Below are positions 1-64,000 of a stretch of DNA of 64,000 bases, in pieces. This DNA comes from Myxococcaceae bacterium (GTDB lineage: Bacteria; Myxococcota; Myxococcia; Myxococcales; Myxococcaceae). How positions within the stretch are numbered: position 1 is the first letter of the stretch; each line of letters begins with the position of its first letter. The notes beneath the pieces are model-generated. The model saw nothing but the letters and a program-made list of their open reading frames with translations. It ran no database searches and was not told where the DNA came from. The position numbers were made by a program, and so were the translations under genes. The stretch is taken from the NCBI GenBank assembly GCA_017881265.1, contig JADGRA010000016.1, positions 1 through 64,000 on the forward strand. Direction: 5' to 3'.

Positions 1-24
1 ATGGGCTGGACGGCAGCCGACGGC

Positions 25-1419
25 TCAGAAACTGTAAGTGATGGCGTAGAGCAGCTGGAAGCTCTGTACGACGAGCTTGGTGGCGACCAGATTCCCGGTG
101 ACCGTGTCCGGGAAGTTGAAGGTGGCTGAGGTGCCCCAGTTGTAGCCGAGGCCGAAGGAGGCCGAGAGGTGCTCGCCCTGGACCTTGGCGCCGAGGGTGA
201 CGCCGTACATGCTCAGGTGCCGGAAGAGGTTCACACCGGTCTGATTGACGGGGGAGTAGTCGCTGAAGAAGCCGGCGTGCAAGCTCCACGCCTCACTGAG
301 AGAAACACTCCCCCCAACCGCCCAATTCAGGACTTGTTTCGAACCATTCTTGACGCCTGGGAAGGGTGTGTTGGTCACCACCGGCGTTGTGCCGTCGGCG
401 GCCGTCGTCACCTTCTGCACCGAATTTGGGCTCGTCAGGATGAAATAGTCCGACACTTCGGAGTGCCAGCGGAGGTCCAGCTCGAGGCCGAATGCGGAGG
501 AGTGCCATCCGAGGCCGAAGTCGACTTCGGTGGGCAGCCGGTAGTCGAACGTGGCGCTCCGGTCCTTGAAGAAGACCTGACTCCAGGGAGTCCCGTTGTT
601 CTCGACGTCCTGGTAGGTGAGGCCACCGCTCGAGAGGAGTTTCAGGCCCGGGAACCGGAGCACCGCTCCGACCACCAGATGCTTCGTGATGTCGAACTGC
701 GCACCCAAGTTCCCGGTGAGGTTCCAGATGGAGCCGCTTCCATCGAGTGTCCGGAGGAAGGCATTGGCCGACGTGGGGTTAGTCGCGGTCGGGCTCAACA
801 ACTGCGTGGACAGCGTCTGCACCTCGCTGAGGGACGTGAGCGCCACACCGACCCCGAGTCCGAAGCGGAGGCAGGGGAGGGGAGCCACCGCCACGGACAG
901 CATCGGCAGGATGGTGGAGAAGCTGACGTTCGAGGAGTACGAGGCCCGCTCCCCGCCGCCGGCCCCTGCCTGGATTCCCTGCGACCAGGACGCCGGTTTG
1001 GTGACCGAGAAGCCCAGGCTCCAGACGCGGGAATGCAGCACGTCCTCGCCCAGCACCGCACCGAAGTAGGAAGGAAGCTGGGCGATAGTGATGCCGCCAC
1101 CGGCCCCGTTGGAGAGCCCTTGTAGGCTGATGATGTCGGCTTCATACCCGGTGGCGCTGCCGCCGATGGCGGTCTTCTCCACAAGAACCATGCCCGCCGG
1201 GTTGTACCAAGGGGATGTCGTCGAACCGACGCGCGCGACGAAGGCGCCTCCCTCCAGTGCTTCCTGTTCCCCGACGAGCACCCGGTCATAGTTGGTGATG
1301 GCGATGCTCGGCGGAAACAACGGGCCGGACGGCTGGGCGAGCGCGCTTGAGGTGACAAGGAGGGGAAGGAGGACCGGAACGCCCCACCGCGCGCGACGAG
1401 ACTTCACGGCTCGACTCAT
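25..1419 (-). CDS. FadL/OmpP1-type outer-membrane transport protein
   Basis: Predicted 464-residue outer-membrane beta-barrel of the FadL/OmpP1/TodX family, which imports hydrophobic compounds. Residues 1-29 form a signal peptide (basic start, hydrophobic core, ALAQ cleavage region). The mature N-terminus contains the family's early 'YNPAGM' segment, matching the N-terminal hatch, followed by alternating hydrophobic strands, and the protein ends in aromatic Phe, the usual outer-membrane assembly signal. I chose the ATG at 1419 because it starts the signal peptide and is preceded by a purine-rich GGGGGTGGGA site; the frame stays open upstream without coding character. It diverges from the secreted protein at 1860. 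Substrate is unknown. Confidence 0.85.
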   Translation of the reverse strand: MSRAVKSRRARWGVPVLLPLLVTSSALAQPSGPLFPPSIAITNYDRVLVGEQEALEGGAFVARVGSTTSPWYNPAGMVLVEKTAIGGSATGYEADIISLQGLSNGAGGGITIAQLPSYFGAVLGEDVLHSRVWSLGFSVTKPASWSQGIQAGAGGGERASYSSNVSFSTILPMLSVAVAPLPCLRFGLGVGVALTSLSEVQTLSTQLLSPTATNPTSANAFLRTLDGSGSIWNLTGNLGAQFDITKHLVVGAVLRFPGLKLLSSGGLTYQDVENNGTPWSQVFFKDRSATFDYRLPTEVDFGLGWHSSAFGLELDLRWHSEVSDYFILTSPNSVQKVTTAADGTTPVVTNTPFPGVKNGSKQVLNWAVGGSVSLSEAWSLHAGFFSDYSPVNQTGVNLFRHLSMYGVTLGAKVQGEHLSASFGLGYNWGTSATFNFPDTVTGNLVATKLVVQSFQLLYAITYSF

Positions 1420-1859
1420 GTCCCACCCCCTTTGACTTTCCAGCGGCCACTGCCAAGCCGCAGGCTGTGCGCGGACTTTGGTCCCCAGCGCCGACGACGT
1501 CCACAGAAAGGGGTTGCGTCGAACGTGCAGTTCTCCGGAAATTTGAGGGATGGGGGTTCCACCCTGGGGCTGACGCTGGACCCCACGTGCGTCGGCTGCA
1601 ACGGGCAAGCGGGGTACTGACGTGCACGCCGGCTGCCAGTCCCTTTCCTGGCGGAGGCCATGCGTCAGACGAAATTTCCCCGGAGCCATCGCCTCGGGCC
1701 TGCGTCCCAATGTGGTAGAAGGACGCTGACTGCAACACACCGCCCGGGCCCGCTTGGCGACCGGCAAGGTTGCGGCGTCGCCGCCAGCGACGGCTGAGCG
1801 TCGACGGGTGCGGCGAGGAAAGGTTACCCTCGGGTGCGACCTTGAGGCCCGGGTCCCGC
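1420..1859. other. Divergent intergenic region, 440 bp
   Basis: Separates the divergent starts at 1419 (minus) and 1860 (plus), so it should hold promoters for both. I see no convincing gene, RNA or long inverted repeat. Frames that are open here are extensions of the flanking genes. Confidence 0.5.
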
Positions 1860-3674
1860 ATGCGCTTCCGCCTCGTCACGGTCGTCTCCCTGCTGATGGC
1901 GACGCCTGCGGCTCCCGAGGTGTTGCGATTTGGTCAGCCGCACTACCAGCCCACGCGGCCCATGGACGTGCGGCAGGCGACGCCTGGCACCTCCGCGCTC
2001 ATCCAAACCGCCGGCGGCACGACACCGACTTGCGTCGACAGCAACCACAAGGCAATCCCCTGTGTCGTCGAACTGCAGTACTTCGGCGGCCATGTCCTCT
2101 CCAACGTCAAGGTGTACGCGGTCTTCTGGAGTGCCTCGGTCACCGGCGACGTGCGGTCCGGTGCGGCGGGCTTCTATTCAACGCTCACCGACAGCGCCTG
2201 GATGGACTGGCTTAGCGAGTACTCGACCAACATCTCGACCGGGGCCGGAACGCATTCGGGCCAGGCCGGAACTCAGCAAGTCATCGGCCGTGGCACCTTT
2301 GGCGGCAGCTACACCTTGGGGCCGCTTTCGAAGAGTTACTCCGCATGCGCTGCGCCGGACGCCGCGCTCACCTGTCTGGCCGACGCTGACGTGGCCGGTG
2401 AAATCGACTGGCAAGTCAGCCAGGGCCACCTTCCGGCGCCCGACGCGAACACGCTGTACGTGATGCACTTTCCAGCCAGCATCCGCATCAGCGACCCGAA
2501 TCAGGTGTCCTGCAAGAACTACTGCGCCTACCACGGTACGTACCAGAACGCGGCGAAGCAAAGTGTCTTCTACGTCGTCGTTCCGGACCTTGGGGCCAAC
2601 GGGTGCCAGACCGGGTGCGGAGGCGGCACGACATTCGACAACACCTGCGTCGCAACTTCGCACGAGATTGGTGAGGTCATCACCGACGCGGAAGTGGGCC
2701 TTGCCAACGGTCCGGATTTTCCGCTGGCCTGGTACGACAATTCATCCCCGAGCCAGGGCGAAATTGGCGACATGTGCAAAGGGGACGAGGACACCGTCGG
2801 TACAGGGGGCTTGACGGGCTGCACCGCCGGCACCACCAGTTGCTACGCCGTCCAGCAGCTGTTTTCGCGCACGCTGTGGAACGCGAGCCCCGCCAGCCAC
2901 CCCAACGTTGCCGCCTGCGTCGCGAGTCGCAACGAGGCGGACGACTACTCGCTCGCGCTGAGCCCGAATGCCCTGTCCTTGGGGGCCGGGGGCACGTCGC
3001 AGCCGATTCCCATCCTGACCCGAGTCACCAACGGCGCCCCCCTGGCCGTCGCCCTGTCCGTGACCAGCCTGCCGCCGGGCGTCCATGCCAGCATTGATGT
3101 CGCGTCGGTGAATGTTGGTAGCACCGCCAAGCTGACCGTGTCGGCGGACCCGGGCGCGGTTCCCGTCAAGGATGGGGTGTTGGTGGTGCAGGCCAGCGGG
3201 AGCACCACCCACTCGGCCGCGCTTCTGGTGCAGGTGGACACCGGCCCCAGCGTGACAATAACCAGCCCCACCAACGGGGCGACCGTTTCCGGTTCGACGC
3301 TCATCTCCGTGACGGCGACCCCGGGCTCGAACACGGCGCTTTCCTCCCTCTCGGTTGCCGTTGACGGAAACGCCCCATTCTTCACCGGGACGGGCACCAG
3401 CACCACCTGGGACTCGCGGACGGTGTCGAACGCCAGCCACATCCTTCGCGTGACGGCCCTAGATGCGGACGGGGGTCGCGCCACGGCCTCCCTCAACGTC
3501 GTGGTCGACAACGGCGCGGGCGGTCTGGGGAGCGGCATCGTCGGCGGCTGCTCGACAGCCGGAGGAGGCAAGGGGGTTCTCGCGACACTGCTGGTCCTCG
3601 GGGGCGTAGGACTGCACCGCCGGCGCCAGGCAGGCGGGCGGGCGCAGGACGCTAAGCACACCCCGGGCTGTTGA
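1860..3674 (+). CDS. Secreted HExxE-motif protein with Ig-like domain and MYXO-CTERM-like tail
   Basis: A 604-residue secreted protein. The ATG at 1860 starts a short signal peptide (MRFRLVTVVSLLMATPAAP). Residues about 30-340 form a Cys-rich globular domain with SHEIGEVITD (HExxE at 268-272) and downstream GEIGDMC. This pairing occurs in bacterial secreted proteins resembling plant EXORDIUM/phosphate-induced proteins, and the HExxE suggests metal binding or proteolysis, unproven. Residues about 350-575 contain beta-rich Ig-like segments, the second starting GPSVTITSPTNGATV. The C-terminus has GGC, a glycine-rich spacer, a hydrophobic stretch and RRR, as in the MYXO-CTERM sorting signal (TIGR03901), which implies surface anchoring or secretion by the myxobacterial route. 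Substrate is unknown. Confidence 0.75.
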   Translation: MRFRLVTVVSLLMATPAAPEVLRFGQPHYQPTRPMDVRQATPGTSALIQTAGGTTPTCVDSNHKAIPCVVELQYFGGHVLSNVKVYAVFWSASVTGDVRSGAAGFYSTLTDSAWMDWLSEYSTNISTGAGTHSGQAGTQQVIGRGTFGGSYTLGPLSKSYSACAAPDAALTCLADADVAGEIDWQVSQGHLPAPDANTLYVMHFPASIRISDPNQVSCKNYCAYHGTYQNAAKQSVFYVVVPDLGANGCQTGCGGGTTFDNTCVATSHEIGEVITDAEVGLANGPDFPLAWYDNSSPSQGEIGDMCKGDEDTVGTGGLTGCTAGTTSCYAVQQLFSRTLWNASPASHPNVAACVASRNEADDYSLALSPNALSLGAGGTSQPIPILTRVTNGAPLAVALSVTSLPPGVHASIDVASVNVGSTAKLTVSADPGAVPVKDGVLVVQASGSTTHSAALLVQVDTGPSVTITSPTNGATVSGSTLISVTATPGSNTALSSLSVAVDGNAPFFTGTGTSTTWDSRTVSNASHILRVTALDADGGRATASLNVVVDNGAGGLGSGIVGGCSTAGGGKGVLATLLVLGGVGLHRRRQAGGRAQDAKHTPGC

Positions 3675-3783
3675 ATTCACTGCCGGCGGCCTCCTCGGAA
3701 GCTGCACGCGGCGCCTGCGCGGGGTTGCGACAGCCGGTCGAAGGTGGTGACGCCAAGCAGGCGAAGCGTCTACGTTCAGTCCC

Positions 3784-6756
3784 ATGCGGACGAGAGGTGG
3801 GATGCTTCGTCGGGGGGGCGTTGCAGGCATTTGCTCTGGCGGGGAAAGCAAGCGCCGGTCTGGGCGCTGGCGACTTCTGGCCATCGGTGGACTGCTGCTG
3901 TGCGGAAGCGCGGGCGCGGGCCCAGCAACCGCCGTCTCCATTGGCGAAAGCACCGACAAGCTGGGCAGCATCGAGCTGCCTTCGGGCATGCGCATCGTCA
4001 TCGAGGAGGACCACAGCAAGCCTGTCGTCGTGGTCGTCACTGTCGTCGGCGCCGGCGCTGCGGACGACCCAGTGGGGAAGGAGGGGCTTGCCCATCTCGT
4101 CGAGCACCTCACTTCCCGGGCGAGGCCAGACGGCAAGATTCAGCGCGCAAACCAGCTGGACTTTGCCGGGGCCTCAAGTTGGAACGGCTCCACTACCCAT
4201 GACCTGACGACCTACGCCGTGGTCGGTCCCAAGGAGGCGCTTCGCAACCTCCTCGTCATCGAGGGCGGCCGGCTGGCAGGGCCCCTGGCCGGCCTCGACC
4301 CGCGCGTCTTCGAACTGGAGCGCGACGTGGTGAAGGCCGAGTTGGCCGGTCGGGACGAGCAGGGCGAGCCCAGTGCCGTCCAGGCGCGGCTCTACGACCT
4401 GCTTTACCCCGAGGGGCACCGGTACTTCCGCCCGGTGATGGGCACCCCCAGAAGCTTGGCCGACATCTCCCTGGCGGACGCCCAGGCGTTCGTCGCGAAG
4501 AACTACGTCCCCAGCAACGTTACCCTCTACGTGGCGGGGGACGTGGACCTGAGCACCATCCACCAGGTCTTCGGGGCCACGTTGCCGAAGACCTTCGTCG
4601 AGGCGCCAGCCACGGGGCCAGTCCCCCCGCCGGTGCGGCTAGCGAAGGTGGCCCCACCCGTGCCGCCGGTGCCACCGGCGCAGCCCATGACCACCATACG
4701 GGTCCCGGTGGACGGGCCCATGCTCTACCTCACCTGGTCGCTGCCACGGGGCTATTCGGCAGATGGCACGCTGGAACGGGCCGTTCGCTCCGCCATTGAG
4801 GCGGTCCCGGCCTGGGCCAGTCGCGGTTCGGACATCAAGGCCGTCCGGGCGACCCTGGTCGCCGGCCGTGACGCGAGCACCCTCATCTGCGCCGTCCAGT
4901 TAAAGGAGGGTCGGAATCCCGAGAAGAGCCTCGAGCGTGTGCTCGACCAGTTTCATCGCTTTTCCGACCCCAGCGCGAACGCCGACAACAACACGGCTGG
5001 CGACTCGAATCTCGGGGTGGGTGGGCTCACGGGGGGCGGCGGGGGGCGAACGCTCGACATGGCCTCGGGACTTTCCGGGTCGTCGGGGGGAGACACGGGC
5101 TTTTCGACGAGTCTGCAAAGTCGCCCCGCGGCTGGCGTCCCCGCAGAGGTGCATGTCGCTCGACTGCAGAACACCGCGGTCGTCGACGACGTTCTCGAGA
5201 CCGAGTCCGTGCTGGCGCGCGCGCGGGACAGGGCGACGATGGCCCACTGGACAGGGGACCCGTCCGCCTGGGGCAAGGACATGACCGCGATGACGGAAGT
5301 CGGCCTTTCCAAGTGGCAGGCCTTCACGCTCCAGTGGTTGAGCCGCGACCGGGCCCGCGCGCTGCTGGTGGAGCCCAACGGGGAAAGCCTCGAGGTAACC
5401 GAAAGTGGCGCCCCGCCGAAGGTGTTCGCCGCCGACGACGTCCACGTGAAAATCTCCTCCGGCGCTCTCAAGAGCTATGCGCACGGTCCGCTGGGCGACG
5501 TCCGGACTTTGACGCTGAAAAACGGGCTCCACGTCCTTCTGGTCCGGCGCCTCGGGTCGCCCACGCTGGCGGCAACCGTCGGCGTGCGGGGCGGGAGTGC
5601 AACGGCCGAGCCTCTCGGCGCCGCCGAGCTCGCCGCCCGGCTGGCGGTCCCGGTGGAAGTTGGCAACGGGCCGCCGTCGCAATTCGGCGGAAGCGTCACG
5701 CTGAAGACTGGTCTGGACGCCACCTACGTCGAGGGACGCGCTGCCTCCGGGAACCTCGCCGACCTGCTGGCCGTTCTTTCGGACACGGCGGAATCGCTAC
5801 ACGTCGACGACGGACTCAGCAGGAACTGGAACGAGATTGTTGATGCCAGGCGTCGCTTCGACGGCACGCCCAATGCCGAAGCCGACCGCCAATTTTTCGC
5901 CGAAGTGTACCCCGGCTCCTCGGCGGGCCGGGTGGCGCAGGCGGAGGACTTCAAGAAGCTTGGGACCGGACAGCTGAACCGCTGGATGGACGCGAGCTTT
6001 CGTCCCGACAACGCGGTGCTGGCAATCGTCGGCGACATCAACGTCGCCGAGACAGAACAGAAGGTTCATCAGTGGTTCGATGGCTGGAAGGGACAGCGGG
6101 ACCCACGCGCCCAGGCACCTCGCGGAGGTTTGAAGGAGCGGAAGGGGCCGGTCCGAGTCTTGACGGTTGACCGCCCCGGGGCGGAACGCACCGAGATTCG
6201 AATTGGCTGCGGCATCCAGCCCGATGGCGGGACGCGCTCAGGGACGGACCTGCTGGCCCTCAAGCTGCTGGGAGCGCGCCTGCGGACCAAGCTCGCCACC
6301 TTGGCGCGCAGCACCCTCGGGGGAAGCGATGGCTTCGCCGGCGGGGCGAGCTTCCAACTCTCGGCGGCCCGGCTCGACGTGGCGGGCACCGTCGACGGAC
6401 GGGCCCTCAATCCCGTGCTGGCGGCGGCCCGGAGTGAGCTTGTGGCTCTGGAGGACCTGAAAGTCACCGAGGACGAGTTGGCCCTGTTGAAGTGGCGCGA
6501 GGCGATGGGCTGGAACGGTCGCTACGCCACCAATGCCGAGCTGGCCCAGGCGCTGGTCTGGTCGCGGCTCGCCGAGTTGCCGCTGGACATGCTGCAGAAA
6601 TACGCAGACCAGCTCGCAGCGCTGACGCCCGAAGACGTGACCCGGGTGGCGACCGCCTGCCGCAAGACAGCCGTCCTGTTGTTGAGCGGAGACCCCGCCG
6701 TCCTCGACAAAGCGCTCTTGGTCACCGACGGCATGATGTTACGCCAGGGCCGCTAG
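3784..6756 (+). CDS. Periplasmic M16-family zinc peptidase, two-domain (long) form
   Basis: A 990-residue M16 (pitrilysin/insulinase-like) metallopeptidase. A long N-terminal signal region (hydrophobic residues 30-50) implies export. The first M16 half carries the inverted zinc site HLVEH at 104-108, with a downstream Glu in 'DVVKAELAGRD' as probable third ligand. A Gly/Ser-rich low-complexity linker lies near residues 400-440. The second half restarts with 'LKNGLHVLLVRR' near residue 580 and lacks HxxEH, so it is the usual non-catalytic lobe. The ATG at 3784 has only a weak ribosome-binding site; the Met at residue 7 is an alternative. It likely degrades or processes peptides in the periplasm. 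The unrelated M16 pair at 23.2-25.8 kb has a different, split architecture. Confidence 0.87.
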   Translation: MRTRGGMLRRGGVAGICSGGESKRRSGRWRLLAIGGLLLCGSAGAGPATAVSIGESTDKLGSIELPSGMRIVIEEDHSKPVVVVVTVVGAGAADDPVGKEGLAHLVEHLTSRARPDGKIQRANQLDFAGASSWNGSTTHDLTTYAVVGPKEALRNLLVIEGGRLAGPLAGLDPRVFELERDVVKAELAGRDEQGEPSAVQARLYDLLYPEGHRYFRPVMGTPRSLADISLADAQAFVAKNYVPSNVTLYVAGDVDLSTIHQVFGATLPKTFVEAPATGPVPPPVRLAKVAPPVPPVPPAQPMTTIRVPVDGPMLYLTWSLPRGYSADGTLERAVRSAIEAVPAWASRGSDIKAVRATLVAGRDASTLICAVQLKEGRNPEKSLERVLDQFHRFSDPSANADNNTAGDSNLGVGGLTGGGGGRTLDMASGLSGSSGGDTGFSTSLQSRPAAGVPAEVHVARLQNTAVVDDVLETESVLARARDRATMAHWTGDPSAWGKDMTAMTEVGLSKWQAFTLQWLSRDRARALLVEPNGESLEVTESGAPPKVFAADDVHVKISSGALKSYAHGPLGDVRTLTLKNGLHVLLVRRLGSPTLAATVGVRGGSATAEPLGAAELAARLAVPVEVGNGPPSQFGGSVTLKTGLDATYVEGRAASGNLADLLAVLSDTAESLHVDDGLSRNWNEIVDARRRFDGTPNAEADRQFFAEVYPGSSAGRVAQAEDFKKLGTGQLNRWMDASFRPDNAVLAIVGDINVAETEQKVHQWFDGWKGQRDPRAQAPRGGLKERKGPVRVLTVDRPGAERTEIRIGCGIQPDGGTRSGTDLLALKLLGARLRTKLATLARSTLGGSDGFAGGASFQLSAARLDVAGTVDGRALNPVLAAARSELVALEDLKVTEDELALLKWREAMGWNGRYATNAELAQALVWSRLAELPLDMLQKYADQLAALTPEDVTRVATACRKTAVLLLSGDPAVLDKALLVTDGMMLRQGR

Positions 6757-6855
6757 CGCCCGGGCCGGCCCTTCGAGCGCAGGCTGCGTGGGGCGCCCCG
6801 CGCCCATCGAGGAGGGTCTCCCAGGCCCCCCCGGAGAATGCTGGCCCGTCTGGAC

Positions 6856-7157
6856 GGAGTGCCGCTGCTCGCTTCGCCAGTGTGCTCGCACCAAAGGCGT
6901 CGACGCGGCCGCCGCCGAGCCAGCGAGCACAAGCTGAGGAAGTCGCTCGGCGTCATTGACCACACCGCACTGGGCATCGGCGCTGTCATCGGGGCGGGCA
7001 TTTTCAGCTCACCGGGGGCGGCAGCGGCCGGGGCGGAGGGGCGGTTTCCGGCCGGCCCACGCAATGGCGACCAGGATGTAGGAGATGACCAGTGCGATCA
7101 TCCAGCACAAGGCGGGCTGGGTGACGCACATGGTGAGCCAGCGCCTCGTCGAGGCGC
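6856..7157 (+). pseudogene. Rearranged remnant of a permease + cyclotransferase duplication
   Basis: A mosaic of the two downstream genes. 6856-7057 is collinear with 7199-7440 (start region of the permease) but has lost the start-codon segment and carries a frameshift before 'ASEHKLRKSLGVID'. 7058-7096 is the reverse complement of 7441-7479 (35 of 39 bases by eye), exactly the next permease segment, inverted in place. 7097-7132 matches 9030-9065 (33/36) and 7132-7157 matches 9161-9186 (25/26), two pieces of the cyclotransferase-like gene joined with a deletion between them. No functional product is expected. The simplest reading is a former tandem duplication of the two-gene unit, later collapsed and locally inverted. 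Confidence 0.85.
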
Positions 7158-7198
7158 GGTGTCCCTCGGCCCGTGAAAAAACATGTGGCCGAGCGGAG

Positions 7199-7229
7199 AG
7201 AGTGCCGCTGCTCGGTTTGCGAGCGTGCT
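7199..7229 (+). repeat. Upstream direct repeat paired with 6856-6886
   Basis: The segment beginning GAGTGCCGCTGCTCG just upstream of the permease start recurs at about 6856-6886 ahead of the remnant. It marks the left edge of the duplication and shows that upstream DNA was duplicated as well as coding sequence. Confidence 0.7.
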
Positions 7230-7243
7230 AGGACATCGACTGC

Positions 7244-8716
7244 GTGCTCACGGCTCTCTTCCGCACCAAAGGCGTCGACGCGGCGACCGCCGACGCCGAG
7301 GCCAGCGAGCACAAGCTAAGGAAGTCGCTCGGCGTGATTGACCTGACAGCGCTGGGCATCGGCGCGGTCATTGGGGCGGGCATCTTCAGCGCGCCGGGGG
7401 CGGCAGCCGCTGGGGCGGAGGGTCGGCTGCCTGCCGGGCCCGCGCTGGTCATTTCCTACATCTTGGTCGCCATCGCGTGTGGCTTCGCCGCGCTCTGCTA
7501 CGCCGAGCTCGCCTCCGTCGTGCCGGTGTCCGGCAGCGCCTACACCTACGCCTACGTCACCCTGGGCGAGGTCGTCGCGTGGATTATTGGATGGGACCTC
7601 ATCCTCGAGTACGCGGTGGGCAACGTTGCCGTGGCGGTGAGCTGGGCGGACTACTTCAAGGCGCTGCTGGCCAATGTCGGCCTGCACCTGCCGCCCTGGC
7701 TCTCCACGACGCTGAATCACGCCCGGGAGACTCCGGGCCTCTTCGACGCCGCCCCGCACCTGTTCGGCGTCCCCATCGTCTTCAACCTTCCAGCCGGTGC
7801 CATCGTCGCCCTTCTCACCGTTCTGCTGGTGGTGGGGGTGCAGGAGAGTTCCCGGGTGAACGCGGTGATGGTGGCGCTGAAGCTGGCCATCGTCGTCGGC
7901 TTCGTGCTGGTAGGCGCCTTCTACGTGAAGCCAGAGCACTGGGTACCGTTCGCGCCCTACGGAGCCCAGGGAATCCTCAGCGGCGCCGCCATCATCTTCT
8001 TCGCCTACATCGGCTTCGACGCCGTCTCGACCACTGCCGAGGAGGCGAAGAACCCGCAGCGGGACATCCCGCGAGCGATGATTGCGACCCTTGCCATCTG
8101 CACGGTGCTGTACATCGCGGTCACGCTGGTGCTCACCGGGATGGTGCCCTGGCAGGAGCTGGGCGTGGGGGACCCCCTGGCCAAGGCCCTCGAAGGGGCT
8201 GGTCTTCAGCGGTTGGCCGGGGTGCTGTCCTTTGGTGCCGTCATCGCCCTCACCGCCGTCCTGCTCGTCTTCCAGCTGGGGCAGCCCCGCATCTTCATGT
8301 GCATGGCCCGGGATGGGCTTCTTCCTAAGTGGGCGGCGAAGGTGCACCCCCGGTTCCGGACGCCGTACGTCACCACCATCCTGACCGGCATCTTCGTCGG
8401 CGTTCCGGCGATGTTCGTCGACATCAACGAGGCCATCGCATTCACCAACATCGGAACGCTGTTCGCTTTCATTCTGGTTTCCCTGGGCGTGCTTGTCCTC
8501 AGGCGCACCAGTCCCGACCGGACTCGGCCGTTCCGCTGTCCGGCCGTCCCTTGGGTTCCACTCGCGGCGGTGGTCTGCTGTGGCATCCTGATGGTGTACC
8601 TGCCCCTCATCACCTGGATGCGCTTCGTGGTGTGGCAAGTGGCGGGGGTAGCGCTGTATTTCCTCTACGGACGGCGCCACAGCCGGCTGCGCCAGCAGCA
8701 TGGCGCTGGGCTTTGA
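7244..8716 (+). CDS. APC-superfamily amino acid permease, cationic amino acid transporter type
   Basis: A 490-residue inner-membrane transporter with about 12 hydrophobic helices. TM1 has the family signature 'GIGAVIGAGIFS', and 'FFAYIGFDAVSTTAEEAKNPQRD' (first part) is the TM6 to loop signature of APC/CAT-type permeases such as YfnA. It probably imports amino acids by proton symport; the substrate is not readable. The start is GTG at 7244; the copied 5' segment in the remnant upstream supports this region as the gene's 5' end. Its end overlaps a possible early start of the next gene. The amphipathic N-terminus 'SEHKLRKSLGVIDLTALG' is typical of the subfamily. Confidence 0.9.
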   Translation: MLTALFRTKGVDAATADAEASEHKLRKSLGVIDLTALGIGAVIGAGIFSAPGAAAAGAEGRLPAGPALVISYILVAIACGFAALCYAELASVVPVSGSAYTYAYVTLGEVVAWIIGWDLILEYAVGNVAVAVSWADYFKALLANVGLHLPPWLSTTLNHARETPGLFDAAPHLFGVPIVFNLPAGAIVALLTVLLVVGVQESSRVNAVMVALKLAIVVGFVLVGAFYVKPEHWVPFAPYGAQGILSGAAIIFFAYIGFDAVSTTAEEAKNPQRDIPRAMIATLAICTVLYIAVTLVLTGMVPWQELGVGDPLAKALEGAGLQRLAGVLSFGAVIALTAVLLVFQLGQPRIFMCMARDGLLPKWAAKVHPRFRTPYVTTILTGIFVGVPAMFVDINEAIAFTNIGTLFAFILVSLGVLVLRRTSPDRTRPFRCPAVPWVPLAAVVCCGILMVYLPLITWMRFVVWQVAGVALYFLYGRRHSRLRQQHGAGL

Positions 8717-8732
8717 AACCACGGAGGGCAAT

Positions 8733-9260
8733 ATGGATGCGCACTATGACCAGGTGATGGCTGCACGCGCCAAGGCCCAGGGCAGCGCGGAGCGGGCGTA
8801 CTTTGCCTACTCCACCATCCTGGACCGCGCCGCCTTCGAAGAATGGCGCCACCAGCACGGCTATGACTTTTTCGAGTTGCCGGCGGGTGAGCCCGCCGAG
8901 GGCGTGGACCTCGCGCTGCAGTACGACTTCCCGTCGCGGTGGTGGGGCGGCCGGGTGGCGGGGTTGGTCGACCGGCCGGGGGCTTCCGTCTACGGGCTGC
9001 TGTTCCGGGTTGCCGAGAAGGACTGGCCCATCATCCAGCACAAAGAGGGCTGGGTGACGCAGATGTGTGTCGAGCGCCCGGTACGGGTGCGGGTCGGGGG
9101 ACGGGAATTGGAGGCCACCGCGTTCACCACCGCCGAGGGCCGAAGAAGCGCCGACGGCCCGGTGAGCCAGCGCTTCGTCGAGGCGCTGGCTCGGGGCGCC
9201 GAGGCGGCCGGGCTTCCGTCGGCGTGGGTGACGTCGCTGCGCAACACGCAGGCGGGCTAA
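8733..9260 (+). CDS. Gamma-glutamylcyclotransferase-like (AIG2/GGCT fold) protein
   Basis: A 175-residue protein that resembles the GGCT/AIG2 fold. The N-terminal 'YFAYSTILD' stands where the family has its substrate-binding 'YGSNL' loop, followed by 'VYGLLFRV' and a central Glu in 'HKEGW' near the usual catalytic-acid position. Family members cyclise gamma-glutamyl or related amines; activity here is inferred only. I chose the ATG at 8733 because GGAGG lies about six bases upstream; an ATG at 8700 would overlap the permease stop. It directly follows the permease, so a link with amino-acid uptake is plausible. Two pieces of this gene recur at 7097-7157. Confidence 0.7.
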   Translation: MDAHYDQVMAARAKAQGSAERAYFAYSTILDRAAFEEWRHQHGYDFFELPAGEPAEGVDLALQYDFPSRWWGGRVAGLVDRPGASVYGLLFRVAEKDWPIIQHKEGWVTQMCVERPVRVRVGGRELEATAFTTAEGRRSADGPVSQRFVEALARGAEAAGLPSAWVTSLRNTQAG

Positions 9261-9294
9261 GGGAAGGTGCCGTCCGGCTCCGGCCGGGTGGCCG

Positions 9295-9939
9295 CTACCC
9301 GGGCGTCGCCATGGCCGCTTCGACTCGGCCCATCCAGGCCGGAAAGGACGCGCCCAGGGTCTCAGGGGAAATGCCGCCGAAGCGGAGCATGGCCAGCTGT
9401 CCAAAAAGGGCGGCGTCGGCCAGTGTGGGCCGAGCGCCAAAGAGGAAGGCGCAGGCCCGAAGCGTTCTGTCGGAGGGGGCGAGCGCCGCGCCGGCGGCCT
9501 CGTGGAGATTTGCGGCAGACTTCTCCCAAGCCTCGATGCACCCGCTTCCGTACTTGCGCTCCTTGATGAGCGCATAAAGCGCACGGTCGGCGGGCCCAGG
9601 AAAGCTGCGCCGGATGGCTGGGGCCGCCAGCTTGAAGCACGGGTCCTCCAGGACGTTGTCACACCAGTCGGCGTAGGCCCACACCGGACCGTCGAGGGGG
9701 GCGGGAACGAGCAGCGGTGCCTGGGCGACGATGAACTGGGAGATGGTCCGGGAGTCGACGTGCACCGCCCCCGAGGCGTCCACCAGCACTGGCACGTGGA
9801 TGTAGCCTCCGGTCAGCGCCACCAGGGCGGAGCGGTCCCCGTAGGGGACATCCTCGACGTCCGCGCGCATTCCGGCCAGGCCGAGGAGGCTTTGCACCTT
9901 CAGCGCGTAGCAGCTGTACGGGAAACGGTAGAGCTTCAA
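9295..9939 (-). CDS. Glutathione S-transferase family protein
   Basis: A 214-residue GST-like protein. The N-terminal thioredoxin-like half starts 'LKLYRFPYSCYALKV' with a Ser-Cys in the catalytic loop, a cis-Pro region ('HVPVLVD') and 'DSRTISQFI', equivalent to the glutathione-binding Ser. The C-terminal half is helical with 'PTLADAALFGQL', the conserved N-capping segment. The start is TTG at 9939, supported by GGAGG seven bases upstream; upstream frames give only GlgB antisense. It lies about 100 bp downstream of glgB on the same strand. The role may be conjugation, reduction or dehalogenation; the sequence does not decide. Confidence 0.8.
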   Translation of the reverse strand: MKLYRFPYSCYALKVQSLLGLAGMRADVEDVPYGDRSALVALTGGYIHVPVLVDASGAVHVDSRTISQFIVAQAPLLVPAPLDGPVWAYADWCDNVLEDPCFKLAAPAIRRSFPGPADRALYALIKERKYGSGCIEAWEKSAANLHEAAGAALAPSDRTLRACAFLFGARPTLADAALFGQLAMLRFGGISPETLGASFPAWMGRVEAAMATPG

Positions 9940-10040
9940 CGGGGTACCTCCGCTGCGGTGGTGGTGAGAGGGCAGAGCAGGGGGACAACAGCACATTGCC
10001 CGGGCGCCCGATGAGCACAGTCCAAAGCTGCTGCCGGGCG

Positions 10041-12266
10041 TCAGCCGGGGCCGCCGGCAGGGGCCGGCCGGAACCAGCGGACGGTGAGGGGCGGAAGGGA
10101 CAACTCGGCGGAGACCGGCTGACCGTCCCAGGGCTTCGCCTCGGTGGTGACCTCGAGGGTGGTGTCCGAACTTCCGCCGAAGGGACGGGCGTCGGTGTCC
10201 AGCACCAGCGTATAGGCGGCAGCGCCGGGGAACCCGACGCGGTAGTGAGGCCACAGCGAGGCCGAAAGGTTCGCCACCACCACCACATCCTCGTCGGCCG
10301 TCTCGCCCCGGCGGACGAAGGCGTAGACGTTCATGTTGGCGGCGTCCGCCTGTATCCACTGGAACCCCTCGCTGGTGTCGTCGCGCACGTACAGCGCAGG
10401 ACATGACCGGTACAATTCGTTGAGCTCCGTCACCAGGCGCTGGAGCCCGAGGTAGACGGGCTCTTCGAGCAGGTGCCAGTCGAGGCTTCGGTCGTGGTTC
10501 CATTCGGCCAGCTGGCCGAATTCGCCGCCCATGAAGAGCAGCTTGCGCCCCGGATGGGACCACATCCACGCATACAGCGCGCGGAGGTTGGCGGCCTTCT
10601 GCGCCGGCGTCCCAGGCATCTTCCCGTAGAGCGAGCCCTTCATGTGCACCACCTCGTCGTGCGACAGGGGGAGCACGAAGCGCTCGCTGTAGGCGTACAT
10701 CATCCCGAAGGTGAGTGCCGTGTGGTTCTTGCTGCGGAAGAATGGGTCGAGCGCAAAGTACCGCAGGGTGTCGTGCATCCACCCCATGTTCCACTTCAGG
10801 CTGAAGCCAAGCCCGCCCTCCTTGGGGGGGCGAGTCACCTTGGGCCAGGCCGTGGACTCCTCGGCGATGATGAGGACGTCCGGGTGGAGCTCGCCGAGTG
10901 TCTCATTCACCTCCCGGAAGAAGGCGATGGCCTCCTCGTTCTCTCGGCCGCCCCAGCGGTTGGGCACCCACTGGCCGGCAGTCCGCGAGTAGTCGAGGTA
11001 CAGCATCGACGCGACGGCGTCCACGCGGAGGCCATCCACGTGGTACTGCTCTGCCCAGAAGAGGGCGTTGGAGACGAGGAAGTTGCGCACCTCGTGTCGC
11101 GCCAGGTTGAACACCAGAGTTCCCCAGTCGGGCTGCTCGCCGCGGCGCGGGTCCGCATATTCATAGAGCGGCGCGCCGTCGAAGCGCGCGAGCGCCCAGA
11201 TGTCGCGCGGGAAATGTGCTGGCACCCAGTCGACGAGGACGCCTATTCCGGCCTGGTGCAGCGCATCCACCAGGAAGCGAAAGTCATCCGGGCTGCCGTA
11301 GCGTCCGGAGGGCGCGTAGTAGTTGCTGACCTGGTACCCCCAGCTTCCGCCGAAGGGGTGCTCGGCCACCGGGAGGAACTCGACGTGGGTGAATCCGAGC
11401 CGCTCGACGTACGGCACCAGTTCCTTGGCGAGCTCCCGGTAGGTGAGGGGTCGGTTGCCTTCCTCCACCACGCGGCGCCAGCTGCCCAGGTGGACTTCAT
11501 AAATGCTGAGCGGCGCGTGACTGGCGTCGGCGCGCTCACGGGCGCGCTCCTGCGTCCAGCCTTCATCCCCCCAGGCGTAGCGGTCGATGCGGTGCACCAC
11601 GGAGGCATTGTTGGGTGGCACCTCCGTCCGGAATGCATAGGGGTCGGCCTTCAGCATGGGCGGACCACCGGAGCCCGGTCGGACCTCAAACTTGTACTTC
11701 GCCCCTTCGCTCACCTCCGGGAGGAAGAGTTCCCACACGCCGGAGCTGCCCATGCGACGCATGGGGTGAAGGCGCCCGTCCCATCCGTTGAAGTCCCCCA
11801 CCACCGAGATGCTGGCTGCGGTGGGAGCCCACACCGCGAATGCCGTCCCCTCCACCCCGCCGTGTCGAAGGGGGTGCGCGCCGAGTCGCTCCCACGGACG
11901 CCGGTGATGTCCCTCGCCCAACAGGTGCAGGTCCACGTCGCCCAGCGTGGGCCAGTAGGCGTAGGGGTCCCGCAGCATGAAGCAGCGGCCCGGGTAGCGG
12001 ACTTCCAGGTGGTAGCTGAAGGGCGGTGTCCGCGGCAGGTGCAGCGCGAACAGGCCCGGGCCGAGCGACTCCATCGGAAACTGGCGTCCGTCGTCGGCGA
12101 ACACCGTCACCGCTTCGGCCTCTGGTCGCCACGCGCGCACCACCAAGTCGTTCCCCACGCTGTGCATGCCCAGCACCTGGTGTGGCTCGGGAAGACGCAG
12201 GGCGACAAGCTGCTTGAGGGCGGCTTCGAGCGCGGCTCCCTCGAGTGGTGTCGAAGCGGGAGTCAA
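10041..12266 (-). CDS. glgB: 1,4-alpha-glucan branching enzyme
   Basis: A 741-residue GH13 glycogen branching enzyme, which moves alpha-1,4 segments to make alpha-1,6 branches. It has an N-terminal CBM48-type region, the GlgB signature 'GTAFAVWAPTAASISVVGDF' near residue 140, then the TIM barrel. Catalytic residues align with the family: nucleophile Asp416 in 'GLRVDAVAS', acid/base Glu in 'IIAEEST' (469-470), and Asp537 in 'LSHDEVVH'. The length matches typical GlgB (about 730). The start is TTG at 12266, encoding 'MTPASTPLEG', with GGGGAGG somewhat far upstream. No other glycogen genes are adjacent. Confidence 0.96.
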   Translation of the reverse strand: MTPASTPLEGAALEAALKQLVALRLPEPHQVLGMHSVGNDLVVRAWRPEAEAVTVFADDGRQFPMESLGPGLFALHLPRTPPFSYHLEVRYPGRCFMLRDPYAYWPTLGDVDLHLLGEGHHRRPWERLGAHPLRHGGVEGTAFAVWAPTAASISVVGDFNGWDGRLHPMRRMGSSGVWELFLPEVSEGAKYKFEVRPGSGGPPMLKADPYAFRTEVPPNNASVVHRIDRYAWGDEGWTQERARERADASHAPLSIYEVHLGSWRRVVEEGNRPLTYRELAKELVPYVERLGFTHVEFLPVAEHPFGGSWGYQVSNYYAPSGRYGSPDDFRFLVDALHQAGIGVLVDWVPAHFPRDIWALARFDGAPLYEYADPRRGEQPDWGTLVFNLARHEVRNFLVSNALFWAEQYHVDGLRVDAVASMLYLDYSRTAGQWVPNRWGGRENEEAIAFFREVNETLGELHPDVLIIAEESTAWPKVTRPPKEGGLGFSLKWNMGWMHDTLRYFALDPFFRSKNHTALTFGMMYAYSERFVLPLSHDEVVHMKGSLYGKMPGTPAQKAANLRALYAWMWSHPGRKLLFMGGEFGQLAEWNHDRSLDWHLLEEPVYLGLQRLVTELNELYRSCPALYVRDDTSEGFQWIQADAANMNVYAFVRRGETADEDVVVVANLSASLWPHYRVGFPGAAAYTLVLDTDARPFGGSSDTTLEVTTEAKPWDGQPVSAELSLPPLTVRWFRPAPAGGPG

Positions 12267-12416
12267 CGGTGGCCTTGCCTCCCCGGGGCGTTCGGGCTCA
12301 CGAAGCGTGCGCCAGCGTAGCCCAAGTTTCCTCCAGCGGACCTACCAGCACTTGTGTAAACGTGCCCGTAAAGGCGCCCCGTTACTTCCCGCCCCGTGTC
12401 TTCGCCACCTGCCGAG

Positions 12417-12956
12417 ATGGATTCAGAGCCGGAACTCCTCGCCCGGGCCGGACGGGGCGATGCGGGTGCTCTGGAGGTGCTGTACCGGCGCCACGCCCCT
12501 CGCGCCCTGGCGGTTGCCTTGCGCGTCCTGCGGGTCCGAGGCGATGCCGAGGAGGTGCTCCAGGAGACGTTCGTCGAGGTGTGGCGGCGCGCCCGCGAAT
12601 ACACGCCCTCGCGCGGGGCAGTGGAAGGCTGGCTGCTCACCATCGCCCGGACACGGGCCATTGACCGGCTCCGGTCGCGGGCGGCCCGGGGGCGTCTGGT
12701 GGAGGCCAAAAGCGCCGAGCCGCCGGACGCCGGTCCGAGCCTTCCCGACGCCGTCTCCGCCGCTCGCCAGGACGCCACCCGCGTCCAGGCCGCGCTGGCG
12801 GCGCTTCCCGCCGAGCAACGTGTCGCGCTGGAAATGGCCTACTGGGAAGGGCTCTCGCAGACGGAGATTGCGGAACGGACGGGCCAGCCGCTGGGGACGG
12901 TGAAGACACGGGTCCGCCTCGCGCTGCTCAAGCTTGCTCGGCTGCTGGGCACCTGA
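12417..12956 (+). CDS. ECF-type RNA polymerase sigma factor
   Basis: A 179-residue extracytoplasmic-function sigma factor. Region 2 includes 'GALEVLYRRH' and 'DAEEVLQETFVEVWRRA' (core binding and -10 recognition), then 'GWLLTIARTRAIDRLRSR'. Region 4 has the helix-turn-helix 'GLSQTEIAERTGQPLGTVKT' for -35 recognition. A GTG at 12396 would add seven residues; the ATG at 12417 is preferred, though neither has a clear ribosome-binding site. No anti-sigma gene follows: the next gene is convergent. Control may be transcriptional or by a distant anti-sigma factor. It diverges from glgB. Confidence 0.9.
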   Translation: MDSEPELLARAGRGDAGALEVLYRRHAPRALAVALRVLRVRGDAEEVLQETFVEVWRRAREYTPSRGAVEGWLLTIARTRAIDRLRSRAARGRLVEAKSAEPPDAGPSLPDAVSAARQDATRVQAALAALPAEQRVALEMAYWEGLSQTEIAERTGQPLGTVKTRVRLALLKLARLLGT

Positions 12957-12958
12957 CG

Positions 12959-13174
12959 TCAGGACTGGGCGGACGTGGCCTCGGCGCTCGGACTGGCGTG
13001 GCGGTAGAAGAGCACCACGGTGTAGCAGTGAAACTCGTTGTCGCTGGACTGGCAGACCACCCGGTCGACGATTTCGAGGTCGGCGTTACTGCGCAGCCAC
13101 CGGGTAATTGCCTCGCCCAGTTCCTCGCGCTCCTTCGCCTTGGTGGCGGAGAAGACCTTCACGCCGGTGAACAT
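12959..13174 (-). CDS. Small conserved-looking protein, 71 residues
   Basis: A short protein beginning 'MFTGVKVFSATKAKEREELG'. It has an alpha/beta pattern with 'ITRWLRSNADLEIVDRVV' and 'SSDNEFHCYTVVLFYR'. Composition and phase look genuinely coding, and a GGGGAG site precedes the ATG at 13174. The 'QSSDNEFHC' segment resembles small cytosolic proteins of unknown role. It ends two bases from the sigma-factor stop, convergent, and its start diverges from the PHP gene. No function can be assigned. Confidence 0.6.
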   Translation of the reverse strand: MFTGVKVFSATKAKEREELGEAITRWLRSNADLEIVDRVVCQSSDNEFHCYTVVLFYRHASPSAEATSAQS

Positions 13175-13250
13175 GGGCCCGCTCCCCCTTCCAGCCCCGT
13201 CGCCTCCGGTGTATGGCACGCGCCCCGAAAGAGTGTCAAAGCCGGCCCCC

Positions 13251-13967
13251 ATGCTCATCGACCTCCACGTCCACTCACACCTATCCATGGGATGCCCGCT
13301 CAGTCCGCGCAGCGTGCTGGAGCGGGCTGCCACCCACGGGCTGGACGGGGTGGCCTTCACCGAGACCAACAGCCAGGACGGTTGCGATGAATTGCTCGCC
13401 CTCGACGGCCAGGGCGGGATGCGGGTCTTCGTTGGCCTCGAGCTGGTGACCGACCGCGGGCAGTACCTGTGCTTCTTCCCTCGCCCGGAGCACGCGCCGG
13501 AGCCGGTGCAACTCTGGGGAAGCAACCGGGAACGGCCCTGGAGCGCCGCGGAGTGCCTGCCCCGGTTGCAGAGTTTGGGCGCGGTGGTGGTGGCCAGTCG
13601 CCCGTATGACCGGGACCTCCCCAATCCCGCCCTGGACTTCGTGCTGTCGGCGCCGGGGCTGGTGGCCGTGGAAGGCTACAACGCGCGGGTGCGGCAGACG
13701 GCCAATGACCTCGCGGTGGAGGCCGCCGAGCGGCTCAAGCTGCCGTGCGTGGGCGGGAGCGACGCCCGGCTGTCATTGGACGAGGTGGGCCGGGGCGCCA
13801 CCTTCTTCAAGCGCCCCATCGGCTCGCAGGCGGACCTCCTCAGCCAGCTGCAGGGGCGCGACTACTGGCCGGTGATGGTGGGGGAGCTCCCGCGTCTGAG
13901 CCGCCCCGGCGAGGCGCGCGAGCCGGAGCGCAAGGTGCGGCGGCGCTTCAAGGGACGGTCCCGCTAG
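13251..13967 (+). CDS. PHP-domain metal-dependent phosphoesterase
   Basis: A 238-residue PHP-family protein. It begins 'MLIDLHVHSHLSMG', the family's first metal-binding motif (HxH), and continues with 'GLDGVAFTETN' (motif 2), 'GLELVTDRGQYLCFF' (motif 3) and 'GGSDARLSLDEVG' (Asp/His-type motif 4). PHP proteins hydrolyse phosphoesters using two or three metals; the substrate is unknown. The ATG at 13251 starts exactly at the fold, and upstream sequence is antisense to the small gene at 12959. The last 20 bases overlap the convergent lipoprotein gene. Confidence 0.85.
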   Translation: MLIDLHVHSHLSMGCPLSPRSVLERAATHGLDGVAFTETNSQDGCDELLALDGQGGMRVFVGLELVTDRGQYLCFFPRPEHAPEPVQLWGSNRERPWSAAECLPRLQSLGAVVVASRPYDRDLPNPALDFVLSAPGLVAVEGYNARVRQTANDLAVEAAERLKLPCVGGSDARLSLDEVGRGATFFKRPIGSQADLLSQLQGRDYWPVMVGELPRLSRPGEAREPERKVRRRFKGRSR

Positions 13968-14646
13968 CGTCCGGGGCTTTGGACTCGACCAGCCGGCCGT
14001 CCAGAAACTCGGCCGTCCTGAGGCCAGCCGGCCAGCTCCAGCTCTCGCGCCGCCCATTGGGGGTGAAGCGCACCACGCGGCTGCGCGGGTAGCCCCAGGC
14101 GGCCACCACGGCCTCCACCGGCATCTCGGTAAGAGTCCGCTTCTCGGCCACCGCAGCGCGCACGGCGTCGTTCCACCCCTCCGCCGACGAGGCCGGGGGC
14201 AGCGGCGTCAGCCACAGCTCGACCTCGTCCCAGAATGCCGTCTGTGAGCCGAGGCCACCGTCCACCACCAGCACCGCCTGGCGTCCAGTGCCGAGCTGCA
14301 CGGTGACGTAGGTGTCCTGGTGCTTCCGCTTCTCGCCAAACGGGCCGACCGGGAAGTCGACGTGGATGATGCGCGCCATGGTGCCCGCGGCGATGACGCC
14401 GTCGAGCAGCTGGCCGGCGGGGGGGGGGTGACCCCCGATTTCCCACTCCGGTGGAGGTAAGGGGGCCAGCGCCACCGCCCCGTTGGCCTCCGCCAGACGG
14501 TAGGGGCGGGCGGACACCTGCAGCCACCGAGGCCCCTCGGTGCGTGCGTCCTGCACCACGGCTCCCCGCTCGGGCGGCGTCAGCGCAGCGCGCGGCGCGC
14601 AGCCAAGGGCCAGGGCCACCGCCAGGCTGGCAAGGGAGGGGCGCAC
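13948..14646 (-). CDS. Putative lipoprotein of unknown function
   Basis: A 232-residue predicted lipoprotein. The signal peptide ends in lipobox ALGC with lipidated Cys16. The body contains two units; the C-terminal piece 'WGYPRSRVVRFTPNGRRESW' followed by 'AEFLDGRLV' resembles the beta-strand pattern of SmpA/OmlA-like domains, in which a Gly-x-Pro segment precedes a Trp/Tyr-rich strand. That is a weak similarity. It lies 11 bp downstream of the FmdB-type gene on the same strand, so the two are probably co-transcribed. Confidence 0.65.
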   Translation of the reverse strand: MRPSLASLAVALALGCAPRAALTPPERGAVVQDARTEGPRWLQVSARPYRLAEANGAVALAPLPPPEWEIGGHPPPAGQLLDGVIAAGTMARIIHVDFPVGPFGEKRKHQDTYVTVQLGTGRQAVLVVDGGLGSQTAFWDEVELWLTPLPPASSAEGWNDAVRAAVAEKRTLTEMPVEAVVAAWGYPRSRVVRFTPNGRRESWSWPAGLRTAEFLDGRLVESKAPDASGTVP

Positions 14647-14657
14647 GGCAACCGTCT

Positions 14658-15023
14658 TCAGCTCCCGTTGTCGCCCTTCTTGGAGGGCGAAGCCGGGGCG
14701 GCGGGCGTTGCCGCCGCGCTGGTGGAGCCAGCCGCCGGCGACGGGGCGGCGGGGCTGGCCGCGGGCGCGGCGGTGCCCGGCTTGTCCTGCGCCTTGGCGC
14801 CCTCCGCCGCGGCCGGCGCCGCAGCGCCATCCGTCTTCTTGGAGGCGTAGAGGTCCGCACCCCAGCCGCCCCCTTTCAGCACGAAGGAGCTTCGACTCAC
14901 CACGCGGGTCAGCGTCCCCTCGGCGCCGCAGGCAGGACAGCGCTCTGGGGCCGGCTCGTTCAGCTTCTGGAGGACGTCACTCAGCTTGTCGCACTGGCTG
15001 CAGGTGTACTCGTAGATGGGCAT
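14658..15023 (-). CDS. FmdB-family zinc ribbon protein
   Basis: A 121-residue protein starting 'MPIYEYTCSQC', the hallmark of the FmdB/CxxC-CxxC-SSSS regulatory domain. Zinc ligands are Cys8/Cys11 and Cys29/Cys32, followed by 'RVVSRSSFVLKGGGW' with the conserved Ser-rich and FxLKGxGW segments. The C-terminal 60 residues are an Ala/Pro/Lys-rich low-complexity tail. Family members are thought to be regulators or metal/nucleic-acid-binding proteins, with no firm biochemistry. It sits six bases downstream of the Fis-type gene and 11 bases upstream of the lipoprotein gene, indicating an operon. Confidence 0.88.
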   Translation of the reverse strand: MPIYEYTCSQCDKLSDVLQKLNEPAPERCPACGAEGTLTRVVSRSSFVLKGGGWGADLYASKKTDGAAAPAAAEGAKAQDKPGTAAPAASPAAPSPAAGSTSAAATPAAPASPSKKGDNGS

Positions 15024-15029
15024 TGCTTT

Positions 15030-16163
15030 TCAAACGGGCGGAGAGGAATTGGACGAAGGGGTTGCGGGTAACAGGCCAAGCCGGAGCAGGCTGCGTCGCA
15101 GGGCCTCCGGCGCCACGCCCAGCCGGGTGGCCAAGAGCCCTGTCCGCTCCTCGGTCGCCCCCGGCGTGCCGTCCAGGGCCCGGCGGAGGTCCTCCAGCAC
15201 CGAGCGCTCGAAGTCCGCCGAGACGCCGAGGTCCTCGAGGTACTTGCGCCGACCGAGCAAGTCGAGGCGCGCCGTCCAGTGCGCCGGCTGGAGCGCCTCG
15301 CGTCGGAAGCGGTCGCGGATGCGGTCCACAGCTTCCGTTGCCCCGAGGCGTTCGGCCCACGTCTGAAGCTCGTTCGCCCGCACGCCCAAAGCCCAGGCGG
15401 CCCGGCCCAGGGCCCCCCGCTGTTCCTCGAGGGTGGACAGGATGAGTTCTCGCTCCGAGGTGATGGCGTGCTCCAGCAGTCGGGCCCGCTCGAGGGCGCG
15501 GTCCAGCGCCTCGGTACTCACGCCAGCGGACTGTCCGCGCGCCAGGGCGCGCAGCAGCGCTGGGCGGTGGCCGTGCTGGGCGAGGAGGTCAGAAAGCTGG
15601 GCGCCGCTCAGCGTCTCGAGAGTCGGCTGCTCCGCGGCCAGCTGGGTGAAGCGGCCGCGGGGAGGCGCGGGGGACGGCTCCCGGGACCCCGCTGCGCGGC
15701 GCCGGGGAGCGATGCGTTCAGACACGGTCGGCGTGCGCGGGCTTGCGGCGGACGGTGCGCTCGACGCCCCCGTGGGGCGGGCGGCGGCGGGGGATGGGCA
15801 CTCCCGCGGCGCGCCCGGCGGCGCCGGGGAGGGCCTGTCCGAGGCGAGCGGTTGGGCCTCGGCCTCGAGGAAACCCTTCACCAGTTGGTAGTAGCCACAC
15901 GCCTCGCGCTGCGCCGCGAGTGCCGGCGCGGTGCCACCGAGCACGTCCACCACGGCGTAGGGGCCGAGCGGCTGCGCCGGGGGCTCGCCGTCGGTGAGCG
16001 TCCGGACGCGGAAGTCCTCCTCGGCCGCGAGCGTCGACAGCGCCTGGCGCACCTCGGCTGGCGGGGCCGGGGCGCCGGCCCGGCGGCAGAAGTCGGACAC
16101 GGCGACTGCGACCGGCGTCGGGACCTCGTCAGCGCTTCGCTTGCGTGCCCAGGGCTTGTGCAT
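15030..16163 (-). CDS. Fis-type helix-turn-helix protein with long disordered middle
   Basis: A 377-residue protein. The N-terminal 90 residues ('MHKPWARKRSADEVP') form a compact alpha/beta region. Residues about 90-160 are Pro/Ala/Arg-rich and likely disordered. The helical C-terminal half includes 'RGALGRAAWALGVRANELQT', a Fis-type HTH pattern, plus a second similar unit near the end ('LLATRLGVAPEALRRSLLR'). It is probably a DNA-binding regulator; targets are unknown. The ATG at 16163 is the first Met matching coding composition, since the frame upstream runs antisense to the next gene's 5' end. First gene of the 16.2-13.9 kb minus-strand operon. Confidence 0.65.
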   Translation of the reverse strand: MHKPWARKRSADEVPTPVAVAVSDFCRRAGAPAPPAEVRQALSTLAAEEDFRVRTLTDGEPPAQPLGPYAVVDVLGGTAPALAAQREACGYYQLVKGFLEAEAQPLASDRPSPAPPGAPRECPSPAAARPTGASSAPSAASPRTPTVSERIAPRRRAAGSREPSPAPPRGRFTQLAAEQPTLETLSGAQLSDLLAQHGHRPALLRALARGQSAGVSTEALDRALERARLLEHAITSERELILSTLEEQRGALGRAAWALGVRANELQTWAERLGATEAVDRIRDRFRREALQPAHWTARLDLLGRRKYLEDLGVSADFERSVLEDLRRALDGTPGATEERTGLLATRLGVAPEALRRSLLRLGLLPATPSSNSSPPV

Positions 16164-16215
16164 AAGAAAAAGGCAGGGTGTCCGTGTACCATCTGCTGCG
16201 TGAGGGCAGGCCGCT

Positions 16216-16806
16216 TTGCAAGGTTCTAATGTAGCCAGCCGCGAGGCGTCGCCAGGGGAAGCCCCCCAGGTGGCGGGCATCCGTCTGGGGCCAGGCCCGG
16301 GGCTCGTGCTCTATACTCTGCTGCTCGGCTCCGCAGGGCTGGCCTTCTTCGGGAAGGAGTTTCCGGGGAGAGTGCCGGAGGAGGTGCAGCGGGTGACTCC
16401 CTTCGTCTTCGGCGCCTTCGTGGCCCTCTTTGCCGCCTACCGCTTCGTCCTGGTGCGGAGCCGCAAGTACCCAAGCTTCAAGGCTTTTTACCAGGTCGGG
16501 CTGGCGGTGGTGGTGTTCTTGTTGCTGTTGCCCTCGGCCCGGGCGAGCTACGGACCGCTGCCGGGCGCGGGCCTGGGGGCGGACCTTCTGGACAGCAATG
16601 CCCGGGTGCGGGCGCTGGCGGCGGAAGTGGCCCCTCACCGCCCGGACGCTGCACGCTATGCTCCGGCGCTGGTGAATGCCCTGGAGGACGAGGACCCAGA
16701 GGTACGCCTCCAAGCACACCGCTCGCTGGTGCAAATCGCCGGCGTGGACCTTGGTTCGTCAGACGTGCCCGGAGCCATCCAACGGTGGAGAGAGCGCTTC
16801 CCGTGA
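16216..16806 (+). CDS. Membrane protein with HEAT-repeat-like C-terminus
   Basis: Up to 196 residues. Three hydrophobic helices (near 'LVLYTLLLGSAGLAFF', 'FVFGAFVALFAAYRFV' and 'VGLAVVVFLLLLPSA') are followed by a helical segment, 'DSNARVRALAAEVAP' and 'ALEDEDPEVRLQAHRSLVQI', typical of HEAT/PBS-lyase-type repeats. It is probably an inner-membrane scaffold; function unknown. The TTG at 16216 gives the longest form; a GTG at 16270 preceded by AGGGGAAG is equally credible and removes a non-conserved-looking leader. Its stop overlaps the Fur-type gene in a GTGA arrangement, implying translational coupling. Confidence 0.65.
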   Translation: MQGSNVASREASPGEAPQVAGIRLGPGPGLVLYTLLLGSAGLAFFGKEFPGRVPEEVQRVTPFVFGAFVALFAAYRFVLVRSRKYPSFKAFYQVGLAVVVFLLLLPSARASYGPLPGAGLGADLLDSNARVRALAAEVAPHRPDAARYAPALVNALEDEDPEVRLQAHRSLVQIAGVDLGSSDVPGAIQRWRERFP

Positions 16807-17270
16807 CCGAATGGAGCAAGTCTGACGTCCTGACGCGCTACATGGCCGAGCACGGCTTGAAGAGCACGCGGCAGCGCAACCTCATCATCGACACCTTCTT
16901 CGACACGGGCGGTCACCTGTCGGTAGAGGAACTGTGGAACAAGGTACGTGCACTGGACTCGAAGGTGTCGGTGGCCACCGTCTACCGGACCATGAAGCTG
17001 CTCCACGACTGCGGGCTGGTCCACGCGCGCAACTTCGGCGATGGGCAGACGCGCTACGAGGCGGCGGCGGGTCGCCACCACCACGACCACCTCATCTGCA
17101 CCCGGTGCGGGACCATCGTCGAGTTCGAGAACGACCGCATCGAGATGCTGCAGGACCGGGTGGCCCGGCAGAATGGCTTCCGCGTCACTTCCCACAAGAT
17201 GGAGCTGTACGGGCTGTGCGCAGAGTGTCAGGCCGCTTCGCCTTCCCCGGAGGGTGCCCCGCGCGCCTGA
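16803..17270 (+). CDS. Fur-family metal-responsive transcriptional regulator
   Basis: A 155-residue Fur superfamily repressor. The N-terminal winged helix includes 'GLKSTRQRNLIIDTFF' and the recognition helix 'VSVATVYRTMKLL'. The dimerisation domain carries the metal site HHHDH at 92-96 and two structural zinc pairs, Cys99/Cys102 and Cys139/Cys142. Whether it is Fur, Zur or PerR-like cannot be settled from sequence. I chose the GTG at 16803 because it overlaps the upstream stop (GTGA); a GTG at 16785 would add six residues. The 3' end overlaps the TlpA-like gene by about 55 bp. Confidence 0.92.
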   Translation: MTEWSKSDVLTRYMAEHGLKSTRQRNLIIDTFFDTGGHLSVEELWNKVRALDSKVSVATVYRTMKLLHDCGLVHARNFGDGQTRYEAAAGRHHHDHLICTRCGTIVEFENDRIEMLQDRVARQNGFRVTSHKMELYGLCAECQAASPSPEGAPRA

Positions 17271-17767
17271 CCGTCGCCCTGGTGGTGTTGTGCGCGGCCG
17301 GATGTGCCAGCGCTCCAGCGGGCCCCCGGGCCGACTCCTACATCTCCGTGCTGGCGCGCCTTCCGGACGTGGAGGGCCACTATGTCGACGTCTCGGCATG
17401 GCAGGGCAGGGTGCTGGTGGTGCAATTCCTCGCCAGCTGGTGTTTCCCCTGCTTCGCCACCGCCCCGCGCCTGCAAGACCTTGCGCAGCGCTACGGAAAG
17501 CGCGGCCTGAGCGTGGTGGCGGTGGGGATGGACCTGGAGGGGGCGCAGGTGCTTGGCCCGTTTCAGGAACAGCTGGGACTGGGCTTTCCCGTGCTGGTGA
17601 GCGACAGCGCGCTCCGGGAGGGGCGGTCTGCCTTTGGCCACGTCACCACGCTTCCCACCACCGTCATCGTCGGCCGCAACGGCACCGTCCTCAGCGCCTT
17701 CAAGGGGGTGCCGGAGCAGGGGAGTCTGGAAACTTTCATCGAGAATGCGCTGGCCATGAAGCCCTGA
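17216..17767 (+). CDS. TlpA/ResA-like thioredoxin-fold lipoprotein
   Basis: A 183-residue periplasmic thioredoxin-like protein. A hydrophobic signal ends in 'LCAAGC' with probable lipidated Cys30 (lipobox slightly atypical). The active site is WCFPC, Cys76/Cys79, within the classic 'VVQFLASW' strand, and 'TLPTTVIVGRNG' supplies the cis-Pro. It probably reduces or exchanges disulfides, for example in cytochrome c or metal-protein maturation. Start codons GTG 17216 and GTG 17225 are both possible, overlapping the Fur-type gene. Tight overlap suggests co-expression with the metal regulator. Confidence 0.82.
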   Translation: MRRVSGRFAFPGGCPARLTVALVVLCAAGCASAPAGPRADSYISVLARLPDVEGHYVDVSAWQGRVLVVQFLASWCFPCFATAPRLQDLAQRYGKRGLSVVAVGMDLEGAQVLGPFQEQLGLGFPVLVSDSALREGRSAFGHVTTLPTTVIVGRNGTVLSAFKGVPEQGSLETFIENALAMKP

Positions 17768-17858
17768 AGCGCTTTTCTTGCCGCCGGACGACCCGCTGCT
17801 ACCGTCCTGTCGCGCGGCGCGGGGCGGCCACCTGCCCTCCCCGAGTCGCCCCTTTCCC

Positions 17859-18128
17859 ATGGGACGACGTGGCCTGAAATTCGCGGTGCTGGGCGCGTTG
17901 GTGCTGGCCACGCTGTCTGCACTGGACGCCCGTGGCTTTCGCCGGGCGGCGCGCCTGCGTGCCCAGGTGGAGGCGCTGCGCCGCGCGAACCGCCAGCTCG
18001 GCGAGGACAACGCGGCGCTAACGCGAGAAATCAACGCCCAGCACGTCGATGCGCGCGCCACCGAGCGGGCAGTACGCGAGGAACTCGGCTACGTGCGACC
18101 GGGCGAACTCGTCTTTCAGGTGGAATGA
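17859..18128 (+). CDS. ftsB: FtsB/DivIC-like septum formation initiator
   Basis: An 89-residue bitopic protein with a short basic N-terminus, one TM helix (about 6-22), then a coiled coil rich in Leu/Arg/Glu ('VEALRRANRQLGEDNAALTR' region). The C-terminal motif 'REELGYVRPGELVF' matches the FtsB/DivIC pattern (E-x-LGYV-x-PGE). The protein joins FtsL and FtsQ in the divisome. The ATG at 17859 fits; upstream codons do not look coding. The stop overlaps the diguanylate cyclase start as ATGA, so the two are translationally coupled, an unusual link between division and c-di-GMP. Confidence 0.85.
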   Translation: MGRRGLKFAVLGALVLATLSALDARGFRRAARLRAQVEALRRANRQLGEDNAALTREINAQHVDARATERAVREELGYVRPGELVFQVE

Positions 18129-20272
18129 GCGCCGCGCCGGCCATGCCCACGGCGCTGCGCAGGACGCTGCGGTGGGCGGCGGCCGCGCTGCCCTTCGCCT
18201 CCGTCGTGGCCGCAGTGGGCTTTCTCGCCAGCGGGTTGTTTCCGACAGTCCTCGAGCCGTTTTGGGTCGCCCCGGCCACCCTGCTTTTGGTGCTGGCCGG
18301 CGTGGCCGCCGGCGCCGGCCGCCGCACCCCGAGGCGGAGGGACAAGGAGAGGGGCCTGGCCGACGACCTCGCGCTGGGCGCGCCGCTGGTGGCAGCCAGC
18401 GTGCTGGTGGCGACGCTGGTGGGCGAGGGCCTTTTCCCCCTCGTCTACCTGGTGATGGCGGGCCTGGTGGGCTTTCTGCGCTTCGGGGCGGCCTCGCTGC
18501 TTGTCCTGTTGGCGGTGGGGCTGGATGCACTGCGGATGAGTCGCTCCGGGGCCCCCCGCACGGCCGAGGTGGCGGCGCACGCCGTCTTCCTGCTGTTGTT
18601 TGCGGCCACCTACCGCCTCGTCCTCAACGCCCGGCTTGCCCTCGCCCGGCGTGCCGAGATTGACGCGGTGCGCAATCGACTCCGGGAAGTGGAGGAGGAC
18701 GCGCGGACGTTCCGCCTGGTGGATTCGGGCAGCACCGAGCGCGCTGGCGGGGCGGCGGCCCAGGAGAAGTGGCTGTTGGCCTCGGTTCAGCAGGTGGAGG
18801 GGGCCGTCGGGGCCGTGCTGGACGTCGCCGAGCTCGCCATCAAAAGCCACACCTGCGCGGCCTTCCTACTCGATGCCGATGACCGAATGCTGCGCCTACA
18901 TGACTGCCGGAGCGTCTCCGAAGACGTCCAGCGGGCGCGCGTCCCGGCGGGGGAGGGCATCCTCGGCGGCGTGGTGCGCCGCGGGGTGGCCGTCCGGATG
19001 GTGTCCGAGGGCGGCGTGCGGGGGGTGGGTTGGTACCAGCGCCACGTCCGGGTGAAGGCCGTCTGCGCCGTGCCGCTCCAGGAACAGTCCGGGCAGCTGC
19101 GGGGGGTGCTGCTCGCGGACCGGCTGGAGGCGGAAGCCTTCACCGACGGCGACGAGCAGTTGCTGGCGACGCTGGCCCGGGAGGTGCTCCGGGCGCTGGA
19201 GGTGGAGCGCGTTCTGGGCGAGGTGCGAAGGGGGCGAGACGAGAAGGCGCGCTTCTTCAGTGCCATTGAGGAGCTCAACCGTGCGGTCGACCCCGGGGCG
19301 GTGTTTGCCGCCGTGGTGGAGAATGCCCGGGCGCTGGCGGCGCTCGACTTCGTCGCGGTGACGCTTGTCCAGGAGGAGGACGGCGCCCGGGTGCACCGGG
19401 TGGCCAAGGTGGCCGGTAGCCCCACGGCCCGGGCCCTGGAGGGGCGCAGCTTCCCGGACAACAACGGCCTGGTGGCCAATGTCGTCCGTTATGGCGCGCC
19501 TCTGCCCGGTCGGGCGCTTCCCAACATGGAGCAGAAAGTCGTTTTTGACGACGCCACGGAGGTGCGCGGCCTCGGCGCCCTGCGCATCCTGCCGCTGGTG
19601 GCGGCAGACCGCATTCTTGGAACGCTGGTGGCCGGAACCAAGGCACGGGGCGCCCTCGGAGAGGATGTCCTGCGGATGCTCGAGGTCCTCGCCATCCAGG
19701 CGGCGCAGGCCGTGCTCCGGGCCCAGCTGTTCGAGCAGACCGAGCGGCTGGCCACCACCGACGGTTTGACCGCCCTGGCCAACCGGCGCACCTTCCAGAG
19801 CCGGGCGGCGCAGGCGCTGGCCCAGGCCCGTCGTTACGGGCGCGCCTGTGCGGTGCTCATCACCGACATCGACCACTTCAAGGCGGTGAACGACACCTAT
19901 GGCCATCCCGCCGGCGACGTGGTGCTTCGCGGGGTGGCGCAAATGCTCCGCGAGCAAGCCCGTGACACCGACGTCGTGGCCCGCTACGGCGGCGAGGAAT
20001 TCGCGGTGGTGATGCCGGAGACGGACCTGCGGGGCGCCCTGGTCATCGCCGAGCGCCTCCGCGAGGCAGTGGCGGCGCGCAGCTTCCAGACCGAGCTCGG
20101 CCCGGTGCGCGTCACCCTCAGCGTCGGGCTCGCCGCCTCGCCCGAGGATGGCACGGAGATGGACGCCCTGGTGCAGCTCGCCGATGCGTGCCTCTACCGG
20201 GCGAAGCGCGAGGGGCGCAACCGGGTGGTGACGTCCGAGGCGCTCCGCCCGGCGCGCCTTCAGGCCAGCTAG
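18125..20272 (+). CDS. Membrane diguanylate cyclase with two GAF-like domains (GGEEF)
   Basis: A 715-residue c-di-GMP synthase. Residues about 15-170 hold roughly five hydrophobic helices; a coiled-coil linker precedes two GAF-like sensor domains (about 215-350 and 385-535). The C-terminal GGDEF domain begins 'TTDGLTALANRRTF', contains 'LITDIDHFKAVNDTYGH', and has the active motif GGEEF at 622-626. The inhibitory I-site RDTD lies at 613-616, five residues ahead, so product inhibition should be intact. The sequence therefore predicts an active, feedback-controlled cyclase sensing a membrane or cytosolic cue. Start ATG overlaps the ftsB stop (ATGA). Confidence 0.93.
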   Translation: MSAAPAMPTALRRTLRWAAAALPFASVVAAVGFLASGLFPTVLEPFWVAPATLLLVLAGVAAGAGRRTPRRRDKERGLADDLALGAPLVAASVLVATLVGEGLFPLVYLVMAGLVGFLRFGAASLLVLLAVGLDALRMSRSGAPRTAEVAAHAVFLLLFAATYRLVLNARLALARRAEIDAVRNRLREVEEDARTFRLVDSGSTERAGGAAAQEKWLLASVQQVEGAVGAVLDVAELAIKSHTCAAFLLDADDRMLRLHDCRSVSEDVQRARVPAGEGILGGVVRRGVAVRMVSEGGVRGVGWYQRHVRVKAVCAVPLQEQSGQLRGVLLADRLEAEAFTDGDEQLLATLAREVLRALEVERVLGEVRRGRDEKARFFSAIEELNRAVDPGAVFAAVVENARALAALDFVAVTLVQEEDGARVHRVAKVAGSPTARALEGRSFPDNNGLVANVVRYGAPLPGRALPNMEQKVVFDDATEVRGLGALRILPLVAADRILGTLVAGTKARGALGEDVLRMLEVLAIQAAQAVLRAQLFEQTERLATTDGLTALANRRTFQSRAAQALAQARRYGRACAVLITDIDHFKAVNDTYGHPAGDVVLRGVAQMLREQARDTDVVARYGGEEFAVVMPETDLRGALVIAERLREAVAARSFQTELGPVRVTLSVGLAASPEDGTEMDALVQLADACLYRAKREGRNRVVTSEALRPARLQAS

Positions 20273-20330
20273 CGGCGCCGCTGGGCCTGACGGCCCCGGG
20301 GCGCGTGGGTTTGGGGCTAAGGAGGGGCCC

Positions 20331-21113
20331 GTGGCTCGCCACCCCATCGCCGTCACCAGCCGCGCGAACCCCGGGGCGTTGGACGTCGCCCAGGCAGCAG
20401 CCGTGGCCGAGCGCTGGCGCGTTCCGCTGCTGGCCCGTCCCGGGCGCGGAGGCCTCGCTGCGCTGCTGGCCGTGGCGGAAACGCTGCTCGTCGTCGAGCG
20501 TTCGGGCGTGTGCCTCCAGGATGGCGAGGGCAGCGCCCGCTGGTCGACGGGGCTCGCGGCCCTGCGCCTCCGGGCGCTCGACGCCGGCGGGCAGGGCGAG
20601 GCCCTGGTGCGCGTGGCGGGCCTTCTTCCCGGCGAGCGCGTGCTGGACTGCACCCTGGGGCTGGCCCAGGACGCACGGGTGGCGGCGCGGCTGGTGGGGC
20701 CAACGGGGCAGCTGGTGGGAGTCGAGATCAGCTTGCCGCTGGCCATGCTGGCCGCCGAAGGCCTGCGCCGCGAGCCCGAGGACCCGCGCAGTGCCCCCCT
20801 GGCCATCCACCATGCTGACGCCCGCACGTACCTGGCTGGGCTGGCCCGCGGCAGCTTCGACGTGGTGCTGTTTGACCCGATGTTCTCCCGGGAGTCTCGG
20901 GCGCAGCCCAGCTTCGCGCTGCTGCGCCGCCTGGCCAGCGCCGCGCCCCTGGACGCCTCGACACTGGCCGAGGCCCGGCGCGTGGCCCGGCGCCTGGTGG
21001 TGGTGAAGGCTCGGCGCCATGGCGCCGAGCTGAGGGCGCTGGGGCTACTGCCGGAACGCGCCTCGCGCAGCGCGCCGGTGGTGTGGGCGCGCGCGGCGCC
21101 TCTGGAAGACTGA
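20331..21113 (+). CDS. RsmJ-like SAM-dependent methyltransferase
   Basis: A 260-residue class I methyltransferase-like protein. 'ERVLDCTLGLAQDARVAARL' is motif I (an atypical, Gly-poor form), 'LVGVEIS' the acidic end of strand 2, and 'FDVVLFDPMFS' the catalytic DPMF motif seen in RsmJ (16S rRNA m2G1516 methyltransferase). The N-terminal 70 residues resemble the RsmJ N-lobe less clearly. Function as an rRNA methylase is inferred. The GTG at 20331 has a strong AAGGAGG six bases upstream. It ends 11 bp from the convergent nucleotidase gene. Confidence 0.72.
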   Translation: MARHPIAVTSRANPGALDVAQAAAVAERWRVPLLARPGRGGLAALLAVAETLLVVERSGVCLQDGEGSARWSTGLAALRLRALDAGGQGEALVRVAGLLPGERVLDCTLGLAQDARVAARLVGPTGQLVGVEISLPLAMLAAEGLRREPEDPRSAPLAIHHADARTYLAGLARGSFDVVLFDPMFSRESRAQPSFALLRRLASAAPLDASTLAEARRVARRLVVVKARRHGAELRALGLLPERASRSAPVVWARAAPLED

Positions 21114-21124
21114 CGGGCGGCCCC

Positions 21125-22816
21125 TCACAGGGGCGGCCGGCTCGACCCCTTGGCAGGGCCCTCGCTGCCGATGGGGGCGAGCTTGCCGGAGGGGGCCCCG
21201 CCCTGTTCGTGAGGCATCAACTCGCGCTGGCTGCGCAGGTACTGCGTCGGCGAGACGTGCAGCAGGTTGCTCACCCGCGAGGTGTAGAGACAGGCGTACT
21301 GCTCCACCTGGGCGCCGAACCGGCTGTTTTCGTGCCCCTCCTTGAAGAGAAGGCCCCAGTAGGGGTTGTAGCCGGCTTCCACATCGCGCTCGAGCGTCTC
21401 GGCGATGTCGCTGGCGGCCTTGAGCGCCCGGCGCAGTCGCTCGAGCTCCGCCTTGGCCCCTCGCCTCTGCTGCTCGAACTCCGCCCGCTCCGCCTCGCCC
21501 GGGCTTTCGCGCTCCAGTCGCCGTTCCAGGCCGGCCAGGAGGGCCTTGTGCTGATTCACAGCGTCATCCAGCCGCGCCCGCAGGAGCTCCACTTCGGAGA
21601 GGCGAGAAATCTCCTCCCGTCGGCCTTCGGTGTAGCGGATTTCATCCTCCAGCTCCTGCACCACCATGCAGGTCCGCCAGAGGGAAGCTTTTCGCGACTT
21701 GAGGATGTCCCCGTAGATGTGGTCTCCGACGTACAGCACCTTGTCTCCGGAGAAGCCCGTCAGCCGCTCGAAGCTCGCCAGGTTTCCGCCCCGGTACACC
21801 TTCCAGCGGTCCAGCGAGGTGGCCTCCCCTAGCACCGCGCCTTCCTCGGAGGTGGGGTCCAGCTCGAGGAAGGGGCGACTGTCAGAGAAGAAGCCGGGCT
21901 TGTCCGCGCCGGTGATGACGACGTCGAAGTAGTTGCGCCACGTCGGGTACTCCTGCGCGAGCCCGTCCAGAAGGTGGGACATGACGGCCTGGGTGTAGTC
22001 CCACTGCGAATTGGTGAGCAGGAACAGCTTCTTGCCCCCCGACCGCAGCCGGTGCAGGGCCGGGCCCAGCTCGGGGTCGCGGTAGATGTACCGGGCCATG
22101 TCGCGCCGGACCGCCCGTTTCAGTGAATTGTCGCGGTGCACCGAGTCGATGGCTTCGCGCACGTCGTCGTAGAGGCGGCCGAAATCGAGCGGATGCCCCC
22201 GGGATTCCAGCAATTCGATGATGGCGGCGTAGGCCCACGCCTCGGGAAGCGAGAACAGGGTGTCAATCCACGCGTACCGGTTCCCGCGCAGCCGCACCGG
22301 CTCGTTGCGGTACAGCCGTTGCCAGGCTTCGTGGCCGAGCGGGCGCAGGCCATGCCAGGCCCGTCCCACCTGTCCGAAGCGGTCGAGCTTGAGCAGGTTG
22401 CCGTGGGAGCGGTCCACCACCAGGCCGCGGATGACGAAGGTGTGGTCGTAGGGGAGCAGCCCAATCTCGTGCGGGTAGCCGTGGTCAGTCACCAGCCGGC
22501 CCAGCGTCAAGTCGAAGGAGAGCTGCTCGATGCGCCGCTGGTGGTAGATGGCCAGCGTGTAATCCATGTCGAAACCGACCATCTCCACGCCGGCCAGCCG
22601 CAGGTTGCGGTTGACGAAGACACCCCGGGCCCGTTCCGTCTCCCGGCGCTCGCGGGGAGCGGTCAGCAGCCGGGCCAGCTCGGCGTCGTCGAGGAGCCCG
22701 AGCGCATCCTCCTCGGCGACGCGGGCCTCGGCCGACTGGGGCCCTTCCGGGGCGCCCCCGTGGACGACGGAGAGGGGGAGGGCGGCGGGCGGCGCAGTGG
22801 GGTTGGCTGAGCGCAT
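21125..22816 (-). CDS. HAD-IG family 5'-nucleotidase
   Basis: A 563-residue cytosolic-type nucleotidase (HAD subfamily IG, related to eukaryotic NT5C2). HAD motif I is 'GFDMDYTLAIY' with nucleophile Asp83 and general acid Asp85; motif II is 'LFLLTNSQWDY'; motif IV with its acidic pair is 'VLYVGDHIYGDILKSR'. The C-terminal third has a long charged coiled-coil region ('LEQQRR' area) and then the 'NPYWGLLFKEGH' segment common in the family. The expected reaction is dephosphorylation of nucleoside 5'-monophosphates. The ATG at 22816 is preferred; the first 60 residues are low-complexity. Diverges from the zinc-ribbon gene. Confidence 0.88.
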   Translation of the reverse strand: MRSANPTAPPAALPLSVVHGGAPEGPQSAEARVAEEDALGLLDDAELARLLTAPRERRETERARGVFVNRNLRLAGVEMVGFDMDYTLAIYHQRRIEQLSFDLTLGRLVTDHGYPHEIGLLPYDHTFVIRGLVVDRSHGNLLKLDRFGQVGRAWHGLRPLGHEAWQRLYRNEPVRLRGNRYAWIDTLFSLPEAWAYAAIIELLESRGHPLDFGRLYDDVREAIDSVHRDNSLKRAVRRDMARYIYRDPELGPALHRLRSGGKKLFLLTNSQWDYTQAVMSHLLDGLAQEYPTWRNYFDVVITGADKPGFFSDSRPFLELDPTSEEGAVLGEATSLDRWKVYRGGNLASFERLTGFSGDKVLYVGDHIYGDILKSRKASLWRTCMVVQELEDEIRYTEGRREEISRLSEVELLRARLDDAVNQHKALLAGLERRLERESPGEAERAEFEQQRRGAKAELERLRRALKAASDIAETLERDVEAGYNPYWGLLFKEGHENSRFGAQVEQYACLYTSRVSNLLHVSPTQYLRSQRELMPHEQGGAPSGKLAPIGSEGPAKGSSRPPL

Positions 22817-22913
22817 GGGGGCGATGGTGGCATAACCGCAGCCGGGCTCCAGTGGCCGCCCGGTCAATTTCTTGCGACTGCGCCTGAGTGCGTGGCACGG
22901 TGGGCGTCTGGCC

Positions 22914-23192
22914 ATGGGACGCCGTGCTCGCTCCGATGCCGACCTTGCCGTTCGGCTCGCCGGGCGAATCGCCGAGTTGGAAGACCGCATCCGGGCGCTC
23001 GAGCTGCGGGTGGCCCGCGTCTCCAAGACGGGGGAGCGGCTTGGCACACAGAAGGCCGCGCTGCGCCCGCCGGCCCCGAGCGCCTCGCGGTGCCCCGGCT
23101 GCCTGCTGGAGCTGCCCCGGGGCCGCCGCGGCCCGTCCTGCGTCTGGTGTGGCTTCGTCTTCTCGGCCGTTCGCCGTCGCGCGACCCGCTAA
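22914..23192 (+). CDS. Small coiled-coil plus zinc-ribbon protein
   Basis: A 92-residue protein. Residues 8-40 form a predicted amphipathic coiled coil ('IAELEDRIRALELRVARV'), and the C-terminus has a four-Cys zinc ribbon, Cys60/Cys63 and Cys76/Cys79 (CPGC, CVWC), followed by a basic end. The architecture suggests dimerisation with nucleic-acid or protein binding; no family is recognised. The ATG at 22914 starts the coding region. It sits between the divergent nucleotidase and the M16 operon, 57 bp upstream of the latter, and may be its first gene. Confidence 0.6.
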   Translation: MGRRARSDADLAVRLAGRIAELEDRIRALELRVARVSKTGERLGTQKAALRPPAPSASRCPGCLLELPRGRRGPSCVWCGFVFSAVRRRATR

Positions 23193-23249
23193 GTGTGCCG
23201 TTCGGCAGGGGTGGCGGACACGCCGGCTGAGGGCTATGCAGGGCGACCC

Positions 23250-24509
23250 ATGTCCTCCCTGTTCCGGGTGCACGAAGCCACCCTCCGAAACGGCCTCCGG
23301 GTCCGCGTCGTCCCCAGCACCGACACGCCGGTGGTCAGCCTCTACACCTTCTTCCGCGTGGGCTCGCGCAACGAGCGGCCCGGTCTGACCGGCATCAGCC
23401 ACCTGTTTGAGCACATGATGTTCAACGGCGCGAAGAAGTACGGACCGAACCAGTTCGACGAGGTGCTGGAGGCCCATGGCGGGCGTTCCAACGCCTACAC
23501 CAGCCACGACCTGACCGTGTACTACGAGGACTTTGCCTCCGAGGCCCTGGAGCAGGTGCTCGACCTGGAGGCCGACCGCATGCGCTCGTTGACCATCTCC
23601 GACAAGGTGCTCGAACGCGAGCGTGAGGTGGTGAAGGAAGAGCGTCGCCTCCGCGTCGACAACGAGGTGATGGGGTTGATTGACGAGGAGCTGCACGCCC
23701 TCGTGTACCAGGCCCATCCCTACCGCTGGCCCGTCATCGGCTGGATGGGCGACATCGAGGCCATCCAGCGCCAGGATTGCGAGGCCTACTTCCGGACGTA
23801 CTACGCGCCCAGCAATGCCGTGCTTTGGATTGCCGGCAACGTCGAGCCGGAGGCCACCTTGCGACGCGTCCGCCTTGCCTACGGCAACATTCCGCGAGGC
23901 CCCTCGGTGCCGGCGGTGGTCAACGCCGAGCCCGTTCAGCGGGGAGAACGCCGGAGCGTGCTGTCCCATCCCGCCCAGGCTCCTGGCCTGCTTGTGGCCT
24001 ACCGGGGGCCGGCCGTGTCCAATGCCGACGCCGTCACGCTCGACGTGCTGGAATTCATCCTCGCCGTGGGCGAAGGAAGCCGACTCACCAAGCGCTTGGT
24101 GTACGAGGAGAAGGTCGCCGTCGACGTCGGCATGGACTGGAGCTGGCGCCTCGACCCAGGGCTGCTGCTGTTCCACGCCGAGCTCGCGCCGGATGGCGAG
24201 CCGGCCCGCGTTGAAGCGGCGCTCTACCGGGAACTGGCCCGGCTAGCCAAGGAGGGCGTCAGCGAGCGCGAGCTCACCAAGGCGAAGAACAACCTCAAGG
24301 CTCACCTGATGCGCGAGCTGACCACCGCCTCCGGCCGGGCGCACGCCCTGGGAAGCTACGAGGCCTACCTGGGCTCCTGGCGGGCCGGACTCCGCCTCGG
24401 CGAGCACTACGCCCGGGTGGATGCCGCTGCGGTCCAGGCCGTCGCCGCCCGGTACCTGCTGCCCTCGCAGCGCTCGGTGGTGACGCTGCATCCGCGGGCC
24501 TCGGCGTGA
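23250..24509 (+). CDS. M16B zinc peptidase, catalytic subunit
   Basis: A 419-residue single-domain M16 peptidase of the mitochondrial-processing-peptidase type. The zinc site is HLFEH at 51-55 with the third ligand in 'REREVVKEERR'. 'NAYTSHDLTVYYEDF' and 'GRAHALGSYE' are family features. No signal peptide is seen, so cytosolic unless exported otherwise. The ATG at 23250 follows GCAGGGCG. It overlaps the next gene by GTGA. Bacterial M16B enzymes commonly form a heterodimer of one active and one inactive subunit, and this pair fits. The substrate could be signal peptides or small peptides. Confidence 0.92.
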   Translation: MSSLFRVHEATLRNGLRVRVVPSTDTPVVSLYTFFRVGSRNERPGLTGISHLFEHMMFNGAKKYGPNQFDEVLEAHGGRSNAYTSHDLTVYYEDFASEALEQVLDLEADRMRSLTISDKVLEREREVVKEERRLRVDNEVMGLIDEELHALVYQAHPYRWPVIGWMGDIEAIQRQDCEAYFRTYYAPSNAVLWIAGNVEPEATLRRVRLAYGNIPRGPSVPAVVNAEPVQRGERRSVLSHPAQAPGLLVAYRGPAVSNADAVTLDVLEFILAVGEGSRLTKRLVYEEKVAVDVGMDWSWRLDPGLLLFHAELAPDGEPARVEAALYRELARLAKEGVSERELTKAKNNLKAHLMRELTTASGRAHALGSYEAYLGSWRAGLRLGEHYARVDAAAVQAVAARYLLPSQRSVVTLHPRASA

Positions 24510-25834
24510 AGCACGCCGAGCGGATACTTCCACCGCGGGCCCACTTCACCACCGAGGGGGGCCTGGGCGTGGAGGTGGCGAAGCGGGGTCGGGTCCCGCT
24601 GGTGTCCATCCGGCTGGTGGTGCAGTCCGGGGCGGCAACGGACCCCCCGGAGCGCGCCGGCCTGGCCGACTTCACCGTCAGGCTGATGCGGCGGGGCACC
24701 GCGCGCCTCGACGCCGATGCCCTCAACGAGGCCGTGGAATTCGTCGGCGGGACCCTGGCCGTCTTCGCCGCGGAGGACTTCGTGGCCCTGGCGGTGACGA
24801 CGCCGGCCGAGCACCTTCCGGGGATGCTGGACGTGCTGGCGCAGATGGTACGAGAGCCCACCTTCCCGCAGCACGAGTTCGACACCGAGCGCGACCGCTC
24901 CCTGGCGCAATTCGCCAATGACCTGGACGACCCGGGGCTCCTGGCCGACCGCGCCCTGCAGCGCGCCCTGTGGGGAACGCACCCCTACGGCCATGACGTC
25001 GCTGGGAACCGCGCTTCGGTGCAGCGGATGGTCCGCGAGGAGGTGGTCGCCTTCCACCGCGACCGCTTCGGACCTCAGGTGTCCCGGCTGGTGCTCGTCG
25101 GCGCCATCGACGTGGCGTCGGCGCGCCCGCTGGTGGAGCGCGCCTTCGCCGGCTGGAAGGGAGGGCCGACCGAGGTGGCGGTCCCCCCGCCCCTGACGCA
25201 GACAGCCTTCGAGGGGAAGGTGCTCGTGGTGGACCGGCCGGACCAGACCCAGGCGCAGGTGCGCCTCGGGGGCCTGGCCTACCGCCGGGGCGAGGCCGTC
25301 AGCTTCCCGGCGCAGGTCATGAACGCCGCCCTCGGCGGGGGCTTCACCTCGCGCCTGGTGCGGGAGGTCCGCGTCCGGCGCGGCCTCTCTTATGGCGTGG
25401 GGAGCAGCTTCGAGTCGATGCGCTCCGCAGGCAGCTTCTCGGTGTCGTCCTTCACCAAGCTGAAGACGACGCGGACGCTGCTGGAGGTGACGCTGGGAGA
25501 GGTGGCGCGGATGCGGGAGCGGGGTCCGACCCGGGCGGAAGTGAAGAAGGCCCAGGAGTACCTGGCTGGTCTCTTCCCGCTGCGGGTCGAGACCAACGAG
25601 GCCGTGGCGAGTGCCCTGGCCGACCTCTGGGTGTATTCGCTGGGACCGGACTGGGTGGACCGCTACCGGGAGCGTGTCCGCGCGGTGACGCGCGGCGAGG
25701 CTGCTCAGGCCGCGGCACGCTTCTGCTTCCCTCGCCCGGCGGCGGTGGTGCTGGTGGGCCCGGGCGAGGCGCTGGCGCGGGCCGGCGAGGGGCTGGGCGC
25801 GGTGACGGTGGTGCCGGCGACCGAACTGCTGTGA
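24506..25834 (+). CDS. M16B peptidase-like protein, non-catalytic subunit
   Basis: A 442-residue M16 homologue. Where the catalytic subunit has HxxEH, this has 'LADFTVRLMRRGT', so zinc ligands are absent. It keeps 'ALWGTHPYGHDVAGN' and 'RGLSYGVGSSFE', including the Arg/Tyr pair that in M16B heterodimers lies in the partner subunit and completes substrate binding. Therefore it is predicted to be the regulatory partner of the 23250 product. It begins with GTG overlapping the upstream TGA and ends with another GTGA overlap onto the pseudouridine synthase gene, so all three are translationally coupled. Confidence 0.9.
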   Translation: MKHAERILPPRAHFTTEGGLGVEVAKRGRVPLVSIRLVVQSGAATDPPERAGLADFTVRLMRRGTARLDADALNEAVEFVGGTLAVFAAEDFVALAVTTPAEHLPGMLDVLAQMVREPTFPQHEFDTERDRSLAQFANDLDDPGLLADRALQRALWGTHPYGHDVAGNRASVQRMVREEVVAFHRDRFGPQVSRLVLVGAIDVASARPLVERAFAGWKGGPTEVAVPPPLTQTAFEGKVLVVDRPDQTQAQVRLGGLAYRRGEAVSFPAQVMNAALGGGFTSRLVREVRVRRGLSYGVGSSFESMRSAGSFSVSSFTKLKTTRTLLEVTLGEVARMRERGPTRAEVKKAQEYLAGLFPLRVETNEAVASALADLWVYSLGPDWVDRYRERVRAVTRGEAAQAAARFCFPRPAAVVLVGPGEALARAGEGLGAVTVVPATELL

Positions 25835-26529
25835 CGGGGGTCCGGGTCCTCGTTCGGAGCGGCGGCCTGATCGCGGTGGACAAGCCGGCCGGGGTTCTGG
25901 TGGTGCCGGGACGGCAGGACAAGGCTTGCATGCGCCAGCAGCTGCAGGAAAGCCTCGGCCAGCCGGTGTGGGTGGTCCACCGGCTCGACCGGGACACCAC
26001 TGGCGTGCTGCTGTTTGCCCTCGACGCCGCCTCCCACCGCACCGCCAGCTTGGCCTTCGAAGCCGGGGAGGTGCGCAAGACGTACCTCGCCCTGGTATCG
26101 CCGCCGCTCGAGGGGCCGCAGGTGGTGGATGTGCCCCTGTTGCCCGCGCGCCGGGGAAGGATGCGGCTGGCCGGAGAAGGCGAGGGGGGCAAGCCGGCGC
26201 GCACCCGCCTGCGCCCGCTCGAGCGCTATTTGCAGGGAGGCCTGGTGGAGGCCGAGCCTCTCACCGGCCGGACGCACCAGATTCGCCTGCACCTGCAAGC
26301 TGCCGGTTCTCCGCTGCTGGTCGACCCGCAGTACGGGCGGCCGGTGCCCCTCACCGAGGCCGCCCTGGGAGGGACCGGCGAGGGGGTGGTTCTCGCGCGC
26401 ACCCCGTTGCATGCCGCGCGGCTTGTGCTTCCTGCGGGCGGCGGTCTGCCCGCGGTGGACGTCGAGGTGCCCCTGCCGGACGACATGCAGCGCACCCTGG
26501 TGCTGCTGCGCCTCACGGGCCCACGGTGA
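25831..26529 (+). CDS. RluA-family pseudouridine synthase
   Basis: A 232-residue RNA pseudouridine synthase. The catalytic motif 'HRLDRDTTG' is at 50-58 with nucleophile Asp53; 'KTYLALV' and 'GRTHQIRLHLQ' are further family motifs. There is no N-terminal S4 domain, as in RluA/RluE-like single-domain enzymes or TruC. The exact uridine target is not readable. Start GTG overlaps the M16 gene (GTGA). The 3' end overlaps the convergent lipoprotein gene by 17 bp. Confidence 0.9.
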   Translation: MTGVRVLVRSGGLIAVDKPAGVLVVPGRQDKACMRQQLQESLGQPVWVVHRLDRDTTGVLLFALDAASHRTASLAFEAGEVRKTYLALVSPPLEGPQVVDVPLLPARRGRMRLAGEGEGGKPARTRLRPLERYLQGGLVEAEPLTGRTHQIRLHLQAAGSPLLVDPQYGRPVPLTEAALGGTGEGVVLARTPLHAARLVLPAGGGLPAVDVEVPLPDDMQRTLVLLRLTGPR

Positions 26530-27163
26530 ACGGAGGCGACTGGCCGTTGTCGCCGTTGATGTCGCTCGCCAGCAGCGTGAATTCCCCCGTCCCGGTGATG
26601 ACGACTGTCTGGACGCGCTGGCCGCCGGAGAAGGCGCCCGAGACCCCGGGGCTCAACGTTCCGCTGCCGATGAGACTCAACAGGACGTTGCCCTCGAAGC
26701 TCGCCGCCGCCGGACCGACGGCGTGCAGCGTGACCGAGAAGGGAATGCCCGAGCGTTGGTCGCCGACCGCGTCCACCCTGTACGCGCTCGGCCAGCTGCC
26801 AGCCGTCACGGTGAAGACGTCGTGGCTGACCGCCCGGCGTCCATCTCCCATCACCACCGTCGCGTCGTAGGTGCCTGGCGCCAACACCGTGGGGAGGGTC
26901 CCCTCGGCGCGACCATCGGGCGGATAGGTGCCCGCGCCCAGGGCCAGGGGGCCGATGAGGACCTGCATGCGCGTGTCGAAGGCAAGCGCGCTCTGCGCGA
27001 AGTCGACTTGGACGGCGAGTTGGGCCTCCACCTGTACCTGCACCTGGGTGGGCTGGGAGGCCACCATCGTCGTGGGGGCAACCGAGGCAATCGACACCGG
27101 TGGCAGCGACTGGCTGCCGCAGCCGATGAGAAGCAGGCTGGCTGTCAGAGGGTGGCCCCTCAC
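26513..27163 (-). CDS. Putative lipoprotein with beta-rich domain
   Basis: A 216-residue predicted lipoprotein. The lipobox LIGC places lipidated Cys15, then 'PTTMVASQPTQVQVQVEAQL' begins an Ig/IPT-like first domain, followed by a second beta-rich domain ending 'FTLLASDINGDNGQSPPF'. It may bind a surface ligand; no function is assigned. The GTG at 27163 overlaps the upstream gene's stop (GTGA) and has GGGGGA six bases ahead, deciding the start. Co-transcribed with the beta-barrel-like gene upstream. Confidence 0.68.
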   Translation of the reverse strand: MRGHPLTASLLLIGCGSQSLPPVSIASVAPTTMVASQPTQVQVQVEAQLAVQVDFAQSALAFDTRMQVLIGPLALGAGTYPPDGRAEGTLPTVLAPGTYDATVVMGDGRRAVSHDVFTVTAGSWPSAYRVDAVGDQRSGIPFSVTLHAVGPAAASFEGNVLLSLIGSGTLSPGVSGAFSGGQRVQTVVITGTGEFTLLASDINGDNGQSPPFTVGP

Positions 27164-28515
27164 GGAAGTCCCCCACGCCAATGAAAGCCGAAAAGGAGGA
27201 TGAGGCCGCCAGGGTTTGCGCTCAGCCCGGTCCCGGTCACCACCGAGTAAGACCCGCGCAACTCTGCATAGGGCAGGTACGCGCCGGCCCGGTAGCTGAC
27301 CTGCGCACCACCGAACACCTCCCAGCCGGCGACGGGCTGCGAGGAGCCCTGGCCGAAGTCCGAGGAGACCCAATTCGTCCCGAGGAGCAGCCCCCCCCCG
27401 GCGTGCAGCTCCACGGACCAGGGGCCGCCGCTGAAGACGGGGCCCCGCACCCCGACGTCGATGGGAAACACCACCAGCGTCGAGGAGGCGGTCCCCAGGC
27501 CCGGCACCGCGCTCGAAAACCAGGCAGCCCGCACGCCGAGCTCCAACTCGAGGTAGAGGGGAAGGCGCCAGGGCGCGACGGCCAGGCTCGCCGCGAAGGC
27601 AGGGCCCAGGTTGTGGCCCCCGGAGAAGAAGAGACCCAGGGCCGCACCCGCTTCGAGTTGCCGGCCCCCGGGCTCAGGCGTTGCCGCGGCAGCCGAGGCG
27701 GCCGAGGAGGGCGGCAGCACCTCCACGGCGGCGCTGGCCCGGGGCGTCTCCTCACCCGAGAGGGAGGCCTCCAGACTCACCTCGGTTGCCCCCGGCTGTG
27801 GCGTGACGCTGTACAGGATGCGGTTTGGCTCGGTTGCCCGTTGCTGCAACTGCCCGCCCGTTGCCTTCACCGCCAGGTGGGGGTCGATGGGTTCCGGCGC
27901 GACGAGCATCGCCTGGCCCTCCGTGCCCGCGACGAGGATTACGGGCTCCAGGGCCCACAGCCAGGGGCTCGGCGCCGTCGGCAGCGGGATGACGCGGACC
28001 TTGCCTTGCTCGCCCACCTCGGCCGTGATGCGTGCCTCATGTGCCAGGGGCGGCACCTCGACGGGCATTCGCAGGTGGCCTCGCGGGTCCGCCCGGCGTG
28101 GGCCGAAATGTGCGCCGGCGATTTCCACGGTGACGCGCGCCGTGGGCTCCGTGTCGATGGAGAGCTCAGTGCGGCCGCTGCAGGGAAGGGTGAGGGTGGT
28201 GACGCTGCCGAGGCTGAGCGGACCGCCCTCCCAGAAGGCCATCACCGCGACGAAGGGCGCCCGAGGCTCCGGCGGGGTCCAGAGGAAATGTTCGGTTGCT
28301 CCGTCCGTGCCGGTCGAGACGAGTGTCCCCGCGCTGGCCACGCCGTGCAGGGCGCCTCCTGCGCCTCGCACGGTGATGCGGACCTGCGTCCCGGCGCCGA
28401 GCACGACGCGCGAGGGCTCGGCCTCCACCAGGGGTGCGGCCTGGGCTGCGACGGCCAGAAGAAGCGCTGCCAGGCCGACGCCAAGGCCCGGGCTGGCTCG
28501 ACGCACGCGGCGCAC
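27160..28515 (-). CDS. Envelope protein, N-terminal beta domains and predicted C-terminal barrel
   Basis: About 451 residues. A hydrophobic signal ('GVGLAALLLAVAAQAAP') is followed by beta-sandwich-like segments, including 'VRVIPLPTAPSPWLWALEPV' and an Ala/Ser/Pro-rich linker near residue 290. The last 160 residues ('LEAGAALGLFFSGGH', 'LYLELELGVRAAWF', 'GGAQVSYRAGAYLPYAELRG') alternate polar and aromatic residues as in outer-membrane strands. It is thus a probable surface or outer-membrane protein, no function known. Starts could be GTG 28515 or 28506, or TTG 28527 overlapping the upstream stop (TTGA). Confidence 0.62.
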   Translation of the reverse strand: MRRVRRASPGLGVGLAALLLAVAAQAAPLVEAEPSRVVLGAGTQVRITVRGAGGALHGVASAGTLVSTGTDGATEHFLWTPPEPRAPFVAVMAFWEGGPLSLGSVTTLTLPCSGRTELSIDTEPTARVTVEIAGAHFGPRRADPRGHLRMPVEVPPLAHEARITAEVGEQGKVRVIPLPTAPSPWLWALEPVILVAGTEGQAMLVAPEPIDPHLAVKATGGQLQQRATEPNRILYSVTPQPGATEVSLEASLSGEETPRASAAVEVLPPSSAASAAAATPEPGGRQLEAGAALGLFFSGGHNLGPAFAASLAVAPWRLPLYLELELGVRAAWFSSAVPGLGTASSTLVVFPIDVGVRGPVFSGGPWSVELHAGGGLLLGTNWVSSDFGQGSSQPVAGWEVFGGAQVSYRAGAYLPYAELRGSYSVVTGTGLSANPGGLILLFGFHWRGGLP

Positions 28516-28523
28516 CGGGGCTC

Positions 28524-28946
28524 TCAAGTTTCTGTCGTTCGGCTCTCTGTCGCGGCCGGCGCGCGTCCGTGGATGAGGGTGCGCTCGGCCGCTTTGAAGG
28601 CGACGTCCACCTTGTCCTGTCGTACCGCACGGACGATGCCCAAGCCGAAGGTAGGGTGCGAGATGAGCTCGTCGACTTGAAACGTCGCCCGTGGGCTGTA
28701 GGCGCGGGCTGTCTCGACGCCCCGTGCCTGGATTTGGGCCTCGAAGCCGAGCACCACCCGGGCGGGACGGCTGGTGGTGCGCACCGGGGCCGTCGTCCCG
28801 GGCGTCCGGCGGAAAACGTGGTCGGAGCCGCAGGTGTTGCAGTGGACGCGAGCGATGGAGCTGCCCACCATTGCCAGCACGGTGTGGGCAAGGACCATCT
28901 TGCATTTGCCGCAATGGCTGTCCACCTCTCCGCCGACCCGCGTCAC
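28524..28946 (-). CDS. Zinc-ribbon protein with SH3-like C-terminal domain
   Basis: A 140-residue protein. Two CxxC pairs (Cys12/Cys15 and Cys36/Cys39) form a zinc ribbon. After a short linker, 'FQVDELISHPTFGLGIVRAV' and 'KVDVAFKAAERTLIHGR' give a compact SH3-like module that recurs in bacterial zinc-ribbon regulators. Nucleic-acid or RNA polymerase binding is plausible but unproven. The GTG at 28946 has GGAGG four bases upstream. It diverges from alr and precedes the envelope genes with an 8-bp gap or a 4-bp overlap, so this regulator may be co-expressed with envelope genes. Confidence 0.75.
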   Translation of the reverse strand: MTRVGGEVDSHCGKCKMVLAHTVLAMVGSSIARVHCNTCGSDHVFRRTPGTTAPVRTTSRPARVVLGFEAQIQARGVETARAYSPRATFQVDELISHPTFGLGIVRAVRQDKVDVAFKAAERTLIHGRAPAATESRTTET

Positions 28947-29095
28947 CGTACCTCCGCTCGAGCAGGCCCTTGGCCCGCTCCGTGAAGACCACCCATCCTA
29001 TGGCACGGAAGCGTGGCCCAGGAACCACACCTTGACTCGCCCAGTCTCCAACGGTACGCGTTTCGCGTCGCCGCCTGTCCGCGGGTGACATTGGC

Positions 29096-30262
29096 ATGGA
29101 GCTCCCCCGCATTCGCCCAACGCGCGCCGAGGTCGACCTGGGCGCCCTGGTGCGCAACGTCCGGGCCCTGCGGAGCGTTGCGCCGGGAGTCGCCCTTCTG
29201 GCCATGGTGAAGGCCGACGCCTACGGCCATGGCGCTGCGCTCATCGCCCGCGCACTCGAGACGGAAGGTGTCGAGATGCTTGGGGTGGCCCTGGTCGAGG
29301 AAGGCCTGGCGTTGCGACAGGCGGGTGTCGGCACGGACATTCTCGTGCTCGGCGGGGCGTACGAAGGCGCGTGGGAGGCGATGGTGCAGGTTGGTCTCTG
29401 CCCGGCGGTGTTCCGGGAGGACCACCTGGAGGCCCTCGCCGCCGCCGCCCGGAAGCTGGGCACCGTGCCGCGGGCGCACCTCAAGGTGGACACCGGGATG
29501 GCCCGCCTGGGGGCGCAGCCCCAGGAAGTGCCGGCGCTGCTGGCCCGTGCCCGGGTCCTCCAGGTAGACGTCCAGGGGGTGATGTCCCACTTTGCCAACG
29601 CCGACCTGGCCGATGCGGGCGTCACCCAGGAGCAGCTGAAGATGTTTCGGGCCGTCCTCGCCCAGGTGGACGCGGCAGGCTTTCGGCCCCGCTGGCGTCA
29701 CCTGGCTAACTCGGCGGCCATGGTGGCCCTGCCGGCGGCCCGGGAGGGCGAGAGCCTCAACCTGGTGCGCCCCGGTCTGGCCCTGTACGGCATCTCGCCC
29801 GCTCCGTGGATAGTGCCACCGCAACCGCTCGAACCGGTGCTCAGCTGGAAGACGGCCGTGGTGCACCTGAAGACCGTGCCTCCCGGAACGGCCGTGTCCT
29901 ACGGCGGGACGTGGACGGCGCAGCGGCCGACGCGGATTGCTACGCTGCCTGTGGGCTATGCCGACGGCTACCCGCGGCGCCTCTCCAACCGAGGCCAGGT
30001 GCTGGTCCGGGGACAACGGGCGCCCCTGGTGGGGCGCGTGTGTATGGACCTCTGCATGGTGGACGTCACCGACGTCGCCGGTGCCGCGCTCGGGGACGAG
30101 GTGGTGCTGCTGGGCCGTCAGGGCAGCGAGCAGGTGGGGGCGGTCGAACTGGCGGGCTGGCTCGAGACCATCCCCTATGAGGTCCTGTGCGGGGTGGGAG
30201 CCAGGGTGCCGCGGGTGGCCGTCCGCACCACCGCCGGTGCCGTCCCGCGGCCGGTGCCCTAG
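29096..30262 (+). CDS. alr: Alanine racemase
   Basis: A 388-residue PLP-dependent racemase producing D-alanine for peptidoglycan. The PLP lysine is Lys39 in 'MVKADAYGHG'; the second catalytic base is Tyr269 in 'VSYGGTW' from the partner subunit. 'RVCMDLCMVDVT' and 'GYADGYPRRLSNRG' are family signatures. Length matches the family (360-390). The ATG at 29096 follows 'gacattggc' with little ribosome-binding site. It is followed 15 bp later by the Mla permease gene. Confidence 0.96.
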   Translation: MELPRIRPTRAEVDLGALVRNVRALRSVAPGVALLAMVKADAYGHGAALIARALETEGVEMLGVALVEEGLALRQAGVGTDILVLGGAYEGAWEAMVQVGLCPAVFREDHLEALAAAARKLGTVPRAHLKVDTGMARLGAQPQEVPALLARARVLQVDVQGVMSHFANADLADAGVTQEQLKMFRAVLAQVDAAGFRPRWRHLANSAAMVALPAAREGESLNLVRPGLALYGISPAPWIVPPQPLEPVLSWKTAVVHLKTVPPGTAVSYGGTWTAQRPTRIATLPVGYADGYPRRLSNRGQVLVRGQRAPLVGRVCMDLCMVDVTDVAGAALGDEVVLLGRQGSEQVGAVELAGWLETIPYEVLCGVGARVPRVAVRTTAGAVPRPVP

Positions 30263-30277
30263 GATGGGCCTGGAGCG

Positions 30278-31090
30278 ATGACCGATGAGGGGCAGAGGCC
30301 GCCGGGGCGTGCCGCAGCGCTGACCGCGGCCGTGGCGTGGGTCGGCGAGCGGGCCATCGCCGGCGTCGAGGCTTTTCTGGGAGTGGTGTCCCTGGGGGGC
30401 TCAGTGGCCCGCTGGATGGTCCGGCCGCCCTTCCGCCTGGAGAACCTGTTCGCCCAGTTCGACTTCGTCGGCGTCGGCTCGGTCCTCATCGTCGCCCTCA
30501 CCGGCCTCTTCACGGGCATGGTGTTCGCCACCCAGTCCTGGAGCGCCTTCGAGCGGTTTGGGGCCGAGAGCCTGGTAGGCCCCACCGTGGCCATCACCAT
30601 CACCCGGGAACTCGCCCCGGTCCTCTCGGCGCTGATGATTACCATGCGCGCCGGGTCGGCCACCTGCACGGAACTCGGGACGATGCGGGTGACGGAGCAG
30701 GTGGACGCCCTGGAAACCATGGCGGTGAGTCCGGTGCAGTACCTGTTGGTCCCGCGCGTCCTCGCGGGCCTGCTGATGGGCCCCTTGCTGGCCATGCTCT
30801 TCGACACTGCGGGCATCTTCGGGGGGTTTGCCGTCGCGGTGCTGATTAAGGGTCTCTCGGTCGGCACCTTTCTGTTGCGGACGCAGGACATTGTTGGCCC
30901 GGACGATGTAACGGAGGGGCTGGTGAAGTCCGCCGTCTTCGGTCTGGTGGTCATGCTCATCGCCTGTTACCGGGGCTACTACGCGAGCGGGGGTGCGAAG
31001 GGCGTTGGCCAAGCCACCACCAACGCCATGGTCACCTCGGCCGTCTCGGTCTTCATCCTCGACTACCTGCTTGGGCTGCTCTTCCACTGA
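30278..31090 (+). CDS. mlaE: MlaE-type ABC transporter permease
   Basis: A 270-residue permease of the Mla (MCE) lipid transporter family. Hydrophobic helices surround 'TRELAPVLSALMITMRAGSA' and 'TELGTMRVTEQVDAL', the MlaE signatures. It works with the ATPase and the MCE substrate-binding protein encoded immediately downstream to move phospholipids across the envelope. The ATG at 30278 is preceded by GGAG. The stop overlaps the ATPase start (TGATG). Confidence 0.94.
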   Translation: MTDEGQRPPGRAAALTAAVAWVGERAIAGVEAFLGVVSLGGSVARWMVRPPFRLENLFAQFDFVGVGSVLIVALTGLFTGMVFATQSWSAFERFGAESLVGPTVAITITRELAPVLSALMITMRAGSATCTELGTMRVTEQVDALETMAVSPVQYLLVPRVLAGLLMGPLLAMLFDTAGIFGGFAVAVLIKGLSVGTFLLRTQDIVGPDDVTEGLVKSAVFGLVVMLIACYRGYYASGGAKGVGQATTNAMVTSAVSVFILDYLLGLLFH

Positions 31091-31842
31091 TGGCCGAGCG
31101 GATTCCGATGATTTCGGTGCGGGACCTATACAAGTCCTTTGGAGAGCACCAGGTGCTCACCGGTGTGGACCTCGACGTGGAGGAGGGCACCACCTGCGTC
31201 ATCCTCGGTGGCTCTGGGTCCGGGAAGACCGTCCTCATGAAGCACATCATCGGTCTGCTCAAACCGGACCGGGGGCAGGTCTTCGTCGAGGGGGAGGACG
31301 TGGTCCCGCTCGACGACCTGGAACTCGAGCGGGTCCGGCGAAAGTTCGGCATGGTGTTTCAAGGGGCGGCGCTCTTCGACTCGATGACCGTGTACGAGAA
31401 CGTCTCGTTTCCGCTGCGCGAGCATTCGAAGCTCGCCGAATCGGAGATTCGCAAGCGCGTGCTGGATAAGCTGGCCATTGTCGGGCTTCACGACGTGGCC
31501 GAGAAGTACCCGGCGGAGCTCTCCGGCGGCATGCGCAAGCGGGTCGGCCTGGCCCGCGCCATCGTCCGAGACCCGAAGATTGTTCTGTACGACGAGCCCA
31601 CCACTGGCCTGGACCCCATCACCACGGACTACGTTGACGAGATGATTCTCACCGCCAAGGAGAAGCTCGGCGTGACGAGCCTGGTCATCAGCCATGACGT
31701 CGCTTCCTCCTTCAAGGTGGCCGACCAGATTGCCTTCCTGTCCGATGGCAAGATTGTCGCCCATGCCCCCCCCGCTCAGCTGCGGGCGAGCACCCATCCG
31801 GTAGTCAAGCTCTTCCTGTCGACATGGTTCGGCAAGAACTAG
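31090..31842 (+). CDS. mlaF: MlaF-type ABC transporter ATPase
   Basis: A 250-residue ATP-binding protein. Walker A is 'GGSGSGKT' (40-47), Q-loop 'MVFQGAALFDSMTV', signature 'LSGGMRKRVGLARA', Walker B 'IVLYDEPTTGLDPIT', and H-loop 'VISHD'. 'LFDSMTVYENVSFPLREH' is characteristic of the MlaF/Ttg2A group. It energises the permease. The start overlaps the permease stop by one base. No MlaB (STAS) gene is in the cluster. Confidence 0.96.
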   Translation: MAERIPMISVRDLYKSFGEHQVLTGVDLDVEEGTTCVILGGSGSGKTVLMKHIIGLLKPDRGQVFVEGEDVVPLDDLELERVRRKFGMVFQGAALFDSMTVYENVSFPLREHSKLAESEIRKRVLDKLAIVGLHDVAEKYPAELSGGMRKRVGLARAIVRDPKIVLYDEPTTGLDPITTDYVDEMILTAKEKLGVTSLVISHDVASSFKVADQIAFLSDGKIVAHAPPAQLRASTHPVVKLFLSTWFGKN

Positions 31843-31909
31843 CCCCCGTGCGGCCACGCCTCCGGCTAGAGTCAAGCCAAGGGCGTCCCATCGGCGGAGC
31901 CCTCGGCCC

Positions 31910-33424
31910 GTGAAGAAAGTCCTCACCCCGTTCCGCGTCGGACTCTTCGTCCTGGTCTCGGTGGCGTGTCTGGTCGCCTTCATGCTCATTCTCCACCGGG
32001 GGACCTTCTCCCGAGGCGAGACGATGACGGTGGTGGCCTACTTCCGCGACGCATCCGGCATCGGAAAGCGCAGCCGGGTGCAGACGGCCGGCATCCCTGT
32101 CGGTGAGATTGAAGACATCACCCTGGTGGGCGACAAGGCCCGTCTCACCATCCGGGTGCGCAAGGACCTGGGGCTGCACACCGACGCCTCCATCTTCAAG
32201 CGAAGCGAGTCGTTCCTCGGGGACTTCCTGCTCGACCTCCAGCCCGGGTCGGCTGGCGCACCGCTGATGCCGGACGGGGGCGTCATCCGCAACGTCATCG
32301 ACGCGCAGGGGATTCAGACGCTGTTCGAGTCCCTCGCGGTCATCACCGGCGACATTCAAGCGGTGACCCACTCGCTGCGCGAGGTGCTCGGCGGGGACGC
32401 CGGGGAGGCCTCGCTTCAGACCATCCTCCGCAACCTGACCCAGCTCTCCTCGGAGGTGGAGGAGACCGCCCGGAACAGCCAGGCGAACATCACCGCCATC
32501 CTCGAGAATGTCCGCGCCGTGAGCGGTGACGTGCGGGCTTCCACCCAGGGTCAGGAAACGAACGTCCGGGAGATTGTGGAGAACATCCGTGTCATCTCCG
32601 AGGACCTGCGGCGGGTGATGGGCGAGGTCAAGGGCGCCGTCCAGACCAACCAGACCGGTAAGGGCGAGGTGCTGTCCACGCTTCAGAAGCTCGACAAGAC
32701 GCTGGACAACCTCGCTCAGGTGACCCAGGACATACGCGACGGCAAGGGTCCGGTGGGGAAGCTGCTGGAGGATGAGCAAACCGGACGGTCGATGAACGAG
32801 GCGGTGCAGGGCATCTCCGAGTACGCCAACCGTCTCACCTCCCTCAAGACCGAGGTCACGCTGAGCAGCGTGTACCTCTTCAACTCCGGCTCCTCGCGGA
32901 ACGAAGTCGACGTCCGAATCATCCCCAGCCCGGACAAGTACTACTTGTTGGGTCTGGTCGACGACCCGCTGGGCGACACGTCCATCTCCTACGTGACGGC
33001 CAACCCCCCGGGCCTGTACCAGCCGGCGGTCCAGAAAATCACCACCACCAGCTACAACCTCAAGTTCAACGCCGAGTTTGCCAAGCGCTACTACTTCGCA
33101 ACCTTCCGCTTCGGCATCATCGAGAGCACCGGCGGGGTGGGGCTGGACCTCAGCTTCTTCAACGAGATTTTCGTGCTGAAGACCGACGTCTTCAACTTCG
33201 GGAACCAGGCCCTCCGGTACCCGCGGCTGCGGGTGACGGCGAACATCACGCTCTTTGAACACCTCTTCTTGAGCGGCGGCGTCGACGACGTCTTCAATTC
33301 GCCGGTCCACAGCACGCTCGACAACCGCCTCATCTCCGGGCGCGACTACTTCCTCGGCGGAGGCATCCACTTCACCGACGACGACCTCAAGGCCATCCTA
33401 ACCATCACGCCGGTGAAGCCCTAG
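31910..33424 (+). CDS. MlaD-like MCE protein with long C-terminal extension
   Basis: A 504-residue MCE-family lipid-binding protein. One N-terminal TM helix (about 9-29), MCE domain about 38-120 ('GIGKRSRVQTAGIPVGEIE' is the core motif), then a long helical part (about 150-330) with repeated 'NVREIVENIRVISEDLRRVM'-like heptads. The last 165 residues ('YYLLGLVDDPLGD' through 'DVFNSPVHSTLDNRLI') look like an antiparallel beta domain or barrel of outer-membrane type. E. coli MlaD is only 183 residues. Start GTG at 31910. Ends in a 4-bp CTAG overlap with the convergent kinase gene. Confidence 0.85.
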   Translation: MKKVLTPFRVGLFVLVSVACLVAFMLILHRGTFSRGETMTVVAYFRDASGIGKRSRVQTAGIPVGEIEDITLVGDKARLTIRVRKDLGLHTDASIFKRSESFLGDFLLDLQPGSAGAPLMPDGGVIRNVIDAQGIQTLFESLAVITGDIQAVTHSLREVLGGDAGEASLQTILRNLTQLSSEVEETARNSQANITAILENVRAVSGDVRASTQGQETNVREIVENIRVISEDLRRVMGEVKGAVQTNQTGKGEVLSTLQKLDKTLDNLAQVTQDIRDGKGPVGKLLEDEQTGRSMNEAVQGISEYANRLTSLKTEVTLSSVYLFNSGSSRNEVDVRIIPSPDKYYLLGLVDDPLGDTSISYVTANPPGLYQPAVQKITTTSYNLKFNAEFAKRYYFATFRFGIIESTGGVGLDLSFFNEIFVLKTDVFNFGNQALRYPRLRVTANITLFEHLFLSGGVDDVFNSPVHSTLDNRLISGRDYFLGGGIHFTDDDLKAILTITPVKP

Positions 33425-34386
33425 GCGGCGAGGCTGCGTTCCAGTTCCTCGGCCACCCCAAATGCCTTCCGGTACCGCGCGAGGAAGTCGGCGCGGCTGA
33501 AGTGGTGCTCCTGGCATCCCCGCTGCTCGAGGGCGTAGGCAGCGGACAGGGCCGCCACGCGACCTGCCACCGGCCACGGCAGCCGCCGCGCGACGGCGAA
33601 CACCAGGCCGCCCAGGTACGCGTCCCCGGCACCGGTGGGGTCGACCAGGGCACCGATGGGGGCCGTCGGGATGTCGATGGGCGGCTGCCCACGGACGAGG
33701 ATGGTCGAGCCGAGCTCCCCCCGGGTGACCACCGTCACTGGGGCCAACGCTTCGAGGGCGGCCTCGCTCTTGCCCGTCTTCTGCGCCATCAGGCCGAATT
33801 CATAGTCGTTGCCGATGACGACGGCAGCGGTCTGCATCCCGCGGACAATGTGCTCGGCCTCGAGGCGAGGGGTCTGCTTTCCGGGGTCGAAGATGTAAGG
33901 CGCGCGGGCGCGCAGGCACCCTGCCACCGTGGCTTCCATCGCCGCCGGGTCCGCCGGGCTAACCACCACCAGGTCACCGGGCCCGAGCTGCATGGGGTCC
34001 AGTGAGGCGAGCTGGGCGTGGGCCAGGGCGCCGGCGTAGAAGGCCACCAGCTGGTTCGCGTCCTGGTCGGTGTTGATGAAGCAGGAGGCGGTGAAGGTCC
34101 CGGGGATGACCTTGACGCCTGAGGCATCCACGCCGGCCGCCTCCAGGGCGCCGCGATACTCTGCGAAGTCCTCCCCGGCCGTGGCGACCAGGAGCGGTCG
34201 TTCCCCGAGGAGCGCCAGGGAATAGGCGATGTTGCCAGCCACGCCGCCCCGAAGCTTCCGCATGTCGTCCACCAGGAAGCTCACCGTCAACCGATGCATC
34301 CGGTCCTGCAGAAGGTGCTCTCGAAAGCGCCCGGGAAAGGTCATCAGGTAGTCGTAGGCGAGTGACCCAGTCACGACGATGCGCAT
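33421..34386 (-). CDS. PfkB-family carbohydrate/nucleoside kinase
   Basis: A 321-residue ribokinase-superfamily kinase. 'GGVAGNIAYSLALLGE' is the N-terminal Gly-rich substrate motif and 'DPTGAGDAYLGG' the catalytic base/anion-hole motif near residue 255. 'FDPGKQTP' and 'NDYEFGLM' are conserved internal landmarks. The enzyme phosphorylates a sugar or a nucleoside (adenosine kinase-like is plausible); the substrate is not decidable. The ATG at 34386 begins 'MRIVVTGSLAYDYLM'. Stands alone, convergent to the MCE gene and divergent from the phosphoesterase. Confidence 0.9.
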   Translation of the reverse strand: MRIVVTGSLAYDYLMTFPGRFREHLLQDRMHRLTVSFLVDDMRKLRGGVAGNIAYSLALLGERPLLVATAGEDFAEYRGALEAAGVDASGVKVIPGTFTASCFINTDQDANQLVAFYAGALAHAQLASLDPMQLGPGDLVVVSPADPAAMEATVAGCLRARAPYIFDPGKQTPRLEAEHIVRGMQTAAVVIGNDYEFGLMAQKTGKSEAALEALAPVTVVTRGELGSTILVRGQPPIDIPTAPIGALVDPTGAGDAYLGGLVFAVARRLPWPVAGRVAALSAAYALEQRGCQEHHFSRADFLARYRKAFGVAEELERSLAA

Positions 34387-34532
34387 GAGGAAGTCCCGAA
34401 GGATGGGGTGAGGGGGCGAAAGCCTCTGAAACCACGCTCCGCGCCTCCGGGGCAAGCGCTGAACAGTGGTCCCTCTGCGGAGCCTCGTGCTGGTGACGGC
34501 CAGCCCTGCTAGGGTGGCAACTCCCCAAGGGC

Positions 34533-35264
34533 ATGCGCGTTGCCATCCTTTCCGACGTCCACTCCAACCTCGAGGCGCTGACCGCGGTCCTGCGGGCAGT
34601 GGACAGCGCCCGCGTCGACCGGGTGGTGTCGCTGGGGGACATCGTCGGTTACGGCGCCTCGCCCAACGCCTGTTGCGAACTGGTCCGGAGCGTGGCGGAA
34701 GTCACGCTGCTCGGAAACCACGACGCCGCGGTGGCCGGCCGCATGGACTATTCCTTCTATTACGACGCGGCTCGCCACGCGCTCGACTGGTCCGCCGAGG
34801 TGCTGAGCGAGGAGAACCTGGCGTGGCTGAAAAGCCTTCCGTACACCTACCGCATTGGCGAGGTGGGCTTCTCTCACGGCTCTCCGGTGGACCCGCGCGC
34901 CTACGAGTACGTCTTCGCCTTGCAACAGGCACGCGAGCTCATGCCGTTCGCCGATGACCTGGCGGAGGTCACCTTCATCGGTCACAGCCACCTGTGCAAG
35001 GCATTCGCCTTTGGCGCCGGGCAGGTGGCCGACGTGGTAGCGCAGAAATTCTCCATCCGCCGCGGATTTCAGTACCTCATCTCGGTCGGCAGTGTCGGAC
35101 AGCCCCGCGACTATGACAATCGCGCCTGTTTCGTCGTGTGCGACACGGCGGCGCGGACGGTGGAATACATCCGTGTTCCCTACGACATCCAAGCCTCGGT
35201 CCGGCGCATCGACGAGGCGGGCCTCGCCCCCAACTTCGGACGAAGGCTCTTCCTTGGCGTTTGA
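34533..35264 (+). CDS. YfcE/MJ0936-type metallophosphoesterase
   Basis: A 243-residue calcineurin-like phosphoesterase. Metal-binding blocks are 'SDVHSN', 'LGDIVGYG', 'LLGNHD', 'FSHGSP' and 'FIGHSHL', in the usual order. Such proteins hydrolyse phosphodiesters or phosphomonoesters with Mn or similar metals; the substrate is unknown. The ATG at 34533 lies close to the AAGGG. It is followed 76 bp later by a lipoprotein gene. Confidence 0.92.
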   Translation: MRVAILSDVHSNLEALTAVLRAVDSARVDRVVSLGDIVGYGASPNACCELVRSVAEVTLLGNHDAAVAGRMDYSFYYDAARHALDWSAEVLSEENLAWLKSLPYTYRIGEVGFSHGSPVDPRAYEYVFALQQARELMPFADDLAEVTFIGHSHLCKAFAFGAGQVADVVAQKFSIRRGFQYLISVGSVGQPRDYDNRACFVVCDTAARTVEYIRVPYDIQASVRRIDEAGLAPNFGRRLFLGV

Positions 35265-35340
35265 GTACCCCCCCCAGGGCGTCCCCCAGGGGTGCCTTCC
35301 ATCTCGCGGGCTGGCCGTGAGTGAGGTAAGCACCACAACC

Positions 35341-36042
35341 GTGCCCCGGATAATCGCCGTCCTCGCCGTGGTCGGACTGCTCTGTGGCGGGTGCAGCCGC
35401 CACCGTGACCCGAGCCCGGAATTCTCTCGAGCCTCCGAGTCCTTCAACAAGCTGTATGCGCAGCGGTTGGACGACGCCTACCTCGACCCGAAGATGCGCG
35501 AGGTGGAAGCGCTGCTGCAGCGCGTGCCAGCGGACTCCCTCGACGCGCAGGCGGCCAGTGGGCTGCTGGCCCGCATTCGGGAGGGACGCGCGCGGATGCA
35601 GAAGGCCCAGGACGAGGCGCAGGCTGCCTCAGCGGCGGCCCGAACGCCCTCCACCGTGAGCAATGCCCCGCGAGACACCCTGAGCGAGCCGGCGGCCAAG
35701 CCACCACCGGCGCCAGCGCCTCCTCCGGATGCGGGCCCGACCGAAGCCGTCCAGCCGACCGCCGGCATGCCCATGGCGGAGTTCAACCGCCGGTTCTCGG
35801 ACTGCTTCCAGATTGCCGGACCGGTCGACGTCCAGGGCAAGGGCTCGCGCGACAGCTATGAGCTAGTGGACTCGGGCCGCTGCCGTGCTGCGCATGCGAG
35901 CTTCGTCGACGCCATCGTCGTTGCCGATGGGCAGGTGCTGATGGGCGTGGTCCCCAAGTCTGCGCTGCTGCGTCCGCCTCCGCCGCCGTCCGCCGACGGC
36001 GGCCCAGGACCGGCCGCTGCGCCTTCGGGCGACGCCGGTTAG
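35341..36042 (+). CDS. Putative lipoprotein, Pro-rich middle
   Basis: A 233-residue predicted lipoprotein. The signal ends in 'LLCGGC', lipidated Cys18, with a Cys at -3 that is less standard. A helical region (about 25-95) precedes a Pro/Ala-rich linker and a C-terminal domain '[18 protein letters not shown]' with '[20 protein letters not shown]'. Cys in these segments may form a disulfide. No function is assigned. GTG 35341 and GTG 35317 are both possible; the former puts the signal peptide at the start. It precedes psd by 23 bp and may be co-transcribed. Confidence 0.62.
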
Positions 36043-36065
36043 CCTCAACGTCGCGGTCCCTCCGC

Positions 36066-36911
36066 ATGCGAGATCAGACCTTCATGACCTTGGTGCGGCT
36101 CCTGCCCCGCGCCGCGCTCTCCCGCGCGGTGGGTGCCGCGACGCGGGTGCCGGCGCCGGGTGGCCTGCACCGGGCGGCCATCCGCGGCTTCGCCCGGGCC
36201 TACCGAGTGGAGCTTGAGGAGGCCGAACTGCCAGTGAAGGGGTACCGCACGTTTTCGGACTTCTTCTCCCGTCGGCTGAAGGACGGCGCCCGGGCGGTGG
36301 ACGTCCGTGAGCGCGTGGTGGTGTCACCGGTCGACGGCGCGGTGAGCGAGGCCGGCATCATCGAAGGCGGTGAGTGCTTGCAGGCCAAGGGGCTGGCTTT
36401 CCCGGTGGCCGAGTTGCTCGGGGACGCCGCGGAGGCCAGGGCCTTCGCCGAGGGCGGAAGCTTTGCCACCCTCTACCTCTCGCCGCGCGACTACCACCGT
36501 GTGCACGCCCCGCTGGGGGGGGCCATCCTCGGCTGGCGCTATTTGCCGGGCGAGTTGTGGCCCGTAAATCCAGCGAGCGTGCGCACGGTGCGGGGACTGT
36601 TTGCGCTCAACGAGCGCCTGGTGACGTGGCTCGAGACCGCTGCGGGACGCTGCGCGGTGGTGATGGTGGGGGCCACGTGCGTGGGGAGGCTGCGCGCCAC
36701 CTATGCCGACGTGGTTGGCGAAAGCGGCTCCCCCTCAGCGTCGGAAACCTTCGCCACGCCGCTTCCCGTTGCGAAGGGCGCCGAACTCGGCCGCTTCGAG
36801 ATGGGCTCCACCGTCATCCTGCTGTTCGGCCCCGAAAGGGTGGTGTGGGACGCTGGCCTTCGGCCTGGAGCGCGGGTGACGATGGGACGACGCTTGGGAG
36901 AGCTGTCATGA
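36066..36911 (+). CDS. psd: Phosphatidylserine decarboxylase proenzyme
   Basis: A 281-residue proenzyme making phosphatidylethanolamine from phosphatidylserine at the membrane. 'VVSPVDGAV' and '[12 protein letters not shown]' carry the Asp and His residues of the self-cleavage site, and '[10 protein letters not shown]' holds the Gly-Ser-Thr cleavage motif (Ser248 becomes the pyruvoyl group). '[17 protein letters not shown]' is typical of the proteobacterial type. The stop overlaps hisS by ATGA. Start ATG at 36066. Confidence 0.95.
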
Positions 36912-38176
36912 GCCAGCGCATCAGCGGCGTGAAGGGGATGAACGACCTCCTTCCTCCGGACATCGAGGTCTGGCACTTCCTCGAGGCGCGGGCGCGCGAG
37001 ACATTCCGCCGTTTCGGGTACCAGGAGGTCCGAACGCCAGTCCTCGAGGACACCGCCCTCTTCGTGCGCAGCGTCGGCGAGGAGACGGACATTGTTGGCA
37101 AGGAGATGTACACCTTTGAGGACCGCGCAGGCCGCAGCCTTTCCATGCGGCCGGAGAACACCGCGCCCGCGGTGCGGGCGTACATCGAGCACGCGGTGCA
37201 CGTGCGGGAGGCCGTCACCCGCTGGTACTACCTGGGACCCATGTTCCGCTACGAGCGGATGAAGACGGGGCGGTACCGGCAATTCTGGCAGATGGGCGGC
37301 GAGGCCTACGGGTCTGCCGAGCCGGCGCAGGATGCCGAGCTCATCGACCTCGGCCTGCAACTCATCCATGGCCTGGACTTGCCAGGCGTCCGGCTCGAGC
37401 TGAACTCCCTCGGTGACGAGAATTGCCGACCGGCGTACCTTGCCTCTCTGACCGCCTACCTTCGGGCCCACCAGAGCGAGCTGTGCGCGGAGTGTCAGGC
37501 CCGGCTCGAGCGCAACCCCCTGCGCGTGCTCGACTGCAAGAATCCGAAGTGCCAGGCGGTGGTGGCGGGGGCCCCCGCGGTGACGGATGCCTTGTGCCGG
37601 CCGTGTCAGGCGCACTTCGAGGCGGTGCGACACAAGCTGGACGCCATCCACGCGCCCTATACGGTCAACCCACGCATGGTGCGCGGCCTGGATTACTACA
37701 CGCGCACCGCCTTTGAATTTATCGCCGATGCGCCGGCCCTGGGCACGGCCACCGCCGTGGGGGGAGGGGGCCGCTACGACCGGCTGGTGCAGGAGCTGGG
37801 AGGCCCCTCGGTGCCGGCAGTGGGATGGGCGATGGGGATGGACCGTCTATGCCTCTTGCTTGCGGAGAGCGGCAAGCGCGAGGAGGCCAAGCCGGAGCTC
37901 TTCGTTGCCGCGGCGGACGCCGCTGCCCAGGACGAGGCCTTTCGCCTGGTGAGCGAGCTCCGGCGCAGCGGGCACGCGGTGGACTTCGACCCGCGCGGTG
38001 GGTCGCTCAAGAGCCAGATGAAGCGGGCCGACAAGAGCGGAGCACGCTTCGCCCTCGTGCTGGGTGAGCGGGAGCTGGCGAGTGGGGACGGGGAGCTGAA
38101 GCCCCTCGCTGGCGGGGAGTCGGTTCGGATTCGCCTCGACACCCTCGGCGCGGCCCTCGCCGCCCGCCTCCGGTGA
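36908..38176 (+). CDS. hisS: Histidyl-tRNA synthetase
   Basis: A 422-residue class II aminoacyl-tRNA synthetase. The N-terminus is '[13 protein letters not shown]'; motif 2 region '[18 protein letters not shown]'; the HisRS-specific '[13 protein letters not shown]' reads histidine; motif 3 is in '[10 protein letters not shown]'. The C-terminal anticodon-binding domain follows. Length fits the family. The ATG at 36908 overlaps the psd stop and the 3' end overlaps miaA (GTGA). Confidence 0.97.
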
Positions 38177-39060
38177 CTGCGGAACCCACGCTGACTGTCA
38201 TCGCGGGGCCGACGGCGGCGGGGAAGAGCGCGCTGGCCATGGAAGTCGCCGAGCGCACGGGAGCGGAGATTGTCAGCGCCGACTCCCAGGCCGTGTACCG
38301 GTATTTCGACGTCGGCACCGCGAAGCCCGACGCGGATGCGCTCGCACGGGTTCGCCACCACCTTGTTTCCGTGGTCGACCCGCTGGAGCGCTTCAGCGCG
38401 GCAAAGTTTCAGGGACTCGCCGACGCCGCCGTTCGGGACGCCTTCGCCCGCGGTCGACGCGTCCTCGTCGTGGGCGGCACCGGCCTCTACATCCGCGTGC
38501 TCCTGCATGGCCTTTCCTCCGGCACACCCGACCTGGAACTGCGTGCACGCCTCGAAGCGGACGCCGTACGCCTTGGGCCTGAGGCCATGCACACCCGGCT
38601 GGCGGCAGTCGACCCAACCGCTGCCCGGCGCATCGCGGTGGCGGACACGCTGAGGGTGGTCCGTGCCCTGGAAATTCAGGAGGTGACGGGACAGCCAGCC
38701 TCCGCCGTCCACAAGGCCCACGGCTTCAACCCCACGCGCTACCCCTACACCCTCTGGTTCCTGGACCCGCCGCGGGAGGCCCTGGCGAAGGCCATCGGTG
38801 CCCGCACCAAAGCCATGTTCACTGCGGGCCTCGTCGAGGAGGTGGAGGCGCTCGTCCGCCACGGCTACCGGGAGGCACCCGCCATGGCCAGCGTGGGGTA
38901 CCGCCAGGCGCTGGCCGTGGTGGAAGGCCGCCTCAACCGCGCCGAGGCCGAAGCGGACACGGAACGGCAGACCCGTGCCTATGCGAAGCGCCAGCGGACA
39001 TGGTTTCGTCGGGAGCCCGGGGCGCGCTTCGTCGCGCCTCCGTATACAGAGGTGCGCTGA
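38173..39060 (+). CDS. miaA: tRNA dimethylallyltransferase
   Basis: A 295-residue enzyme that adds a dimethylallyl group to A37 of tRNAs reading UNN codons. P-loop 'GPTAAGKS' (12-19), 'SADSQAVYRYFDVGTAKP' and 'GGTGLYIRVLLHG' are MiaA signatures. Its start GTG overlaps hisS (GTGA), making psd-hisS-miaA a tightly coupled set. The tRNA-Leu nearby reads UUG, a likely MiaA substrate, though linkage is coincidental. Confidence 0.95.
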   Translation: MTAEPTLTVIAGPTAAGKSALAMEVAERTGAEIVSADSQAVYRYFDVGTAKPDADALARVRHHLVSVVDPLERFSAAKFQGLADAAVRDAFARGRRVLVVGGTGLYIRVLLHGLSSGTPDLELRARLEADAVRLGPEAMHTRLAAVDPTAARRIAVADTLRVVRALEIQEVTGQPASAVHKAHGFNPTRYPYTLWFLDPPREALAKAIGARTKAMFTAGLVEEVEALVRHGYREAPAMASVGYRQALAVVEGRLNRAEAEADTERQTRAYAKRQRTWFRREPGARFVAPPYTEVR

Positions 39061-39064
39061 GGGC

Positions 39065-39799
39065 TCAGTGACGCTGGAAGCGCACCTGTCGTCCGCTTCC
39101 CATCATCTCGGGCGGACTCTCCAGCCCGAATTGCCACCACAACGGCTCCCAGGCCCTCATCTTGAGCTTCTTGTCATTCTGCAGCGCCACCAGGCCGGCC
39201 TTGAGCTTCTCGTCGTTCGGGTTCGCTGCGACGGCGCGATTCATTACATGGAGGGCCTTGTCGCGCTCTTTGCGCTGCAAGAGGCACCACGCGTAGGCCG
39301 CCCACAGCACGCCTTCCTTTTTCTGGCTCTTCACCGCCCCCTCGAAGGCGCGTTCCATCTCGGCGTATTCCTTGCGCTGGTAGTGCAGGGCGCCGAGGAG
39401 GGCCTGGGCCAGGCCGTTCCGGACACTCGCCTTCTTGAGGTGGGGTTCCGCCTGCACGTAGTCCTTCACCATGTACTGAACCATTCCAATCTGGGCGTGA
39501 ATCTCACCGCCGATGAAGGGCTGCCACTTGTCCCAGATGAGGGCCGATTCGAGCGTCTTGACGGCCTTGTCGATGCGCTGCTGCCGCTCCCGCACGTTGC
39601 TCGGCTGGACCGACAGCTCCTTCTGCGCAAGGTCCATGGTGGCCTTGACGCGCTTCCCGACCCGGCGGGCCAGCAGGAGAAACGCTCCCGCGAAGGCCAG
39701 AAAGCCGGGCACCAGGGCCGCGTACCAGGGCAGATGGGCCAGCAGGACGGCCACCGCCACGGCGAGCCCGGCGGCGAGGGCGATGAGCAGGTTGTACAT
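39065..39799 (-). CDS. Membrane-anchored TPR-like protein
   Basis: A 244-residue protein with two N-terminal TM helices (about 3-22 and 25-45) and then tetratricopeptide-like helices ('AEPHLKKASVRNGLAQALLG', 'WAAYAWCLLQRKERDKALHV'), ending with a Trp/Phe-rich tail. TPR proteins scaffold complexes; the partner is unknown. The ATG at 39799 begins immediately with the TM segment. It converges on miaA. Confidence 0.75.
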   Translation of the reverse strand: MYNLLIALAAGLAVAVAVLLAHLPWYAALVPGFLAFAGAFLLLARRVGKRVKATMDLAQKELSVQPSNVRERQQRIDKAVKTLESALIWDKWQPFIGGEIHAQIGMVQYMVKDYVQAEPHLKKASVRNGLAQALLGALHYQRKEYAEMERAFEGAVKSQKKEGVLWAAYAWCLLQRKERDKALHVMNRAVAANPNDEKLKAGLVALQNDKKLKMRAWEPLWWQFGLESPPEMMGSGRQVRFQRH

Positions 39800-39844
39800 G
39801 GGTTTGAGGAAGGTTTAGCCACACTTGGCCACTCCGGGGCAACG

Positions 39845-39861
39845 CCCCCGCGCGGGGGTTT
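39845..39861 (+). terminator. Possible hairpin followed by TTT
   Basis: CCCCCGCGCGGGGG with TTT directly after, lying in the intergenic region between the TPR gene (divergent) and tRNA-Leu. It is a GC-rich hairpin with a short T tract. It follows no obvious upstream plus-strand gene, so a termination role is uncertain. Confidence 0.3.
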
Positions 39862-39918
39862 CAGCACCTGCCCGGCCGGTGTATGACCGGCCCCCGCCGT
39901 AGCGTCAGCCGTTGCCTC

Positions 39919-40002
39919 GGCCCTCTGTCGAAATTGGTAGACGAGACGGACTCAAAATCCGTTGCTGGTGACAGCGTCCCGGTTCGAGTCCGGGGAGGGC
40001 CA
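39919..40002 (+). tRNA. tRNA-Leu(CAA)
   Basis: An 84-nt tRNA. The acceptor GGCCCTC pairs with GAGGGCC, the anticodon stem ACGGA/TCCGT encloses loop CTCAAAA with anticodon CAA (reads UUG), a long variable arm (TGCTGGTGACAGC region) marks a class II tRNA, and the T arm is CCCGG-TTCGAGT-CCGGG. CCA is not encoded. Confidence 0.95.
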
Positions 40003-40095
40003 TACCCCATGCGAGGTCCTGGCACCCTGTCCCAGGCTGTCCCGTGAGGTCGGGACTAGCGACGGACGACGGGATCCGCTATGAGCACCTCCCCG

Positions 40096-40116
40096 TGGCG
40101 GCATTCGCTGCCGCCA
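40096..40116 (+). repeat. Inverted repeat upstream of tRNA-Ala
   Basis: T GGCGGCA (loop TTCGC) TGCCGCC A, an 8-bp perfect stem. No T tract follows. It could be the tRNA-Leu transcript's terminator-like stem or part of the tRNA-Ala leader; no function is claimed. Confidence 0.45.
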
Positions 40117-40130
40117 GGTCCAGCAAGTCC

Positions 40131-40203
<73 letters not shown>

Positions 40204-40229
40204 CTAGCAGTTTGGACGACTGAGGCTTG

Positions 40230-41030
40230 ATGCGTCGGCCCGCTGAAGTTGAGGCATTCGTGGATGAAACCCGTCACGAGTGCGCCGGCCCGCATGCGAG
40301 CCGGCGCGGCTTCCTTAAGCTCTCGAGCACGCTGACCGCATGGGGGCTGCTTGGCGGCGGCACGTTGAGCAGCCTGGCGGCGGCCGAAGCGCTCACCAAG
40401 GCCCAGCGGGACGCGATGACGCCGGAGGACATCCTGGCGACGATGAAGAAGGGAAACGAACGCTTCCGGAAGGGCCTGCGCGAGGAGACGCGCAGCTTCC
40501 TCGCTCAGCAGCGGGCCAGCGCCAACGGGCAGCACCCGGCCGCCGTGTTGCTCACCTGCATCGACTCCCGAGCTCCGGCCGAGACGATCATGGACCTCGG
40601 CATCGGCGACATCTTCAACTCCCGGGTTGCCGGGAACGTCAGCAACGACGACATCCTGGGGAGCATGGAATTCGCCTGCAAGCTGGCCGGCGCCAAGGTC
40701 GTCCTAGTGATGGGTCACACCGCCTGCGGCGCGATCAAAGGCGCCATCGACAACGCCGAGCTGGGCAACCTCACCGGGCTGCTCGCCAGGATCAAGCCCG
40801 CGGTAAGCCAGACCGCCTACACCGGCGATCGGACGTCAAAGAACTACGCCTTCGTCGACGCGGTGGCGAAGAAAAACGTCGAGTTAACCATCGCCGACAT
40901 CCGCCGGCGCAGTCCGGTGCTGGATGAGATGGAGAAGGCCCACGCCATCGTCATCACCGGTGCGATGTACAATCTCGAAACCGGCGTCGTGGACTTTTTC
41001 CCGCTCGGCCCGACCGCCGTCGGCAAGTAG
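40230..41030 (+). CDS. Tat-exported beta-class carbonic anhydrase
   Basis: A 266-residue beta-carbonic anhydrase (CO2 + H2O to bicarbonate). Zinc ligands are Cys110 in 'LTCIDSR', His163 and Cys166 in 'GHTACG', with the Asp112-Arg114 dyad also present. The N-terminus has a twin-arginine motif SRRGFLK (24-30) followed by a hydrophobic stretch ending 'LAAAEA', so folded export to the periplasm is predicted. The ATG at 40230 has TGAGG five bases upstream; a TTG precedes it directly. It lies 26 bp after tRNA-Ala. Periplasmic beta-CAs can supply bicarbonate to a transporter such as the SulP protein nearby. Confidence 0.92.
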   Translation: MRRPAEVEAFVDETRHECAGPHASRRGFLKLSSTLTAWGLLGGGTLSSLAAAEALTKAQRDAMTPEDILATMKKGNERFRKGLREETRSFLAQQRASANGQHPAAVLLTCIDSRAPAETIMDLGIGDIFNSRVAGNVSNDDILGSMEFACKLAGAKVVLVMGHTACGAIKGAIDNAELGNLTGLLARIKPAVSQTAYTGDRTSKNYAFVDAVAKKNVELTIADIRRRSPVLDEMEKAHAIVITGAMYNLETGVVDFFPLGPTAVGK

Positions 41031-41052
41031 CGGCGGCGCCATCGTCTCGTCA

Positions 41053-41075
41053 GGATTTCCAGCCGTCGGAAATCC
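41053..41075. terminator. Candidate bidirectional terminator
   Basis: Perfect 8-bp inverted repeat GGATTTCC / GGAAATCC with a 7-nt loop, between the convergent carbonic anhydrase and PPK2 genes. It has no strong T tract on either side, so termination could be Rho-aided or weak; the location makes a terminator role likely. Confidence 0.5.
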
Positions 41076-41119
41076 AAGGAAGAGCGACCCGGGCTTTCGA
41101 GTGGGGCGCGGTACCGCGG

Positions 41120-41905
41120 TCAATAGACCTCTGGGACGAAGTGCCGCCCCCGGAGCGCCGCCTGGTCATCGTAGGCGCCCTTCTTCGAGCGCCCGGGAAG
41201 CTTGAGTTTCTCCTTCCGCAGCCGCTTGTACTCAATCTGTCCGAGGAGGTGCGCGATGCAATTCAGCCGTGCGCGCTTCTTGTCATCCGAGCGGATGATG
41301 TACCAGGGCGCGTACTTGGAATCCGTCGCCGTGAACATCTCATCGCGTGCGCGCGAATAGTCGTACCAGCGCTCCCGGGAGGGGAGGTCCACTGGACTCA
41401 GCTTCCACTGGCGAAGCGGGTCGTGGATGCGGGCTTCGAAGCGCCGGGCTTGCTCGTCGTTGCTGACCTCGAGCCAGTACTTGATGAGCTTCACTCCACT
41501 TCCCACCACCTCCCGTTCAAAAAAAGGTGCGAGTTCGAGGAAGCGGCGGTACTCCTGCTTTGAGCAGAATCCAAGCACGTGCTCGACGCCCGCCCGGTTG
41601 TACCAGCTGCGGTCGAAGATGATGACCTCGCCGGCCGCGGGGAAGTGCGGGAGGTATCGCTGAACGTACATCTGGCTCTTCTCGCGGTCCGAGGGTGCGG
41701 GAAGTGCGACAACCCGAAAGACGCGGGGACTCACCCGCTCGGTGATGGCCCGAATCGTTCCGCCCTTTCCGGCTCCGTCCCGGCCTTCGAAGACGAGGAC
41801 GACCCGGAGACCCTTGTGCTTGACCCATGCCTGCAGATGGCAGAGTTCTGTCTGCAGTCTGCGCAGTTCCTTCTCGTACTCTTTGCCAGTGAGTTTCTCA
41901 GCCAT
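41120..41905 (-). CDS. ppk2: Polyphosphate kinase 2 family protein
   Basis: A 261-residue PPK2, which moves phosphate between polyphosphate and nucleotides (typically NDP/NTP). Walker A 'GRDGAGKGG' (41-49), lid Arg in 'ALPAPSDREKSQMYVQRY', Walker B-like 'IIFDRSWYNRAGVE'. A single PPK2 domain, matching short class I PPK2 enzymes (about 260-300). The ATG at 41905 is preceded by GAGGGAG. Ends convergent to the carbonic anhydrase gene. Confidence 0.95.
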   Translation of the reverse strand: MAEKLTGKEYEKELRRLQTELCHLQAWVKHKGLRVVLVFEGRDGAGKGGTIRAITERVSPRVFRVVALPAPSDREKSQMYVQRYLPHFPAAGEVIIFDRSWYNRAGVEHVLGFCSKQEYRRFLELAPFFEREVVGSGVKLIKYWLEVSNDEQARRFEARIHDPLRQWKLSPVDLPSRERWYDYSRARDEMFTATDSKYAPWYIIRSDDKKRARLNCIAHLLGQIEYKRLRKEKLKLPGRSKKGAYDDQAALRGRHFVPEVY

Positions 41906-42370
41906 GCCGCAGCTCCCTCTGTTGCGTGAGCCAGCGCCCCATTGCGCGAGGATGCAGACCGCGTCGATGGCGACTGCTTGGGACCCCGGGTTGCTTGGCC
42001 TAACTGCCTAGCCGGAAGTCCAGCGCGAAGCCCAATGACTTCGACTCAGTCAGCACTCGGTTGAGACAGGCAACCAGCGTGCCAAGGGTTTGTTGAGCAG
42101 CCGCGCGGACCTTCTCCCCGCATCTTTTGCGGAGCAAGACCAGAAGGAAGACCTCTTGAAGATGAGCCAGCCCATGTTCGAACGATGAGGCGTTGACTAC
42201 GGAGGACACGCGGTGAGGGACGGGCGCGCCTTGCGGGGTAGCGCACGCTAAGCGCACGCTAGACGTCCCGTGAGGCCGGGCATGGCGAATGCACTCCACG
42301 CTCTGGGCCTTGCGGGAGTCGGGGGAGTGAGCTGGCTTTCGTCGTAAGTTCACCAAGGGGACGGGGCACA
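41906..42370. other. Intergenic region, 465 bp, no supported gene
   Basis: Lies between the divergent PPK2 and SulP starts. A minus-strand open frame of 123 residues (42000-42371, ending 'SLGFALDFRLGS') shows some helical character but matches nothing I recognise and could be decaying. I do not call it. The SulP start has GGGGACGGGG upstream of the ATG. Confidence 0.4.
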
Positions 42371-44050
42371 ATGGCTGGGATTCCTCGGGTCTTCCCGCTG
42401 GCTATGTGGCTACGTGGCTACAGGCTGCGATGGTTGGGTCTGGACCTCGTGGCTGGCGTGACGCTCGCGGCGTACGCGATTCCGGTGTCGCTTGCGTATG
42501 CCGGGCTGGCGGGGCTTCCACCGCAGGTCGGTCTCTACGGGTACCTGCTCGGGGGCGTGGGCTACGCGCTCTTTGGTAGCTCGCGCCAGCTCGCTGTCGG
42601 CCCGACGTCGGCCATCTCCTTGACCGTGGGCGTGACGCTCACCCAAATCGCCGGCGACGATGCATCCCGCACTCTTCAGATTGCCTCGCTCGCGGCATTT
42701 ACGGTGGCAGGACTGTGCGCCATTGCCTGGCTGCTCCGATTGAGCACGCTCACCAACTTCATCAGCGAGACCATCCTGCTCGGCTTCAAGGCCGGGGCCG
42801 GCTTGAGCATCGCCTCGACCCAGCTGGCCGCCTTCCTCGGCATAGCGGCCGGCGGTGATGATTTCTTCTCTCGCGTGCTTCACGTCCTTCGCCACTTGGG
42901 GGAAACCCGGCCGGCCACGGTACTGGTCGGCGCGGCGGCGCTCGCCCTGATTCTGCTGGGAGAACGTTTCCTTCCGGGGCGTCCAGTGGCCCTCGTCGTC
43001 GTCGTCCTCGCCATCGTGTCAGTCGCGTTCACGCCGCTCCGGACGGCGGGGCTGACCCTCGTGGGTGCAGTGCCCGGCGGGCTCCCTTCCTTCGCGTTGC
43101 CGGCGCTGCGGCTTCGCGACGTGGACGGCATCATGCCGCTCGCATTTGCCTGCGTGCTGCTGGCCTACATCGAAGGGGTCTCGGCAGCACGTACCTTCGC
43201 CGCAAAGCATGCCTATGCGCTCGACGTGCGACAGGAACTGCTCGGGCTCGGCGGCGCAAACCTCCTGGTGGCGTTTGGCGGTGGTTATCCGGTGGCGGGC
43301 GGGCTCTCCCAGAGCGCGGTCAATGACAAGGGTGGAGCCAAGACGCCGCTTGCTCTCATCTTTGCGTCGGCCGTCCTTGCGCTCTGCCTGCTCTTTCTCA
43401 CGGGTCTGGTTGCAACGCTTCCGAAGGCCGTCCTTTCGGCGATTGTGCTTGTCGCCGTGACCGGGCTCATCGACCTACCGGCAATCGGGCACTTGCGGCG
43501 TGTCAGCCGACTCGAGTTCCGTGTTGCGTTGGTGGCGCTTGGCGGCGTGCTGGTCTTCGGAATCCTGAACGGCGTGCTGATTGCTGCCGCTGCGTCCATC
43601 CTGCTGCTGCTTCACCGCGCGGCCTTCCCGCAAGTCGCGTTCCTGGGACGCATACCCGGGACGCGACGATTCTCGGACCTAGCCGTCAGTCCGGACAACG
43701 AGCGCATCCCTGGCGTGGTGGCGTTCCGCGTGGAAGCGGCGTTGCTCTACTTCAACGCGGACCACGTTCGGAGCAACGTGATGAAACGCCTCGAGGAGGA
43801 ACAGCAGCCGGTGAAGCTGGTCGTGTGCGACTTGTCGACGTCAGCGAACGTTGACCTCGCCGGCGCACGGATGCTGGCCGAGCTCGCACGAGAGACGTCT
43901 GCGCGCGGCATCGCTTTTCAGCTCGTGGAGGCACGTTCAACAGTCCGGGAGATTCTCCGAGCAAGCGGGCTCGATGCCAGGCTCGGCACGGTGGAGCGCG
44001 CAACGTCCCTGGCTGACGTCATCGACGCTGCTCTCGCAGGCACGGCGTAG
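42371..44050 (+). CDS. SulP/SLC26-family anion transporter with STAS domain
   Basis: A 559-residue inner-membrane transporter. It begins 'RWLGLDLVAGVTLAAYAIP', with 'LAYAGLAGLPPQVGLYG', the SulP signature, about 11-14 TM helices, then a C-terminal STAS domain ('FRVEAALLYFNADHVRS', 'LVVCDLSTSANVDLAGARML'). Family members import sulfate, bicarbonate (BicA-like) or other anions. The STAS loop carries Ser/Thr rather than a strong phospho-motif. No function can be fixed; proximity to a carbonic anhydrase favours bicarbonate slightly. Confidence 0.88.
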   Translation: MAGIPRVFPLAMWLRGYRLRWLGLDLVAGVTLAAYAIPVSLAYAGLAGLPPQVGLYGYLLGGVGYALFGSSRQLAVGPTSAISLTVGVTLTQIAGDDASRTLQIASLAAFTVAGLCAIAWLLRLSTLTNFISETILLGFKAGAGLSIASTQLAAFLGIAAGGDDFFSRVLHVLRHLGETRPATVLVGAAALALILLGERFLPGRPVALVVVVLAIVSVAFTPLRTAGLTLVGAVPGGLPSFALPALRLRDVDGIMPLAFACVLLAYIEGVSAARTFAAKHAYALDVRQELLGLGGANLLVAFGGGYPVAGGLSQSAVNDKGGAKTPLALIFASAVLALCLLFLTGLVATLPKAVLSAIVLVAVTGLIDLPAIGHLRRVSRLEFRVALVALGGVLVFGILNGVLIAAAASILLLLHRAAFPQVAFLGRIPGTRRFSDLAVSPDNERIPGVVAFRVEAALLYFNADHVRSNVMKRLEEEQQPVKLVVCDLSTSANVDLAGARMLAELARETSARGIAFQLVEARSTVREILRASGLDARLGTVERATSLADVIDAALAGTA

Positions 44051-44367
44051 CGGGACGAGGGAGGGAATAGGAGCGGGAGCACCGAGGGTCGAATCGCGGT
44101 CGCTCGAACTGCGTGGCTGGCTTTGTCGACCCTGGCCACCGTCCAAGAAATGAGACTCGCCGACCAGGCTCTGGACTGGTGCGCAATGTAGCTGTTCAAC
44201 ACATCCTTTGCGTGGCTAGAACTCTGACACCCTGCTGGGTCCTGAGACCCAGCGTCGGCTGTGGCCGGCGGTTTGCAAAGCAGTGGGGGGATTTGCTCCC
44301 GAACACACGCTGACGACTCCGGAACTGGCCTGTCACCGACCTTCCGCCCTCGTCATGGAAAGGCACC
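44051..44367. other. Intergenic region, 317 bp, before the BIG2 gene
   Basis: Follows the SulP stop and leads into the BIG2 lipoprotein gene. No gene seen. It holds one strong inverted repeat (44234-44253) and, just before the start, GGAAAGG. It is likely the promoter region of the large gene. Confidence 0.45.
44234..44253 (+). repeat. Perfect 8-bp inverted repeat in BIG2 leader
   Basis: GCTGGGTC, loop CTGA, GACCCAGC. No T tract follows, so it is not an obvious terminator. It could be an operator or RNA hairpin in the 5' leader of the BIG2 gene. Confidence 0.5.
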
Positions 44368-47300
44368 ATGATCTCCGCTCGGATTGGTCGTCCATTCGCT
44401 CGCCGCGCCCTTATGGCGGCTCTTCTGGTTTCAGCTTGCTCCAATGTGCACATCACCGGCCTGGCGGTGACCCCGGCGAGCCCAACCATCGCCAAGGGCA
44501 CGATGGTCCAGCTGACCGCGACGAAAACCTTCTCGGACAACACGGCCCAGGAGGCCACCGATGTCTCTTGGACCTCGTCTGATGGCTCGATTGCCACGGT
44601 CTCCGGTTCGGGCCTGGTGACCGGCGTGTCACCGGGAACGGTGACCGTGACGGCTTCGTCTTCAGGCGTCAGCGGCACCGTCACGGTGACGGTGACGGCG
44701 GCGTCGCTGACGTCCATCGCCGTCACTCCGGCAAATCCGTCCATCGCCGCCGGGACCACGAAGCAGTTCACTGCCACTGGCACCTATTCGGACCAGACGA
44801 GCCAGGACATCACGGCCCAGGTGACCTGGAGCTCGGCGACGCCCGCCGTGGCGACCATCGCGTCTCGCGGGCTTGCGACGGGCGTTGCGGTTGGGACGAG
44901 CTCCATCTCGGCAAGCCTTTCAGGGCAAACGGGCTCGACGCTGCTCACCGTGACGGCAGCCACCCTCAATTCCATCGCTGTCACGCCAGCGAGTCCGTCC
45001 ATCGCTGCTGGAACGACGAAGCAGTTCACTGCCATCGGAACGTATTCGGACAAGACGGCGCAGGACATCAGCAGCCTGGTCACGTGGAGCTCGGCCACAG
45101 CCTCTGTTGCGACCGTCTCGTCGCAAGGTCTTGCGACGGGTCTGTCGATTGGGACGAGTACCATCTCGGCAACTCTTTCAGGGCAAACGGGCTCGACGGT
45201 TCTCACGGTCACCGCCGCCGCGTTGACCGCCATCTCCGTCAGCCCGGCGAATCCCTCCATCGCCGCTGGCACCCCGAAGCAGTTCACTGCCACCGGCACC
45301 TACTCGGACAAGACGACCCAGGACATCACCAGCCAGGTCCTCTGGAGCTCAGGCACGACTACCGTGGCGACCATCTCTAACGCCACTGGGTCGCGAGGGC
45401 TCGCCACGGGTGCAGGAGTCGGTACCACCACCATCTCGGCGACGCTGTCCGGGCAAACTGGTACCACGACGCTCACCGTGACGGCTGCGACGTTGACCTC
45501 CATCGCGGTGACTCCGACAAATCCGTCCATTGCGTCCGGCACCCCGAAGCAGTTCACCGCCACCGGCACCTACTCGGACAAGACCACCCAGGACATCACC
45601 AACCAGGTCCTTTGGAGCTCCGGAACGACGTCCGTGGCGACCATCTCCAACGCCAACGGGTCGCGAGGGCTTGCCACGGGTGCAGGGGTCGGCGCCAGCA
45701 CCATCTCGGCGACGCTGTCGGGCCAAACCGGCTCGACGGTGCTCAGCGTCACGGCGGCGACATTGACCTCCATTGCCATCACGCCGACGAACCCGTCGAT
45801 TGCTGCGGGAACTTCGAAGCAATTCACGGCCACCGGCACCTTCTCGGACAAGACGACGCAGAACATCACCGGCCAAGCGACCTGGACCTCGGGCACGACT
45901 TCCGTGGCGACCGTCTCGAATGCCAGTGGATCCCAAGGACTTGCCACCGGTGCGGCAGTCGGTACCAGCACTATTTCGGCGGCGCTGTCAGGCCAAACGG
46001 GTTCGACGGTGCTCACCGTCACGGCGGCAACGTTGACCTCCATTGCCGTCACCCCGGTGAATCCCACCATCGCGGCAGGCACCCCCAAGCAGTTCATCGC
46101 GACCGGCACGTATTCGGACAACACGACCCAGGACGTCACGGCCCAGGTGACCTGGAGTTCAGCGATGCCCTCCGTGGCGACCATCTCCAATGCCAGTGGG
46201 TCCCAAGGGCTTGCCACGAGTGCAGCCGCCGGCTCGACGACCATCTCTGCGACACTCTCCGGTTTCAGCGACTCGACGGTGCTGACCGTGACAGCGGCGA
46301 CGCTGTCCTCGATTGCGATTAGCCCACCCACCCAGTCACTGCCTGCCGGACTGAATCAAACGTACATCGCCACCGGGACCTACACAGACAAGACGACCCA
46401 GGACATTACCCAACAGGTGACCTGGGCCTCTTCAAACACTTCCGTGGCGACCATCTCCAACGCCGTCGGTTCGCAGGGGCTGGCCAACGCCATCACGCCA
46501 GGGACAACGAACATCACCGCCTCGCTCAACGGCGTGGTGAGCAGCGCCTCGGTCTTGCAGGTGACGAATGCTACCTTGCAGAGCATCGCCATCACCCCGA
46601 CGACGCCGCAACTCCCGCTCGCCACGACGCTGCAGCTCACGGCCACCGGCACCTACTCAGATTTCTCCACTCACGACGTCACCCGGCTCGCCACGTGGGG
46701 AACGACAGCTCCGCTGGTGGTGTCGGTTTCGAACGCAGCTGGGTCCCAGGGATTGGCGTCGGCGCTCGCCCAGGGTAGCGCGACCGTCACTGCCAGCCTG
46801 GCCGGCGTCAACGGAAGCACGACGCTGACGGTCACTCCAGCGGCGCTCGTGTCGATTGCGGTGACGCCGACGAACCCAGCGATTGCCAAAGGGACCACCA
46901 AGCAATTCGTGGCCACGGGGACCTACACAGACAACTCCACGCAGGACATCACCAGCGCCGTGACCTGGGCATCCTCCGCGACCTCCGTGGCGACCATCTC
47001 CAACGCGAGTGGCTCCCAGGGCCTCGCCTCGAGCTTGGCTGTCGGGAGCAGCACCATCTCCGCATCGCTCTCCGGGCAGACGGGGACGTCGGTACTCACC
47101 GTCACGCCAGCCACGCTGGTCACGCTCGCGGTGACCCCGGCGGGAACCACCATCGCGAAGGGCACCACCGAGCAGTTTACCGCCACCGGAACTTACACCG
47201 ACAACTCGACGCAGGACCTCACTGCGACAGTGACCTGGTCGGCTGCAGATTTGTCCGTCGCTTCGGTCTCCAATGCCACTGGGACCAGTGGCCTCGCCAC

Positions 47301-49527
47301 CGGGCTAGGGGTCGGGACCACCAGCGTCATCGCCACACTGGGAAGTGTGACTGCCTTCACTGCTTTCACAGTCTCCCCTGCCACCCTGGTCTCGATTTCC
47401 GTCACCTCCTTGAATGCGGCGATTGCCAAGGGGACGTCGGAGTCGTTCACCGCCACCGGCGTCTACACGGATAATTCGACCCAAGACCTGACCACCGCAG
47501 CGAGCTGGGCCAGTTCGGACAACACGAAAGTCACCGTGTCGAACGCGTCCGGGTCGAAAGGGCTCGCCCAGGCTGTGGACATCGGGTCGGCAACGATTTC
47601 GGCAACATTCCAGGGGAGGACCGGTTCGGCTGTGCTTTCCGTGACGGCGGCGACGCTGGTGTCGATTGCCGTGACACCCCCCAGTCCGAACATTCCGACG
47701 CAGCTCAGCCTCGCATTCGTGGCAGTGGGGACTTACACCGACAACTCGACGCAAGACCTGACGACGCAGGTGACGTGGACTTCTTCCGCGCCCACGGTCG
47801 CGACCGTCTCGAACGCTGTGGGCTCTCAGGGCTCGGCGACCACTCTGGCAGTCGGTACCACCACCATCACCGCGACCCGCGGGCCGGTGAGCGGGTCTGC
47901 AAGCCTCACGGTGAACAACGCCACGTTGGTTCAAGTCACCGTGGAGCCTGCAAACGCGACGATTGCGAAGGGCACGAACCAACAGTTCACGGCGTTCGGG
48001 TTCTATTCGAACAGCGCGAAGTTCGACCTGTCGCAGTTCGCGACCTGGGCGTCCTCCAGCATCGGTGTGGCGGCGGTGTCCAACGCTGCCGGCTCTCAGG
48101 GTCTGGCCAATGGGATGGGCGTAGGAAGCTCCACCATCTCGGCGACCTTCACCGGGGTCGTCGGCCAAACGACACTCAACGTGAGCGCCGCCACACTTGT
48201 GTCCATCTCCACTCAGCCGGTCAACCCATCCGTGCCCAACGGCAGCCCACAGCAGTTTCAGGCCATTGGAACCTACACCGACCACTCGACCCAGGACATC
48301 ACCACCGCGGTCGCCTGGAACTCGACGAACACCGCGGTCGCGAGTATTGGCGCCAGCACCGGTCTGGCGCAGACCCTGTCGCTCGGTGTCACTTCCATCA
48401 CGGCAGCGCAGGGTCTGGTAACAAGTCCTGCGACGACGCTGACTGTGACCAACGCGGTTCTGAAGAGCATCGACGTCGAGCCTGCCAGCCCTTCAATCGC
48501 CGCGGGCACCACGCAGCAGTTCACCGCGACCGGCATCTACACCGACGCCACGACAAAGGATTTGACGACGCAAGTCAGCTGGACTTCCTTCAATACTGGC
48601 GTGGTCTCCATCTCCAATGCCACCGGCAGCGCTGGCCTCGCGACCAGCGTGATTCCCGGCGGCGTGACCATCAGCGCGACCGCGAATGGAATCACCGGTT
48701 CCACGCCACTAACTGTCACCGCGGCAGCCCTGCTGTCGATTGCCGTGACGCCGCCCGCACCCTCCATTGCCAAGGGCACCAGCAAGCAGTTCGCCGCCAC
48801 GGGGACCTATACGGATGGGTCGCAGACGGACCTCACGACGCAGGTGTTGTGGTCTTCCGACGCCCCTGCAGCGACGGTGTCCAACCTGTCCGGGTCACAG
48901 GGTCTCGCCACTGGCGCAAACGTGGGAACTGCCACCATCTCCGCCGCGCTGTCCGGCAAGACTGGGATGACGACCCTGACGGTCACTGCCGCGCTCCTGG
49001 TCTCCGTTGCTGTGACGCCGCCAAGTTCCAGCATCGCGCGCGGCACGACCCTACAATTCACGGCAACGGGGACCTACACCGATGCCACGACGCAGGACCT
49101 CACGACGCAAGTGACATGGTCCTCGTCGGCCGCGGGTGTGGCCTCCATTTCCAACGGCGGTTCCACGGGTTTGGCCACTGGACTGACCGTTGGCACCACC
49201 ACTATTGCGGCGACGTCGGGCACCATCAGTGGGTCCACGATGCTGACGGTCACCAGTGCCACGCTGGTTTCCATCGCGGTCACGCCAATGAATCCGACAA
49301 TTCCGGTGCACAGCACCCTGCAGTTCACGGCGACCGGTACTTACACTGACAACAGCACGCAGGACCTGACCAGTCAGGTAACTTGGACGTCAACGAACCC
49401 AAGCAAGCTTTCCATTTCGGATGCGGCGGGCTCGCAGGGCCTTGCCACGGGCCTTGCCTCCGCAATGGTGACAATCAACGCAGCCTCCGGTTCCGTGTCC
49501 GGAAGCACGACCGCGACGGTGCCCTGA
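44368..49527 (+). CDS. Giant lipoprotein of 19 tandem BIG2 domains
   Basis: A 1719-residue surface lipoprotein. The signal peptide ends with lipobox VSAC, lipidated Cys24; all the rest is 19 consecutive bacterial Ig-like (BIG2) repeats of about 86-90 residues. Each repeat has '(S/A)IAVTP...PSIA(A/K)GT', 'QFTATGTYSD', 'T(T/S)QD(I/L)T', 'V(A/T)TISN' and 'GLATG'-type blocks. BIG2 domains occur in intimin/invasin-like adhesins and cell-surface proteins. No catalytic or C-terminal anchor domain is evident; the protein simply ends after the last repeat. Start ATG at 44368 with GGAAAGG five bases upstream. Confidence 0.9.
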   Translation: MISARIGRPFARRALMAALLVSACSNVHITGLAVTPASPTIAKGTMVQLTATKTFSDNTAQEATDVSWTSSDGSIATVSGSGLVTGVSPGTVTVTASSSGVSGTVTVTVTAASLTSIAVTPANPSIAAGTTKQFTATGTYSDQTSQDITAQVTWSSATPAVATIASRGLATGVAVGTSSISASLSGQTGSTLLTVTAATLNSIAVTPASPSIAAGTTKQFTAIGTYSDKTAQDISSLVTWSSATASVATVSSQGLATGLSIGTSTISATLSGQTGSTVLTVTAAALTAISVSPANPSIAAGTPKQFTATGTYSDKTTQDITSQVLWSSGTTTVATISNATGSRGLATGAGVGTTTISATLSGQTGTTTLTVTAATLTSIAVTPTNPSIASGTPKQFTATGTYSDKTTQDITNQVLWSSGTTSVATISNANGSRGLATGAGVGASTISATLSGQTGSTVLSVTAATLTSIAITPTNPSIAAGTSKQFTATGTFSDKTTQNITGQATWTSGTTSVATVSNASGSQGLATGAAVGTSTISAALSGQTGSTVLTVTAATLTSIAVTPVNPTIAAGTPKQFIATGTYSDNTTQDVTAQVTWSSAMPSVATISNASGSQGLATSAAAGSTTISATLSGFSDSTVLTVTAATLSSIAISPPTQSLPAGLNQTYIATGTYTDKTTQDITQQVTWASSNTSVATISNAVGSQGLANAITPGTTNITASLNGVVSSASVLQVTNATLQSIAITPTTPQLPLATTLQLTATGTYSDFSTHDVTRLATWGTTAPLVVSVSNAAGSQGLASALAQGSATVTASLAGVNGSTTLTVTPAALVSIAVTPTNPAIAKGTTKQFVATGTYTDNSTQDITSAVTWASSATSVATISNASGSQGLASSLAVGSSTISASLSGQTGTSVLTVTPATLVTLAVTPAGTTIAKGTTEQFTATGTYTDNSTQDLTATVTWSAADLSVASVSNATGTSGLATGLGVGTTSVIATLGSVTAFTAFTVSPATLVSISVTSLNAAIAKGTSESFTATGVYTDNSTQDLTTAASWASSDNTKVTVSNASGSKGLAQAVDIGSATISATFQGRTGSAVLSVTAATLVSIAVTPPSPNIPTQLSLAFVAVGTYTDNSTQDLTTQVTWTSSAPTVATVSNAVGSQGSATTLAVGTTTITATRGPVSGSASLTVNNATLVQVTVEPANATIAKGTNQQFTAFGFYSNSAKFDLSQFATWASSSIGVAAVSNAAGSQGLANGMGVGSSTISATFTGVVGQTTLNVSAATLVSISTQPVNPSVPNGSPQQFQAIGTYTDHSTQDITTAVAWNSTNTAVASIGASTGLAQTLSLGVTSITAAQGLVTSPATTLTVTNAVLKSIDVEPASPSIAAGTTQQFTATGIYTDATTKDLTTQVSWTSFNTGVVSISNATGSAGLATSVIPGGVTISATANGITGSTPLTVTAAALLSIAVTPPAPSIAKGTSKQFAATGTYTDGSQTDLTTQVLWSSDAPAATVSNLSGSQGLATGANVGTATISAALSGKTGMTTLTVTAALLVSVAVTPPSSSIARGTTLQFTATGTYTDATTQDLTTQVTWSSSAAGVASISNGGSTGLATGLTVGTTTIAATSGTISGSTMLTVTSATLVSIAVTPMNPTIPVHSTLQFTATGTYTDNSTQDLTSQVTWTSTNPSKLSISDAAGSQGLATGLASAMVTINAASGSVSGSTTATVP
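44455..49524 (+). repeat. Tandem protein-coding repeats, about 264-270 bp unit
   Basis: The 19 units are near 270 bp. Units 4, 5 and 6 are very close at DNA level (for example, ACCCCGAAGCAGTTCAC at 45271 and again at 45541, 270 bp apart), while others differ more. This pattern indicates tandem duplication or gene conversion rather than ancient divergence for the central units. Confidence 0.85.
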
Positions 49528-49592
49528 CCGGTGCGGCACTCCAGTCTGGCGGTGGCGGCAGGTTGTCCCCTGCATGGCTAGACGAGCGCTCG

Positions 49593-49609
49593 TTCACCCG
49601 CGGGGTGAA
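49593..49609 (+). terminator. Hairpin after the BIG2 gene
   Basis: TTCACCC, loop GCG, GGGTGAA, a perfect 7-bp stem followed by a pyrimidine-rich run (ATCTGCTTCTCT). Located 66 bp after the BIG2 stop and 48 bp before the next gene. Preceded by the palindrome ACGAGCGCTCGT. Likely terminator, not certain. Confidence 0.5.
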
Positions 49610-49656
49610 TCTGCTTCTCTCCCCCCCGGAGGCGTGCTCCGGCGGTTGGAGGAGTC

Positions 49657-50316
49657 ATGAAGAAGCAATACCGCGCGCTGTACGCTGCCTCCGCGAGGAC
49701 AGCGGCGCTGGTGGAAGTACCGGAACTCCTCTTCCTCGTCATCGACGGGCAAATTGAGGAAGGCAGCACTCCGGGAACATCGGCTGCTTTTCAATTGGCT
49801 GTCGAGACCCTCTATGGAGCTGCATACACGCTGAAGTTCATGTCGAAGCTGCGGAAAGCGAAGGCCATCGACTATCCGGTGATGCCTCTCGAGGCCATCT
49901 GGTGGGTGGAGGATGGGAAGTTCGAGTTGAGCAAACCCGACCGTTGGCGCTGGCGGGCGATGATTCTGCAGCCTGGTCACATCACTGCCGAGATGCTGGC
50001 CGAAGCGACTGCCAAGCTCCGCACCAAGAAGCCAGCCCTCGCCTTGGATGCGTTGCGCCTCGTGAAGGATCAGGAGGGCCTGTGTGTTCAGATGCTGCAC
50101 GTCGGCTCCTACGCCACCGAACCGGTCACCGTCGCTCGGATGGCCGCGTTCGCTGCCGAGCAAGGGCTCCGCGAACGGCATGAACTGGACCACCGGGACG
50201 GGCAACGCCTTGTCCATGACCACCACGAAATCTACTTGAGTGACCCGGGTCGCACCGCTGCCGGGAAGCTTAAGACCATTCTGCGGCGACCGGTCATCCG
50301 GGCCGGAACGGCGTGA
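49657..50316 (+). CDS. GyrI-like small-molecule-binding domain protein
   Basis: A 219-residue protein of the GyrI-like family. It has 'EVPELLFLVIDGQ' near the N-terminus, 'MPLEAIWWVEDG' in the middle, and 'EGLCVQMLHVGSYATEP' and 'HHEIYLSDPGRTA' near the end, all landmarks of GyrI-like SRPBCC-adjacent proteins that may bind small hydrophobic molecules. There is no DNA-binding domain. The ATG at 49657 has a clear GGAGG. Stands alone in this position, no operon partner visible. Confidence 0.82.
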   Translation: MKKQYRALYAASARTAALVEVPELLFLVIDGQIEEGSTPGTSAAFQLAVETLYGAAYTLKFMSKLRKAKAIDYPVMPLEAIWWVEDGKFELSKPDRWRWRAMILQPGHITAEMLAEATAKLRTKKPALALDALRLVKDQEGLCVQMLHVGSYATEPVTVARMAAFAAEQGLRERHELDHRDGQRLVHDHHEIYLSDPGRTAAGKLKTILRRPVIRAGTA

Positions 50317-50325
50317 CTAGGCAAC

Positions 50326-50607
50326 TCACCGAGGGGGAATCCGCTCCTGACGCGAGGTCCAGCGTGCCCGCGCTCGCTCGCGCTCATGCTCTCGTGTCCT
50401 CACGGAAGTCCGAGCATGGAGTGTCGAAAGTAGAGTTTCCGTGCTCGAGGCGATCTCGGTGATCGCTCTCTCGAACGCCGATGCGTCTGCGACGGAGGGC
50501 CGGGAAAGTCCGCTTACCTTCCGCACGAACTGCGTGGCGGCGGCACGAATCTCATCCCGCGTCGTGGGTGGCTCGAAATTGTAGAGCACGCGGATGCTGC
50601 GGCACAT
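50326..50607 (-). CDS. DUF2277 family protein
   Basis: A 93-residue protein beginning 'MCRSIRVLYNFEPP', the typical start of DUF2277, with 'EIRAAATQFVRKVSG' and a basic charged tail. Function unknown. Start ATG at 50607 with GAGGAGAG upstream. It lies 99 bp downstream of the hydratase genes on the same strand and may belong to the transcript. Convergent with the GyrI-like gene. Confidence 0.85.
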   Translation of the reverse strand: MCRSIRVLYNFEPPTTRDEIRAAATQFVRKVSGLSRPSVADASAFERAITEIASSTETLLSTLHARTSVRTREHERERARARWTSRQERIPPR

Positions 50608-50706
50608 GGGCTCTCTCCTCAAGACAATGGGGAAGCTGAGTCTGGCTGAGGCCGGACTCCAGCGCAAAGCCGGGAAGGAGAGCCCGTCCATCCAACCGTT
50701 GCGCGG

Positions 50707-51339
50707 TCAACGCGACGCGCAGACGGCAACGCCGACCATCGCATCGCGACCGACGAGGGCTCCAAGCTGCTGCTCTTGCCACTCGTCTGTACCGACTGGG
50801 CGCATCGGCAAGACGAGGTAGCGCATGTCCGCAGTCGAGTCATGGACGCGGACCGTCGTGTCCTGCGGGAGTTCGAGACCAAACTCGCGGAGAACGGCGC
50901 GGGGCTCCCGCACCATCCGGCTTCGGTAGTTGCGGCTCTTGTACCAGTCGGGCGGTAAACCGAGGAGCCAGCGGGGGTAACAGGAACAGAGGGTGCAAAC
51001 GATGACGTTGTGCACGTCGGGGGTATTCTCCACCACGACCAGCTTGTAGGGGCCCCGCTCGAGGCCCATGGTCTCGACTGCCGCGTTGCCGTCGGCCATG
51101 AGAAGGCGGTGAAACACCGGGTCCGACCACGCTCTGGCCACCACCGCGGCCCCACGGGCGGGGGTGCGACTGTCCATGTCCTCGACCTGCCGCCGAACTT
51201 GGTCCGCAGTGAGGACACCCTTTTCAATAAGGAGCTCCCGGACAGCGACTTCCATGCGCTGGAAGTATGTGAGAGGCGTACCCTCGTCCGCTCGCGTCGG
51301 GTGCTGGTGGGCGTCAGCTTCGCCGTGGTGTCCCGTCAT
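50707..51339 (-). CDS. Nitrile hydratase alpha / thiocyanate hydrolase gamma-type subunit
   Basis: A 210-residue metal-binding subunit. The motif 'VCTLCSC' (Cys115, Cys118, Cys120) coordinates the catalytic metal; Thr in the second position marks the cobalt type, as in Co-nitrile hydratases and thiocyanate hydrolase. 'MEVAVRELLIEKGVLT' and 'CYPRWLLGLPPDWYKS' are family landmarks. The reaction would be hydration of a nitrile or hydrolysis of thiocyanate; not decidable. The ATG at 51339 overlaps the previous gene by 26 bp. No activator gene (P47K or P14K-like) is seen nearby. Confidence 0.9.
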   Translation of the reverse strand: MTGHHGEADAHQHPTRADEGTPLTYFQRMEVAVRELLIEKGVLTADQVRRQVEDMDSRTPARGAAVVARAWSDPVFHRLLMADGNAAVETMGLERGPYKLVVVENTPDVHNVIVCTLCSCYPRWLLGLPPDWYKSRNYRSRMVREPRAVLREFGLELPQDTTVRVHDSTADMRYLVLPMRPVGTDEWQEQQLGALVGRDAMVGVAVCASR

Positions 51340-51646
51340 TGTTCACCCCTGTCGGCTGCAACCAGTGCTGGAAGATTTCGACGTCTACGGTGTCAGAGGG
51401 GCCCCCTTCGTAGTCGGCCCAAAGGTCTGCTTGCCGAAAGCGCACCCGGTACAGCGGCTGCGCCGGGAGCCCCGAACGGCCGTAAGCCATCTCCTCGGGA
51501 TTGGGGTAGGTGCCGCACAGCCGTTCGATGACTCCCTCGCAGCCGCGGACATAGGCGGGTGTTCGCACGTGGCCCGGAGGATGAGCGGCGCGGACCGCGA
51601 CGTGCTCGCCGGGCTCGAAGCGAACAGGCTCGGTCTGCTCGCTCAA
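51314..51646 (-). CDS. Nitrile hydratase beta C-terminal half, separate subunit
   Basis: A 110-residue protein equal to the C-terminal domain of nitrile hydratase beta. 'PGEHVAVRAAHPPGHVR' and 'TPAYVRGCEGVIERL' with 'PLYRVRFRQADLW' are its landmarks. The TTG at 51646 overlaps the previous stop as TTGA, and AGGGG lies a few bases upstream, so it is a genuine separate start and not a frameshift. In thiocyanate hydrolase (scnBAC) and toyocamycin nitrile hydratase the beta subunit is likewise split. Confidence 0.8.
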   Translation of the reverse strand: MSEQTEPVRFEPGEHVAVRAAHPPGHVRTPAYVRGCEGVIERLCGTYPNPEEMAYGRSGLPAQPLYRVRFRQADLWADYEGGPSDTVDVEIFQHWLQPTGVNNDGTPRRS

Positions 51647-51975
51647 AGCTCGCCCCTGGCGACGCGGTGCTCCACGTCCGCCATCTTGCGGCCCAACTCG
51701 TCGACGGTGAGGACCCCATGCTGAAGCAGCGTGGCTGTGATGCTGTGCATCCAGCGCTCGTAGTAGCTCAGGCTGTCGTAGACGCCTGGCCCGAGCGCCT
51801 CGATGTTGCGTCGGAGCTCGTCCACCGTCATCTGGCGGTTGTCCTTGCGGGACAACAGCACCAGCAGCGCATCCACACGCTTCTCCCACAGCGCGTAATC
51901 ATGTTCCGTGCGCGCCACCGGGCCGGCGGGCTGACCACCCATGTCGTGGGGGGGAGGGGCAGGGTGCTCGGGCAT
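51643..51975 (-). CDS. Nitrile hydratase beta N-terminal half, separate subunit
   Basis: A 110-residue protein equal to the N-terminal domain of nitrile hydratase beta: 'HDMGGQPAGPV' near the start, 'ALWEKRVDALLVLL' (the Arg of the WExR segment faces the active site in known enzymes), 'SYYERWMHSITATLLQHGVL', then 'TVDELGRKMADVEHRVARGEL'. Start ATG at 51975; the stop is shared with the next gene (TTGA). Gene order N-half, C-half, alpha equals scnB-scnA-scnC. Confidence 0.82.
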   Translation of the reverse strand: MPEHPAPPPHDMGGQPAGPVARTEHDYALWEKRVDALLVLLSRKDNRQMTVDELRRNIEALGPGVYDSLSYYERWMHSITATLLQHGVLTVDELGRKMADVEHRVARGEL

Positions 51976-52049
51976 CGGATGCGCAGAGTCTACGTCCCGA
52001 AGTCGGCTCCGGAGAAGAGTGCTCGACACGTACGGGTTGGCCGCGGAGC

Positions 52050-52973
52050 TCAGGGCCGATAGGGCGCCGGGCCAGAGGTGACGATGGCCTGCATCCACGC
52101 CCAGAGGGCCGCCGCCTGGGTCGGTCCCAAGTCCGGGAAGGCCGGCATCATTAATCCCCGCGCGGTCGCATCCATCTCCCGGTATTTGGCGTGAAACCAC
52201 AGACTGTGCGGGTCACGATAGGTGTGCAGGGGCACCGGCTCCGCAAAGTCCCAACCGAAATGCGCGCCCACCTGCCGTACTCCGTGACAGAACTGGCACC
52301 GCTCTAAGAAAGTGCGATAGCCATTCGCCACCGCCGCGGAGCCGGACCCTTGAAACTGGCGACGGTACGCCTCGGATTGTGCCAGCTCAACTCCGGCCAG
52401 CCGGTCCACATGCTGCCAGGGCGAGAAGACGCGTGGCGTCACCTCGGGCACTTCCGGATGCCAAAGGGTCTGGACGACGAACTTGCCGCCCTGAAAGCGG
52501 ATGGGTCGCCAGTCCTCGGATTCCTCGCCCTTTCTGGAGATGTCTGGCAAGTCCCGGCTCCACACCCGCTCGCCTGGAGAGTCCACCCAAACCTCGAGGG
52601 CGATGAAGGGAGCGAGACGCTCCATGGCGGTGGTGTCTCGGAAGGGAAGCGGGACCACCATTCCGTTGTCAAAGTGCAGGAGTGCCAGGTCGACCATGCC
52701 CGGAACGGAGCCGGTGTGCAGCAACCACTGGAGCGTCACGCCGCGGTAGCGGTGGTGCACTCCGTACTGTGCGTCGAAGCGGTCGACCTCTACCCAGGGA
52801 GCTGTCGCCAGGTCGATGGTTCTCTGTTCGAGGCGCCCCGCGTCGGCCGCCGAGGAAGTGGGAGCACGTACCCACACCTCCACCGTGTTTCGTTGAGAGG
52901 TCGCAGGAGTGGCTGAGCTGGTCAGCAGCAGCAGGCCCCAGAGGAGCAGGCCACGCGTGGACCCCGGGCTCAT
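52050..52973 (-). CDS. Exported molybdopterin-oxidoreductase-like domain fused to cytochrome c
   Basis: A 307-residue exported protein. After a signal peptide (residues 1-26), residues 45-200 resemble the oxidoreductase molybdopterin-binding domain ('YRGVTLQWLLHTGS', 'VDLALLHFDNGMVVPLPF'); no Cys lies before residue 226, so the usual Mo-ligand Cys is missing. Residues 215-307 form a cytochrome c with heme motif CQFCH (Cys226, Cys229, His230) and probable axial Met in 'GLMMPAFPD'. A periplasmic electron carrier or sensor is likely. It lies upstream of the hydratase genes in the same direction, 74 bp away, possibly co-transcribed. Confidence 0.78.
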   Translation of the reverse strand: MSPGSTRGLLLWGLLLLTSSATPATSQRNTVEVWVRAPTSSAADAGRLEQRTIDLATAPWVEVDRFDAQYGVHHRYRGVTLQWLLHTGSVPGMVDLALLHFDNGMVVPLPFRDTTAMERLAPFIALEVWVDSPGERVWSRDLPDISRKGEESEDWRPIRFQGGKFVVQTLWHPEVPEVTPRVFSPWQHVDRLAGVELAQSEAYRRQFQGSGSAAVANGYRTFLERCQFCHGVRQVGAHFGWDFAEPVPLHTYRDPHSLWFHAKYREMDATARGLMMPAFPDLGPTQAAALWAWMQAIVTSGPAPYRP

Positions 52974-53269
52974 GACTTGGAAATCAAGCACGCCTCGTGC
53001 CATCCAGCCGCAGCCATCTGCAGAGGGGCGGCCCTCCCGGAGTGCCCTCAACGCCCTCGCGAAATGGGGGGCCGGAGTGGAACTACGCATTCCAGCAGGA
53101 CTGGCTGGAACCTGCTGAGCGCCTCCTGACGCCCTCGGTCCAACGTGCGCAAACGCAAGAAGTGGCGTCGCTGGCGACATCGACGCAGGCCTTTCGCCAC
53201 CTCGCCCCGGCTTCTTGCGCCAGCGGGGGCATACCTCTTGCTCAGAGTGACAGCAGCAGGAGGTGCCCG
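52974..53269. other. Divergent intergenic region, 296 bp
   Basis: Between the cytochrome gene (minus) and the flavodoxin fusion gene (plus), so it should contain both promoters. A short inverted repeat (CAGCAGG...CCTGCTG, near 53093-53117) is present. GGAGG sits six bases before the ATG at 53270. No gene seen. Confidence 0.4.
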
Positions 53270-54748
53270 ATGCGAATTCTGGTTGCCTATGGTTCCAAAC
53301 GCGGAGCAACGGCGGGCCTCGCCGCGCGGGTGGGGGAAGCCCTTGCCGGTCGGGGCTTTGCCGTCGACGTCCGGGCTGCAGCCGATGTGAGTGACGCGGA
53401 CGTCCCGCACTACGACGCGGTGGTGGTGGGTGGGGCGCTGTACATGAATCTGTGGCACCGCCATGCACGGGGCTTTGTCCGGAGGAACGCGACTGCGCTT
53501 CGCAGTCGCCCCGTGTGGTTCTTCTCGAGCGGACCGCTCGACGGCACGGCACGGACCAGCGTCATCCCGCCAACGCGTGGCGTGCAGCGCCTGATGGGCC
53601 TCGTCGGTGCCCTCGGTCACGTCACCTTTGGCGGCCGTCTTGCCGGCGATGCACGCGGCTTCCCAGCGAGTGCGATGGCGCGAAACCGGTCCGGCGACTG
53701 GCGTGATCCGGCTCACGTCCGGGATTGGGTCGAAGAAATCGCCCGTTGGCTCAACACGCGGAAGCCCGTGGGAGAGCGGCTAGACGACGTGTCTCCACCG
53801 GGTGCGCGCGGCCTTTCGCTCTCGTCGCTCGCGCTCACGGCGGGGGCGCTGCTGGGGGCAGTTGCGGCGTCGGCGGGCATCCTCCTCTGGGAGGGCGCCT
53901 TCCCGGCGCCGTCACCCGCACCACCCGTCAATACCCTCCTCGCCGAGGCGCGAGGGTGGAGCCTTGTCACGTTGCTCGTCGCACCCGCGGCGGCCATCGC
54001 GCTGGCCGCCGCGCGACGTGGTTCGCTGCGCGGCCGACTCGTTTGGGCCGGCAGCATGGCCTATCTCGTCTACACCTACCTCGAGTTTGCGGTGAGTGGC
54101 CCCTTCACCCCGCTCTTCCTCGTCTATGTCTTCACCCTGGCTCTGGCTGTTCCCGCGCTGGTGGTGGCAGCCGCTTCGGTGAATGTCGCTGCGCTACCGC
54201 GCTGGTTCGCTGGGCGCACGCCCCGTCGACTCACGGCTGCTGTGGCGCTGCTCTTCGCCGGCGGGCTGGCTGCGGCCTGGCTGAAGCGCATTGTGCTGCG
54301 CGTTGCGTCAGCGGACTTTGGCTGGCCGGACGCGTACGGGTCCGTGGGACAGGTGGTCCACGCCTTGGACCTGGGCTTGCTCGTCCCGCTTGGCATCGCG
54401 GCGGGCATCTTGCTGCTGCAACGGCGTCCGGCCGGCTACCTCATCGCAGCCATCTGGCTGGTGGTGGCCCTCGAGATGGGAGCGGCGCTGACAGCCATGG
54501 TGGCAGTCTCGGCCGTGACCACGCGGCAGAGCCTGCTCGCCGCTGCACCCTTCGGGGTGCTCCCGCTGGTGGCAGGAGCGCTTGGCGTCGCTTACTTCCG
54601 CGCCGTCCGGGCGCCGCCGCCGCTGGCGTCCTCGCCGGCGGAAAGGCCAGAAGCCCCTGACCCCCAGGCCGGGGTGGACGTGGTCCCCCTTCCGGAGAGG
54701 AGGGCTCAGCCAGCGCTCGCTGCGGACAACGGGCGCATGCGAGGGTAG
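53270..54748 (+). CDS. Flavodoxin-like domain fused to eight-helix membrane domain
   Basis: A 492-residue protein. Residues 1-165 are flavodoxin-like: 'MRILVAYGSKRGATAGLA' is the FMN phosphate loop and 'YDAVVVGGALYMNLWHRHAR' the following strand/loop, similar to HemG-type protoporphyrinogen oxidases. Residues about 180-450 contain eight hydrophobic helices with no recognised family. The C-terminal 40 residues are a soluble Pro/Glu-rich tail. The fusion suggests an FMN-containing membrane redox protein. Start ATG at 53270 with GGAGG. The 3' end overlaps the convergent GST gene by 43 bp. Confidence 0.72.
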   Translation: MRILVAYGSKRGATAGLAARVGEALAGRGFAVDVRAAADVSDADVPHYDAVVVGGALYMNLWHRHARGFVRRNATALRSRPVWFFSSGPLDGTARTSVIPPTRGVQRLMGLVGALGHVTFGGRLAGDARGFPASAMARNRSGDWRDPAHVRDWVEEIARWLNTRKPVGERLDDVSPPGARGLSLSSLALTAGALLGAVAASAGILLWEGAFPAPSPAPPVNTLLAEARGWSLVTLLVAPAAAIALAAARRGSLRGRLVWAGSMAYLVYTYLEFAVSGPFTPLFLVYVFTLALAVPALVVAAASVNVAALPRWFAGRTPRRLTAAVALLFAGGLAAAWLKRIVLRVASADFGWPDAYGSVGQVVHALDLGLLVPLGIAAGILLLQRRPAGYLIAAIWLVVALEMGAALTAMVAVSAVTTRQSLLAAAPFGVLPLVAGALGVAYFRAVRAPPPLASSPAERPEAPDPQAGVDVVPLPERRAQPALAADNGRMRG

Positions 54749-55320
54749 CTGCGTAGACGGTCGAGCCAGTGACAGATTCCGGGGTAGGGGGCGAGGTCGA
54801 ACTCCCCCTCAGCCGCCACGTCGGTGTAAGCGAAGAGTGCGATGTCAGCGATGGTCATCCCTGCATCGGTCAGCCAGGGGTGCGACTTCAGCCGAAGCTC
54901 CATCACCGCCAGCGCACGGTGCCCGCGCTGCCAAATCTCCGGAAACCGGTCCGCGTACCGTTCTTTGGCCTTGAGGTAACGAATCCAATTGCGTGCAGCC
55001 GCCACGTACGGTTCGTGGCTGTATTGCTCGAAGAAGAGCCACTCAAAGACACGTGTGCGCGGCAGTCCCGGAGGCGGCAACCAGGAGGTTTTTTCGGCGA
55101 AGTGGGCAAGGATGGCGTTGGATTCCGTGACGCGCGCCCCGTCATCGAGTTCGACGAGTGGCACCTTTCCGTTGGGATTCATCGCCAGAAATTCGGCGGT
55201 GCGCGTGGCGCCCGCATTCGAGTCCGTCTCCACCCACCGGTAGGGCGTCTGGGTGAGTTCGAGAATCTGACGGACCTTCCAGCAATTCCCGGAAGGCGTG
55301 GAGCCATAGACAGTCACCAT
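54706..55320 (-). CDS. Glutathione S-transferase
   Basis: A 204-residue GST. 'MVTVYGSTPSGNCWKVR' is the thioredoxin-fold start (Ser-x-Asn-Cys loop), 'MNPNGKVPLVELDDG' contains the cis-Pro, 'TESNAILAHFAE' the Glu-Ser glutathione-binding pair, and 'MTIADIALFAYTDVA' the C-domain N-cap. The organisation resembles the Ure2/bacterial GST group. The ATG at 55320 follows AGGAGAA. It lies just downstream of the P-type ATPase on the same strand (28 bp), possibly one transcript. Confidence 0.9.
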   Translation of the reverse strand: MVTVYGSTPSGNCWKVRQILELTQTPYRWVETDSNAGATRTAEFLAMNPNGKVPLVELDDGARVTESNAILAHFAEKTSWLPPPGLPRTRVFEWLFFEQYSHEPYVAAARNWIRYLKAKERYADRFPEIWQRGHRALAVMELRLKSHPWLTDAGMTIADIALFAYTDVAAEGEFDLAPYPGICHWLDRLRSYPRMRPLSAASAG

Positions 55321-55348
55321 TGCGAATTCTCCTGAAAAAGGAATGGCA

Positions 55349-57904
55349 CTAGCGAACTGCATCGGCCTTGGCGAGCGCGCGGCGCCTTGGAAAGAGTCGA
55401 AAGACGAGGACGCCCCCGAGTCCCGCGGTTACCGAGAGCAGAAGGTCATCCGGATGCAGGAGCGAAAGCCGGAAGAGGTGGCGAAGCGGCGCCAGGTAGA
55501 GGACCAGCAGGAGGAAGAGAACGCCCCCACCAACCACTGCCCACAGGGCTGGGTTGCGGTTCGGCCGAAGGCGACGGCGGAGTTCGGCTTGCGTCCCGAC
55601 TCCAAAGACGAGGGCCAGGTTGGAGACCACCAGGGCAGTGAAGGTGAGCGCGCGGGCGTCGAGTTCTCCCATGCCCTGGTGCAGCGCAAACGTGAAAAGG
55701 CCGAGGAGGACCAGAAGGACGGCCAGACCCTGCAGGATGCTTGAGACGATGAGCTCCCTTCCGAACAGCGGAGCCTTTGGGTTCCGCGGTGGCCTCCGCA
55801 TCAGGTCCGGCTCCTCGGGCTCAGCCTCAAAGACGACCGAGGACGTTGGCTCAATAATCAGGTGCAGAAACGCCACGTGGACGGGCATCAGCACCAGGGG
55901 CAGCCCGAGCAGCACGGGTAGCACGGTCATTCCAGCAATTGGGACGTGGATGGCCAGGATGTATTGCATGGCACTGCGGAGGTTCACGAAGATGCGCCGA
56001 CCGAGCCGGACCGCTGCGACGATGGTCGAGAAGTCGTCGTCGAGGAGGACCAGGCTGGATGCTTCACGCGCAACGTCCGTTCCGCGACTCCCCATGGCGA
56101 TTCCAATGTCAGCCGCCTTGAGCGCCGGCGCATCGTTCACGCCATCACCCGTCATGGCGACGACCTCCCCCCGGGCCTGAAGCGCCTGCACGATGCGCAG
56201 CTTCTGTTCCGGGATGACGCGGGCGAAGACGTTGACCGTGTCTAGACGCCGCGCGAGCTCGCCGTCGGTCATGACCTCGAGCTCTCGGCCGGTGAGGACG
56301 TCGTCCGGGGCCCGAAAGCCGACCTGTCTGGCAATGCTGGATGCGGTTCTGGGGTCGTCTCCCGTCATCATCACCACGCGGATGCCTGCGGAGAAGCACT
56401 CGGCGATGGCAGCCGGGACGCTTGGCCGGATGGGGTCAGCCAGTCCCGCCAGACCAATGAACTCGAAGTCGAAGTCGTGCTGGCTGGCAGGAAGGTCCCC
56501 GGCACGGAATCGGCTGCGCGCCACTCCCAGCACGCGCAGGCCTTGGGCTGCGAGGTGCTCGGCCTCCGCACCCAGCCGCTCGAGTTCGGCGACTGGCAGA
56601 TGGCAGAGGTCAGCCACCGCCTCGTAAGCACCCTTGGCAGCGATGACGAGGTCCGCCCCGTCGGGGGAACGCCACACATGCGACAACGCCATTAACTCTG
56701 CGGAGAGCGGGTATTCACGAACCAGCTCCCAGTGGGGGTGGAGATGCTCGGTACCCGCGAGCTGCCGCGACCCCAGTGCGTGAAATGCGCGCTCCATGGG
56801 GTCAAAGGGGTCGCGCTGGCTCGCCAGGATGGCGTATTCCACGAGCTGATGGACGAACTCCGGCAGGGGTCCGACGGCTTCGAGCTGAAGGTCAAGGGTC
56901 TGACCTTCGGCAAACAGCTTGGCAACCGCCATCTGATTCATCGTCAAGGTCCCGGTCTTGTCGACGCATAGGACAGTGGCCGAGCCAAGGCTCTCGACGA
57001 CGGGCAGACGTCGGGCAAGGGCCCGCTTCTGCGCGATTCGCCAGGCCCCCATCGCCAGGAAGATGGCCAGCACGGCCGGAAACTCGTTGGGAAGGATGGC
57101 CATCGCCAGGGTCAGACCGGCCAGAAGGCCCGTCAGCCACGCGTGGCTGAACCCATACGCCACGACAACCAGGATGCAGAGCGCGACGGCGACGACGGCC
57201 AGGCGGCCAACCAGGTGGACGGTCTCGCGCTGGAGAGCGCTGAGCTCGGGCTCGACGGTGTGCAGCGCGCGACCAATCCGGCCCATCTCCGTGTCGAGGC
57301 CGGTGGCGAGCACCTGCGCCACGCCGTGGCCGTGGGTGACCAGCGTTCCGGCGAAGACGAACGGCAGGCCTTCCCCGCCTGGGCGGCAGAGAGGCAGGGC
57401 CCCGTCCCAAGCTGTCTTCAGCACCGGGGCTGATTCACCGCTTAGCAACGATTCGTCGGCAAACAGGTGTGCGCAGCTGACCAGCCCCGCGTCCGCCGCG
57501 ATTCGGTCACCATCCGCGAGAATCATCAAGTCCCCTCGCACGACGTCCCGCCCAGCGATGCGAACACGTACGCCGTCACGTAGGACCAGGGCGCGTGGAC
57601 TGGCGAGATTGCGGAGCGCCGCCAGTGCATGCTCGGTCTTCTGCTCCTGGTACAGCGTGATGGCGGCGACCACGAGCACGAACCCAAGCAGAATCAGAGC
57701 TTCCTGATGGTCTCCTAGAAACAGGTAGATGACGCCACACGCCACCAGGATGAGGAACATCGGCTCACGAAGGACGTCGCCGGCAATGCGGAGGACGGTC
57801 CGGCGCTCGCTCGATGGGAGCTCGTTGGGGCCCTCGAGCCGAAGACGCGCAGCCGCCTCCGCCGAGCTCAAGCCGGTCTCCAGGCTGGTCTGCTCCATCA
57901 ACAT
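55349..57904 (-). CDS. P-type cation-transporting ATPase (P2-like)
   Basis: An 851-residue P-type ATPase, an inner-membrane ion pump. Phosphorylation site 'DKTGTLT' starts at Asp315; 'TGDGVNDAPALKAADIGIAMG' is the hinge; actuator 'SLLSGES' replaces TGE with SGE. M4 reads 'AILPNEFP', where Ca2+ pumps have PEGLP or similar, and the M6 region is 'LIIEPTSSVVFEAEPEEPD' rather than the P2A 'NLVTDGLPA', so ion specificity is not inferable. About 10 TM helices; cytosolic C-terminus short. Start ATG at 57904 diverges from the glycosyltransferase. Confidence 0.92.
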   Translation of the reverse strand: MLMEQTSLETGLSSAEAAARLRLEGPNELPSSERRTVLRIAGDVLREPMFLILVACGVIYLFLGDHQEALILLGFVLVVAAITLYQEQKTEHALAALRNLASPRALVLRDGVRVRIAGRDVVRGDLMILADGDRIAADAGLVSCAHLFADESLLSGESAPVLKTAWDGALPLCRPGGEGLPFVFAGTLVTHGHGVAQVLATGLDTEMGRIGRALHTVEPELSALQRETVHLVGRLAVVAVALCILVVVAYGFSHAWLTGLLAGLTLAMAILPNEFPAVLAIFLAMGAWRIAQKRALARRLPVVESLGSATVLCVDKTGTLTMNQMAVAKLFAEGQTLDLQLEAVGPLPEFVHQLVEYAILASQRDPFDPMERAFHALGSRQLAGTEHLHPHWELVREYPLSAELMALSHVWRSPDGADLVIAAKGAYEAVADLCHLPVAELERLGAEAEHLAAQGLRVLGVARSRFRAGDLPASQHDFDFEFIGLAGLADPIRPSVPAAIAECFSAGIRVVMMTGDDPRTASSIARQVGFRAPDDVLTGRELEVMTDGELARRLDTVNVFARVIPEQKLRIVQALQARGEVVAMTGDGVNDAPALKAADIGIAMGSRGTDVAREASSLVLLDDDFSTIVAAVRLGRRIFVNLRSAMQYILAIHVPIAGMTVLPVLLGLPLVLMPVHVAFLHLIIEPTSSVVFEAEPEEPDLMRRPPRNPKAPLFGRELIVSSILQGLAVLLVLLGLFTFALHQGMGELDARALTFTALVVSNLALVFGVGTQAELRRRLRPNRNPALWAVVGGGVLFLLLVLYLAPLRHLFRLSLLHPDDLLLSVTAGLGGVLVFRLFPRRRALAKADAVR

Positions 57905-57978
57905 TGGAGCCTAGAACAGCCTGGGGTTGTGCGCGGTGCCGCTCGCCTTTGGAGCTTGGATGGTGCGAACGTCTGCCC

Positions 57979-59052
57979 GTGCGGATTCTCTACGGGGTGG
58001 TGGGGGAGGGGATGGGGCATGCCACTCGCTCGCGCGTCGTGCTCGAGGAACTCGTTCGCGACCAGCACGAGGTCCACATCGTGGTCTCGGGCCGTGCGCG
58101 GGAGTACCTGGCCCGCCATTTCGCCAATGTGCACCGAATCTGGGGCCTCACCATCAACTACGGAGGCAACCGCGTTCGAAACCTGCGGACAGTCGTACAA
58201 AATCTGCGGGGCGCCATCGGTGGCTGGCCAGCGAATGTCAGCGCCTACTTCAATGTGTTGTCGCAGTTTCGCCCCGAAGTGGTCATCAGCGACTTCGAGA
58301 CATTCAGTTACCTCGTGGGGAAGGCCCTTCGACTTCCAGTCATCACCCTGGACAACATCCAGGTCATCAGCCGGTGCGAGCACGACCCACGACTCCTCGG
58401 CGGGCACGAGCCCACCTTTGAACTCACCCGTGCCTTCGTCGAGGCCAAGCTGCCGCGCTGCTTCCACTACCTGGTGACGACCTTCTTCTACCCGCCGGCG
58501 CGGAGGGAACGCACCACGCTGGTCCCCCCCGTGCTGCGACCAGAAATCCTCGCCGCGCGAAGCGAGGCCGGCGAGCACCTGCTTGTGTACCAAACGGCCA
58601 CCACCAATCGCGGCCTGCCGGAAGTCCTGAAGCGCCTCGGCCGGCCAACCCGGATTTACGGACTCCGGCGAGACCTGACCGAGGAGGTCGTGGACGGCAA
58701 CCTCAGCTACCGGCCATTCAGCGAGAAGGGCTTCATCGAGGACTTGAGGACGGCCTGGGCGGTGGTGTCCGGGGGCGGCTTCACATTGATGAGCGAGGCC
58801 GTCTACCTACGCAAACCAATGCTGTCAGTTCCGGTGCAGGGCCAGTTCGAGCAGGTCCTCAACGCGCTGTACCTGCAGGAGCTGGGCTATGGCCGGTATG
58901 CAGTGAGGCTGTCCGAGGAGGTCCTCGTCGACTTCCTGGAAAGCCTTGGGACGTGCACACAGGCACTGAGCGGTTACGTGCAGGACGGAAACCAAGTGAC
59001 CTTTGCTGCCTTGCGCCACCAGCTGGCGGACGCCGTGGCAACCCGCGGGTGA
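57979..59052 (+). CDS. GT28-like glycosyltransferase (MJ1255 type)
   Basis: A 357-residue nucleotide-sugar-dependent transferase-like protein. The N-terminus 'RILYGVVGEGMGHATRS' is the MJ1255/MurG-like Gly-rich donor loop. The C-domain has 'SGGGFTLMSEAVYLRKPML' and 'GQFEQVLNALYLQELGYG', the GT-B donor-binding segments. Sugar and acceptor are unknown. The GTG at 57979 starts exactly at the domain; upstream sequence is intergenic. Its stop lies inside a hairpin (59049-59071). Confidence 0.85.
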   Translation: MRILYGVVGEGMGHATRSRVVLEELVRDQHEVHIVVSGRAREYLARHFANVHRIWGLTINYGGNRVRNLRTVVQNLRGAIGGWPANVSAYFNVLSQFRPEVVISDFETFSYLVGKALRLPVITLDNIQVISRCEHDPRLLGGHEPTFELTRAFVEAKLPRCFHYLVTTFFYPPARRERTTLVPPVLRPEILAARSEAGEHLLVYQTATTNRGLPEVLKRLGRPTRIYGLRRDLTEEVVDGNLSYRPFSEKGFIEDLRTAWAVVSGGGFTLMSEAVYLRKPMLSVPVQGQFEQVLNALYLQELGYGRYAVRLSEEVLVDFLESLGTCTQALSGYVQDGNQVTFAALRHQLADAVATRG

Positions 59053-59079
59053 GCGGGCAGCGGCCGCTCACCGCTGTTT
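59049..59079. terminator. Candidate terminator between convergent genes
   Basis: Perfect 8-bp stem GTGAGCGG / CCGCTCAC with a 7-nt loop, overlapping the glycosyltransferase stop and followed by CGCTGTTT. The gene pair is convergent, so a terminator is expected; the T tract is short. Confidence 0.55.
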
Positions 59080-59105
59080 CAGCAGCTCGCAACAGCCGTC
59101 CTGCA

Positions 59106-60023
59106 CTACTTGCTGGCGTGGATGGCCATCACGTCCTTCAGCAGCTTGATGGCTTCCGCTTTCGGCCGCTGGAAGGCATTCCGGCCCATGATGGAGCCGA
59201 AGCCGCCGCCATCCTTGATGCCCCGGATTTCGTCGAGAACGGCGGGCGTGTCCTTGGCCTCTCCGCCGGAGAAGATGCAGACGCGGCGCCCGGCGAAGCA
59301 GGCGTGGATGACGTGCCGGACCCGGTCGGCCAGGGTGTGGATGGGCAGGTTGTACTTCTCGAAGACCGCCTTGGCCTCCGGCTGAAAGACGCTCTCCTTG
59401 GGCGGCTTGACCTTGATGATGTGGGCGCCCATCTGCGCTGAGAGCTGGGCACCGTAGGCCACCACGTCAACCGCTTGCTCCGCTTCCTTGGGAACCCCGC
59501 TACCGCGGGGATAGGCCCAGACGACCGTCGGCAAACCGAATTCCTTGGCCTGGGCGACGACCTCCCGCAGTTCCTCGAAGACGACGTTTCGCGACGCGGA
59601 GCCGGGGTAAATGGTGAACCCCACCGCGGCGCAGCCAAGCCGGACAGCGTCCTTGGCGGAGGCAGTGAGTGCCGAGGCCGGCTCCATCTTCGACAGGGAG
59701 TCAGAGTTGTTCAGCTTCAGGATGAGGGGAATTTCGCCGGCACACTTACCAGCGATGGCCTCGAGGAATCCGAGCGGAGCGGCGTAGGCGTTGCAGCCTG
59801 ACTCGACCGCCAAGGTGACGTGGTACTCCGGGTCATACCCAGGGGGATTGGGCGCGAAGGAGCGTTGCGGTCCGTGCTCGAAACCCTGGTCCACTGGCAG
59901 GATGACCATCTTCCCGGTGCCGGCGAGCGTTCCCGTCATCAGCATCCGAGCGAGGTTGGCCTTCGTGCCAGGGTTGTCGGACGGGTACCAGGAAAGGATT
60001 TCCTTCACTCGCTCGGTGAGCAT
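59106..60023 (-). CDS. fbaB: Class I fructose-bisphosphate aldolase, DhnA/FbaB type
   Basis: A 305-residue aldolase of the archaeal/DhnA class I group. 'ILPVDQGFEHGP' near the N-terminus, 'GSIMGRNAFQRP' near the end, and the Schiff-base lysine in 'HIIKVKPP' (Lys204 or Lys206) are landmarks. It cleaves fructose-1,6-bisphosphate to triose phosphates. The ATG at 60023 has GAGG upstream. It lies 84 bp downstream of the acyltransferase gene on the same strand, so it could be read through from the lipid operon, though it probably has its own promoter. Confidence 0.93.
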   Translation of the reverse strand: MLTERVKEILSWYPSDNPGTKANLARMLMTGTLAGTGKMVILPVDQGFEHGPQRSFAPNPPGYDPEYHVTLAVESGCNAYAAPLGFLEAIAGKCAGEIPLILKLNNSDSLSKMEPASALTASAKDAVRLGCAAVGFTIYPGSASRNVVFEELREVVAQAKEFGLPTVVWAYPRGSGVPKEAEQAVDVVAYGAQLSAQMGAHIIKVKPPKESVFQPEAKAVFEKYNLPIHTLADRVRHVIHACFAGRRVCIFSGGEAKDTPAVLDEIRGIKDGGGFGSIMGRNAFQRPKAEAIKLLKDVMAIHASK

Positions 60024-60107
60024 GGCGGTGGACCTCGATGGGCAGTGAGACGGCCGGACCTTACACTGCTCGCGTCCCTAACCAACACTCTCGCGTGCGG
60101 AGCCCGC

Positions 60108-61298
60108 TCAGAGGGGTCGCTCGTAGATGCGGTACGTCTTGTACCGGCGTGCGCCCATCGACTCGATGGCGCGGACCATCAGCTCGTTGTCCTCGGTGAC
60201 CCAGCCGAGCTCGGCGCCGTCGTAGCCGAGCCGCCGAGCCGTCCGGAGCGTCTCCAGGTAGAGGAGGGCGTCCAGTCCACGGCGACGAAATCCCGGCTTG
60301 ATGCCGAAGAGGAGGACGCGAAGTCGTTCGATTTTCCTCGCTGCCCACGCCATCCGCGCGAGCCCCACCGGCAAGCCCCAGTGGGTGAGGTACCCGCCCG
60401 CGGCTTGAATGGCCCGGTTGGCGTCCGGAAGCGTGATGGAGAACGCCACTGGCTCTCCTCGAACCTCCGCAATGAGGCAGAGCTCGGGCCGCACCCGGAC
60501 CAGGGGCCGGAGTCGCGCGACGATGCCGTCGAACTCCTCCTCGTTCAGGGGGAGGAAGAGCCAGGCCGGGTCCATCATCGCGTTGTAGATGCTCTTCAGG
60601 CGGCGAATCTCCTCGGGGAGCTGCCGGAGGTCGATGGGCCGCACGCGGACGCCCTGCTGCTCGCGAAGTCGTTCGGCCACCCGCACCACCTTCTCCGGAG
60701 GTGCCAAAGCGGTGCTCAGGTCGTAGGCGTAGAGGTCTTTCATCTTCCGCAGGCCCCAGCGCTCGAGTAACGCGCCGTAGTAGCGAAAGTTGTACGGCAT
60801 CATCATCGCTGGCGGAAAGTCGAAGCCCTCCACCAGAACGCCACACTCGTGGTTGGTGGAGATGTTCACCGGACCGGTGAGGCTCTTCATCCCCCGGCTT
60901 CTGGCGAACTCCGCCGCTCGGTCGAGCAGGGCTGCGGCGACGGCAGGGTCATCCGGTGCGTCGAACAGACCAAAGAAACCCGTTTCGGCATTGTGGAACT
61001 GGTTCCACAGCGCATCGTCGATGGCGGCGATTCTCCCGACGATTTGTCCGTTCCGGCGAGCGACCGACAGCTCCACCTCGGCATGCGAGAAGAAAGGATT
61101 CTTCTCGCGGTCGAGGAAGTCGCGGCGCTCGGCGACGATGGGTGGAACGAAGTAGGGATCGCCCGCGTACAGCTCGAGCTGGTACCGAATGAAGGCGTCG
61201 AGGTCCGTGCGTCGGCGCACTGTCTCGACGACGATGGTCGAGTCGCGGGCGGCGTCGATGCCCGTTGAGGCACTGGGTGCGGTGCGGGCCACTGGCAT
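60108..61298 (-). CDS. GNAT-like acyltransferase, ceramide-synthase type (paralogue 2)
   Basis: A 396-residue protein of the YghO/bCerS-like group, GNAT-fold acyltransferases. 'DPYFVPPIVAERRDFLD', 'GPVNISTNHECGVLVEGF' and 'GFRRRGLDALLYLETL' are shared in order with the paralogue at 62313. The C-terminal segment is the acetyl-CoA-binding GNAT half. In Caulobacter the homologue acylates a long-chain base to make ceramide; here the role is inferred. Start ATG at 61298 overlaps the upstream gene's stop by one base (TGATG), so it is translationally coupled to the reductase gene. Confidence 0.8.
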   Translation of the reverse strand: MPVARTAPSASTGIDAARDSTIVVETVRRRTDLDAFIRYQLELYAGDPYFVPPIVAERRDFLDREKNPFFSHAEVELSVARRNGQIVGRIAAIDDALWNQFHNAETGFFGLFDAPDDPAVAAALLDRAAEFARSRGMKSLTGPVNISTNHECGVLVEGFDFPPAMMMPYNFRYYGALLERWGLRKMKDLYAYDLSTALAPPEKVVRVAERLREQQGVRVRPIDLRQLPEEIRRLKSIYNAMMDPAWLFLPLNEEEFDGIVARLRPLVRVRPELCLIAEVRGEPVAFSITLPDANRAIQAAGGYLTHWGLPVGLARMAWAARKIERLRVLLFGIKPGFRRRGLDALLYLETLRTARRLGYDGAELGWVTEDNELMVRAIESMGARRYKTYRIYERPL

Positions 61299-62299
61299 CA
61301 GACCATTCCTTGTTGTCGGTACCAGGCGATGGTGTGGGCGAGCCCCTCCTCGAGGGGGTAACGAGCGCGAAAGTCGAGCTCGCTCATGGCTCGCTCTGGA
61401 GAGCACGTCCAGGCTTCCTCCGCCATTTCCCGGGCCTTGTCTCGGTTGAGGATGGACACCTTGCCCTGAAGGCGCGCGGCCAGCTCCGAGCAAGCGGCGG
61501 CCAGCCATCCCACGGCCTCGGGAACGGACACCACGCGTGCGCCTTGCCTGCCAAGTCCGTGCGAGAGGGCCTGACAGAACTCCTCCCAGGCGTACGGGCG
61601 CGGGTCCGCAACGAAGTAGATGCCGCGAACGGGGTCATCGCTGGAGAGGGTCTCGCCGCGGGCCCCGGCAGTGATGAGAGCCTCGCAGAGGTCATCGACG
61701 TGGATGAAGGAAAACTGCTTGGGGCCGAAGCCGGACTTGAGAAAGAGGCCGTGCCGCGCCATCGCCATCAGCGGTGGGAGATTGACCTCGTCTCCCGGCC
61801 CGTACACGAACGGGGGCCGGAGGACGATGGCTTGCAACACGCGCGCGTGCGCGCGCACTGCCTCCTCTGCCGCGAGCTTGCTGCGGCCATACAACGACAC
61901 TGGCCGGGGGACTTCCGCCTCCGAACGCGGACGGTCAAGTCGCGCCGGCCCCGCAGCGGCGAGCGATGAGCACACCACCAACCGAGGCGGGGTGCTCTGC
62001 CGGACCGCCGCCTCGGCCAGAAGCCGGGTGGCCTCCGCGTTGCCCCGCTGGTAGCCCTCCTCGGACGCCGCCTTGGTGACACCGGCGACATGGTGCACTA
62101 CCTCCACTCCCGCGAGCGCCCGGTCGAGGCCTTCGCCCGTTGTGAGGTCGCCCTCGACCAGCTCGACGCCCAGCGCCCGGAGCGCCTCGCTGCGTGAGCT
62201 GCGCCGGACCAGCGCCTTCACGGCGTCACCCCGCTGGACGAGATGTCGCGCGAGGGCGCCGCCCACGAAGCCACTTCCACCGGTCAACAGGACACGCAT
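61298..62299 (-). CDS. NAD(P)-dependent epimerase/dehydratase, ceramide-reductase-like
   Basis: A 333-residue short-chain dehydrogenase/reductase of the extended family. Nucleotide-binding loop 'GGSGFVG' (7-13), active Ser-Tyr-Lys with 'SLYGRSKLAAE' and 'VVCSSLAAAG', and 'RPPFVYGPGD' are landmarks of 3-beta-HSD/dihydroflavonol reductase-like enzymes. It lies between two ceramide-synthase-like genes, matching CerR (ceramide reductase) by context. CerR reduces the 3-oxo group of the 3-oxoceramide made by the acyltransferase. Starts ATG 62299, 13 bp after the upstream gene. Confidence 0.8.
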   Translation of the reverse strand: MRVLLTGGSGFVGGALARHLVQRGDAVKALVRRSSRSEALRALGVELVEGDLTTGEGLDRALAGVEVVHHVAGVTKAASEEGYQRGNAEATRLLAEAAVRQSTPPRLVVCSSLAAAGPARLDRPRSEAEVPRPVSLYGRSKLAAEEAVRAHARVLQAIVLRPPFVYGPGDEVNLPPLMAMARHGLFLKSGFGPKQFSFIHVDDLCEALITAGARGETLSSDDPVRGIYFVADPRPYAWEEFCQALSHGLGRQGARVVSVPEAVGWLAAACSELAARLQGKVSILNRDKAREMAEEAWTCSPERAMSELDFRARYPLEEGLAHTIAWYRQQGMV

Positions 62300-62312
62300 C
62301 CGGGCAGGCTGC

Positions 62313-63494
62313 TCAGGCAATGGGACGCCGGTAGATGCGGTACGTCTTGGAACGGACACCACCCATGGATTCGATGGCGCGGTTGACGAGGTGGTTGTCC
62401 TCGAGCGTCCAGGATATCTCCCCGCCGCTGTAGCCCAGCCGGCGTGCGGTGGTGATGGTGTCCAGATACAGAATGGCGTCGAGCCCCTGGCGCCGAAACC
62501 CCTGCTTGATGCCGAGGGTGATGAGCCGCAGGCGGCGAATGCGCCGCGCTGCCAAGGCCAGCTTGACCAGCCCGATGGGGAGACCGAAACGCGTCAGCCG
62601 CCCCCCGGCGGCCTTTAGGGCGAAGTTGGCGTCCGGAATGGTCATCGAGAAGGCGACCGGCTCGCCCTTCACCTCGGCGATGAGGAGCAACTCCGGCACA
62701 ACCAAGGGCTTCATGTCCTTGGCCATGTGGTCGAACTCGGCCTCCGTCATCGGAACGAAGCCCCAGTTGTCCTCCCAGGCCGCGTTGTAGATGTTCTTGA
62801 CGCGCTGGACCTCCGCTGAGAAATCCGACATCCGGATGGGCCGCACCACCACGCCGTTGCGCTGGCGGATTGTCTCCGCGACCCGCACCACCTTCTGCGG
62901 GGGCGGCTGGGACGAGGCCATGTCGAAGGCCCATAGGTCCTTTGCCTTGACGAATCCGCACGCCTCGTACAGCGCCGGGTAGTAGCGCGGGTTGTACGCC
63001 ATCATGACAGCCGGGGAGGCCTCGAAGCCCTCCACCAACACCGAGCACTCGTAGTTGGTGGAGAAGTTGAGCGGCCCCAACATCTCCGGAAACCCCTGCG
63101 CCTTCAGCCAGGTGGCCGCCGCGTCGAAGAGTCCCCGCGCGACCACCTGGTCGTCGAGGCTCTCGAACATCCCGAAGAAGCCGAGGTTGGTTCCATGGAA
63201 CTCGTTGTAGCGAGGGTCGACCACCCCGGCGATGCGCCCCACCACCTTGCCCTCGCGGCGGGCGAGAAACAGCTCTGCGGTGCCGAATTGGAACCAGGGG
63301 TTCTTCTTAGGGTCGAGAAAGTCTCGGCGTTCCATCTCTAGCGGTGGGACCCAGTTCGGGTCGTCCCGGTAGAGCTCGTAAGGGAAGCGGATGAAGGCCT
63401 CGCGGTCTGCCGCCGACTGGGCGGGTGTCACCGTGACATCGGCTTGGGCGCCGGCCTGCGTGCTCGCCTTGGGCTTTCGTGCGGAACCCGCCAT
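62313..63494 (-). CDS. GNAT-like acyltransferase, ceramide-synthase type (paralogue 1)
   Basis: A 393-residue GNAT-like protein paralogous to 60108-61298. Shared pieces: 'DPNWVPPLEMERRDFLD', 'GPLNFSTNYECSVLVEGF' and 'GFRRQGLDAILYLDTI'. A 25-residue disordered start (AGSARKPKASTQAG) precedes the domain. It lies seven bases downstream of the serine-palmitoyltransferase-like gene. Predicted to N-acylate a sphingoid base as in bCerS. Start ATG at 63494. Confidence 0.82.
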   Translation of the reverse strand: MAGSARKPKASTQAGAQADVTVTPAQSAADREAFIRFPYELYRDDPNWVPPLEMERRDFLDPKKNPWFQFGTAELFLARREGKVVGRIAGVVDPRYNEFHGTNLGFFGMFESLDDQVVARGLFDAAATWLKAQGFPEMLGPLNFSTNYECSVLVEGFEASPAVMMAYNPRYYPALYEACGFVKAKDLWAFDMASSQPPPQKVVRVAETIRQRNGVVVRPIRMSDFSAEVQRVKNIYNAAWEDNWGFVPMTEAEFDHMAKDMKPLVVPELLLIAEVKGEPVAFSMTIPDANFALKAAGGRLTRFGLPIGLVKLALAARRIRRLRLITLGIKQGFRRQGLDAILYLDTITTARRLGYSGGEISWTLEDNHLVNRAIESMGGVRSKTYRIYRRPIA

Positions 63495-63501
63495 GAGGGC
63501 C

Positions 63502-64000
63502 TCAGGCCTCCGGGTGCTGACCGTTCTTCAGGAAGAGATTGGCGCCCTTTTCCAGAAGCAGCCCGGGGATTTCCGACCGCATGCTCCACAGCCGGAGGGG
63601 CGCCGAGCCAAGACGCTTAAAGTCGTCTGGCTGCAGGTTGGCGGCGCGCCACGTGAGGGTTTCCACCGCGTCCGACAGCTTGCGAGCCATCTCGCGCGAG
63701 GAGAGGCGGGCGATGGCTTCCAGGGACAGCCCGCGGTCGGCGAGCAACCCGGCCGAGGCCGCCGCCCACCGCTGCGTGGCCTGGTTGGACATGACGAAGG
63801 TGCCCGGCCGTGCCACCTTGACCGGCACGAAGCTGCTGGGGCGCGTCTCCGGAATGACGCCCATCTTCCGTCCCACCTTCTCGAAGGCGTCGAGCACTCG
63901 GTCCAGCTGGGCGTCGGTGTGGGTGGCCATGTAGCTCGTGCGAATCAACGAGTGGCCGGGCTCGACGGCGGGAGGGATGACCGGGTTGGCGAACACGCCG
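63502..64000 (-). CDS. Serine palmitoyltransferase-like alpha-oxoamine synthase, 3' part
   Basis: The 3' end of a gene that continues past the window (reading from 64000 towards 63502). 'GVFANPVIPPAVEPG' and 'RTSYMATHTDAQLDRVLDAF' are the C-terminal signature of PLP alpha-oxoamine synthases (serine palmitoyltransferase, KBL, AONS). About 110 extra residues follow, ending 'NGQHPEA', which is longer than typical for this family. With the three downstream genes it suggests sphingoid-base synthesis. The catalytic lysine lies outside the window. Confidence 0.75.
   Translation of the reverse strand, partial: GVFANPVIPPAVEPGHSLIRTSYMATHTDAQLDRVLDAFEKVGRKMGVIPETRPSSFVPVKVARPGTFVMSNQATQRWAAASAGLLADRGLSLEAIARLSSREMARKLSDAVETLTWRAANLQPDDFKRLGSAPLRLWSMRSEIPGLLLEKGANLFLKNGQHPEA

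Follow-up and report, generated by a model that had tools for sequence, protein, structure and literature searches.

The question raised by the 64,000 nucleotides of Myxococcaceae DNA analyzed here (the window; contig JADGRA010000016.1) is whether three short overlapping genes on its minus strand encode a single enzyme of the nitrile hydratase (NHase) superfamily with a beta subunit made as two polypeptides and, if so, whether its affinities lie with the NHases or with thiocyanate hydrolase (SCNase). Translation of the three genes yields proteins of 110, 110, and 210 aa free of internal stops. The first, beta-N (51643..51975; P0001, 12.5 kDa), matches PF21006 (E=1.7e-17); the second, beta-C (51314..51646; P0002, 12.3 kDa), begins with TTG and matches PF02211 (E=6.3e-24); the third (50707..51339; P0003, 23.7 kDa) encodes the metal-binding alpha subunit and matches NHase_alpha PF02979 (E=5.3e-79). 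In a profile search of the window genome, PF02979 and PF21006 each match at this locus only. The translations and Pfam matches thus agree with the gene order and overlaps of the original prediction: beta-N and beta-C share the four bases TTGA (51643..51646, minus strand), preceded by CCAGGGGCGAGCT, and the end of beta-C overlaps the start of the alpha gene by 26 bases (51314..51339, minus strand), as seen in the sequence. No start codon other than the TTG in the vicinity of the beta-N end would retain a complete beta-C domain, and homologues have ATGA (24 loci) or GTGA (9 loci) at this junction; these observations support, short of proof, TTG as the start of beta-C.

To place this arrangement in context, we scanned 84,980 species genomes, which returned at least 593 candidates. 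From these we retained the best 80 loci; adding the window and seven loci from plasmids gave a set of 88, which comprises the closest loci by alpha subunit among the matches listed rather than a random sample of NHases. Among these best relatives, 84 loci are complete in their three parts, and in every one (84/84) the beta halves lie in different ORFs, bearing out the claim that they are separate genes. The order is beta-N, beta-C, alpha in 75 of the 84 and beta-C, alpha, beta-N in the other nine; 36 of the 75 display a 4-base start/stop overlap (24 ATGA, 9 GTGA, and 3 TTGA, the window being among the last). P0001 covers positions 4-98 of TIGR03888, the model of the fused beta subunit, and P0002 positions 134-225, such that positions 99-133 in the middle of the fused form are matched by neither. 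Hence, even though a single missing base at the TTGA could in principle join the frames, there is practically no chance that the split reflects misassembly of, or a recent frameshift in, an otherwise ordinary beta gene of the fused kind, because the frames are separate in all 84 complete relatives from different assemblies, neither short chain covers the middle of the fused model, and the 4-base coupling is common to 36 loci. Loci of this kind number at least 84, the window locus among them, and are not rare; the small size of the window subunits, originally noted as below that of described thiocyanate hydrolases, is normal for the branch.

Two relatives depart from the usual layout. In Alphaproteobacteria bacterium MarineAlpha3_Bin7 (L095:3154-4152), beta-N is fused to alpha in one ORF of ~310 aa, with a separate beta-C at 4156; we know of no previous description of such a natural beta-N-alpha fusion. 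A Devosia equisanguinis MAG (L074:2200-2907) has a tandem pair of beta-N genes followed by beta-C and alpha, and one of the pair might be a dedicated activator.

The residues expected of a functional active site are distributed over all three chains. The alpha subunit contains the predicted VCTLCSC motif, of which CTLCSC (P0003 residues 115-120; 50980..50997, minus strand) is invariant in the alignments of relatives. By numbering derived by hand from alignments to the Pseudomonas putida NHase 3qxe and the Rhodococcus NHase 3a8m, R55 of P0001 (codon 51811-51813, minus strand) corresponds to beta-Arg52/56, E59 to beta-Glu56 (P. putida numbering), and Y71 to beta-Tyr72, while R28 of P0002 (codon 51563-51565, minus strand) corresponds to beta-Arg141/157. 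These three residues of P0001, as well as H26, R28, and P30 of P0002, are invariant in 18-sequence alignments of the window and genome-contig loci, plasmid rows being left out. The two beta arginines (R52/R157) are reported to pair with the oxidized cysteines (PMC7193024). Given that one counterpart is on P0001 and the other on P0002, the residues clamping the metal site are contributed by two different chains, with the metal ligands on P0003 completing the set. Structural comparisons are consistent with this assignment. The best PDB sequence matches of both half-beta proteins are NHase beta and the corresponding SCNase subunits, P0001 pairing with SCNase beta and P0002 with SCNase alpha. As modeled by AlphaFold (pLDDT 89.7), P0002 folds into a domain that is complete in itself and resembles NHase beta as well as SCNase alpha over nearly its full length, with all 29 PDB matches at E<=0.001 being NHase beta or SCNase chains. 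The model of P0001 (pLDDT 83) is helical; its top 25 PDB matches have weak E-values and are likewise all NHase beta or SCNase chains.

We consider it likely that the three genes together specify a single Co(III)-type enzyme belonging to the NHase superfamily, its beta subunit being made as two polypeptides. The domains, residues, and lineage support the original reading as a split NHase/SCNase-like enzyme; as to its metal, the motif is present as claimed, and we infer cobalt from this motif together with the cobalt transporter genes (CbtAB, NiCoT) that adjoin five relatives (L012, L014, L015, L016, and L020). The window genome has only a weak NicO match to a cobalt transporter, located elsewhere. 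In the proposed mechanism, the alpha subunit would bind cobalt through CTLCSC, R55 of beta-N and R28 of beta-C would hold two oxidized cysteines, and an (alpha, beta-N, beta-C)2 particle would hydrate a C-N triple bond.

How such an enzyme might acquire its metal is a further question, as an annotated activator gene accompanies all the annotated classic loci that we fetched. The absence of an adjacent activator gene, noted originally, is confirmed and extends to the whole window genome (4.4 Mb, 95.7% complete), in which the activator model TIGR03889 has no match; the same model matches 5/5 positive controls (four plasmids, plus a genome from the same order that encodes a classic NHase). Likewise, an HMM built from 13 activators matched no ORF at the split loci besides the beta-N and alpha genes. 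Since activators are homologous to beta-N, and AnhD of the Streptomyces canus NHase (ScNHase) is at once a metallochaperone, a swapping chaperone, and a half-beta (PMC7329996), the beta-N gene might itself be read as a P14K/NhlE-like activator, with the enzyme consisting of alpha and beta-C only. We regard this as very unlikely: P0001 scores 57.8 bits against an HMM of classic beta-N versus 20.3 against the activator HMM, is not matched by TIGR03889, and keeps the catalytic R55, E59, and Y71. As no activator was found in the genome, insertion of cobalt into the preferred three-chain enzyme is probably either assisted by the beta-N chain, in the manner of AnhD, or spontaneous. A His-rich alpha N-terminus was also considered as a mark of activator loss and rejected: over the first 35 residues the mean His count is 5.9 versus 3.6 in classic forms, with wide overlap, and the window has 4.

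The affinities of the locus were sought in a tree of 40 alpha subunits, later enlarged with Streptomyces sequences; these careful trees replaced an earlier, fast one that was unreliable, as were the clade tests made on it, in that constrained trees outscored the free tree. In the 40-alpha tree, the split branch and SCNase fall together, apart from the classic NHases (100/100), with the window inside a set of 13 split rows (96/86). The nearest alpha subunits among the matches listed, from gammaproteobacterial and Rhodocyclaceae genomes, are 72-74% identical to P0003. Once the Streptomyces sequences were added, a second split type came to light, marked by CTLCSCYPL and a beta-N of ~10.4 kDa; it groups with the classic NHases, again at 100/100. 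Because the published anhD primers of ScNHase encode the MARINDVG start and EPGELDD-stop end of this type, the characterized three-subunit NHase lies outside the window branch. The phylogeny of the alpha subunit against NHase and SCNase, proposed originally as a check, thus unites the window with SCNase and not with the characterized three-subunit NHase. Streptomyces genomes (L128-L158) contain three NHase types, namely classic with activator (YPW), split ScNHase-type (YPL/YPI), and split window-type (YPR), and one genome (G151) has both split types. A further split form, in Gloeocapsopsis, falls on the classic side of the tree. These placements suggest, without proving, that the beta subunit was split on more than one occasion; a single origin of all split forms is not rejected by the AU test (p=0.33).

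The residue following CTLCSCYP serves as a marker of the branch. It is Arg in 84/88 and Lys in 4/88 of the window branch and Arg in both SCNases, as against Trp in 14/14 classic-clade rows of the first set. In P0003 it is Arg123 (50971..50973, minus strand), equivalent to gamma-Arg136 of SCNase. The PDB entries 3vyg (SCNase) and 3vyh (NHase) have W and R, respectively, at this position, which suggests that it was apparently swapped in them and is regarded by others as a specificity position. Family models give an intermediate picture: P0003 passes the NHase alpha model TIGR01323 with 253.8 bits (cut-off 249.85), a margin of 4 bits where classic members score ~302-309, and fails the SCNase gamma model TIGR03887 with 214.9 bits (cut-off 291.45). 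Scores for the window branch overall fall between those of the two families.

On this evidence the enzyme could be a thiocyanate hydrolase, which has the same three-part build and subunit order (scnB-scnA-scnC) and converts thiocyanate to carbonyl sulfide and ammonia. The grouping with SCNase and the shared Arg point in this direction, but Arg123 is found across the split branch and so is not diagnostic. Moreover, P0003 lies 76 bits below the TIGR03887 cut-off, whereas the annotated scnC of L018 scores 359; it has neither the insertion ahead of the metal motif nor the WPR motif, both common to the two SCNases, and shows LGLPPxWYK and EPR where these have LG[HQ]SPxWYR and WPR. The SCNases also sit on a long branch (0.83-1.0), and their operon includes an activator (PMC7193024), of which none was found in the window genome. 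Taken together, these differences make SCNase activity improbable. Our call from the sequence comparisons is instead an NHase-type enzyme of an apparently uncharacterized, SCNase-proximal branch. A nitrile is the somewhat favored first choice of substrate; thiocyanate or another anionic cyano compound is possible, given that the residue after the metal motif is Arg instead of Trp. The gene set has no amidase or nitrile gene beside it, and five amidase-signature proteins are encoded elsewhere in the genome. The preferred NHase-type reading has to accommodate the thin margin over the NHase cut-off, the SCNase-like Arg123, and the provenance of the AnhD precedent in a different branch. A broader evolutionary proposal, which we put forward as speculative and on balance rather unlikely, is that the window branch, with its split beta, lack of an activator, and basic residue replacing Trp, is the pool that gave rise to thiocyanate hydrolase, its members acting on small anionic or polar cyano substrates instead of typical nitriles, with beta-N as both half-subunit and activator. 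To our knowledge, no member of the exact window branch other than SCNase has been assayed, and we found no description of this branch in the open-access literature.

The last of these elements, that beta-N might be a structural half-beta and its own activator, with the split having allowed loss of the dedicated activator, refines rather than competes with the preferred explanation, and we give it a reasonable but somewhat less than even chance. No locus of the window branch has a separate activator-like ORF, and the AnhD2A complex of ScNHase provides a precedent for activator-free maturation via the beta-N chain (PMC7329996); since AnhD comes from another branch, the precedent is an analogy rather than a demonstrated shared mechanism. 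Against a simple relationship between splitting and activator loss, SCNase is split yet has an activator (PMC7193024), and so does the Gloeocapsopsis dulcis plasmid locus (L117:2453-4120), a four-gene set in which alpha, beta-N, and beta-C are joined by an annotated activator and the marker residue is Trp.

The window branch is widespread, spanning Proteobacteria, Cyanobacteria, Streptomyces, Binatota, and Rokuibacteriota. Among 147 genomes of the window's class a full-length NHase alpha is present only in the window genome and in one other, where it is of the classic type. This rarity, along with the closest relatives being in Proteobacteria, suggests acquisition by horizontal transfer. Searches of phage records gave no match. 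Short, weak NHase-alpha matches in genomes of the window's family (L003-L010) cover only the N-terminal part of the model and probably represent RiPP leader peptides of the NHLP type, not enzymes. With regard to gene neighborhoods, no operon partner is conserved across the branch, the flanking-gene clusters that recur at many loci do not include the window, and Pfam matches beside L022, L023, L027, and L028 offered no substrate hint. A DUF2277 gene (50326-50598, minus strand) just downstream of the alpha gene was considered as a fourth subunit; it adjoins the gene set in the window only (1/88 loci), and we take the proximity as chance. Seventy-four bases upstream of the gene set, a gene from 52050 to ~52900 on the same strand encodes a C-terminal cytochrome c domain and, at its N-terminus, a region like an oxidoreductase molybdopterin-binding domain, and may be co-transcribed with it. 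Elsewhere in the window, a plus-strand ORF of 1719 aa (44368-49527) has a lipoprotein-like start and many repeats of ~80-90 residues that are Ig-like in look.

As the enzyme family is known and the branch widespread, the novelty is modest: it lies in an apparently uncharacterized branch, distinct from the studied three-subunit NHase and next to SCNase, whose Arg it shares. Three-subunit NHases are easily lumped as one kind, yet the data point to at least two split-beta branches, the ScNHase type beside the classic NHases and the window type beside SCNase. The presence of the SCNase Arg in an otherwise NHase-like subunit makes the origin of SCNase specificity testable, as is the question of whether a split beta permits maturation without a dedicated activator. 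For biocatalysis with nitriles or thiocyanate, the branch also offers candidates that are compact and activator-free.

Comparison with the known systems places these features in relief. The classic cobalt NHases (e.g., PDB 1ire and 3qxe) share with the window the metal motif, catalytic residues, and the folds of both beta halves; they differ in their fused beta subunit, adjacent activator gene, and Trp instead of Arg after CTLCSCYP. ScNHase (AnhD-AnhE-AnhA) resembles the window more closely in organization, with the order beta-N, beta-C, alpha, no activator gene, and three small chains (10.4, 11.4, and 21.3 kDa versus 12.5, 12.3, and 23.7), P0001 corresponding to AnhD and P0002 to AnhE. Nevertheless, with its CTLCSCYPL motif and MARINDVGG beta-N versus CTLCSCYPR in the window, it lies on the opposite side of a branch supported at 100/100. 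The toyocamycin NHase ToyJKL of Streptomyces rimosus, from a nucleoside antibiotic cluster, has three subunits assembled as (alpha beta gamma)2 (PMC8574189, PMC12648386), and its subunit masses of 21.2, 10, and 11.4 kDa fit the Streptomyces YPL type, to which we infer it belongs. Finally, the SCNase of Thiobacillus thioparus (PDB 2dd4 and related entries) also comprises three polypeptides, its beta, alpha, and gamma being the counterparts of P0001, P0002, and P0003. Its chains are longer (157, 126, and 243 aa), it has an activator gene, and its gamma subunit carries the insertion and sequence motifs by which P0003 differs from it, but it shares with the window the same side of the alpha tree (100/100) and the same Arg after CTLCSCYP.
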